DNA of 36,188 nt from Ignavibacteria bacterium. GTDB taxonomy: Bacteria > Bacteroidota > Ignavibacteria > Ignavibacteriales > Ignavibacteriaceae. Location of the stretch: assembly GCA_021286645.1 (NCBI GenBank), contig JAJTBZ010000063.1:1-36188 (forward strand). The letters run 5' to 3'. Under the pieces are notes generated by a model. It was not told where the DNA came from. It was given only the letters and a program-made list of their open reading frames with translations, and searched no databases. The position numbers and the translations under genes are program-made. Positions 1 through 36,188 of this stretch are shown here, in pieces (positions within the stretch are counted from its first letter, which is position 1; each line of letters starts with the position of its first letter).

Positions 1-222
1 CCGACGTATTTCTGCCAATGTATGTGGACTGCCAATTGCGACATTAGCTATCCAGGGCCATCTGCCATCCGGGTCAATGAGCCACACCGGGTTATTAAAA
101 CAATAATTAAAGGGACTCGCTCCAGGGTATTTATCAGCCAGCGGGTCTACACTCAGCCGGCGGCCGATACGGCTATCGTAAAAACGCGCGCCAAAATAAT
201 CATAACCGGTACCTTCATCGTA
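1..222 (-). pseudogene. Rhs core fragment with start of a C-terminal tip, open at left edge
   Basis: The minus strand reads 74 codons without a stop to the window edge. The first 53 are the end of an Rhs repeat-associated core, with [17 protein letters not shown], then LADKYPG, and the closing [10 protein letters not shown] motif after which Rhs tips diverge. The last 21 codons (from about position 63 leftwards) are the beginning of a tip that I do not recognise. Just upstream of the core are two stops in frame (TAG at 226-228, TAA at 223-225) and no start codon, so this is a detached 3' end of an rhs gene rather than a full gene. It shares its first part, and its non-coding upstream bases, with the copy at 1945-2070. 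Rhs tips are usually toxins delivered to competing cells; here I infer an orphan cassette that could be recombined onto a complete rhs gene elsewhere. The part beyond the left edge is unknown. Confidence 0.75.
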
Positions 223-297
223 TTACTACTGAAAGAGACAATAAAAATATATATTAAAATAGTGCTTTCATATTATATCATTTTATTTGTAAAAATC
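122..297. repeat. Direct repeat, left copy (Rhs core end plus upstream non-coding)
   Basis: This 176-base segment matches 1970-2145 in the same orientation with six substitutions and no gaps by eye. About 100 bases encode the Rhs core end on the minus strand and about 75 bases are AT-rich non-coding sequence upstream of it. The non-coding part has only two differences, so the whole segment was copied or gene-converted recently as a unit. Confidence 0.9.
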
Positions 298-673
298 ATT
301 TTTCTCATTTTCCTTGTGAAACACGCCATTCTTCTAACAAAATTCCGGCAGCTAAGGAATAATTTAATGCACATGTGTATAAACCTTATTCAACACAATT
401 TCCCAGATATTCATTCCTGCAACTTAAACTTTGAACGTCTCACAATAATTCTTTCTCTATCAGATAGTCTATTTCGGCTCATTCAGTTTTCAAATAGCCA
501 TTTACTAGTTGACTCATTTTACTGCTTAATAATTATGGTCGAAGCTACTGCTATCAGCGAAGGCATAAACACCATTTTGTCGGGTGGCAAATTTTCTACT
601 AGTAACCCGGACGGCCCGCATTCTACCTTAGCCAGTGAAAACTTTTAACACAACAATAATTTTTTTTATTCAA
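298..673. other. Non-coding stretch between Rhs cassettes
   Basis: This 376-base, AT-rich stretch separates the candidate immunity gene from the left Rhs core copy. A long plus-strand frame crosses it, but that frame lies antisense to the Rhs core and has no recognisable protein composition. The minus strand has only short frames (about 30 codons near 540-640). No promoter, terminator or RNA gene was recognised. Confidence 0.5.
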
Positions 674-1267
674 TTAATCACCATATTCAAAATGTGTATC
701 ATAAAAGTAATTTTCCGTAAATTTAAAAAATGATTCATCTTCTTTCATATAATTATTAAAATCCTGATAATTGCCTTCGTAATATATTATGGCCTCATTT
801 GCTCGACCAGGGTAAATGGTAATCCTGTTTTTCTCGAATAAATTAATATCGATCGATACTACATCAGGGAAAACACTTCGAAATTTTATAAATGCAATGA
901 GAATATCTCTCACATGATCGGGACAACGAATAACATCAAGATTCTCCTCTGGCTCTTCATCATCTTTAATCTTTATTTCTTCCTCACCCTGCAATAAATA
1001 ACTTTTTGCAACCGTGTGTCGTACTACTAATTCGAAGTCCTTTGGGCATTTAATGTTTTTTATCAATTTAACAAGAGTCTTAAAAGAATCAACCATTGGG
1101 CTATATTTCGCTCTCTCAATCTCCATCTTAATATGTGATGAATCAGTATTGATATGCGCGTGCGTTACCGAAATGTCCATATCTGTACCCCTTATATGCA
1201 CACCGGGGTAAAGATTAAAAGTTAAGACAAAAGCAGAGATCAAAACCATAATCAACCATATTCTCAT
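674..1267 (-). CDS. Secreted or membrane-anchored candidate immunity protein
   Basis: This 197-residue protein belongs to no family I recognise. Residues 1-20 form a hydrophobic segment with one early arginine, fitting a signal peptide or membrane anchor; the rest is soluble and acidic, with a cluster of D and E near residues 95-110. It starts with ATG 15 bases after the stop of the tip gene at 1283-1951, on the same strand. In Rhs systems the gene directly after a toxin tip normally encodes the cognate immunity protein, so I infer that role from position. An exported immunity protein would suit a toxin acting in the periplasm, which agrees with the peptidoglycan-peptidase-like pattern in the neighbouring tip. 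The function is not shown by its own sequence. Confidence 0.7.
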   Translation of the reverse strand: MRIWLIMVLISAFVLTFNLYPGVHIRGTDMDISVTHAHINTDSSHIKMEIERAKYSPMVDSFKTLVKLIKNIKCPKDFELVVRHTVAKSYLLQGEEEIKIKDDEEPEENLDVIRCPDHVRDILIAFIKFRSVFPDVVSIDINLFEKNRITIYPGRANEAIIYYEGNYQDFNNYMKEDESFFKFTENYFYDTHFEYGD

Positions 1268-1282
1268 ATAATTTTACTTTTA

Positions 1283-1951
1283 TTATTTACGTTGACCATT
1301 CTTTTTTCCCAATTCGAATAAATGAAAAAACTTATACCAAAACTCTGCGAATAGTGATCTTTCAGTTTCGTTCGAGTTGGATTTAGGTGCATTATGATGA
1401 TCTGCCGGATTCTCCTCGGGATCAGTATCGGCACCTTGAGATTGCCGTGATACAGTACTGTTAACATTATTAAAATCAGCGTCTGTTGGCCTATAATTCA
1501 TATCAGCACCCGGCTCCGGCATGTTTTCGTTTGAATTTGCCAAACCTAAATGAAAATGATTATCGTTATACACCCAAACATTTTTTGTCAACCCGGCCAT
1601 CTCAGCTGCTTTTTCAAGAACGTTTAACGGAACATTCGATGGATATATAATATCAACACCACGCCCACCATTAGATTGCAAATGTGGAGAATCTTTAACT
1701 GAATTTGACACTATTGAATTATTGGATTTTGATCTAATAGCACCGTTAGCATCCTTATAGCGATCTCCACCTGAAATTTGCAGTTTAAAATCATCACTCT
1801 TCATATTCGTCAATCTGCAAATTGCTTCATTAAACTTCTGAACTGCTGTTACTATTTTACTATTACAAAATACATAGCCATTGCCATTACGATCTTTATT
1901 GATAACTTTCTTTCCATCAGGATCAGAATTAGTATTTGGATTATCTAGCAA
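1283..1951 (-). CDS. Rhs C-terminal tip with M15-peptidase-like pattern
   Basis: This is a 222-codon frame opening with LDNPNTNSDPDGK, the usual closing motif of an Rhs core (NPxxxxDPDG), so it is the tip portion of an Rhs protein. Residues 88-101 (SPH, then GGRGVDI) and 131-136 (NHFHLG) resemble the zinc-binding S-x-H ... G-x-x-D and H-x-H elements of M15 D-Ala-D-Ala peptidases; candidate ligands are H90, D100 and H132 or H134. The H-to-D spacing is about three residues longer than usual, so the family call is tentative. The first codon available is TTG at 1951, and no good start or ribosome site is visible; the core part lies upstream in another frame (1945-2070). The tail from about residue 140 is polar and low complexity. 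If made, it would be a peptidoglycan-cleaving toxin; I think it is more likely a silent donor cassette. Confidence 0.6.
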   Translation of the reverse strand: MLDNPNTNSDPDGKKVINKDRNGNGYVFCNSKIVTAVQKFNEAICRLTNMKSDDFKLQISGGDRYKDANGAIRSKSNNSIVSNSVKDSPHLQSNGGRGVDIIYPSNVPLNVLEKAAEMAGLTKNVWVYNDNHFHLGLANSNENMPEPGADMNYRPTDADFNNVNSTVSRQSQGADTDPEENPADHHNAPKSNSNETERSLFAEFWYKFFHLFELGKKNGQRK

Positions 1952-2070
1952 TACATGTAAGCACTTATCCCAGGGTATTTATCAGCCAGCGGGTCAACAC
2001 TCAGCCGGCGACCGATACGGCTATCGTAAAAACGGGCACCAAAATAATCATAACCGGTACCTTCATCGTA
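1945..2070 (-). pseudogene. Rhs core end, frameshifted before its tip
   Basis: The minus strand encodes [16 protein letters not shown] and then [18 protein letters not shown], the same Rhs core end as at 1-222, followed by ISAYMYC and a TAG at 1945-1947. The tip reading frame (LDNPNTNSDPDG) begins two bases earlier in another frame; adding one base near 1947-1949 would join MYC to LDNP and restore an intact core-tip junction. As in the left copy, TAG and TAA stand just upstream in frame and there is no start codon. This is a fragment that cannot be translated as it stands. Confidence 0.8.
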
Positions 2071-2145
2071 TTACTACTGAAAGAGACAATAAAAATATAT
2101 ATTAAAATAGTCCTTTCATATTATATCATTTTATTTGCAAAAATC
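1970..2145. repeat. Direct repeat, right copy (Rhs core end plus upstream non-coding)
   Basis: This is the partner of the repeat at 122-297. The two copies diverge abruptly at both ends: on the coding side just where the Rhs core passes into its tip, and on the other side in AT-rich sequence. Such edges suit homologous recombination that exchanges tips. Confidence 0.9.
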
Positions 2146-2291
2146 GATATTTAATTTTTTTCAATCAACTAAAAATCGGTGATTTTGCAAATAGCTTTAG
2201 CGAATAAAAAAAACTAAATATTCCAGAAGACTAAATCTTTGCTTCCTTTTTTACCAGCTGGATCAATTGACTTATTCGTCCGTGAAATGTC

Positions 2292-3155
2292 TTAATGCGA
2301 CCAATGGAAAGTGCACCATGGCATGCGCTTCATAATAAATTGATTTCGCTCTTCCACACATATTGGGCAGGAATCAAGTCGTAAGTACTTTAGGTTAGTC
2401 AGTTCGGATAGTTTGGGGCTAATCGATTCCAATTTATAACCACTCATAATCAAATATTCGAGTGCTTGCAGATTCTCGATACCATCCGGGATGGACACGA
2501 TTTCGTTTCTAGCCAGATAAAGAATCTGAAGCCTCTTTAAATTAGATAGTACCAATGGGAAAGAAGTGATAGAACATTCACTTAAATTAAGTAGTATCAG
2601 ACTTTCCATGCTTGAGATAATTCGAAAAGTTGAGTCACAATCTATTTTGTTATTGCTTAAATCCAATGATGAGAGCGATTTCATTCGTATGATTGCAGAT
2701 GGAAGCGCTCTTAATATATTATTACGTAAATTTAACACCTGTATTGATTGTAGCTTCAATAATGCAGGTGGAACTTCTGCCAACCTGTTATATTCAAGAT
2801 CAATTGTATCTATGCTTGCAGCTGATAAATCGTTCAGAACCTTATCAATAAATTTCGTATCACATGCTCGAAAACCGATATACTCTAATTTAGTACTACC
2901 TATACTAAACTTTACAACCGAGGAATCATCGTAATCAGAAAAAATTATTTTCCTTAAATGTGACATTTTATTTAGACCCGACAATAGGTCAAGGCTATCG
3001 TAGTTGCACGGATATAACTCGGTTATTGAACTTAGAGAATCACTCTCCAGACTAATATTTGAGTCTCGGTGAACTACGGTATTTAGTATGTTCTCAATTG
3101 AATATCCACAGACAAATTGACAACAACAAAAACAAATAATCAGGATAAACTTCAT
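2292..3155 (-). CDS. Secreted leucine-rich-repeat protein, candidate immunity protein
   Basis: This 287-residue protein has a hydrophobic, cysteine-rich signal peptide at residues 1-18 (possible cleavage after VCG) and about six leucine-rich repeats from residue 115 to 265, with the pattern LxxLxLxxNxLxxLP; for example LNLRNNILRALP and LDLSNNKI. Residues 20-110 are less regular but contain at least two degenerate repeats. Two cysteines near 263-266 may cap the repeat stack. The ATG lies 11 bases after the end of the decayed JAMM-like tip on the same strand, the same arrangement as the tip and immunity pair to its left. I infer that it was the immunity partner of that tip, since repeat proteins can bind toxins tightly, but a secreted LRR protein could have another role. 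Confidence 0.8.
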   Translation of the reverse strand: MKFILIICFCCCQFVCGYSIENILNTVVHRDSNISLESDSLSSITELYPCNYDSLDLLSGLNKMSHLRKIIFSDYDDSSVVKFSIGSTKLEYIGFRACDTKFIDKVLNDLSAASIDTIDLEYNRLAEVPPALLKLQSIQVLNLRNNILRALPSAIIRMKSLSSLDLSNNKIDCDSTFRIISSMESLILLNLSECSITSFPLVLSNLKRLQILYLARNEIVSIPDGIENLQALEYLIMSGYKLESISPKLSELTNLKYLRLDSCPICVEERNQFIMKRMPWCTFHWSH

Positions 3156-3166
3156 TTAAATTGCCT

Positions 3167-3673
3167 TTAGCGAGCCTTTCCTAAACCAAAGAAAACATTT
3201 TTGGGCAAAGTTGCAAGAACACTTTTCCCATTGTAACTATAAATTTTATCAGATAGAAAATAATTATTTAGAGGAAAATTATTCTTCGGAGTCCCGGCAA
3301 TTGCAATATCTCTTTCAGAAGGTGGTTGACTAAAAAAACAACGCCCATTATTAGTTTTTTTTACCCCGTCCGGATGAGAATGATAACTTGCCAAAATTTT
3401 TGAAAATTCCAAAGCCTCACTTGGATTTTTGTATACTTATGTTCTGATACCCACGTCACCTGCTTGGCATGGATTTGTATTCATAGGTCCAGGTATGGCT
3501 TCCACAGCTTTCATACCACTTCCGTCTCGTAATTGCCCTATCTCCCCACCTAATTAATTCCAAGGTGAAGCAAAGAGATAATTCTTATTCATTTCTCCGA
3601 TTGCAAATCCATCTGGCAATTCAACAGAGTTTGCAGATGCCACGCCATAAGCATTATTTTCTTGTCCCATCAT
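3167..3673 (-). pseudogene. Decayed tip with JAMM/MPN+-like metalloprotease pattern
   Basis: One minus-strand frame runs from an ATG at 3673 to a stop at 3167 but is broken by two in-frame TAA codons, after FASPWN and after DVGIRT. The intact 3' part contains YHSHPDG followed by SQPPSERDIAIAG, which fits the JAMM zinc motif H-x-H-P...S-x-x-D; a glutamate upstream (in KAVEAIP) could supply the remaining residue. JAMM-like domains are known as toxin tips and as deubiquitinase-like peptidases. With its nonsense codons the gene is unlikely to give a full product; a TTG at 3412 could start only the last 81 residues. It abuts the DUF72 gene with no Rhs core left, so it looks like the truncated end of an older cassette. 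Sequencing error is an alternative explanation of the stops. Confidence 0.6.
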
Positions 3674-3693
3674 TGCCGGATGGTCCGTTTTTT

Positions 3694-4563
3694 TTATATC
3701 CTTTGCAATTTTTCCATCAAATGGTGCGTTGTACCCGGTACCCCTTCTCCCCCGTTGCTCTCCAAGAATTCCATTAATTCGAACGCATTCACGACTGCAT
3801 GCCCGTATGGATGATTATTAGTAATTATCACGATTTCTTTCACCGAATCGAGGACTTCCCGAACTCTTACAGCAATCTCAAGTATTTCGCCCCGGCTATA
3901 TAAGTAATTATAACGCTCATTTTGTTCTTCGTAGGTTTGATGCTGTCCAAATTTTTCTATCGACGTGCTCCAGGCTGCTTTGTTCCTGCCATGGAGTCGG
4001 ATATATAGTTTATCGGAGATCGCTTCAATGGTAAATGGCAAAGCTTTCCCTATTACAGGCTGGTCAATAGCACATATATGGGCGCCATTTTCAGCCAGAC
4101 CACACAATACCTCAGGCTTCTGCCACGAACTATGCCTGATTTCAATATAATTGTTGTACCCTTCAAAAGCCTGTAACAATTCGCTTACATGTTCCATATT
4201 GGACTGATTACATTCAAAAGAATATGGAAACTGAAAAAGTATACCGTGCAATTTCTGTTCTGTATTGATAATATCACTTACATGTTGAAATGCCATTCGC
4301 TGAGTAACAGAATATTTACGTTCATGAGTGAAATTTCTATGTGCTTTTATAATAAAATTAAAATCCTCGCGAAACGCCGTTTTATCCAACCATCCTTTTG
4401 CTATATCCGGATGCACTTCCGAATAGAATGACGAATTCACTTCAACAATCGAAAAATAACGGGCATAATACGATAGCCAGTCCTGCTGCTTTAGATTAAC
4501 AGGGTAAAAGCTGCCCACCCAGTCTTTATATGACCATCCGGCGGTTCCTATTTTACAATTCAT
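3694..4563 (-). CDS. DUF72 (YecE-like) family protein
   Basis: This protein of about 289 residues matches the DUF72 family (E. coli YecE), which has a TIM-barrel-like fold and no firmly established function. Family marks are the N-terminal IGTAGWSYKDWVGSFYP, the VEVNSSFYS segment, FIIKAHRNFTHE, ILFQFPYSF and YIEIRHSSW, and the late NNHPYGHAVVNA. The length is normal. I chose the ATG at 4563, which gives the family-typical start MNCKIGTAGW; a TTG nine bases upstream is also open. It is transcribed divergently from the subtilase gene, with about 80 bases between them, and runs into the accessory region on its other side. Its tail is normal, so the Rhs remnants did not damage it. Confidence 0.9.
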   Translation of the reverse strand: MNCKIGTAGWSYKDWVGSFYPVNLKQQDWLSYYARYFSIVEVNSSFYSEVHPDIAKGWLDKTAFREDFNFIIKAHRNFTHERKYSVTQRMAFQHVSDIINTEQKLHGILFQFPYSFECNQSNMEHVSELLQAFEGYNNYIEIRHSSWQKPEVLCGLAENGAHICAIDQPVIGKALPFTIEAISDKLYIRLHGRNKAAWSTSIEKFGQHQTYEEQNERYNYLYSRGEILEIAVRVREVLDSVKEIVIITNNHPYGHAVVNAFELMEFLESNGGEGVPGTTHHLMEKLQRI

Positions 4564-4578
4564 GGTACTCAAAATTCA

Positions 4579-4609
4579 CTTGTTTTTCCTGTAAGAATTT
4601 TTACATTTA
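4579..4609 (+). promoter_or_regulatory. Possible Bacteroidota-type promoter for the subtilase
   Basis: CTTG at 4579-4582, then 19 bases, then TACATTTA at 4602-4609 partly matches TTTG-N19/20-TAnnTTTG. It lies 34 bases before the start codon. Both boxes have a mismatch, so this is weak. Confidence 0.3.
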
Positions 4610-4642
4610 GTATTGCAATAATAAGTAATAAGGTAATACGTG

Positions 4643-6634
4643 ATGATAAGAAAATCACTGCTAGTGGCTGTTTTAACAGTAATATCACTTTTCGCCCAGC
4701 CAGTTGAAAAAGCGTCTCCCGGGTTAAAAAACCTGATGGAGTCCACACCAAATAATCAAACTGTATCAGCATGGATTACATTTACAGATAAGCCCCAAAT
4801 ATTAACCAAATTGGGGCCGGGAACAATTGTGTCCGAAAAATCACTCGAAAGAAGAAAAAAATATTTACCTGAGGACAAACTAATAGATTTTACAGATATC
4901 CCGGTTAACCCTGACTATATCTTGCAGGTTGAAGCATCGGGTGCGAAAATTAGACATATTTTAAAATGGTTTAATGCCGTATCTGTTGAAGCAACTCCAC
5001 AGGCATTACAGAAAATAGCCTCGTCTCCTTCGGTAAAGTCATTGGATATAATAAATAAATTTCGGAAAAACTACGAGCTTGAATCGAAAAATTACACGAC
5101 AAAATCAACTCCTACAGCCTCGCCTGCTGCAACGCATAGTTTAAATTATGGCAACTCACTTACGCAGGCAAATATTGTAAATCTACCCGCTGTTCATGAT
5201 TTAGGTTTACATGGTGAAGGAATTATCATTGGCGTTTTTGATGCCGGATTCAATAACCTTCCGCATGAAGCCTTCGCGCAAATGCAGATAATAGCGCGCT
5301 GGGATTTTGTTAATCATAATAGCGGGGTTGGCGATAGTACCGATTTAGGTGTAGGCACTCATGGAACACATACTTTATCCATTATTGGCGGATATATGCC
5401 CGGCAAACTAATCGGTCCGGCTTATAAAGCAAAATATATTTTAGCAAAAACAGAAAATACGGCAAGCGAAACTCCCATTGAAGAAGATAACTGGATTGCG
5501 GCTATGCAATGGGCCGACAGTATAGGGGTAGATGTTACTTCTACATCACTTGGGTATCTGGAATTTGATCCTCCTTATACCAGCTACACCTGGCAAAGTA
5601 TGGACGGTAAAACCTGTAGAATAACTATAGCTGCGGATTTGGCAGTAAAAAAAGGAATTAATGTGTTCGTTTCTGCCGGAAATGAAGGGACTAATGCAAC
5701 GCACAATACTTTGGGTGCGCCTGCCGATGGAGATAGTGTTGTTACAATTGGTGCAGTTGATGAGACAGGCGTTCGTTCCAGCTTTAGCAGTGTTGGAAAT
5801 ACGGTCGATGGCAGAGTTAAACCCGATGTCATGGCGATGGGTTCATATGTTGAATATGCTTCAGCTTATTACCCAAACACCTATGAATATGGCGACGGTA
5901 CTTCGTATAGCTGTCCAATGGCCGCAGGTATCGGAGCGCTTATTCTCCAGTTCCGTCCTGATTTATCACCTATCCAGATTCGGAATATACTGCGCTCAAC
6001 GGCCTCACGTAGTTCCAATCCGGGACGCGAATACGGCTGGGGTATAATTAATGCATATCAGGCTGTTTCCCAGGCATTCTTACCTGTTAATTTGCAAGGT
6101 CTTTCTCTTAAACGTAGTGGGAAATCTATTACCATTTCATGGAGTACTGGGACTGAAAAAAACGATTCGGGTTTTGAAGTTCAGAAATCATTCGATGGTA
6201 GCTCATGGATTACCATGGGTTTTGTAAAAGGTGCCGGCACATCCCTGGAAAGACATTCATATTCATTTACCGATAACCTGGTAAATGGTGATGCATACTA
6301 TCGGTTGAAGTTAATTGACAATTCCGGGAAATTCGTATTCTCGGAAACCATCCAGTCACAGTTCCACGTAACCAGTTTTGCGCTGAATCAAAACTACCCG
6401 AATCCATTTAATCCTGCTACAACAATAACATATACATTACCGGAGGCCGGAAATACAGTATTGAAAGTTTATTCTTCAACAGGGCAGTTGGTTAAAACTC
6501 TGGTAAATGAGTTTCAGTATGCCGGTCCGTATGAAGTACAATTTAATGCTGTAGGTTTAGCATCAGGTAATTACTATTATCAATTAGAGTATAAGGGAAA
6601 CATACTAACAAGGCATATGCTATCCCTTAAATGA
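4643..6634 (+). CDS. Secreted S8 family serine protease with type IX sorting domain
   Basis: This 663-residue subtilisin-like protease has a signal peptide (first 20 residues, ending SLFAQ) and a propeptide-like region to about residue 150. The catalytic domain lies at about 180-480; numbered from the GTG at 4640, the triad is D201 in GVFDAGF, H241 in GTHGTHTL and S422 in GTSYSCPMAAG, with the oxyanion asparagine in SAGNEG near 348. Residues 485-570 form a beta-rich domain. The final 80 residues begin with NQNYPNPFNPATTITYTLP and are the C-terminal sorting domain that directs cargo through the type IX system of Bacteroidota and relatives. I prefer the ATG at 4643, nine bases after AAGG, over the GTG at 4640. 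The protein is therefore exported to the surface or medium and probably degrades proteins or peptides. It ends at a two-way terminator. Confidence 0.93.
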   Translation: MIRKSLLVAVLTVISLFAQPVEKASPGLKNLMESTPNNQTVSAWITFTDKPQILTKLGPGTIVSEKSLERRKKYLPEDKLIDFTDIPVNPDYILQVEASGAKIRHILKWFNAVSVEATPQALQKIASSPSVKSLDIINKFRKNYELESKNYTTKSTPTASPAATHSLNYGNSLTQANIVNLPAVHDLGLHGEGIIIGVFDAGFNNLPHEAFAQMQIIARWDFVNHNSGVGDSTDLGVGTHGTHTLSIIGGYMPGKLIGPAYKAKYILAKTENTASETPIEEDNWIAAMQWADSIGVDVTSTSLGYLEFDPPYTSYTWQSMDGKTCRITIAADLAVKKGINVFVSAGNEGTNATHNTLGAPADGDSVVTIGAVDETGVRSSFSSVGNTVDGRVKPDVMAMGSYVEYASAYYPNTYEYGDGTSYSCPMAAGIGALILQFRPDLSPIQIRNILRSTASRSSNPGREYGWGIINAYQAVSQAFLPVNLQGLSLKRSGKSITISWSTGTEKNDSGFEVQKSFDGSSWITMGFVKGAGTSLERHSYSFTDNLVNGDAYYRLKLIDNSGKFVFSETIQSQFHVTSFALNQNYPNPFNPATTITYTLPEAGNTVLKVYSSTGQLVKTLVNEFQYAGPYEVQFNAVGLASGNYYYQLEYKGNILTRHMLSLK

Positions 6635-6669
6635 TTTTGTAATAGTTTACTTTCTGAAAAATTAAAAAG

Positions 6670-6706
6670 CCCTCTCCTGCTTTGAGTTGGAATCAGCAGA
6701 AGAGGG
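6670..6706. terminator. Bidirectional terminator between subtilase and aspartokinase
   Basis: CCCTCTCCTGCT pairs with AGCAGAAGAGGG apart from one mismatch, with a 13-base loop, an A-run on the left and a T-rich run on the right. It stands between two convergent genes and can serve both. Confidence 0.8.
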
Positions 6707-6737
6707 TTTCTTTATGAGGGGTATAAGAAAAAATTGA

Positions 6738-8132
6738 TTATCCTGCTATAGCATACGTCTTTTCAAAAAATTCTTTATGGATTGCCTTCACTGCTCTAGC
6801 CGACTGGCCTCCTTCCACGATCGAATAGAATGAGTTTTCCATTACTCCCGAAGAAAGCAGTTCGACATTAATCCCTGCTTTTGTTAAAGCTTTCAATATC
6901 CGGGCGTAAATTCCGTCTTCGGTCAGTAATCCATGACCAACGACAGCGATAAGGGCAATTTCTTTTTGAATCCGGATGGTACCAATACCCATACCACATA
7001 CATTTTTTATCATATTAATAATTCCGTCAACATCATTATTATAAACGATAACTGTTATGGCGGTGCGTGAGGCGTTCAGCGCAATATATTCATAACCTTC
7101 CAACGCGAATGCGGTAGAAATTAAGCCCAGAATTTCCTGATTGTTGGATGAAAATGTATGTAAACGTAGTAAGGATATATCATTTGTATATGTTACACTC
7201 TTAACTACCTCATTATGTATCCTTTTTTCTGCTGTAACCAATGTACCCGGCTTTTCTGAATCATAAATATTTCGAATGATAACTATAGTTTTTGTGCCAA
7301 TAACGGGTTCAATAGTCGCGGGATGGAGTATTTTAGCACCGTAATGAGCCAACTCAGTAGTTTCTTCGTACGAAATTGAATCAATTAACTGTGGATTGTC
7401 AACCACTTCCGGATCGGCTGTCAGAAAACCATCTACTTCCTTCCATATTTCGAGTATAGCTGCATTAGTACATCGGGCTAATATTGCCGCGCTATAATCC
7501 GTTCCATTCCTTCCGAAAGTTGTAATCTGCCCTTCAGGAGTAACCGCAAAATATCCGGTAATAACAGGCACTCGCCCCAAATCCTGCTGTTCCTTACTAA
7601 ATCGGGATAGAGATCTCCTACATTCTGCCTCGGAAAATTTGGCATTCGGACGCACATCCTTTGCTATGATACCTATCTTATCCGCATCATAAGCTGCCGC
7701 ATTGATTCCATTTATCCTTAACAAGCCGGCAATTAATCGGGCTGAAAGTCGTTCACCATAACTTAAAATTTCAGCCCGCTTTGTCTCCGTTAACTCCTTC
7801 ACAAGGGTTAGTTCAAAAACCTTCATCTTTAGGATATCGCAAGTATCTTCAATCTCGGTAATGATATCTGCTATTCCAGGGTTTTGGAAATAATTTAAGC
7901 ACTGAGAAACATGCAATGCACGAATCGATTCAATAATCCCTTCGACTCTGTTCGAATCAGTTCGGGAATTTATAATTGTAATCAGCGAATTTGTTACCCC
8001 GTAAAGCGCTGAAACTACAACAATAGGGTGATATTCCTTCTCTGCTGTGATAATATCCAGCACCTTTTCTATGCTGCGCGAATTCTTCAGGCACCCGCCG
8101 CCAAACTTTACTATTTTACACTCGGCTTCCAT
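6738..8132 (-). CDS. lysC: Aspartate kinase (monofunctional, with ACT domains)
   Basis: This 464-residue enzyme phosphorylates aspartate, the first step toward lysine, threonine and methionine. The kinase domain spans about residues 1-300, with KFGGGCL at the N-terminus and FGRNGTDYSAA near 210. Two ACT regions follow (about 310-460), which in this family bind feedback inhibitors. The usual nucleotide-binding motif is KFGGTS; here T and S are replaced by G and C, which is unusual, although the rest is well conserved. It is the last gene of the metY-metX-hom operon and starts three bases after the end of hom, so translation is probably coupled. Fusion to hom, as in ThrA, is absent. The operon leader suggests control by SAM, in addition to any allosteric control by amino acids. 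Confidence 0.9.
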   Translation of the reverse strand: MEAECKIVKFGGGCLKNSRSIEKVLDIITAEKEYHPIVVVSALYGVTNSLITIINSRTDSNRVEGIIESIRALHVSQCLNYFQNPGIADIITEIEDTCDILKMKVFELTLVKELTETKRAEILSYGERLSARLIAGLLRINGINAAAYDADKIGIIAKDVRPNAKFSEAECRRSLSRFSKEQQDLGRVPVITGYFAVTPEGQITTFGRNGTDYSAAILARCTNAAILEIWKEVDGFLTADPEVVDNPQLIDSISYEETTELAHYGAKILHPATIEPVIGTKTIVIIRNIYDSEKPGTLVTAEKRIHNEVVKSVTYTNDISLLRLHTFSSNNQEILGLISTAFALEGYEYIALNASRTAITVIVYNNDVDGIINMIKNVCGMGIGTIRIQKEIALIAVVGHGLLTEDGIYARILKALTKAGINVELLSSGVMENSFYSIVEGGQSARAVKAIHKEFFEKTYAIAG

Positions 8133-8135
8133 CTC

Positions 8136-9314
8136 TTAATCCTCGTCAAAAAGTGCTATGAAACTCTTATCATCTGAATCAACGGGCCGCGCGAGCAGTT
8201 CTTTCAGAGCAATTGTTCCAATATAAATATCTGCATCTTCGAGGCTAAGAGCATGATGTATATCGACCCAGGGCATACCGGATAATACCGAATCTTTGGG
8301 TATACGTGCGTATACCCTGATATGCGCATCATTATCTAATGCAGTACTATCATTGAGTTTATGATATTTATACCGATAACCCTTCGTTATACTTTCTATA
8401 TCTGAAGCTACAACGGTGGCAGTAGGAATGCTACCCGCCCCTTTCCCTGTATAGCATTGAATCCCGTAGTTTTCAGAATCCACAACTACAGCATTATATT
8501 CATTTTCTATCCCGTAGAGCTGATGTGAGGCCTTAATATACGAGGGCATTACAAATGCCTGAATAGTTCCAGCATGTTTAACTGCTTTAGCAATAAGTTT
8601 AATTTTCATGTTATGACCACGCGCTACCTGGATATCCGCATCGGTAAGATTTTGAATACCTGCATTATAAATATTTTCCGGCTTTTCGATAATCCCGAAA
8701 GCATGCGCCAGTAATATGACAAGTTTATTCTTTGAATCATAACCGGCTAAATCCAGTAAAGGGTTGCTTTCTACAAAACCGAGCCTGGTTGCTTCTGCCA
8801 ATGCTTCTTTATATGAAAGCCCTTGCCGAAATATCTGACTTAAAATAAAATTTGTTGTGCCATTGCATATCATCTCGAGTGAGTTAATCTGCACATGTTG
8901 ATAGAATTCCTCCAGCACCCTGATAATAGGAATACAGCCGCACACAGCACCCTCATAGCACAATTTTCCGCCAAATTGTTGTTGCAGAGAAATTAAAGCC
9001 GAAAGATTTTCAGCAATCATTTTTTTATTTGCAGTCACCAGCTTCTTGCCGTTTCTCAGAATTTGTTTAGCAATTTGGCTGCTGTCCAGTGCATTATCAA
9101 TTAACTCTACAATGACATCAAGTTTGCCATTAGCACCCAATATTTCGTTGTAGGATTGAGTAAAACCTGTGTTATGTTTCTCCACGGTTGACAATAAATC
9201 ACCCCTTACATCACACAGTTTTTCGAAACGATAAGCCCCCCCATATTCATTATTAACTATCGAATATAACCCCTTGCCTACGGTACCTAAACCGATTAAA
9301 CCTAAATTAACCAT
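8136..9314 (-). CDS. hom: Homoserine dehydrogenase
   Basis: This 392-residue oxidoreductase reduces aspartate semialdehyde to homoserine, the branch point to methionine and threonine. An N-terminal nucleotide-binding fold shows GLIGLGTVGKG at residues 5-15 and VTANKK near 95. The catalytic part includes NGTTNFILSQI near 150, where homoserine dehydrogenases bind substrate, and GAGSIPTATVVASDI near 290. The C-terminal 75 residues (VYARIP and the part after it) may be a reduced regulatory domain; the length lies between short forms and forms with a full ACT domain. The gene lies nine bases after metX and three bases before aspartokinase in one operon, so the supply of homoserine is tied to methionine synthesis. 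Confidence 0.93.
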   Translation of the reverse strand: MVNLGLIGLGTVGKGLYSIVNNEYGGAYRFEKLCDVRGDLLSTVEKHNTGFTQSYNEILGANGKLDVIVELIDNALDSSQIAKQILRNGKKLVTANKKMIAENLSALISLQQQFGGKLCYEGAVCGCIPIIRVLEEFYQHVQINSLEMICNGTTNFILSQIFRQGLSYKEALAEATRLGFVESNPLLDLAGYDSKNKLVILLAHAFGIIEKPENIYNAGIQNLTDADIQVARGHNMKIKLIAKAVKHAGTIQAFVMPSYIKASHQLYGIENEYNAVVVDSENYGIQCYTGKGAGSIPTATVVASDIESITKGYRYKYHKLNDSTALDNDAHIRVYARIPKDSVLSGMPWVDIHHALSLEDADIYIGTIALKELLARPVDSDDKSFIALFDED

Positions 9315-9323
9315 ACTATCTTA

Positions 9324-10310
9324 TTATGAAATAAATTTACTAATTACATTACTTAATACTTTGTACTCAATCAAAAAACCATCATGCCCAAAGCGTGAAT
9401 TAATGATTTCTAATTGGGCACCGGGAATATTTTCCTGAATAAACTGTTGCTCGGATACCGGGAATAAGCCATCCGAACTAATACCAATGACTAAGGTCTT
9501 CGCGGTAATTTCTTTGAGAGCAGTAGCTGCGTCTACCCTGCCCCTGCCTACATTATGGGAATCCATAGCCTTGCTGAGCAGGTAATAACTATGCTTATCA
9601 AATCTTTTACTCAATTTACTACCCTGGTATTGTTGGTAGGTTGATGCGCGAAAATCATCAAGCTTTTCATTTTCATCCGTCTGTGTTTCTACATAGGAGT
9701 CATAACTTCGGTATGAAAGCATTGCTATAGCCCTGGCGGCTTCAAGCCCAAGTTCATTACCTTTCAAGGCTAGTCGTTGCGCCTCATTAAAAGCTATTCC
9801 CCATGCCGAGTGACGTGCATTGGTTGCTATTGGTATGAGGAATTCAAAAACTTCCTGACATTTAATTGCCCATTCCAAAGCAATCTGTCCGCCGGTTGAC
9901 CCTCCTATTGCCACCTTAATCTTCATAATACCGAGTGATACCCGTAATTCATCGAGCGCGTTGGCCATATCACGAATGGTAAATAAGGGAAAACTCTCAC
10001 CATACGCGGTTCCCGTTACCGGGTTAACCGATAACGGTCCGCTGCTCCCGTAGCAAGAACCAAGGTTATTAGCACAAATGATACAATATTTCTCCGGATC
10101 AAAAAGCTTTTCCGGCCCGGTTAGCCCTTCCCACCATTCAGTTGGATCCGAATTAGCTGTAAGAGCATGAATGATCCACACAACATTTGATTTATCTTCA
10201 TTCAGTGAGCCATATATAGTGTATTGCAGCTCAAGCCGGGGTAACACACCTCCACGTTCCAATTGAAATGGAACGCTACTGATAAAACGGTCTTTATTTA
10301 CTGGTGTCAA
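9324..10310 (-). CDS. metX: Homoserine O-acetyltransferase (MetX family)
   Basis: This 328-residue alpha/beta-hydrolase-fold acyltransferase activates homoserine, normally with acetyl-CoA, for direct sulfhydrylation by MetY. The nucleophile elbow is GGSTGGQIALEW, with S138; the canonical form has M in place of T. Other family segments are NNLGSCYGSSGP at 81-92, DSHNVGRG near 235, an acid in GISSDGLFPVSEQQ and a histidine in FGHDGFLIEYK at the C-terminus, which complete the triad. Whether it uses acetyl- or succinyl-CoA cannot be told reliably from the sequence; the neighbouring MetY favours acetyl. It stands 52 bases after metY and nine bases before hom. The lid region is normal and no truncation is visible. 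Confidence 0.93.
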   Translation of the reverse strand: MTPVNKDRFISSVPFQLERGGVLPRLELQYTIYGSLNEDKSNVVWIIHALTANSDPTEWWEGLTGPEKLFDPEKYCIICANNLGSCYGSSGPLSVNPVTGTAYGESFPLFTIRDMANALDELRVSLGIMKIKVAIGGSTGGQIALEWAIKCQEVFEFLIPIATNARHSAWGIAFNEAQRLALKGNELGLEAARAIAMLSYRSYDSYVETQTDENEKLDDFRASTYQQYQGSKLSKRFDKHSYYLLSKAMDSHNVGRGRVDAATALKEITAKTLVIGISSDGLFPVSEQQFIQENIPGAQLEIINSRFGHDGFLIEYKVLSNVISKFIS

Positions 10311-10362
10311 TGTTTTGCCTTCTTAATATTTCAGTGAATGATCGATAAACATATTTGTAACC

Positions 10363-11697
<1,335 letters not shown>

Positions 11698-11728
11698 TTA
11701 TAATTACTTCAATAAATCAAAGTGAGGC

Positions 11729-11775
11729 AAAAAAAATCCGTTTCGACTACTGCTAAAAAAGTAGCCCAAACGGGT
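11729..11775 (-). terminator. Intrinsic terminator after the SAM-II aptamer
   Basis: On the minus strand CCGTTTGGGCTAC pairs with GTAGTCGAAACGG (11 of 13 pairs), with a T-rich loop, and is followed by eight T. It lies directly after the SAM-II element and about 55 bases before the metY start, so it is the likely output of that element. Confidence 0.8.
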
Positions 11776-11825
11776 TTACCTTTTTAGCTTTTTTTACGTG
11801 GTGCAATATGGATCAAATCCCACGG
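11776..11825 (-). ncRNA. SAM-II riboswitch aptamer
   Basis: The minus strand has the SAM-II layout. A first stem is formed by CGTGG and CCACG; its loop holds GATTTGATCC and ATATTGCA; a 3' tail of A-rich linker then carries GCTAAAAAGG. In the known SAM-II structure the loop and tail form a pseudoknot around SAM using GC and CC in the loop and GC and GG in the tail; all four are present here in the right order. Recalled against the well-studied metX SAM-II RNA, the loop ATATTGCA and the tail GCTAAAAAGG agree almost exactly. It sits upstream of metY, as expected. Confidence 0.88.
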
Positions 11826-11827
11826 AT

Positions 11828-11874
11828 AAAACGAAAAAACCGCACTTGTCAGTTCGGGGGTCTGAACAATGCGG
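11828..11874 (-). terminator. Intrinsic terminator after the first SAM element
   Basis: On the minus strand CCGCATTGTTCAG pairs with CTGACAAGTGCGG (10 Watson-Crick pairs, one wobble, two mismatches), followed by TTTTTTCGTTTT. It separates the upstream SAM-I-like core from the SAM-II aptamer, so transcripts can be stopped before SAM-II is made. Confidence 0.82.
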
Positions 11875-11882
11875 CTGCATTT

Positions 11883-11974
11883 CCAAGTTTTTTTCAGATC
11901 CCTGATCTGCGTATCTTTTTAGCACCGTGGCCTTGGCCGCCCGGTTGCTGTTTTTCTCAAAACTCTTGATACAA
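11883..11974 (-). ncRNA. Reduced SAM-I-type riboswitch (upstream element)
   Basis: The minus strand shows three SAM-I hallmarks in order: ATCAAGAG, CAGCAACCGG and CGGTGCTAA. The P1 stem can form from GTATC (11968-11972) and GATAC (11911-11915), leaving AAGAG as the joining strand as in standard SAM-I. P2 is reduced to a short hairpin (GTTTT, loop GAG, AAAAC), so the kink-turn and loop that normally form the pseudoknot are missing. P3 is GC, an AA/T internal loop, CCG, then GGC with a CAAG loop. P4 is absent from the core; instead CAGATC-AGG-GATCTG forms a hairpin just after P1. The parts known to contact SAM (J1/2, P3 internal loop, J3/4) are kept. I infer SAM binding from the motifs, position upstream of metY and the terminator that follows. 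It could also be a decayed or altered-specificity relative. Confidence 0.7.
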
Positions 11975-11990
11975 TTTTTATTTATGTTTC

Positions 11991-12020
11991 AATATAAGCA
12001 ATTCCACCATTTGAAGTCAA
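11991..12020 (-). promoter_or_regulatory. Promoter of the metY operon
   Basis: On the minus strand TTGACT (12015-12020), an 18-base spacer and TATATT (11991-11996) form a good sigma-70-like promoter. Transcription would start about 15 bases before the first riboswitch element. The downstream box, TATATTG, also resembles the Bacteroidota TAnnTTTG box with one base missing. Confidence 0.6.
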
Positions 12021-12128
12021 GATGGTACCAAAAGTCTGCCCTTATTTTTTTTATGATGGAATTTGAATTTGCCAGATTCATAAACTGTTATATTATTATA
12101 TCGCTATTTAAAATAAATTTGGAATATT

Positions 12129-12755
12129 ATGGAATTCAAGCAAGCTGTTGAACTACGAGCATCGGTACGTACTTTTACCGATAGCCCAATCCCTCAGGAA
12201 GATATTCGCGAAATCCTCCGCCTCGCCACATGCGCTCCATGCATTGGTGGATCAGAATTCTGGAAATACCTTGTAATTACTGATAAAGCATTGCTTTCAC
12301 AAATTGCCGGTATTGTAAGGGAAAAATATAATTCCCTCATTCCTCAGGATGGGAACCCTGTGCATGCTAATATAAAAGTGGCGGTGGAAAAATTTTCTTC
12401 GGTAATAGCCTCCGCTCCGGCTGTAATTGCTGTTCTTACTGAGCCATACGAAGCTTTAATCGATAATGTTTTAGCTGCAAATGGTTTATCACATAATGAC
12501 ATGAACAGTCTTCGTAATCATCCCGATATTCAGACTGTTGGAGCGGTGGTGCAAACCCTTCTGCTTAGTGCCGTAAATGCCGGTTACACTGGCTGTTGGC
12601 TCTCGGGTCCAATGATTGCAAAAAATGAAATCAGCTCAATATTGGCTATACAGGAGCCTTTTTCACTTTCGGCTTTCGTGGCAATTGGCAACCCCGGCGC
12701 ACCGGTTGCTCCGCGAGTAAAAAAAGATGTTGACGAAATGATTGAATGGAGATAA
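12129..12755 (+). CDS. Nitroreductase family protein
   Basis: This 208-residue protein has the fold and motifs of FMN-dependent nitroreductases. The N-terminal ELRASVRTFTDSPIPQEDI segment includes the RxSxRxF motif that binds the FMN phosphate, followed by ILRLATCAPCIGGSEFWKYLVI. The C-terminal part contains VVQTLLLSAVNAGYTGCWLSGP and FVAIGNPGAPVAPRVKKDVDEMI, where FMN and the dimer partner meet. Such enzymes reduce nitro compounds, quinones or flavins with NAD(P)H, or take part in redox cofactor processing; the substrate cannot be told. The unusual CAPC pair near residues 36-39 could be redox-active. It is transcribed divergently from the metY operon and ends at a strong hairpin, so it is probably a single-gene unit. 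Confidence 0.9.
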   Translation: MEFKQAVELRASVRTFTDSPIPQEDIREILRLATCAPCIGGSEFWKYLVITDKALLSQIAGIVREKYNSLIPQDGNPVHANIKVAVEKFSSVIASAPAVIAVLTEPYEALIDNVLAANGLSHNDMNSLRNHPDIQTVGAVVQTLLLSAVNAGYTGCWLSGPMIAKNEISSILAIQEPFSLSAFVAIGNPGAPVAPRVKKDVDEMIEWR

Positions 12756-12764
12756 GTTCTTTTG

Positions 12765-12787
12765 ATCGGGGAGCCCTGCTCCCCGAT
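12765..12787. terminator. Bidirectional terminator between nitroreductase and RMD1 genes
   Basis: ATCGGGGAG and CTCCCCGAT form a perfect nine-pair stem with a five-base loop, between convergent genes. Only short T-runs flank it, so it may act more as an mRNA end stabiliser. Confidence 0.65.
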
Positions 12788-12793
12788 TAAGCT

Positions 12794-13588
12794 TTAATGC
12801 GGTAACCCTTTGAAGATAAAGCTCAGAAGTAAATTGCCTACTTCAATAAATATTAAAATTATTACTATCCATTCCAGTCGTTTTGATTCATTATGCTGTG
12901 CAAGTTCAGTAAACAATTCCAAATTGTCTTTTACCAATTGAAGCTTGTAATCAAGATCTCTGAATCGTGTACGTAAATCAAACGTTTCTCGCAAACCCTG
13001 ATTAATTTTATTCAGCTCTTCGTTTTCCCAAATTGTTTCGGGCTCATCCAGAATGTAAATATTATCAATAATTCTTGTTCGAATGTTCATTGATTGCCCA
13101 ATGAATCTCAGGAGTTGTTTTTGAGTAGCATGCAGTTTGCCGGTTTTTTCGAGCGAGGCAATTACCGTGGTATTGTCATCCAAAAGCCGCTGTGTCATAT
13201 CTGAATAATAGTCCAACGCAACCGATTGCCCTACATTCAGCATTACCATTTTTAATAAATCTTCCGTAACCTTAGATACTCTGAGCTCATTAAATGAGAA
13301 TTGCAGTCCCGACTCTTCTATGAGTATGGTAAAGTCTTCAGAATAACGCTGTTCAAATTCATTAACGGTAAATTGTCGTAAATAATCCAATAGCCTGGAC
13401 ATTTCTACTTCATCGCAATTACTAAATACAATTACCCCATAGTCGAAAATATATAAGTATGAGTCAGTGTCCAGTTTATAAAACAATTCATATGAATTCC
13501 CGGATACCAGTGTCCCGGCGAAATTTTTCTTTATAGCTTTTATTTGTAACTGTTCCGCTACCTGAAACGCGTTGATTGAATTCTTCAT
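12794..13588 (-). CDS. RMD1/YagE family (DUF155) membrane protein
   Basis: This 264-residue protein belongs to the RMD1 (DUF155) family, found in bacteria and in mitochondria, where yeast members are linked to inner-membrane and translation functions. Family marks are YLYIFDYGVIVF near 45-57, the helical region MNIRTRIIDNIYILDEPETIWENEEL near 165-190, and a coiled-coil-like stretch to about 230. The last part, RLEWIVIILIFIEVGNLLLSF (about 239-259), is the typical C-terminal membrane helix. The biochemical role in bacteria is not established. It has its own transcription unit, with about 360 bases upstream before the next minus-strand gene. Confidence 0.88.
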   Translation of the reverse strand: MKNSINAFQVAEQLQIKAIKKNFAGTLVSGNSYELFYKLDTDSYLYIFDYGVIVFSNCDEVEMSRLLDYLRQFTVNEFEQRYSEDFTILIEESGLQFSFNELRVSKVTEDLLKMVMLNVGQSVALDYYSDMTQRLLDDNTTVIASLEKTGKLHATQKQLLRFIGQSMNIRTRIIDNIYILDEPETIWENEELNKINQGLRETFDLRTRFRDLDYKLQLVKDNLELFTELAQHNESKRLEWIVIILIFIEVGNLLLSFIFKGLPH

Positions 13589-13946
13589 ATTCCACTAAAG
13601 CATAATTTATCTGTTTAAAATAGTAATTTCCCCGGAAAATCAGGGAATTATCATAGTTCCCCCCTATACGAAAAAAAATTATATCACTGCCCATGGTTAA
13701 GTTCTACCCTTTAAGGAAGATCCGTAGAATATCACTATGTGAAATCAGATTTTGAAGCTGGTAGATTGGTAAATCGGCGAAACAGAATATTTACATTTGT
13801 CAAACGATATGATTTCTTTTTACAGGTAGTCCATGACCGGAGTATTAAACAATGGGAAGTGAGTTTGATGCAATATTTATTCAAACAGTGGAAATTTGTA
13901 GAGGGATATAATTTTGATGCGAACTTATTTATGTTTCGGAGGAAAG
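13589..13946. other. Intergenic region upstream of the RMD1 gene
   Basis: About 358 bases lie between the RMD1 gene and the RNA methyltransferase gene. A plus-strand frame opens at a GTG (13739) and runs to 13969, encoding 76 residues rich in F, Y, W and R; it overlaps the end of the methyltransferase gene by 23 bases, has no close ribosome site and matches nothing I know, so I do not call it a gene. The minus strand presumably holds the RMD1 promoter, but no convincing boxes were found. Confidence 0.4.
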
Positions 13947-14723
13947 CTATTGCTTATAGTGGGCAATGAAAATTGCTGCTGCTATAGCGGCATTTAATGA
14001 TTCTCCGCCTCCCAATCGGGGAATGCTGACAATCTTATCACATTTATCAAGCAGAGATTTACTAACACCGTGTGCTTCGCTGCCAATTATTATAGTAATT
14101 CCACTTCCCGGAATTTGCTCCTGAAAGAGATTTGTCCCTTGCATATCTGCTGCAATGAGTACATGCCCCAGTTCACTTAATCGATTAATAAGCGAATAGT
14201 TTTCATCATCATAAATAAATTTAACAAAGAAAACAGCTCCCATACTACTGCGAATTACTTTAGGATTAAAAATTTCTGCCGTGCCGCTGCTAAGAATAAT
14301 TCCATCGACACCAAACCATAGTGCGGTTCGGAAAATTGTACCTAAATTACCCGGGTCCTGAATTCTATCCAGATAAAGATAAACACCCTCTTCCCTATCC
14401 TTGGGTAAATCAGAAAGAAATGCGGTAATTTTAACAATTGCACCAATGCCCTGAGGGTTTTCGGTATCGGCAATTTTAGCAAACCCACTATCGGGAACAA
14501 TACACAATTCATATTTTCGCTGAATTGAATTGATTGCGGCAGCATGAGCAGACCACCAACTTTCTGAAACAATAATGCACTCAATCAGATCGGTTTTTTC
14601 AGATAATTCTTCAACGACCCGTAAACCATCGACAAATACCTTATTATGCCGGGTTCTGCCTTTTTTACTTAAAAGAGAAGAATATAACTTTATTCGGGCT
14701 TTACTCAGTGGTGCTGGCTGCAT
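13947..14723 (-). CDS. TrmH/SpoU family RNA 2'-O-methyltransferase
   Basis: This 258-residue protein is a SPOUT-fold methyltransferase of the TrmH/RlmB type, which transfers methyl from SAM to a ribose 2'-OH in rRNA or tRNA. The N-terminal 95 residues form a substrate-binding domain (KVFVDGLRVVEEL near 28-40). The catalytic motifs are IQDPGNLGTIFRTA at 121-134 (N126 and R132), IIIGSEAHGVS at 211-221, and IPRLGGGESLNAAIAAAI at 234-251, which form the knotted cofactor site. Length and order fit the family. The exact nucleotide is not predictable. It follows the DUF971 gene by 11 bases and ends the long minus-strand run from rng. Confidence 0.92.
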   Translation of the reverse strand: MQPAPLSKARIKLYSSLLSKKGRTRHNKVFVDGLRVVEELSEKTDLIECIIVSESWWSAHAAAINSIQRKYELCIVPDSGFAKIADTENPQGIGAIVKITAFLSDLPKDREEGVYLYLDRIQDPGNLGTIFRTALWFGVDGIILSSGTAEIFNPKVIRSSMGAVFFVKFIYDDENYSLINRLSELGHVLIAADMQGTNLFQEQIPGSGITIIIGSEAHGVSKSLLDKCDKIVSIPRLGGGESLNAAIAAAIFIAHYKQ

Positions 14724-14734
14724 AATAAAAGTTA

Positions 14735-15031
14735 CTACCTTGCAATCAGCTTCTGTAAATAATCCCAGGAATATATGCCTGTATCATGGCCATCTTTCCA
14801 TTGAATAGCTATCGCGTAACCGCCAACAGGTTGAATCCCTGCTATTTTATACGATAAATCGGAAAGCTTCTTTTCCGTGGGGGCATAGGTATGCAAGAGA
14901 ATTGTTTCACCTTTACATCCCGCGCACGGGCATTCATTCCGTAATAGTTCTAAAGAGAATTGCCACGATGAATCATCCATCCACGTTATGATTAACTGCT
15001 TATTTTCAACTTTAATCTGTTTTGCATTCAT
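14735..15031 (-). CDS. DUF971 domain protein
   Basis: This 98-residue protein is a stand-alone DUF971 domain. This domain also occurs fused to Mrp/ApbC-type iron-sulfur carriers (for example plant HCF101) and at the N-terminus of gamma-butyrobetaine hydroxylase. The mark is the cysteine cluster ECPCAGCKGE, with C34, C36 and C39, after SLELLRNE, and the end WKDGHDTGIYSWDYL is also typical. The cysteines suggest metal or iron-sulfur cluster binding; a role in cluster delivery is inferred only from family fusions. It starts three bases after the end of holA and lies 11 bases before the methyltransferase gene, so the three are probably cotranscribed. Confidence 0.88.
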   Translation of the reverse strand: MNAKQIKVENKQLIITWMDDSSWQFSLELLRNECPCAGCKGETILLHTYAPTEKKLSDLSYKIAGIQPVGGYAIAIQWKDGHDTGIYSWDYLQKLIAR

Positions 15032-15034
15032 CTT

Positions 15035-16048
15035 TTAATCCTGGAATATTACTGAAAACAATTTGGCAATAATGGTTTGTTCATCAAACATAGATGATTT
15101 CACTTCAATATCGGCATCGAAAAGTGCCTTACTGATAGTCCGTAGTCTGCGGGAATTAAATTTTCGACTAATAGGAATGAGTTTCGGAAGGTTCCATTGA
15201 GGCACACCTAAAATTCGGGCAGCTTCAACGGTTGGTACTTGTTTTTCTATAATCTCAGGGAGTCGGGCCATTGTTGTAAAATATTTATTCAGGTAGCCAA
15301 TCAGCACCAAGGGATATTCGCCCTGATTAAGAAGCGCGAAAGCAACCTTTAATGCCTGAGCTTTATTACCTGTTTCTATCGCTTTATCAATATCAAATAT
15401 CTGATATTTTTTTGTATTTACTGCCTGCGATTGCAAAATTGCGGTGGTTACTCGCTCTTCGGCGCCCATATAGAGAATTATTTTCTCAATCTGCATTTCC
15501 AAAACAGAGCGTTCTTCACCACACATCATTATCAGGTAGCGGGCGTCATCATGAGTAATTACTTTACCCTTCTGAGCCATAAATTGTACCAACCATTCCT
15601 CAAGTGAATCGCTGCGTAGTGTCTTACACTCGTAAATATATTTCTGCTCGGTAAGTACTTTCAAGTATTCTTGCGAGAAAGCAGATATTTTTCCGGCATG
15701 AGTTACAATAAAAATGGTATAGTCTGGTGGATTCTTAAATATTGCAGAGAACCGATTTTTTTCCTTATCGGTTCTCTGTTCGAATTCCTTTAATGTTACA
15801 AGTTTTTTCCTTCCGGCCAAAGGATAGCTTTGCACATCACTTAGAATGTCTTCTGCTGAAGCCTTGGCGAAATAGACTCGTTTATCGAAATCTATATCAA
15901 CATCCTTACCTGCTGTTTCTTCAACCTGGTGAACGATTTGCTCAATTTGATACGTATCATCACCATAAAAGAAATATACAGGAGCAAAGTGCTTTTTCTT
16001 AAGCTGTGCCTCTACTTCGGTTGCCGAAGGAATTAACTGCTTGCCCAT
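15035..16048 (-). CDS. holA: DNA polymerase III subunit delta
   Basis: This 337-residue protein is the delta subunit of the clamp loader, which opens the sliding clamp during replication. It has the AAA+-like N-terminal part without functional nucleotide binding (PVYFFYGDDTYQIEQIVHQV at 23-42), the middle part with FIVTHAGK and SLEEWLVQFMAQKGK, and a C-terminal collar domain (LIGYLNKYFTTMARLPEII near 248-266, then the final FDADIEVKSS). The sequence is divergent, as usual for delta, but length and segment order fit. The start codon overlaps the stop of the cyclophilin gene as TAATG, which suggests coupled translation. Confidence 0.92.
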   Translation of the reverse strand: MGKQLIPSATEVEAQLKKKHFAPVYFFYGDDTYQIEQIVHQVEETAGKDVDIDFDKRVYFAKASAEDILSDVQSYPLAGRKKLVTLKEFEQRTDKEKNRFSAIFKNPPDYTIFIVTHAGKISAFSQEYLKVLTEQKYIYECKTLRSDSLEEWLVQFMAQKGKVITHDDARYLIMMCGEERSVLEMQIEKIILYMGAEERVTTAILQSQAVNTKKYQIFDIDKAIETGNKAQALKVAFALLNQGEYPLVLIGYLNKYFTTMARLPEIIEKQVPTVEAARILGVPQWNLPKLIPISRKFNSRRLRTISKALFDADIEVKSSMFDEQTIIAKLFSVIFQD

Positions 16049-16530
16049 TAATTTTCTGTTTTTTCTATCGTAACAGATACAATTTTAACATCAACTGCAG
16101 GTTTGTCGTATGGTTTTGTTGTCTTCACTTTACCTATTGCTTCAACTACATCCATACCGCCAATAACCTTACCAAATATTGAATGTTTGTTATCTAACCA
16201 CGGGGTAGGTACGAGTGTAATGAAGAACTGGCTTCCGTTTGTGTTCGGACCTGCATTGGCCATAGAAAGTATTCCCGGGCTATTGTGTTTGAGATGGGCA
16301 CAAAATTCATCATCAAATTTTTTTCCATATATACTCTCACCACCGCGTCCTGAGCCGGTGGGGTCACCACCTTGAATCATAAACTGATCAATCACCCGAT
16401 GAAAGATCACTCCATCATAATATCCCTTTTCGGAAAGACCGACGAAGTTTTTCACGGTTTTAGGAGTATCTTTTTCGAATAATTCGATTTCAATTACTCC
16501 CATGGATGTTGTCATAACTGCTTTTAACAT
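16048..16530 (-). CDS. ppiB: Peptidyl-prolyl cis-trans isomerase, cyclophilin type
   Basis: This 160-residue single-domain cyclophilin speeds proline isomerisation during protein folding. Active-site segments are clear: [15 protein letters not shown] at 43-57 (with the catalytic arginine), [17 protein letters not shown] near 92-108 and the [17 protein letters not shown] segment. There is no signal peptide, so it works in the cytoplasm. The length is normal for bacterial PpiB. A GGGAATAGG stretch precedes the start at a long distance. Its stop overlaps the holA start. The link to replication genes is probably only shared transcription. Confidence 0.95.
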
Positions 16531-16547
16531 AAAAAAAACCTATTCCC

Positions 16548-17396
16548 TTATGGTAAGATTACTTGTTTAAATAATAAGATCAGTAGCAATACGCCTAATA
16601 CAATCCGGTAATTAATAAACACGAATGTAGAACGTTTCCGTAAAAACTTCAAGAGGAGATCAATAGCGAGATATCCGCTTAGCCCCGCAGCCAAGGTTGC
16701 TAGCATAGTCGCGGTAAGAGCGCTTTTATCCATAAATTTCAGGCTTTCTTTCAATTCAAGTAAGCCGCTGGCAAAGACTGCAGGAATACTTAATAAAAAA
16801 GAAAAACGCGCGGCAGCCTCTCGATTTAGCCCGCAAAACAGTCCACCGGTAATTGTTGTGCCGGAGCGTGAAGCCCCTGGTATAAGGGCAAACGATTGAG
16901 CAATGCCAATAATAATTGCATCCTTAAGAGACATATCAACTATATTCTTCTTAAACTTAGCAGTTTTTTCGGCAATTGCAAGAACCACAGCCAAAACAAT
17001 TAAACTACAGGCGATAACAAGAAGGTTTTTGGTAAGCGTACCCTCGATAATTTTTTTCAGGCCAAGACCAAATACAACAATAGGCATAGTTCCACCAATG
17101 ATAAACCATCCTAAACGGGCATGCAGCGATTGTTGTTTAAATTCTACACGCTTAAAAAGATTTTGACTGAGAAATTCCTTGATAATATTCAGAATGTCCT
17201 TGAAGAAATAGATTACAACTGCCGCCATTGTTCCCAGTTGTATTACCGCAATAAAGGCAGTCCATTGCTCCGGATGCTCCATATTAATTACACCCATCAG
17301 CCTTCCGGTAAGGGTAAGATGAGCAGTACTGCTAATTGGAAGGAATTCTGAAAGTCCCTGTACAATGCCAAGGATGATAGCTTGTAAAATTGACAT
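16548..17396 (-). CDS. uppP: Undecaprenyl-diphosphatase
   Basis: This 282-residue integral membrane phosphatase (UppP/BacA family) recycles undecaprenyl diphosphate to the monophosphate carrier used for peptidoglycan and other cell-wall polymers. The two signature loops are present: GLSEFLPISSTAHL at 14-27 and PGASRSGTTITGG at 173-185, with the catalytic E17, H26-region and R178. About eight membrane helices can be seen. A good ribosome site, GGAG, lies five bases before the ATG. It is next to the flippase-like gene and the lolA gene, a group with an envelope theme. The family is known for bacitracin resistance when overproduced. Confidence 0.96.
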   Translation of the reverse strand: MSILQAIILGIVQGLSEFLPISSTAHLTLTGRLMGVINMEHPEQWTAFIAVIQLGTMAAVVIYFFKDILNIIKEFLSQNLFKRVEFKQQSLHARLGWFIIGGTMPIVVFGLGLKKIIEGTLTKNLLVIACSLIVLAVVLAIAEKTAKFKKNIVDMSLKDAIIIGIAQSFALIPGASRSGTTITGGLFCGLNREAAARFSFLLSIPAVFASGLLELKESLKFMDKSALTATMLATLAAGLSGYLAIDLLLKFLRKRSTFVFINYRIVLGVLLLILLFKQVILP

Positions 17397-17420
17397 ATAA
17401 CTCCAAACAAAAAATAATAA

Positions 17421-18479
17421 CTAATTTTTCCCGTCAGCTTCAGAGAACAAATCGGAAGCAGGTTCAAGATGCCCGAAACGTTTTCGGAATAAGAAAAAGT
17501 ATGCTAAAGCAAAAACAATAAACAACACGTAGGCAATTCCATGATTTAATACAGCATACACAATACTTAGATTATCTGAAATGCCATAAAGGGCAGTTAA
17601 CGTAGTACGCGAAATAGTGTGATACGAGCCTATCCCGCCGGGCGTTGGAATCATAACGCCAATTGCACTAATACTCATTACTACCCAGGCCATATTGTAA
17701 TCTACAGGATACAAACTTTGCATATTTACTACATAAAAACCGATATAACTGGTAAGAGCGTAATTACACATAATCGCAATACTCAGCATGGCGGTTTTAC
17801 TCAGCACACGTATATCACTTAGCCCGGAAAAGCCATTAAACAATTTCTGCAGAACCTGATCAAGAAACTGAGATAGTTTTGCAGGTAGAAAGAAAAACAT
17901 TTTTCTCAGTGTCTGTCCGCCGGTTTGGCGGTGTCTGAATAAGAAAACGAACACAGCAATAAACGCAACACAAATTGCCAAACCAATGATAAAAGCCGTC
18001 TTAAGCCAGGGAAACTGCTGATAAATATTCCCTGAGAAGATAATTCCGGCAATGAGTATCGCGAAGCCAAAGCACAGCATATCGATAATTCGTTCTACCA
18101 TTATTGACCCTAAAATCGACATCCGTGATACACCTTCATATCTTCCGAGAAGCAGTGCCCGGGTAACTTCGCCAAATCTGGGAATTACATTATTCACCCC
18201 GTACCCCACCATTAATGCACCAAACGCATGATGAGATGACAAGCCGGGTTTTACTTTTTGCAAAAGTACTTTCCACCGGACGGCACGCAAATAATGAGAA
18301 AAAATGGTTGAAATACAGAAGAGCAATAAATAAAATAATGAAATACTCTTTAATGTGCTCCAAAATACTGACACATCAATTCCACGAAACGCTATGAAGC
18401 AAAATACGATAGCAAGGGCAACCGAGATAAGTGTTCCTAAAATTTCTCTCGCGTGTGTTTTCTTTTTAACGGAGGTCAA
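17421..18479 (-). CDS. Flippase-like integral membrane protein (UPF0104/LPG synthase TM region family)
   Basis: This 352-residue protein has about eight membrane helices and belongs to the family that contains the membrane part of MprF (lysylphosphatidylglycerol synthase) and related UPF0104 proteins. Marks are SHYLRAVRWKVLL near 62-74, GYGVNNVIPRFGEVTRALLLGRYEG near 93-117, and PTPGGIGSYHTISRT near 278-292. Members are thought to move lipids or glycolipid precursors across the inner membrane; the substrate here is unknown. No aminoacyl-transferase domain is attached. The start is TTG at 18479, preceded at nine bases by AAAGGAG inside the end of lolA, so the two genes overlap by 14 bases and are probably coupled. 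Confidence 0.87.
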   Translation of the reverse strand: MTSVKKKTHAREILGTLISVALAIVFCFIAFRGIDVSVFWSTLKSISLFYLLLFCISTIFSHYLRAVRWKVLLQKVKPGLSSHHAFGALMVGYGVNNVIPRFGEVTRALLLGRYEGVSRMSILGSIMVERIIDMLCFGFAILIAGIIFSGNIYQQFPWLKTAFIIGLAICVAFIAVFVFLFRHRQTGGQTLRKMFFFLPAKLSQFLDQVLQKLFNGFSGLSDIRVLSKTAMLSIAIMCNYALTSYIGFYVVNMQSLYPVDYNMAWVVMSISAIGVMIPTPGGIGSYHTISRTTLTALYGISDNLSIVYAVLNHGIAYVLFIVFALAYFFLFRKRFGHLEPASDLFSEADGKN

Positions 18480-19062
18480 TTACCTGTACTCCTTTACCCG
18501 GTTCGAATGTGAACTGGGAATCTGAAGGCGCAGAAAAATTCCAGCCGGAGAATACAAATGAAGATGTGTGGTTCGCTCTGTCAGTTAACTCAATCTTGCT
18601 AATCGAAAGATCGGGTTTAACCCAGCATTTAATGTGAGCGTATTGCATTTTTTTATCGTTCGCGGTAAAATCCAGAACTGTAACGCCATTATCGAGGCTT
18701 TCTTTAACAGCACATTTTTTGGGATATTCGAATACGATTTTTGAAAAGTTTAATAATGAGGCGTCATTTTCTTCATACGTTGAAATGATAACCTTTTTTG
18801 ATGATTTCTGATAGTTCCATGTAGATTTACCATCAGTAATCATAATAAGATTTTTAAGTTCAGCCCGCATTTTATTCGGTTTCTTATAGAACAATTTACC
18901 TTTTAGCGTCGAAATCCCGGCATTAGCTTGTTCAAATTGTACTTCGAAGCCAGGCAGAGAGTTATATTTGTCCTGCATTTTTTTAACTGTTTGAGCAGAG
19001 GTTGAACCAAAGAATGCTGCAAAAGCCATTAATATGCAAATCAAACCGGATATCTTCTTCAT
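18466..19062 (-). CDS. lolA: LolA-like outer-membrane lipoprotein carrier
   Basis: This 198-residue periplasmic protein has a signal peptide (residues 1-23, cleaved after SAQ) and the LolA fold: FEVQFEQ near 39-45, the LKGKLFYKKPNKMRAEL strand pair near 53-69, ITDGKSTWNYQ, and a late domain with IELTDRANHTSSFVFSGW. LolA carries lipoproteins from the inner membrane to the outer membrane, so it supports a Gram-negative cell plan. The sequence is divergent, as is usual in this phylum. The ATG follows GGAAATAT. It lies 40 bases after ftsK and overlaps the next gene. Confidence 0.9.
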   Translation of the reverse strand: MKKISGLICILMAFAAFFGSTSAQTVKKMQDKYNSLPGFEVQFEQANAGISTLKGKLFYKKPNKMRAELKNLIMITDGKSTWNYQKSSKKVIISTYEENDASLLNFSKIVFEYPKKCAVKESLDNGVTVLDFTANDKKMQYAHIKCWVKPDLSISKIELTDRANHTSSFVFSGWNFSAPSDSQFTFEPGKGVQVIDLR

Positions 19063-19102
19063 ATATTTCCTTTTTATTTACAATTTAGAGTGTATAAAGA
19101 AG

Positions 19103-21658
19103 CTATAAGTTCCTCAGAATAGTTTCAAGCATTTCATCGCTATCTACTAAAACCTGTCGTGCTTTACTTCCATCATTGGGGCCAACAATACCGGCCTCTT
19201 CAAGCTGATCAACAATTCGTGCTGCCCTTGCATACCCCAACTTTAATCTGCGTTGCAACAATGAAACCGATCCTTGTTGATGTTGCACAACAACCTTGGC
19301 TGCGTCCTCAAACAACGGGTCAAGATCTGCACTTGTCAGGCGGTTACCTCCCTGCTTTTTATCATAAATTGAGGGCAGATAGTAAGGTTTCGAATAACCT
19401 TCCTGCTTCTCAATCTCACCTGTTAAGCGCTCTACTTCTTCAGTAGAAATAAATGCATTTTGCAAACGAATAGGTTTTGGGCTTCCCGGAGGAAGAAATA
19501 ACATATCACCTTTACCAAGCAATTGCTCGGCCCCATTCATATCAAGGATTGTCCGCGAATCAATCTTCGTGGCAACCTGATAGCTGATTCGGGTTGAAAG
19601 ATTTGCTTTAATCACACCCGTAATAACATTTACCGAAGGACGCTGAGTCGCGACTATTAAATGGATACCGACAGCACGCGCCAACTGCGCTAACCGTGCA
19701 ATTGGTTCCTCAACTTCTTTTCCTGCTGTAATCATTAAATCGGCTAATTCATCGATAACCACAACCAGGTAAGGCAAAAAATGATGTTTTATTCCAGGGC
19801 TGTCTTTCGGAGCACGTGCCGGATCTGCAATTTTTGTATTGTAATCAATAATATTTCGAACGCCTGCTTTGGCTAGCATATCATAGCGTTTTTCCATTTC
19901 CAGTTCAATCGATTTTAACAGTATAATAGCGTTCATTGGTACTGTTACAATATCCTCATCGATATCAGGACATATCGCTAAATAATGCTGCCTGAGCGAC
20001 TGGTAAAACGAAAGTTCTATTTTCTTTGGATCTATAATTGCGACTTTAAATGAATACGGGTGCCGCGAAAACAATAAGGTAGCCAACATCATGTTGATAC
20101 CAACACTTTTTCCGGAACCGGTTGAGCCTGCGACCAATAAGTGAGGCATTTTTGCTAAATCAGTCACATAAACCTCGCCTGAGATAGTCTTTCCCAATGC
20201 GAGTGGTAATTCAGCTTTCGATTTCGAAATATCCTTCAGAACAGATTTGGCAACTACCATACATGGTTCTTGATTCGGAATCTCTACCCCAATAGCGCTC
20301 TTACCCGGAATAGGTGCGATAATACGAATTCCTTTTGCGGCTAACGCCAAGGCTATATCGTTTTCAAGGCTAACAATACGACTAATCTTCACTCCGGGAG
20401 CTGGCCTGATTTCATAGAGTGTAACTACCGGACCAGGTGTAACTTCAATATCATCAATTTTTATATCGAAAAGTGCGAGCTTCTCTTTCAATTGCTCAGC
20501 ATTTCTCCGTAATTCATCCTCATCGATTGAAGCACTATCCGGAGGTATATCATCCAACAAATTCAGCGACGGCATCTTATAATTAATATCTTCTTCCCAC
20601 GGCTCAGGCATTAATTCTTCCCCCTGCCGGAGTGTTAACGCAATAGATTCCTCTTCTTCCTGTATTTGCTGCTCAGTTTTTACTGCCGGCTTCGGAAAAT
20701 CTTCGGGTTCTAACAAGGTATCTTCATCGCCGGTAGCCTTTGCCTTGTCTTTTTTCCCTTTTTTAAGCTCAGCTTCAGCTGTTTCCTGTTTATTAATTCT
20801 AATTACCGTACTCTCTTCAGTCTCATCGTCTGCTACCGTACCTTCTAAAGGTTCTTCGGCTAATAATATCTTCGGAGTTTTTTTCTTCGGTTTTTCTGCA
20901 GCCGATGTTTCATTTTTTGCAGTTTTCACTTTAACGGTTTCAGCATCTTCAGGCTCAGTTTTGTCTTTATTAAGCGAGTCTTTAATTTTATCGCGAAAAT
21001 AGAAAACTGCACTTTCAACCTGCATGTCAAAAACATATACGTACACAGCAGTAAGCATGGTAAAAATGATAATTACCGCACCAATTGTCCCTGCCATTTT
21101 CATTAGCATTATTGCGGTAAAAATTCCAACGGAGCCGGCAATGTATGGCATTGTGGGGTAAAATGATGGGCACAACAACCCTAAGAGCGCTGAAAAACAT
21201 AACGCGTTAAAAAGTACAAAACTTGATATTTGTAGTTTTCGTTTTAGTTCGATCGTTTGAAAATACGAATATGCCCACATGAATAAAAGTAACGGGAAAA
21301 CTATCGAAAGGTAACCAAGGGTTTTCTTGACAAAAAAATACGCAATATACGCGCCCCAGATGCCAAATATATTGCTAACGGTATGTCGTGGATACGAAAT
21401 AGATGCAGCAGAATCATCAACAAGAATATTCTGTGTGTTCCCTGATTGTAAATCCTTCATGGATTGAATACCGGTAACTTCAGATATTTTGAAACCTATA
21501 TGATTATCATCTTCATTACTAAACGATATAATACTGAAGAAGATAAACACGCTTAATACCATTAATAACAGACCCGTAATTTTGCGTTTCTTCTCGGCAT
21601 GAGAAGTATCGCTATTAGAAGTCTCGTCTATTTCCGGTTCTTTCTTTTTCCTTGCCAT
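19103..21658 (-). CDS. ftsK: DNA translocase FtsK
   Basis: This 851-residue protein pumps DNA and clears chromosomes from the division septum. The N-terminus (about 25-215) has four or five membrane helices. A charged, low-complexity linker follows (about 225-350). The motor starts near 385; Walker A is AGSTGSGKS at 510-518 and Walker B is VVVIDELADLM near 630. The C-terminal gamma domain (from about 780, with SVSLLQRRLKLGYARAARIVDQL) is the winged helix that reads the KOPS-type orienting sequences and contacts XerD in known systems. Length and domain order are normal. It lies between comB and lolA, with 39 bases to comB. Confidence 0.96.
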   Translation of the reverse strand: MARKKKEPEIDETSNSDTSHAEKKRKITGLLLMVLSVFIFFSIISFSNEDDNHIGFKISEVTGIQSMKDLQSGNTQNILVDDSAASISYPRHTVSNIFGIWGAYIAYFFVKKTLGYLSIVFPLLLFMWAYSYFQTIELKRKLQISSFVLFNALCFSALLGLLCPSFYPTMPYIAGSVGIFTAIMLMKMAGTIGAVIIIFTMLTAVYVYVFDMQVESAVFYFRDKIKDSLNKDKTEPEDAETVKVKTAKNETSAAEKPKKKTPKILLAEEPLEGTVADDETEESTVIRINKQETAEAELKKGKKDKAKATGDEDTLLEPEDFPKPAVKTEQQIQEEEESIALTLRQGEELMPEPWEEDINYKMPSLNLLDDIPPDSASIDEDELRRNAEQLKEKLALFDIKIDDIEVTPGPVVTLYEIRPAPGVKISRIVSLENDIALALAAKGIRIIAPIPGKSAIGVEIPNQEPCMVVAKSVLKDISKSKAELPLALGKTISGEVYVTDLAKMPHLLVAGSTGSGKSVGINMMLATLLFSRHPYSFKVAIIDPKKIELSFYQSLRQHYLAICPDIDEDIVTVPMNAIILLKSIELEMEKRYDMLAKAGVRNIIDYNTKIADPARAPKDSPGIKHHFLPYLVVVIDELADLMITAGKEVEEPIARLAQLARAVGIHLIVATQRPSVNVITGVIKANLSTRISYQVATKIDSRTILDMNGAEQLLGKGDMLFLPPGSPKPIRLQNAFISTEEVERLTGEIEKQEGYSKPYYLPSIYDKKQGGNRLTSADLDPLFEDAAKVVVQHQQGSVSLLQRRLKLGYARAARIVDQLEEAGIVGPNDGSKARQVLVDSDEMLETILRNL

Positions 21659-21697
21659 GACACCAATACTACATCAAATAAAATATACAATGCCAAT

Positions 21698-22423
21698 TTA
21701 AGCAGTTACGGCTTTAATGGCATTCGACAAAAAGATCGGGACAACCGAAGAACGATCAACCTCAGCACAGTAGGAAAGATCATCCGTGAAGCCCTTTTCC
21801 ATTAAATATCTGCCATGTTCCGATTCCTTCAGCATGGTTCCGATGTTATCACCAAATTTTCTGGCTAATACCAATGCTGTTTTAACAGAATCTGAAACAT
21901 TTACTTCATCTTCGCCCTGAAGAAGCTTTTCAGCAAGCATACCGGCACAAACGGTATCTTCAAGACTAAACAAACCCTGACTTCCCGAACACAGTAAAGT
22001 AACCGATTTACGGGTACTCAGCAGCAGTTCTGCTACCGCCGATATGTTAGTAAAAGAACAGATCATGGTTTGTTCGGAAAACTTCGTTTTGGCAATTGCT
22101 TTAGATCCGTTGGTTGTAAATAGAATTATCGATTTTCCATTAACAACCTCGCGGGTAAATTCCAATGGGGAATTGCCCAAATTAAAGCCATCAATCTTCA
22201 AACCATTCCGTTCACCGGCAAGTAATGTTTTGCCGCCAAACAGATTGTTTGACATCTTCATGGCAAATTCTATTGACGCAACAGGAATTAACTCCCCTGC
22301 CCCATTTTCCATTGCTGAAATAATTGAGGTTGTTGCTCGAAGAACATCTATAACAACCACCGTTCGGTCGGTGAAGTGTAATTCATCGACCGAATTCGGT
22401 GATAAAAATAATTCTACTTTCAT
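21698..22423 (-). CDS. comB: 2-phosphosulfolactate phosphatase (ComB family)
   Basis: This protein of about 241 residues matches the ComB family, Mg-dependent phosphatases that make sulfolactate from 2-phosphosulfolactate. Conserved parts are VVVIDVLRATTSI, with acidic metal ligand and arginine, GERNGLKIDGFNLGNSP, and ILFTTNGSKAI. The known pathways are coenzyme M synthesis in archaea and sulfolactate formation in some bacteria; the product's use here is unknown, and neighbouring genes do not suggest one. I prefer the ATG at 22423, seven codons inside the longest frame (TTG at 22444), because it avoids overlap with gcvT and gives the family-like start MKVELFLSP. Confidence 0.9.
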   Translation of the reverse strand: MKVELFLSPNSVDELHFTDRTVVVIDVLRATTSIISAMENGAGELIPVASIEFAMKMSNNLFGGKTLLAGERNGLKIDGFNLGNSPLEFTREVVNGKSIILFTTNGSKAIAKTKFSEQTMICSFTNISAVAELLLSTRKSVTLLCSGSQGLFSLEDTVCAGMLAEKLLQGEDEVNVSDSVKTALVLARKFGDNIGTMLKESEHGRYLMEKGFTDDLSYCAEVDRSSVVPIFLSNAIKAVTA

Positions 22424-22430
22424 TCGTTTT

Positions 22431-23516
22431 CTATTGCTGCTCAATGAATGGAAGCTTAACTATATTCGCGGCATATTCTTTACCACGAATGAAAAACTGT
22501 AATGGTTTACCTTCGTTAAGTATTGTAGTATCAACAAAAGCCATCGCAATTGGTTTGTCAAGCATCGGGCTTAATGTGCCGCTGGTAACATACCCAACAG
22601 TTTTACCCTCAGAATGAATTTCATAGCCATGCCGGGGTACTATTTTTTCATCGCCGGTAAGTGGGGTAAGCTTCCGCTTCAACCCATCGGCTTTGACTTT
22701 TAATAAAGCTTCACGCCCAATAAAATCTGACTTATTTAAACGGGTAATCCAGCTAAGGCCTGCTTCAAGCGGATTAATATCCTGATCAATATCATTTCCA
22801 TATAAGCAGAAGCCCATTTCAAGCCGAAGTGTATCGCGCGCGCCTAATCCGACAGCCTGAATATTGAATTCTTGGCCAGCTTCAAATACTTTATCCCACA
22901 GGTAAGATGCGGCTGCATCATCGCCTTTGAAGTATAACTCGAAACCTAATTCGCCTGTATAACCTGTACGCGAAACGATAAAGTCAGTATCTCCAAGTTT
23001 TCCATACATGAAATGATAATATTCTATATCAACGGTCATGTTGAAGACTTTCTCAACGATTTTGCGCGAGTTAGGCCCTTGAATGGCCAGTAACGAATAG
23101 TTTTTGCTCTGGTTATCAATTTCAACACCTTCTGAATTATTCGCGACCATCCATTGATAGTCCTTATCGATATTCGAGGCATTAATAACCAACAGGTATT
23201 CTGTTGCACTTATGCAGTAAACAAGTAAATCGTCAACAATACCGCCATGCTCATAGCACATAGCCGAATATTGCACCCTGCCGGGGAATAATTTACTTAC
23301 ATCGTTCACTGTAATTTTTTGCACGAATTGGGTTGCTTTTTCACCACGGATAAAAACTTCACCCATGTGGCTTACATCAAACACTCCCACGCTCGTCCGA
23401 ACAGCTTTATGCTCCTGGATTATTGATGTATATTGAATCGGCATTGCATAGCCGGCAAATTCAACAATCTTCGCATTTAGCGATTTGTGTTTTTCGAAAA
23501 ACCTGGTATTCTCCAA
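22431..23516 (-). CDS. gcvT: Glycine cleavage system T protein (aminomethyltransferase)
   Basis: This 361-residue enzyme passes the aminomethyl-derived one-carbon unit to tetrahydrofolate in glycine cleavage, releasing ammonia. Segments typical of GcvT are EFAGYAMPIQYTSI at 19-32, VFDVSHMGEV near 44-53, GGIVDDLLVY near 91-100 (with the catalytic aspartate), GYTGELGFELYF near 187 and GLGARDTLRLEMGFCLYGND near 225. The start is a TTG at 23516, preceded by AAAGGA at a good distance, and gives the expected N-terminal length. The H and P protein genes are not in this window. It is cotranscribed with the transaldolase-family gene upstream. Confidence 0.95.
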   Translation of the reverse strand: MENTRFFEKHKSLNAKIVEFAGYAMPIQYTSIIQEHKAVRTSVGVFDVSHMGEVFIRGEKATQFVQKITVNDVSKLFPGRVQYSAMCYEHGGIVDDLLVYCISATEYLLVINASNIDKDYQWMVANNSEGVEIDNQSKNYSLLAIQGPNSRKIVEKVFNMTVDIEYYHFMYGKLGDTDFIVSRTGYTGELGFELYFKGDDAAASYLWDKVFEAGQEFNIQAVGLGARDTLRLEMGFCLYGNDIDQDINPLEAGLSWITRLNKSDFIGREALLKVKADGLKRKLTPLTGDEKIVPRHGYEIHSEGKTVGYVTSGTLSPMLDKPIAMAFVDTTILNEGKPLQFFIRGKEYAANIVKLPFIEQQ

Positions 23517-23532
23517 AGCAGTATCCTTTACC

Positions 23533-24180
23533 TTATTTGTTTTGAGATTTATTCCAATCGCTCAGGAATTTTTCAATTCCCAGATCTGTCAAAGGATGAT
23601 TATATAACTGGTCAATAACCTTGAACGGAATAGTGCACACATCGGCGCCAATCATACATGCATCGACAAAATGCATAGGATGGCGAATACTTGCAACCAA
23701 CACTTCCGTGGTATATGCATAATTATGGTAAATCTGAACAATTTGGGCTATTAAATCCATACCATTGTGGCTTATATCGTCTAATCTGCCAACAAATGGA
23801 CTGATGAAACTTGCCCCGGCTTTTGCTGCCAATACAGCCTGTGAAGGTGAAAAGCATAATGTAACATTCGTCTTAATGCCCTCATCGGTGAAAGTACGAA
23901 CTGCTTTTAACCCATCACGAATTAACGGTACTTTAATCACAATATTCTTGTGCATCTTTGCAAGTTCGCGGCCTTCACGTACCATGCCTTCATAATCAGT
24001 TGAAATAACTTCAGCACTAACCGGACCGTCAACAATTTCAAGAATTTCCTTTAATAACTCCTTGAATTCTTTTCCTTCTTTTGCTACTAAAGAGGGATTG
24101 GTGGTTACACCATCCAGCAGTCCCATAGAGGCGGCTTCTTTAATTTCTTTTATATTCGCGGTATCTATAAAAATTTTCAT
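23533..24180 (-). CDS. Transaldolase / fructose-6-phosphate aldolase family enzyme
   Basis: This 215-residue TIM-barrel enzyme belongs to the short transaldolase group (TalC/Fsa). The Schiff-base lysine is K83 in NIVIKVPL; other conserved parts are [10 protein letters not shown] at 4-13, [14 protein letters not shown] at 23-36, [31 protein letters not shown] (about 105-135) and ASIRHPMHF near 164. Short members either transfer dihydroxyacetone between sugar phosphates in the non-oxidative pentose phosphate pathway or cleave fructose 6-phosphate; most outside the enteric FSA branch are transaldolases, which I favour. A GAGG ribosome site precedes the ATG. It lies 22 bases after rng. Confidence 0.93.
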
Positions 24181-24202
24181 ATAATCCTCAAATGAATTAG
24201 TT

Positions 24203-25774
24203 TCATATTTGTGTAAATTCTGTTATATCTTCTTTCGTCTTCCTGCTATAAAATTTAAACTGATCTACACTTATTGTTTCATCAGTCTGAATATTGAAGA
24301 AAACAAAATACTTAAATTGCATTTTTCTACGCATCGAAGGGAAACCTTCAAGCAGCTTTTCCGCGATGCTCGGATGACATTTTAAAACCGGGAACCTCTC
24401 GGCTCCATCGAAACGGTATCGCTTCAACCATTCCTCTATTTCATATAGAATTTGCGATTTCTTTACAAGCAAGCCGGTTCCGTGACATGAAGGACATGTT
24501 TCCGTAACAGCCTGCATAATATTTTGCCTTACTCGCTGCCGGGTTATTTGTATGAGTCCGAAATCAGACATAGGCAGAACCGAAACCTTCGCGCGGTCTT
24601 TCTTAAATTCTTTCTTCAACTCATCGTAGATTTTCTTCCGGTTTTTCTCATCTTCCAGATCAATAAAATCCACAACTATTAAACCACCTATATCACGTAA
24701 TCGAAGTTGACGAACAATTTCACGGGCTGCTTCCAAATCGGTTTTGAGCGAGTTTAATTCCTGTTCTTTGTTCGCAGCATATTTACCGCTGTTCACATCA
24801 ATAACAACCATAGCCTCGGTATGCTCTATAACTATATACCCGCCACTTTTCATATGAACTTTGCGTGCAAAAAGCGATTTTACCTGCTCTTCAACCCCGA
24901 AAGCTTCAAATATAGGCTTCATTGATTTATAATGATCCAATCGATCTAACCAATCAGGATGCACGGTTTGTAAATAATCCCGAACCTGTTTATATAATTT
25001 TCTGTTATCGATATGAATTTTAGAAACTTCATTCGTAAAAAGATCACGAATTACGCTGATAGTAGTACTTAAATCCTGATATACTAAACGAGGGGGTTTT
25101 TCAACCTTAGCGGTATGAACAATGTCTTCCCATATTTTTTTCAGGAAGTGCAAATCTTCCCGTAAGGATTCTTCATCCTGATTCCGAGCCACAGTACGAA
25201 TAATAAGACCATAGTTCTTTGGAATGATAGAGCGGGCAATAGATTTCAGACGTTTTCTTTCACGAAAATCGGTTATTTTCTTCGAAACGCCAATTTTGTT
25301 ATCATACGGCAGGAGAACGCAAAATCTACCAGGAATGGAAATAGCTGAAGAAACCCTGACGCCTTTATTTACTACAGGCTCTTTGGTAATCTGAATCAGA
25401 ATTTCCTGACCTTTGTGCAGTTTGGGTACCCCGTTAATCAGTTGGATCTCGGGAACATTACTACCCAATTCCGGTTCTACAGGAGCCGCTTGTTCAATTT
25501 CTTCAGGCTCATCATCTTCATCAAGCATAGCCTGCAAATCTTTGGTTTGTGCACCAATATCAGAAAAATGCAAAAATGCATCGTGTTTCATTCCGATATC
25601 GATAAACGCCGCTTTTATACCCGGTAATACCCTTGCAACCTTCCCCAGGTAGATATCACCAACCATTCTCCTGGTTTCGGGATAGTCAACAAAGAAGTCT
25701 ACTAAATTCCCTTCTTCGGTAATAGCAACTCGAGTCTGGCTTGCAGAGGCGTTGATGATAATTTCTTTTACCAT
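24203..25774 (-). CDS. rng: Ribonuclease G/E family endoribonuclease
   Basis: This 523-residue protein is an RNase E/G-type endonuclease, which cuts single-stranded AU-rich RNA and matures rRNA. The S1 domain starts near residue 38 ([21 protein letters not shown]) and is interrupted by an acidic insert (about 80-105, [11 protein letters not shown]). The catalytic aspartates lie in [11 protein letters not shown] near 325 and [17 protein letters not shown] near 368; the zinc-link cysteines are in [10 protein letters not shown] near 438-447. It lacks the long C-terminal degradosome scaffold of RNase E, so I call it RNase G-like. It opens the minus-strand run that continues to the methyltransferase gene, and is separated from pnp by about 290 bases with a terminator. 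Confidence 0.94.
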
Positions 25775-26005
25775 GGTTGTTCAATTTTTGGTTATGTGCA
25801 AAGCCAAAACAAATATAGCCGGAAAAAACAAAATATTGCATACCGAACGGCCAAATCAGAGAGCCTTCGGGTTCCGCCATGTAAGCAGGTATAAATCTAT
25901 ACCCTAGAATGGCCATTAAAAAACATATTGCCGCTAACATTTGTTATGACTTTTCGTGAAAAAATACCGATATCCTACTACTTGTAGGACACCACTTAAA
26001 ACAGT

Positions 26006-26039
26006 TCAAAGAACCGGCAAAATTTTGCCGGTTCTTTGA
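26006..26039. terminator. Terminator after pnp
   Basis: A perfect 34-base palindrome, TCAAAGAACCGGCAAAA and its complement, stands 25 bases after the pnp stop. The minus-strand continuation ACTGTTTTAAG is moderately T-rich. It ends the rimP-pnp operon. The rest of the gap up to rng (25775-26005) has a small CCTAC/GTAGG hairpin and should contain the rng promoter, which I could not place. Confidence 0.8.
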
Positions 26040-26064
26040 GTAAAAATGCCATGTAAAAGGAATT

Positions 26065-28218
26065 TTATTGATTTTCTGACGGTTCAGCCGGAGCTTCAGT
26101 TTGTTCTTCAGGAGCTGCCGCAGCTGCTGCTGCTGCTGCTTCCATTTTCAGAACTTCTTTCCTGCTTAAGCTGTATTTACCGTTTTCAACTTTCAATAAT
26201 TTTACTTTTACAACATCGCCTTCTTTGAAATAGTCTGTAACTTTATTCACACGTTTCATATCGATTTCTGAAATGTGAAGCAAGCCTGATTTTCCAGGGA
26301 CTAGTTCAATTAGGGCACCGAAATCCAAAAGTTTCACAACTTCACCTTCATAGATTCCGCCTATATCCGGGAAGCTGTTCATTTTCTTTATATAATCTCT
26401 ACAGCGTGTTGCACTGTCTAAATCGAGAGAAGCAATATGAACCATTCCACTATCTTCAATCGAAATTTCTACATTGAAAGTCCGTTGAATTTTTTGAACG
26501 GTTTTTCCGGCAGGGCCAATAAGTCCGCCAATTTGCTCCGGATCAATATCGATAACAAGCATGCGTGGCGCATACTTTGACAGATCTTCACGAGGCTGGG
26601 TAATTGCTGTATTCATAATACTCAGAATATGCAGCCTGCCTTCTTTAGCCTGTAAGAGAGCTTTTTCCATAATTTCGAACGAGATACCACGGATTTTTAT
26701 ATCCATCTGGAATCCGGTAATACCTTCGGAAGTACCGGCAACTTTAAAATCCATGTCTCCCAGGTGATCTTCATTGCCAAGAATATCCGAAAGAACAGCG
26801 TATTGATCGCCTTCTTTAATCAATCCCATAGCAATACCAGCAACTGCTGCTTTCACCGGAACACCGCCATCCATAAGAGCCAGAGAGCCGGAGCATACTG
26901 TTGCCATTGAAGATGAACCATTCGATTCAAGTATATCACTTGTTAATTTAATGGTATACGGGAAATCCTTTTCCGTAGGAATAATATACTTTAATGAACG
27001 CTCTGCAAGGTTACCATGGCCGATTTCTCTTCTGCCAGGCCCAATCATTTTACCAACTTCGCCAACGCTATACGGGGGGAAGTTGTAATGAAGCATGAAA
27101 CGTTTGGTATATTCTTCCAGTAACCCGTCAACAATTTGTTCATCATTTTTAGTACCCAGTGTTAAGCTACCCAAACTTTGGGTTTCACCACGGGTAAAAA
27201 GTGAGGAACCGTGAACGCGTGGAAGTACAGAAAGATCAACAGTAATCGGACGAATTTGTGTAACAGTTCTGCCGTCTAAACGTAAACCTTCTGTAAGAAT
27301 CCGCTTCCGCATCAAATCTTTTTCAAGATCATGTAAAATCGAATTGATTAGGCTTTCCTGTTCCGGGAACTGCTCTTTCAGAGCTTCCTGAACAGCTAAA
27401 GTTAATTCTTTGTTTTTCGCAGCACGTTCTTCTTTTGCCAGAACGCTGCTAACAATTTGAGTAAATGGCTCGAGAGCCTGAGCCATAACTGCTGCCTTCA
27501 AATCTTCGGGAACCGGAACGGGAGAAAATTCACGTTTCGGTTTACCACAAGCTTCACGCAGTTCGTTCTGTAACTGAACAATGGTTTTTATAGCATCATG
27601 GGCAAATTTCAGGGCTTCAAGCAATTCTGCTTCACTAACCTGTTTTGCCTCGCCTTCAACCATCATAATCGAGTCTTCAGTACCGGCAACAACCAGCTCG
27701 ATATCGCTGGCAGCAATTTCTTTAGCAGTAGGGTTAAGTACTAGTTCCCCATTGATTCTGCCAACACGCACTTCGCCAATCGGGCCCTGAAACGGTATAT
27801 CAGAAACGGCTAATGCTGCTGAAGCACCAATAGCACCCACGATATCCGGATCATTTTCGCCGTCAAAAGCAAATACTGTTGCAGAGATCTGTGTTTCATT
27901 TCTAAAACCTTCAGGAAACAAAGGCCTGATCGGGCGGTCAATCAGACGGGAGCTTAGTACTTCCTTTTCTGAAGGCTTACCCTCGCGTTTAATAAAACCA
28001 CCAGGGAATTTGCCAGCTGCGGAAGAACGTTCCCTATATTCCACCTGTAAAGGAAAGAAATCGATATCTTCTTTTGCAGTTTCTGCACAAACAGCCGTAG
28101 CTAAAACCGTTGTTTCGCCAAGGCTTACTAATACGGAACCATTGGCCTGTTTAGCCATTCTTCCCGTTTCAATTCTTAATTTCTTTCCACCGATTTCGGC
28201 TTCTTTAATTACCATCAT
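26065..28218 (-). CDS. pnp: Polyribonucleotide nucleotidyltransferase (PNPase)
   Basis: This 717-residue enzyme degrades RNA from the 3' end using phosphate and is a main partner in mRNA turnover. Two RNase PH domains (about 10-230 and 310-530) flank a helical linker; the second has GRREIGHGNLAERSL and the active-site aspartates in DILGNEDHLGDMDFKVAGT. A KH domain follows (GLIGPAGKTVQKIQ, near 560-575), then an S1 domain (GGIYEGEVVKLLDFGALIEL, near 620-640). The tail is a short run of alanines and acidic residues, AAAAAAAAPEEQTEAPAEP. The ATG is preceded by AAGGA. It is the last gene of the translation operon, 22 bases after rpsO, as in many bacteria. Confidence 0.97.
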   Translation of the reverse strand: MMVIKEAEIGGKKLRIETGRMAKQANGSVLVSLGETTVLATAVCAETAKEDIDFFPLQVEYRERSSAAGKFPGGFIKREGKPSEKEVLSSRLIDRPIRPLFPEGFRNETQISATVFAFDGENDPDIVGAIGASAALAVSDIPFQGPIGEVRVGRINGELVLNPTAKEIAASDIELVVAGTEDSIMMVEGEAKQVSEAELLEALKFAHDAIKTIVQLQNELREACGKPKREFSPVPVPEDLKAAVMAQALEPFTQIVSSVLAKEERAAKNKELTLAVQEALKEQFPEQESLINSILHDLEKDLMRKRILTEGLRLDGRTVTQIRPITVDLSVLPRVHGSSLFTRGETQSLGSLTLGTKNDEQIVDGLLEEYTKRFMLHYNFPPYSVGEVGKMIGPGRREIGHGNLAERSLKYIIPTEKDFPYTIKLTSDILESNGSSSMATVCSGSLALMDGGVPVKAAVAGIAMGLIKEGDQYAVLSDILGNEDHLGDMDFKVAGTSEGITGFQMDIKIRGISFEIMEKALLQAKEGRLHILSIMNTAITQPREDLSKYAPRMLVIDIDPEQIGGLIGPAGKTVQKIQRTFNVEISIEDSGMVHIASLDLDSATRCRDYIKKMNSFPDIGGIYEGEVVKLLDFGALIELVPGKSGLLHISEIDMKRVNKVTDYFKEGDVVKVKLLKVENGKYSLSRKEVLKMEAAAAAAAAAPEEQTEAPAEPSENQ

Positions 28219-28239
28219 GTTCTAATCCTTTTCTGCCAA

Positions 28240-28503
28240 CTACTTTCTAATATTCAACTCTTTAATTAATGAACGATAACGTTCAATATTACGACCAGCG
28301 AGGTAATTAAGTAAACGTCTTCTCTTACCAACCATCATTAATAAACCACGACGTGAATGGTGATCTTTTTTGTGAGCGTTGAAATGCTCTGTCAGGTCAT
28401 TAATGCGTTTCGTCAAAATCGCAATCTGTACTTCGGTTTTTCCACTATCCTTTTCGTTTTCACCGAATTTTTTAACGATTTCGAGTTTCTCTTCTTTAGT
28501 CAT
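28240..28503 (-). CDS. rpsO: 30S ribosomal protein S15
   Basis: This 87-residue protein binds 16S rRNA early in small-subunit assembly. Family segments are complete: [20 protein letters not shown], then [20 protein letters not shown] and [14 protein letters not shown] very good ribosome site, GGAG, stands seven bases before the ATG. The 55-base gap from ribF holds a small hairpin that might be an S15 autoregulatory site. The order ribF-rpsO-pnp is widely conserved. Confidence 0.98.
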
Positions 28504-28558
28504 TATTTCTCCATTTGATTATGTTATACGATAATATCCCAGATATAACCAGGATATA

Positions 28559-29500
28559 TTAATTGTTTTTCAATTTTTGTAACAGTGCTTTTGCCTCTCG
28601 GGCATCAGACTGTATTTGGGCAATCAATTCTTCGCTGCCCGAAAATTTCTTTTCTTCTCTCAGTCGTTCATAAAATGTTATGGTCATTTCTTCACCGTAG
28701 ATCATCTCAGAAAAATCAAACAAATGCGCTTCGCAAAATAAGACTTTTTGATCATCATACGTTGGCCGGAAGCCTATATTCATAACTGCATCGTAGGTAA
28801 TCCCTTTTACCGCTGCTTGTACCGCATAAACTCCGTTGGCTGGTAATAGTTTATATGGTTCACTCACGGTTACATTGGCTGTAGGGAATCCAATTGTTCT
28901 GCCTCGCATATTACCTGTCTCAACTTTGCCTGTCATGGTATAACGGCTGCCGAGCATTATATTCGCAGTAGCCACATCGCCTTGAAGAACTGCCTGGCGG
29001 ATCTTGGAACTGCTAATTCCTATCCCGTCCAGTGTTACGGGCAGTAATTTCCGGTAAGTAAATCCAAATTCAGTACTTAACCGTTGTAATGTTTGTTCAT
29101 CGCCGGTACGGCTTTTTCCAAACCGGTGATCATATCCAATTATAATTTCTGTCAGTCCTATCCGATTTACCATCACATCGGTAAAGAACTGTTCGGATGT
29201 CAGATTTGCGAATTCCTTTGTAAAAGGAATAACCAGTACTTCCTCTACCCCAATTTCGCCAAGTTTTTGCAGTTTTTCATTAATAGTTTGAAGTAATTTC
29301 AAATCACCATCAGGATGCAATACCATACGGGGATGAGGATGAAATGTAACAACCAAGCCACGCCCGCCTTGTTGCCGAGCCTGTGTTAATACGGTTTGAA
29401 TAATTTCCCGATGTCCAAGATGAACCCCATCAAATGTCCCAACCGTAACTATTGTATTCGAATTTTTTTGTACTTCTTCTATTGATCGATAAACTATCAT
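28559..29500 (-). CDS. ribF: Bifunctional riboflavin kinase / FAD synthetase
   Basis: This protein of about 313 residues makes FMN from riboflavin and then FAD. The N-terminal nucleotidyltransferase domain has GTFDGVHLGHREII near 21-34 and IIGYDHRFGKSRTGD near 120-134; the C-terminal kinase domain starts near 185 with GRTIGFPTANV and includes ANGVYAV and MNIGFRPTYDD. The domain order and length are standard. I prefer the ATG at 29500; a TTG just before it only adds one residue. It stands between truB and rpsO, its usual place. Confidence 0.96.
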   Translation of the reverse strand: MIVYRSIEEVQKNSNTIVTVGTFDGVHLGHREIIQTVLTQARQQGGRGLVVTFHPHPRMVLHPDGDLKLLQTINEKLQKLGEIGVEEVLVIPFTKEFANLTSEQFFTDVMVNRIGLTEIIIGYDHRFGKSRTGDEQTLQRLSTEFGFTYRKLLPVTLDGIGISSSKIRQAVLQGDVATANIMLGSRYTMTGKVETGNMRGRTIGFPTANVTVSEPYKLLPANGVYAVQAAVKGITYDAVMNIGFRPTYDDQKVLFCEAHLFDFSEMIYGEEMTITFYERLREEKKFSGSEELIAQIQSDAREAKALLQKLKNN

Positions 29501-29567
29501 CAAAAACTTTTTTTACCTAAAATCTTAATAATATACGGTATTTTTCCAGGAAAAAAAAACTGAACTT

Positions 29568-30320
29568 TTATTCATTAACGAGGGAGAAACCCTCATTCGT
29601 AGAAGTTTCGGCAGGAATTTCCCTCGCTGGTGCAGTTAAATTAATAAATTCTTCGGGGGTAAAAGCATCTTCCACGCGGTATTCTCCAATTGCAGTGCGC
29701 CTTAGCCCGGTTAAATGCCCGCCGCAATGCAATAACTCGCCAATATCATGTGCTAACACCCTGATATATGTCCCTTTTGAACAATGCACGCGAAAATGGA
29801 TATCGGGAAGTTCAATAGTAGTAATATCAAAACTGTACACTTTTATTGGTCGCGGAGCACGCTCAATAGTTTTCCCTTTCCGGGCAAGTTCATAAAGCTT
29901 TTTCCCTTTATGATTACATGCGGAATACATCGGAGGCACCTGAAGAATATCACCGGTAAGTTGTTTCGCAGCATCTATTATCATATCTGCGGACAAGTGT
30001 TCTATAGATCTTTCCTCCGAAATTGCAGTTTCAGTATCCATCGAGGGTGTATTTTGGCCCAGGCGAATCGTTCCTGTGTATTCTTTGGAGAGATCCTGAA
30101 AATCATTTATGCGTTTTGTATGGCGGTGCGAGCAAACGATTAATAATCCGGTTGCATGCGGGTCCAGAGTACCCGCATGCCCGGCTTTTCTAATACCTGT
30201 CTTTTTACGTAATTCATGAATTACTTTAAAAGACGACCATTTGTATGGTTTATCAATTAAAACACTCGCTCCCCCATCAGAAAAGAATAAATCGTACTCA
30301 GGAGTCTTGCGGGTTATCAT
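29568..30320 (-). CDS. truB: tRNA pseudouridine(55) synthase
   Basis: This 250-residue enzyme makes pseudouridine 55 in the T-loop of tRNAs. The catalytic aspartate is D53 in GHAGTLDPHATGLL; KPYKWSSFKVI near 24-34, YSACNHKGKKLYELARKG near 133-150, and CSKGTYIRVLAHDIGE near 185-200 are typical. The protein lacks a long C-terminal PUA domain, as in many short TruB forms. Its ATG lies inside the end of rbfA, an overlap of 23 bases, and no later start would keep the conserved N-terminus, so the overlap appears real and implies coupling. Confidence 0.96.
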   Translation of the reverse strand: MITRKTPEYDLFFSDGGASVLIDKPYKWSSFKVIHELRKKTGIRKAGHAGTLDPHATGLLIVCSHRHTKRINDFQDLSKEYTGTIRLGQNTPSMDTETAISEERSIEHLSADMIIDAAKQLTGDILQVPPMYSACNHKGKKLYELARKGKTIERAPRPIKVYSFDITTIELPDIHFRVHCSKGTYIRVLAHDIGELLHCGGHLTGLRRTAIGEYRVEDAFTPEEFINLTAPAREIPAETSTNEGFSLVNE

Positions 30321-30654
30321 TCTCGTGAACTTTTTTCAATAAACCATCAATTTTTTCAACATAATCTGCCGTATCATCTAAAAAGAACCGTAATTCAGGA
30401 ACATAGCGTAAGGTTATCCGTGAAGCCAGTTCAGAGCGCACTGCCCCGGCAACTTCTTCAATACGTTTAATTACCTGTTCACGTTTTTCTTTTTCGAAAA
30501 CCGACACATAGACCCTGGCAATTCGCAAATCGGGCGATACCCTTACAGCTGTAACGGTAATAAACCCTATTGCCGGATCATTAAGCTTGAATAGCAATAT
30601 GTTGCTGATTTCATGCTTAATTAAGCTTTCTACTTTAGCTATTCTGAATGACAT
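30298..30654 (-). CDS. rbfA: Ribosome-binding factor A
   Basis: This 118-residue KH-like protein helps the late maturation of the 30S subunit. The sequence shows the family pattern: RIAKVESLIKHEISNILLF near 4-22, DPAIGFITVTAVRVSPDLRIARVYVSVF near 27-54, and LRYVPELRFFLDDTADYVEKIDGLLKK near 82-108. It lies 43 bases after infB and overlaps truB, as in many genomes. Confidence 0.96.
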   Translation of the reverse strand: MSFRIAKVESLIKHEISNILLFKLNDPAIGFITVTAVRVSPDLRIARVYVSVFEKEKREQVIKRIEEVAGAVRSELASRITLRYVPELRFFLDDTADYVEKIDGLLKKVHENDNPQDS

Positions 30655-30696
30655 ATTCTAACTTTCACTGAAGCATACTCATCCTGCCGATACCGG

Positions 30697-33570
30697 TTAG
30701 ATAAGTTTCTTCTTTGTTTCAATTATTTTATATCCCTCAACAATATCACCCGGTTTCAGGTCGTTATAATTATGAATGGATAAACCGCATTCATAACCGG
30801 CATCAACTTCACGAACATCATCTTTGAAGCGTTTCAATGAGCCTAATTCACCTTCAAAAACCACGATTCCATCACGTATAAGTCGAATCTTGTTATTCCT
30901 GATAATTTTACCTTCCTGAACATAACAACCGGCAACAGTTCCAATTTTTGGCACTTTGAAAGTATCACGTATTTCAAGGGTAGCGGTAACTTCTTCGGAA
31001 ATAATTGGCGAAAGCAAGCCTTCAAGAGCAGCTTTCACTTCGCTTATCGCGTTATAGATAATATTGTATATACGAATATCAACTTTTTGTGTTTCTGCAA
31101 GCCTGCGGGCATTTAAGTTCGGTCTGACATGGAAACCAATAATAATAGCATTCGATGCATCAGCCAACAGAACGTCACCTTCAGAAATGGCACCGACACC
31201 ACGGTGGATAACACGTACCATTACTTCCTCATTCGAAAGTTTCATAAATGAATCGGATAATGCTTCCACCGATCCATCCACGTCGCCTTTAACGATAATA
31301 GGCAGTTCTTTTACGCCGCCCACGCTAATCTGGCGTGAAATTTCATCAAGAGTAATATGGCGAACCTGTTTCTGATCCTGTTCGCGTTTTAATTGCTGGC
31401 GTTTAGTTGCTATTGAACGGGCTTCACGCTCTGATTTCACAACCACGAAAACATCGCCTGCCTGAGGAGCACCTTCAAATCCCACAACAGAAACCGGGGT
31501 TGAAGGGCTGGCGGCATCAACTTTTCGCTGGCGTTCATCGAACATCGCGCGAACACGGCCAAAATGAATGCCTGCCACGAACGGGTCACCTACTCGCAGT
31601 GTTCCTTTCTGAATTAATACAGTAGCGATAATTCCACGGCCTTTATCAAGTTCAGACTCAACAACTACACCGCGGGCTTCTCTATGTGGATTTGCCTTAA
31701 GCTCAAGAATTTCTGCTTCTAACAGAATTTTTTCGAGCAGCACATCTATATTCTTACCTGTTTTTGCTGAAAGTTCAACACATTGGTACTTTCCGCCCCA
31801 ATCCTCAACCAGAACTCCCTTATCAGCAAGTTGCTGCCTGATACGTTCAGGATTGGACTCGGGACGATCAATTTTATTAATTGCCACAACAATTGGCACA
31901 CCTGCCGCTTTCGCGTGGTTAATAGCTTCAATAGTTTGCGGCATAACAGAATCATCCGCTGCAACTACCAGAACAACAATATCGGTTACCTGGGCACCAC
32001 GGGCACGCATAGCAGTAAATGCTTCGTGACCAGGAGTATCAAGAAAAGCGATATCAGAACCGTTTGGCAGCCGTACTTTATAAGCACCAATATGCTGTGT
32101 AATACCTCCGGATTCACCGGCAACTACGTTCGAACGACGAATATAGTCCAAAAGCGAAGTTTTTCCGTGATCTACGTGACCCATGATGGTTACTACCGGT
32201 GAACGAGGCAGTAATTCGGTATCATCATCTGTTTTATCTTCAAGCACTTCAGCAGTATATTCTTTCGATACTTCTACCGAGAAACCGAATTCATCGGCTA
32301 CCAGGGTAATTGTATCAATATCGAGACGCTGGTTAATCGATACCATGAGTCCCATACCAATACATTTCGAAATTACTTCACCGACTGAAACCTGCATTAA
32401 GTTAGCTAATTCGTTAACTGCAATAAATTCAGTTACCGAAATCTTATTACCTTCACTCTTACGGATTTCTTCTTTCCGCTCTTCTTCTTCCATGCGCTCA
32501 CGTTTCTTTTTCTTTCTGAGCTTAGCACGGGCTGAAAGCGAACTGGAATCATCCAGTTCTTCCATGGTTACACGGATATTTTTATCAATTTCTTCCTGAT
32601 TAATTTCAAAACGTTTCGGTTTTGCTTTTTTCTTAATATTTAAGAGTTCCTCAGGAGTAATATTTTCAACTTTTTTCTTTGTCTTCGATTTTTTCTTTTT
32701 CTTCTTAGCTTCAGCCTCATCCTTAGGCTTATTGGCCTGCTGTTGTTGTGCAGGAGCCTGTGGTTTAGGTGCATCGGGTCTGTTAGGTTGGCGATCACCG
32801 GGCCGTTTTTGAGACGGATCGGCTTTGCTGCCCTGCAGTACACCAACAATTTTTAAACCTTTTAGCTTTGTGCGCCGCATATCAGCCTGTTCCGGAGCTT
32901 TTTCTTCTTCAACCACTTCATCTTCTTCGATGCCGGGTTCTTCTAGAACTTCCGGTTGTTCGGGCTCAGGTGCAGCTATTGTCTCTGCTTCAACAATTGG
33001 TTTCACTTCTTTTACCTGAACAGGTTCTACAGGAGCAGGTGTTTCAATAATAACCGGTGTTGCAGCTGCATGCTTTTCTTCAATAACGGGTTCAGGATGG
33101 CTGGTAGGCACAGGTTCTGCAATATGAGTCTCCTCGGTAACAACCGGTACAGAATCTACAATAACAGGCACTGTTTCTTCAACTAAAGTTTCATCCTCAA
33201 CTTCAACGGCAACGGTTTCATCAACCGATTTTTCCAATAATTCCGCTGTTTCGGGAGTAACTTCAGCTACAGCAGACTCATCTTCGGCAGACTTGCCTTT
33301 TGCTTTCAGTTTATCTTCTTCGCGAGAAGCTTTGCCCATACTCATCAGGGATTTCAATTCCTCAACCTTTTGAGAATGCCTTTTTGCATTTTCAATGGCA
33401 TTTTTATAATGAATCCCGATGTCCTGCATCATCTCTTCGCTTACAACCGAATTTACTGTTTTAACCTCATATCCTTTCTTTTTCAAAAAAGTAATAATAT
33501 CCTCCGAAGGGATATTGATCATTGAAGCAACCGCAGCAATACGGAGTTTTTTCTCTTTTAATTCTGACAT
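30697..33570 (-). CDS. infB: Translation initiation factor IF-2
   Basis: This 957-residue GTPase brings initiator tRNA to the ribosome. A small N-terminal IF2-N domain (1-55) is followed by a long, low-complexity linker (about 85-330) rich in E, P, V and K, with a lysine run near 289-300. A second IF2-N domain lies near 378-432. The G domain shows GHVDHGKT at 464-471, DTPGHEAF near 512 and NKID near 566. Domains II to IV follow, ending KPGDIVEGYKIIETKKKL. The linker is long but of the kind usual in this phylum. It follows nusA by 14 bases. Confidence 0.97.
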   Translation of the reverse strand: MSELKEKKLRIAAVASMINIPSEDIITFLKKKGYEVKTVNSVVSEEMMQDIGIHYKNAIENAKRHSQKVEELKSLMSMGKASREEDKLKAKGKSAEDESAVAEVTPETAELLEKSVDETVAVEVEDETLVEETVPVIVDSVPVVTEETHIAEPVPTSHPEPVIEEKHAAATPVIIETPAPVEPVQVKEVKPIVEAETIAAPEPEQPEVLEEPGIEEDEVVEEEKAPEQADMRRTKLKGLKIVGVLQGSKADPSQKRPGDRQPNRPDAPKPQAPAQQQQANKPKDEAEAKKKKKKSKTKKKVENITPEELLNIKKKAKPKRFEINQEEIDKNIRVTMEELDDSSSLSARAKLRKKKKRERMEEEERKEEIRKSEGNKISVTEFIAVNELANLMQVSVGEVISKCIGMGLMVSINQRLDIDTITLVADEFGFSVEVSKEYTAEVLEDKTDDDTELLPRSPVVTIMGHVDHGKTSLLDYIRRSNVVAGESGGITQHIGAYKVRLPNGSDIAFLDTPGHEAFTAMRARGAQVTDIVVLVVAADDSVMPQTIEAINHAKAAGVPIVVAINKIDRPESNPERIRQQLADKGVLVEDWGGKYQCVELSAKTGKNIDVLLEKILLEAEILELKANPHREARGVVVESELDKGRGIIATVLIQKGTLRVGDPFVAGIHFGRVRAMFDERQRKVDAASPSTPVSVVGFEGAPQAGDVFVVVKSEREARSIATKRQQLKREQDQKQVRHITLDEISRQISVGGVKELPIIVKGDVDGSVEALSDSFMKLSNEEVMVRVIHRGVGAISEGDVLLADASNAIIIGFHVRPNLNARRLAETQKVDIRIYNIIYNAISEVKAALEGLLSPIISEEVTATLEIRDTFKVPKIGTVAGCYVQEGKIIRNNKIRLIRDGIVVFEGELGSLKRFKDDVREVDAGYECGLSIHNYNDLKPGDIVEGYKIIETKKKLI

Positions 33571-33584
33571 ATTTTCCCGTTATT

Positions 33585-34829
33585 TTATTCTTCCTCAAAA
33601 CCCTCTTTAAGGATCTCGATTATCCGGTCTACCTGTTCTTCGTTTAATTCTTCAATTTTCAACAGTTTTTCTTTACCGGCACGTAACACTTCAAGCGCCG
33701 TATCGAACATATTATTGATCAGTAATTCATACATTTCCTGACCCAGTTCTTCACGGAATTCAATCAATTCGATATCATCTTCAATTTCCTCAACCGTTTT
33801 TTCTTCACGGATAAAGTCAATCTGGTATCCGGTCAGTTCCATTGCGAGATGTATATTAACGCCATTACGGCCCACGATCGAAGCTGCCTGATCAGAATCA
33901 GCATATACAACTGCTGATTTCTTCTTCAGATCTACATCTATACGTTTAATTTTTCCCGGTGCAAGGGCGCGTTGTATATAAATTTTCGGATCTTCCGAGT
34001 AATTTACTACATCAATGTTTTCGTTATTTAATTCACGAACTATTGCCGTTACGCGAACTCCCTTCATTCCAACGCAGGCACCGACAGCATCAATACGCTT
34101 ATCCTGCGAAAATACTGCAATTTTTGCGCGTTCACCAGGGCGGCGGGCAATTCCTTTAATATCTATTATGCCGTCATAAATTTCCGGCACTTCAATTTCA
34201 AAAAGCTTTTGTAAAAATTTTGGATCTGAACGCGATATCACGATTTCAGGACGGGTTTTACCTTTGCGCACTTCTTTAACAATTGCACGAATGGTTTCTC
34301 CCTTTTTCGCTTTTTCCGATGGAATTTGTTCTTCGCGGGGTAAGAGTAGTTCATTTTTGTTATGATTTACTAATATATGGCCGCGATTCAGCTGGTAAAC
34401 GTCACCAATTACAATTTCGCCAAGCAGATCGTTGTATTCTTTGTAAATAATTTCTTTTTCTAATTCACGAAGGCGTTGGTTAAGGCTTTGCTTTGCAAAG
34501 GTTATCAACCGGCGTCCGAATGAGATGAGTTTTAGTTTTTCGACATATTCATCACCAACTTCAAGTTCATCTTCATTACCCATGCGTTCTACTTCTTCGA
34601 ATGCAATTTCAAGGTTAGGGTCAACAACCTGTTCAACTATTTCACGGGTTAAGAAAATTTCAATTTCACCCTTATCGGTATTGAACACTACATTGTATTT
34701 TGCTTCTTCACCATATTTTTTCTTTACGAGTATACCGAAAATTTCTTCAATGATACCGGCAAGGTGGTCTTTATCAACACCCTTTTCGCGCACCATCTGT
34801 GAAAATGATTCAGATAATTCTATGCTCAT
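33585..34829 (-). CDS. nusA: Transcription termination/antitermination factor NusA
   Basis: This 414-residue protein binds RNA polymerase and controls pausing, termination and antitermination. It has the N-terminal polymerase-binding domain (about 1-125), an S1 domain (GEIVIGDVYQLNRGHILV near 135-155), and two KH domains (CVGMKGVRVTAIVRELNNE near 252-270 and IVGRNGVNIHLAMELTG near 317-333). The last 80 residues form one short acidic helical region rather than the two repeats of E. coli NusA. A strong GGAGG ribosome site precedes the ATG. It lies 10 bases after rimP. Confidence 0.97.
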   Translation of the reverse strand: MSIELSESFSQMVREKGVDKDHLAGIIEEIFGILVKKKYGEEAKYNVVFNTDKGEIEIFLTREIVEQVVDPNLEIAFEEVERMGNEDELEVGDEYVEKLKLISFGRRLITFAKQSLNQRLRELEKEIIYKEYNDLLGEIVIGDVYQLNRGHILVNHNKNELLLPREEQIPSEKAKKGETIRAIVKEVRKGKTRPEIVISRSDPKFLQKLFEIEVPEIYDGIIDIKGIARRPGERAKIAVFSQDKRIDAVGACVGMKGVRVTAIVRELNNENIDVVNYSEDPKIYIQRALAPGKIKRIDVDLKKKSAVVYADSDQAASIVGRNGVNIHLAMELTGYQIDFIREEKTVEEIEDDIELIEFREELGQEMYELLINNMFDTALEVLRAGKEKLLKIEELNEEQVDRIIEILKEGFEEE

Positions 34830-34839
34830 GGGTCCTCCG

Positions 34840-35292
34840 TTATGAAAAACTTATCAGCACCCGTGCTGATTTAATTGAGTCAAATAAAATCTTAAATTCT
34901 TCATTCTTTTTAGATACGAATGTTAATTCTGCTTCCTGTACTGCGGTCAGTTTGCCAACAAATTTCTTTGTTTCGTCCTCGGCGGCAAGTTCCAATTCCA
35001 TATTTCTACCGATATGCTTGGGGAATTGCTCAATAAACTTCAGGGGGCGGGCTGTTCCGGGCGAAGAAACATCGAGCCGGTAGTTTGCCGCTTCGGGCAT
35101 TTCTGCCTCAAGGCGTTCACTTATAAGCCTGCTAACTTCAGCGCATTCGTCAATTGTTAAATCGGTTTTACTATCCATGAAGATTTCGATGATTTTCTGA
35201 TTACGCTGCCCGCGGATTACTGCTTCAATATACAGGAACCCTTTTTCCTGGATTATTGCTTCGCAAAACTCTATAATTTGTGTATCAGTCAT
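34840..35292 (-). CDS. rimP: Ribosome maturation factor RimP
   Basis: This 150-residue protein acts in assembly of the 30S subunit. Family segments are DLTIDECAEVSRLISERLE near 44-62, YRLDVSSPGTARPL near 71-84, and the C-terminal small barrel with KKFVGKLTAVQEAELTFV. Length and place before nusA are standard. It is the first gene of the eight-gene operon that ends with pnp. The leader contains a Bacteroidota-type promoter and a short hairpin followed by a T-run. Confidence 0.95.
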   Translation of the reverse strand: MTDTQIIEFCEAIIQEKGFLYIEAVIRGQRNQKIIEIFMDSKTDLTIDECAEVSRLISERLEAEMPEAANYRLDVSSPGTARPLKFIEQFPKHIGRNMELELAAEDETKKFVGKLTAVQEAELTFVSKKNEEFKILFDSIKSARVLISFS

Positions 35293-35304
35293 ATCTTTGA
35301 TATA

Positions 35305-35328
35305 AATAAAAAATGCCCTGTTAGGGCA
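35305..35328 (-). terminator. Terminator-like hairpin in the rimP leader
   Basis: On the minus strand TGCCCT-AAC-AGGGCA forms a perfect six-pair stem followed by TTTTTTATTT, the form of an intrinsic terminator, about 20 bases before the rimP start codon. It may be an attenuator for the operon. It lies very near the proposed transcription start, so it could instead be a protective 5' structure. Confidence 0.6.
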
Positions 35329-35341
35329 GAATTAGTGTACA

Positions 35342-35373
35342 CAAAGATACCTATAATAAAATTGTTATCCAAA
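35342..35373 (-). promoter_or_regulatory. Bacteroidota-type promoter of the rimP-pnp operon
   Basis: On the minus strand TTTG (35370-35373), a 20-base spacer and TATCTTTG (35342-35349) fully match the pattern TTTG-N19/20-TAnnTTTG known for the main sigma factor of Bacteroidota. Transcription would start near 35335, about 45 bases before the start codon of rimP. Confidence 0.65.
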
Positions 35374-35445
35374 TTAATTTTCTGGTAAGGAATTAGCGAA
35401 AAGTTTAATAATTTTGAGCTTATTTTTGGAGTGATTCAGCCGTTT

Positions 35446-36188
35446 ATGAAATATCTTGCGGGCATACTCGCGTTTGCCGCATATAGTGTAATTATGCTTT
35501 TTCTGGCACCTCAGGGTAGTTTATTACCCGGGGAGCTTGCCAGTTCTATGACCTACCCGGTCGCCGGTAAACCCGATAGCTTGTCGGTTCCTGATTCACT
35601 CTCAACCTCCCTTTCGGCTAACCGACTGCCTTATTCTGCCAACTCGCTCTCGAACGTTTGCAGGTACACAATTGATGCCCGTTTCTTGCCCGAAGGTAAA
35701 AAACTCGAAATTAAACAGGCTATAACCTGGAAAAACATTACGGCCTACCCGACACGCGAAGTATACTTTCATATCTACCCCAATGCCTATAAAAATGGTT
35801 CAATTTTCCTGAATGACCACAAAATTCCCCCTCAATCGGAAACCGGATTAATTATCGATTCATTTACAATTAATAGCACCCCAAAAATGCTTTGTTATGT
35901 AAATACCGATATAATTAAACAAAGCGATTCAACTGTAGCCAAAGTTATTCTTGATTCACCCCTCGCTCCCGGCGATTCAGTTCATTTTTATTTCAAATAT
36001 CATTACTCAGTACCCCTTGCCTATGGAAGATTTGGCCAATCCGTTGACGAAGCATTTACCTTTTTTGCACAATGGTTTATAAAACCCGGCGTTTTTGAAA
36101 ATGGTAAATGGGTTTGCAGCCCGTTTATGCCTTATGCCGAGTTTTATGCCGATTTTTCTACTTTCAACGTAAATATTACCGCTCCTTC
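35446..36188 (+). CDS. Secreted M1-family metallopeptidase-like protein, N-terminal part
   Basis: An uncut frame of 247 codons runs from the ATG at 35446 to the window end, so the gene is partial. Residues 1-22 form a signal peptide or anchor (LAGILAFAAYSVIMLFLAP). A proline- and serine-rich stretch follows to about residue 65. From there the beta-rich N-terminal domain of M1 (gluzincin) aminopeptidases is recognisable: YTIDARFLPEGKKLEIKQAI, then VYFHIYPNAY, and near the end FFAQWFIKPGVFENGKW followed by PYAEFYADFSTFNVNITAP, which is characteristic of M1-like enzymes in Bacteroidota and relatives. The zinc-binding HExxH part would lie beyond the edge and is not seen. It is divergent from the rimP operon. 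Confidence 0.82.
   Translation, partial: MKYLAGILAFAAYSVIMLFLAPQGSLLPGELASSMTYPVAGKPDSLSVPDSLSTSLSANRLPYSANSLSNVCRYTIDARFLPEGKKLEIKQAITWKNITAYPTREVYFHIYPNAYKNGSIFLNDHKIPPQSETGLIIDSFTINSTPKMLCYVNTDIIKQSDSTVAKVILDSPLAPGDSVHFYFKYHYSVPLAYGRFGQSVDEAFTFFAQWFIKPGVFENGKWVCSPFMPYAEFYADFSTFNVNITAP

Follow-up and report, generated by a model that had tools for sequence, protein, structure and literature searches.

The metY leader of an Ignavibacteria bacterium (GenBank assembly GCA_021286645.1, contig JAJTBZ010000063.1) raises the question of why two RNA sensors for one molecule, S-adenosylmethionine (SAM), are kept in front of one gene. The window, i.e., the whole stretch of DNA that was analyzed, comprises 36,188 nucleotides. 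On its minus strand, to which all positions below refer unless stated otherwise, a promoter-like site, a SAM-I/IV aptamer, terminator 1, a SAM-II aptamer and terminator 2 follow each other in this order within about 300 nt 5′ of metY. The initial annotation, made from the sequence alone, had named the two aptamers and the two terminators in this order, and all four were recovered by Rfam model searches and folding. Its view, in which a separate terminator follows each of two serial SAM aptamers of unrelated class, is borne out by the anatomy and by comparison with relatives, giving two predicted off-switches that would multiply repression.

The search of related genomes for the same order, which had been proposed along with it, yielded five further genomes. 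In total, six genomes of the class, belonging to two families, have a SAM-I/IV aptamer followed by SAM-II ahead of metY: G000 (the genome of the window), G057, G053 and G009 in the window's family, and G221 and G298 in a second one. These are referred to as the tandem genomes.

Aptamers, promoter and operon

The upstream aptamer (11879..11977) was matched by the Rfam model RF01725 with 58.8 bits at a cut-off of 41.1, the alignment spanning positions 1-99 of 99, and this is the sole Rfam match above a cut-off within the window. The features of SAM-I/IV membership are present, namely P1, an undivided P2, P3 with the CAACC/GGUG core and a hairpin 3′ of P1, and the AAGAG, CAACC and GGUG motifs agree with the RF01725 consensus. 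The SAM-I-type core that had been described at 11911-11972 does run from P1 to P1, but the class is SAM-I/IV, and P5 and the pseudoknot strand 3′ of P1 also belong to the aptamer. A plain SAM-I element was rejected, since of the clan models it is RF01725 whose match was retained in the window, and RF00162 has no match in the genome of the window.

For the upstream element, the initial annotation had asked for covariance in relatives. Nine sequences were compared using helices chosen by eye, six from the tandem genomes and three located 5′ of metK, and compensatory changes were found in P1, P5 and the P3-loop pseudoknot. P1 (11968-11972/11911-11915) and the hairpin P5 3′ of P1 (11904-11909/11895-11900) show standard pairs with compensatory changes in nine of nine sequences. 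The P3-loop pseudoknot (CCAAG/CUUGG, 11932-11936/11883-11887, span 11883..11936) has 4-7 standard pairs in all nine, formed by strands as different as CCAAG/CUUGG, CGGG/CCCG, GAGAC/GUCUC and GCCGGA/UCUGGC. It is placed as PK-2 of SAM-IV, which is described as a pairing of the P3 loop with a strand 3′ of P5 (PMC6890682).

The energy of this pseudoknot was equalled by 44-243 of 1000 single-sequence shuffles in the six tandem sequences, which is weak support, and a cross-genome pairing matrix revealed a clear preference for the own partner in G053 only. As single-sequence shuffles are weak, the case for the pseudoknot is made by the co-variation. When the leader was folded as far as terminator 1 with nested pairs only, G053 and G221 did not show P1. 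The upstream element is assigned to SAM-I/IV (RF01725), a group of variants reported in 2010 (PMC2864571); it carries a SAM-IV-like P5 and P3-loop pseudoknot and, judged by sequence, is a predicted SAM sensor.

The downstream aptamer was matched by RF01726 (11774..11829, 31.9 bits at a cut-off of 44, E 3.4e-4) and by RF00521 (11763-11833, 30.8 bits at a cut-off of 36, E 4.2e-5), i.e., under both curated Rfam cut-offs; SAM-II copies elsewhere in the family score up to 45.8 bits. The hallmarks of SAM-II are present in the window copy: a P1 stem (CGUGG/CCACG, 11820-11824/11797-11801), the UUUG loop, UUGC and the GCUAAA 3′ core, which is contained in GCUAAAAAGG (11779-11788).

For the SAM-II alignment no base pairs were returned by RNAalifold, and the models R1 and R2 are therefore sequence-only. 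R2 is a leave-out model for which 20 SAM-II copies were taken from relatives, all of them outside SAM-I/IV tandems. It matched the window copy with 31.6 bits (E 5.4e-9) as the single match within the window up to E = 10, and across the window and the five other tandem loci (50,560 bases) it found each of the six expected copies and no other site up to E = 10. Twelve of the 14 positions that are invariant in the 20 other copies are retained in the window, and 12-14 in the six tandem copies; the two misses of the window are both in the 5′ strand of P1, at a place where the alignment seems to be off by one position. In the six tandem copies P2b, the pairing of loop 1 with the 3′ tail, consists of CC/GG and at most one further pair (two pairs in total in the window), and the second pseudoknot helix in relatives' copies is GCC/GGC, GAC/GUC or AAC/GUU. 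The earlier SAM-II call is upheld by the leave-out model and the Rfam E-values, though the bit scores remain under Rfam's cut-offs. The downstream element is thus filed as SAM-II, and as a predicted SAM sensor, through homology to the copies of relatives and not by Rfam cut-off.

A promoter of the form TTGACT-18-TATATT is predicted by pattern match at 11991..12020 and ends 20 nt 5′ of the aptamer motif AUCAAGAG. Taken alone the pattern is near chance, with three found in the region versus 1.7 expected. TATATT together with a -35 element is located 20-24 nt 5′ of AUCAAGAG in four of the five tandem leaders scored (G000, G057, G053 and G009, with G298 left out), and in the fifth, G221, no promoter resembling that of the first family was found. 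Upstream of the leader, a nitroreductase-family gene (PF00881) is encoded on the plus strand at 12129-12755 and is directed away from the leader, so that the upstream region is common to both.

The first gene 3′ of the leader is metY (10363..11673), encoding an O-acetylhomoserine sulfhydrylase (PF01053; TIGR01326 with 654.8 bits at a cut-off of 495.1). It is followed on the same strand by a metX-like homoserine O-acyltransferase gene (9324..10310), whose best NCBIfam match, TIGR01392, is at 317.5 bits below the cut-off of 500, by hom for homoserine dehydrogenase (8136..9314; PF00742 and NF004976 over cut-off) and by a lysC-like aspartate kinase gene (6738..8132; TIGR00657 over cut-off). The gaps between the four ORFs are 52, 9 and 3 nt, and according to the family matches their products serve the synthesis of methionine precursors.

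Mutually exclusive pairings and the proposed mode of control

Both terminators are of the intrinsic type. Terminator 1 with its U tract extends over 11834..11876 (stem 11839-11876, U tract to 11834) and has a folding energy of -15.6 kcal/mol (z -2.69). Terminator 2 extends over 11729..11773 (stem 11738-11773, U tract to 11729), with -18.9 kcal/mol when the SAM-II core is kept out and a z of -3.19 for the 71-nt piece. In the five tandem leaders folded, the stem and U run of terminator 1 are placed alike and terminator 2 is present; both terminators are visible in G298 too. A simple terminator scan flagged neither of them on the minus strand, which is attributed to their long loops and interrupted stems.

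Antiterminator 1 is predicted at 11850..11909, where the P5 arm 11893-11902 pairs with 11857-11866 and an inner AAUGC/GCAUU helix is formed (11877-11881/11868-11872). In general, the partner of the P5 3′ arm (of both arms in G053) is the 5′ arm of terminator 1 together with its loop. When the RNA ended ahead of the terminator 3′ arm, this pairing was the minimum-energy fold of four out of five tandem genomes; in G221 P5 stays formed, and the 5′ half of P5 had to be blocked before antiterminator 1 appeared. Using segments chosen by eye, as for the folds, the duplex energy was equalled per 1000 shuffles by 3 in G057, 0 in G053, 3 in G000, 40 in G009, 78 in G298 and 116 in G221. In the cross-genome matrix the own pairing was the best of its row in four of six genomes, the exceptions being G009 and G221. 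As a folding model, antiterminator 1 appears well supported in the window's family and weakly supported in the second family (G221, G298).

Antiterminator 2, formed by GCUAAAAAGGUA with UACUUUUUUAGC, is predicted at 11752..11788 in RNA cut before the 3′ arm of terminator 2. It is found in all six tandem genomes, where 8-10 of the 10 core positions are paired by differing sequences, and it has bases in common with terminator 2, which makes the two structures mutually exclusive. Its energy was equalled by 0, 0, 1, 1, 12 and 145 of 1000 dinucleotide shuffles, the 145 belonging to G057. The count of paired core positions is a weaker sign, equalled by 56-273 of 1000 shuffles with no genome below 56.

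The leader is likely to be a double transcription attenuator, in which both units act as transcriptional off-switches in series. RNA polymerase would start about 300 nt 5′ of metY, and the SAM-I/IV aptamer would be made first. Without SAM, the P5 3′ arm would pair with both the 5′ arm of terminator 1 and its loop, forming antiterminator 1, and the polymerase would pass. With SAM, P1, P5 and the P3-loop pseudoknot would be held, terminator 1 would fold and transcription would stop. A polymerase that has passed terminator 1 would make the SAM-II aptamer, whose 3′ core GCUAAAAAGG would pair downstream as antiterminator 2 in the absence of SAM; in its presence the core would be locked in the SAM-II pseudoknot and terminator 2 would fold. 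The metY-metX-hom-lysC transcript, presumed to be a single one, would be made only when both checks have been passed, so that repression would multiply and leakage would fall.

The size of this gain was considered by arithmetic only, for ideal independent switches. The 90-to-10% span is 81-fold for one switch and for two it is 40-fold at equal affinity or 75-fold if the affinities differ 100-fold, while a leak of 0.05 becomes 0.0025 with two switches of 95% efficiency each. A low leak is therefore a firmer expected gain than sharpness.

It is improbable that unit 1 stops transcription while the SAM-II unit acts mainly, or also, on the translation of metY, as in SAM-II/SAM-V tandems. The survey of PMC9481103 tables SAM-I/IV-SAM-II pairs as such a bi-mechanism, though its text on mixed SAM-II and SAM-I/IV pairs suggests that they might be exclusively pseudo-cooperative. 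In G053 (L003 1737-1746, 1801-1810) the loop of terminator 2 matches the metY Shine-Dalgarno stretch as an exact complement over 10 nt, a length equalled in 1 of 1000 shuffles; the window has a complement of 8 nt directly 3′ of the U tract (56 of 1000). Against a role in translation, the longest such complement in the other four tandem genomes is 5-6 nt and no better than chance (644-997 of 1000 shuffles), and the SAM-II core is followed by a terminator hairpin, a U tract and an excluding antiterminator. Two terminators with two excluding antiterminators match, in anatomy only, the layout of a pseudo-cooperative tandem, in which two complete switches for the same ligand have separate expression platforms that act at one level, and this anatomy favours two transcriptional units. 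The G053 copy could also affect translation.

Very unlikely is a decaying SAM-II remnant with a constitutive or inactive terminator, which would leave the SAM-I/IV unit as the only one that still senses SAM. Wherever Rfam reported a SAM-II copy in a tandem locus, its score is indeed under the cut-offs, and P2b is short in the tandem copies, but this is opposed by the 12-14 invariant positions retained, by an antiterminator formed from differing sequences in six genomes and by the presence of the pair in two families. That the SAM-I clan element has changed its ligand, resulting in a two-input gate, is hardly credible, because the spermidine variants of SAM-I, by which such a change is known in the clan, are described with alterations in J1/2 and the P3 internal loop (PMC10853860), whereas AAGAG, CAACC and GGUG here follow the RF01725 consensus and the gene downstream is metY.

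For the double attenuator, the mixing of two unrelated SAM folds might, as a tentative and rather doubtful suggestion, be selected for and not incidental. Unlike identical copies, the two folds would not misfold with each other or recombine, and differing affinities and folding times would allow SAM to be checked at two times of transcription and across two ranges of its concentration, the leak of the whole methionine operon being near zero.

Distribution in relatives and history of metY

In the window's family RF01725 matches four of 80 genomes, each with this order ahead of metY. In a class-wide draw it matched 17 of 391 genomes, including G221 of another family as the fifth tandem. The SAM-II model matched 53 genomes of the same draw of 391 and added the sixth tandem, G298, whose SAM-I/IV aptamer is absent from the report of the RF01725 scan; both class-wide scans used strict filters, by which weak copies can be missed. 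No SAM-II aptamer adjoins the other SAM-I/IV loci fetched in the class, three of which precede metK (L107 by family search, L108 and L109 by eye). Among 80 named metY loci, two have SAM-II before metY (L006 and L082), and these are copies of the G053 and G221 loci. A weak SAM-II match in L042 (E 0.021) is located on the opposite strand.

Outside the class, 26 SAM-I/IV loci were fetched (L147-L172) and none was found with SAM-II near it, using a SAM-II model that was trained on this class and may miss the copies of other lineages; L152 has one SAM-II match about 1.1 kb from its SAM-I/IV aptamer. At the phylum level RF01725 gave five further hits, one inside L150 and four outside the 26-locus count. 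Chance or artefact as the source of the pair was ruled out by the same order in six separate genomes and by the lack of any extra leave-out match in 50,560 bases up to E = 10.

Further arrangements were observed in these searches. In L110, L111, L148, L149, L150 and L152 a SAM-I/IV aptamer lies before ORFs, and the P1 5′ strand and core have an exact complement of 8-9 nt located 90-140 nt downstream; such a complement occurs in 6 of the 29 loci where the core was located and is a possible alternative pairing. Three SAM-II-like units in a row are present in L180, L183, L184 and L188 (G283, G327, G340 and G241). The first two abut with a period of about 51 nt, leaving no room for a terminator, and may share one expression platform, and the third follows about 140-190 nt on. 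In L198 and L200 (G140 and G111) two SAM-II-like sites are about 865 nt apart on one strand.

A close metY is present in 23 of the 80 genomes of the window's family. The pair is present in four of these, contig ends interrupt G008 and G024, and of the remaining 17 genomes 16 have, by coordinates, a SAM-I switch just 5′ of metY; for G069 no SAM-I switch was reported upstream of the gene. SAM control of metY is thus the rule in the family. A metY tree of 103 rows unites the genes of the six tandem genomes and of G008 in one clade (SH-aLRT 96) among other Bacteroidota genes and apart from the 17 others. The tree was calculated by a quick method with SH-aLRT only and a midpoint root, its long branches include G000, and G024 (a fragment) and L006 (the copy of G053) were left out. 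For L013 and L018, the nearest tree rows of other lineages, no riboswitch match was found at the gathering threshold.

The three tandem genomes with a recovered metX have a product 58-63% identical to that of the window, as against 39-40% in the two non-tandem loci of the family that were compared. Leader, metY and metX probably spread together, once. Within one bacterial family, metY is found under either a single SAM-I switch or a SAM-I/IV-SAM-II pair, i.e., its control has undergone turnover.

Comparison with known tandem systems

To the initial annotation the pair had seemed undescribed. This has to be corrected, and an undescribed arrangement was ruled out, as the tandem counts of a 2022 survey list both orders, SAM-I/IV then SAM-II with n = 2 and SAM-II then SAM-I/IV with n = 7 (PMC9481103). 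Among the open-licence papers listed by the searches, nothing further on the SAM-I/IV-SAM-II pairing was found beyond this survey. Its two cases share with the leader described here the same two classes in the same order within one leader. The survey text gives counts only, which are extended here by a set of six genomes, by excluding antiterminators and by a gene tree.

The SAM-II/SAM-V tandem of marine bacteria likewise has two SAM classes in series, the first with a terminator, but its second unit controls translation (PMC9481103), whereas the second unit here is followed by a terminator. SAM-II/SAM-II tandems occur in 10 of the 80 genomes of the window's family and also place two SAM units in series, the upstream unit being SAM-II and not SAM-I/IV. 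A hairpin with a U run was seen by eye after several of them, and the downstream SAM-II in G046, G048 and G006 has a P1 of the GUGG type like the one here. This pair precedes metK in G075 and G076 (L087 and L086; TIGR01034 over cut-off) and a gene of the cystathionine synthase/lyase type in G002 and G055 as well as, by eye, in G025 and G026. The single SAM-I switches before metY in the window's family and its sister family f2 are alike in placing a SAM-responsive class before metY, but differ in having one aptamer and in belonging to another metY clade.

The leader adds a well-supported new case to an arrangement that is known but rare. Its order is represented in the open-licence literature searched by a count of two in one survey (PMC9481103), to which six genomes, both predicted excluding antiterminators and a single gene-tree clade now add a testable model for why two different RNA sensors for one molecule are kept.
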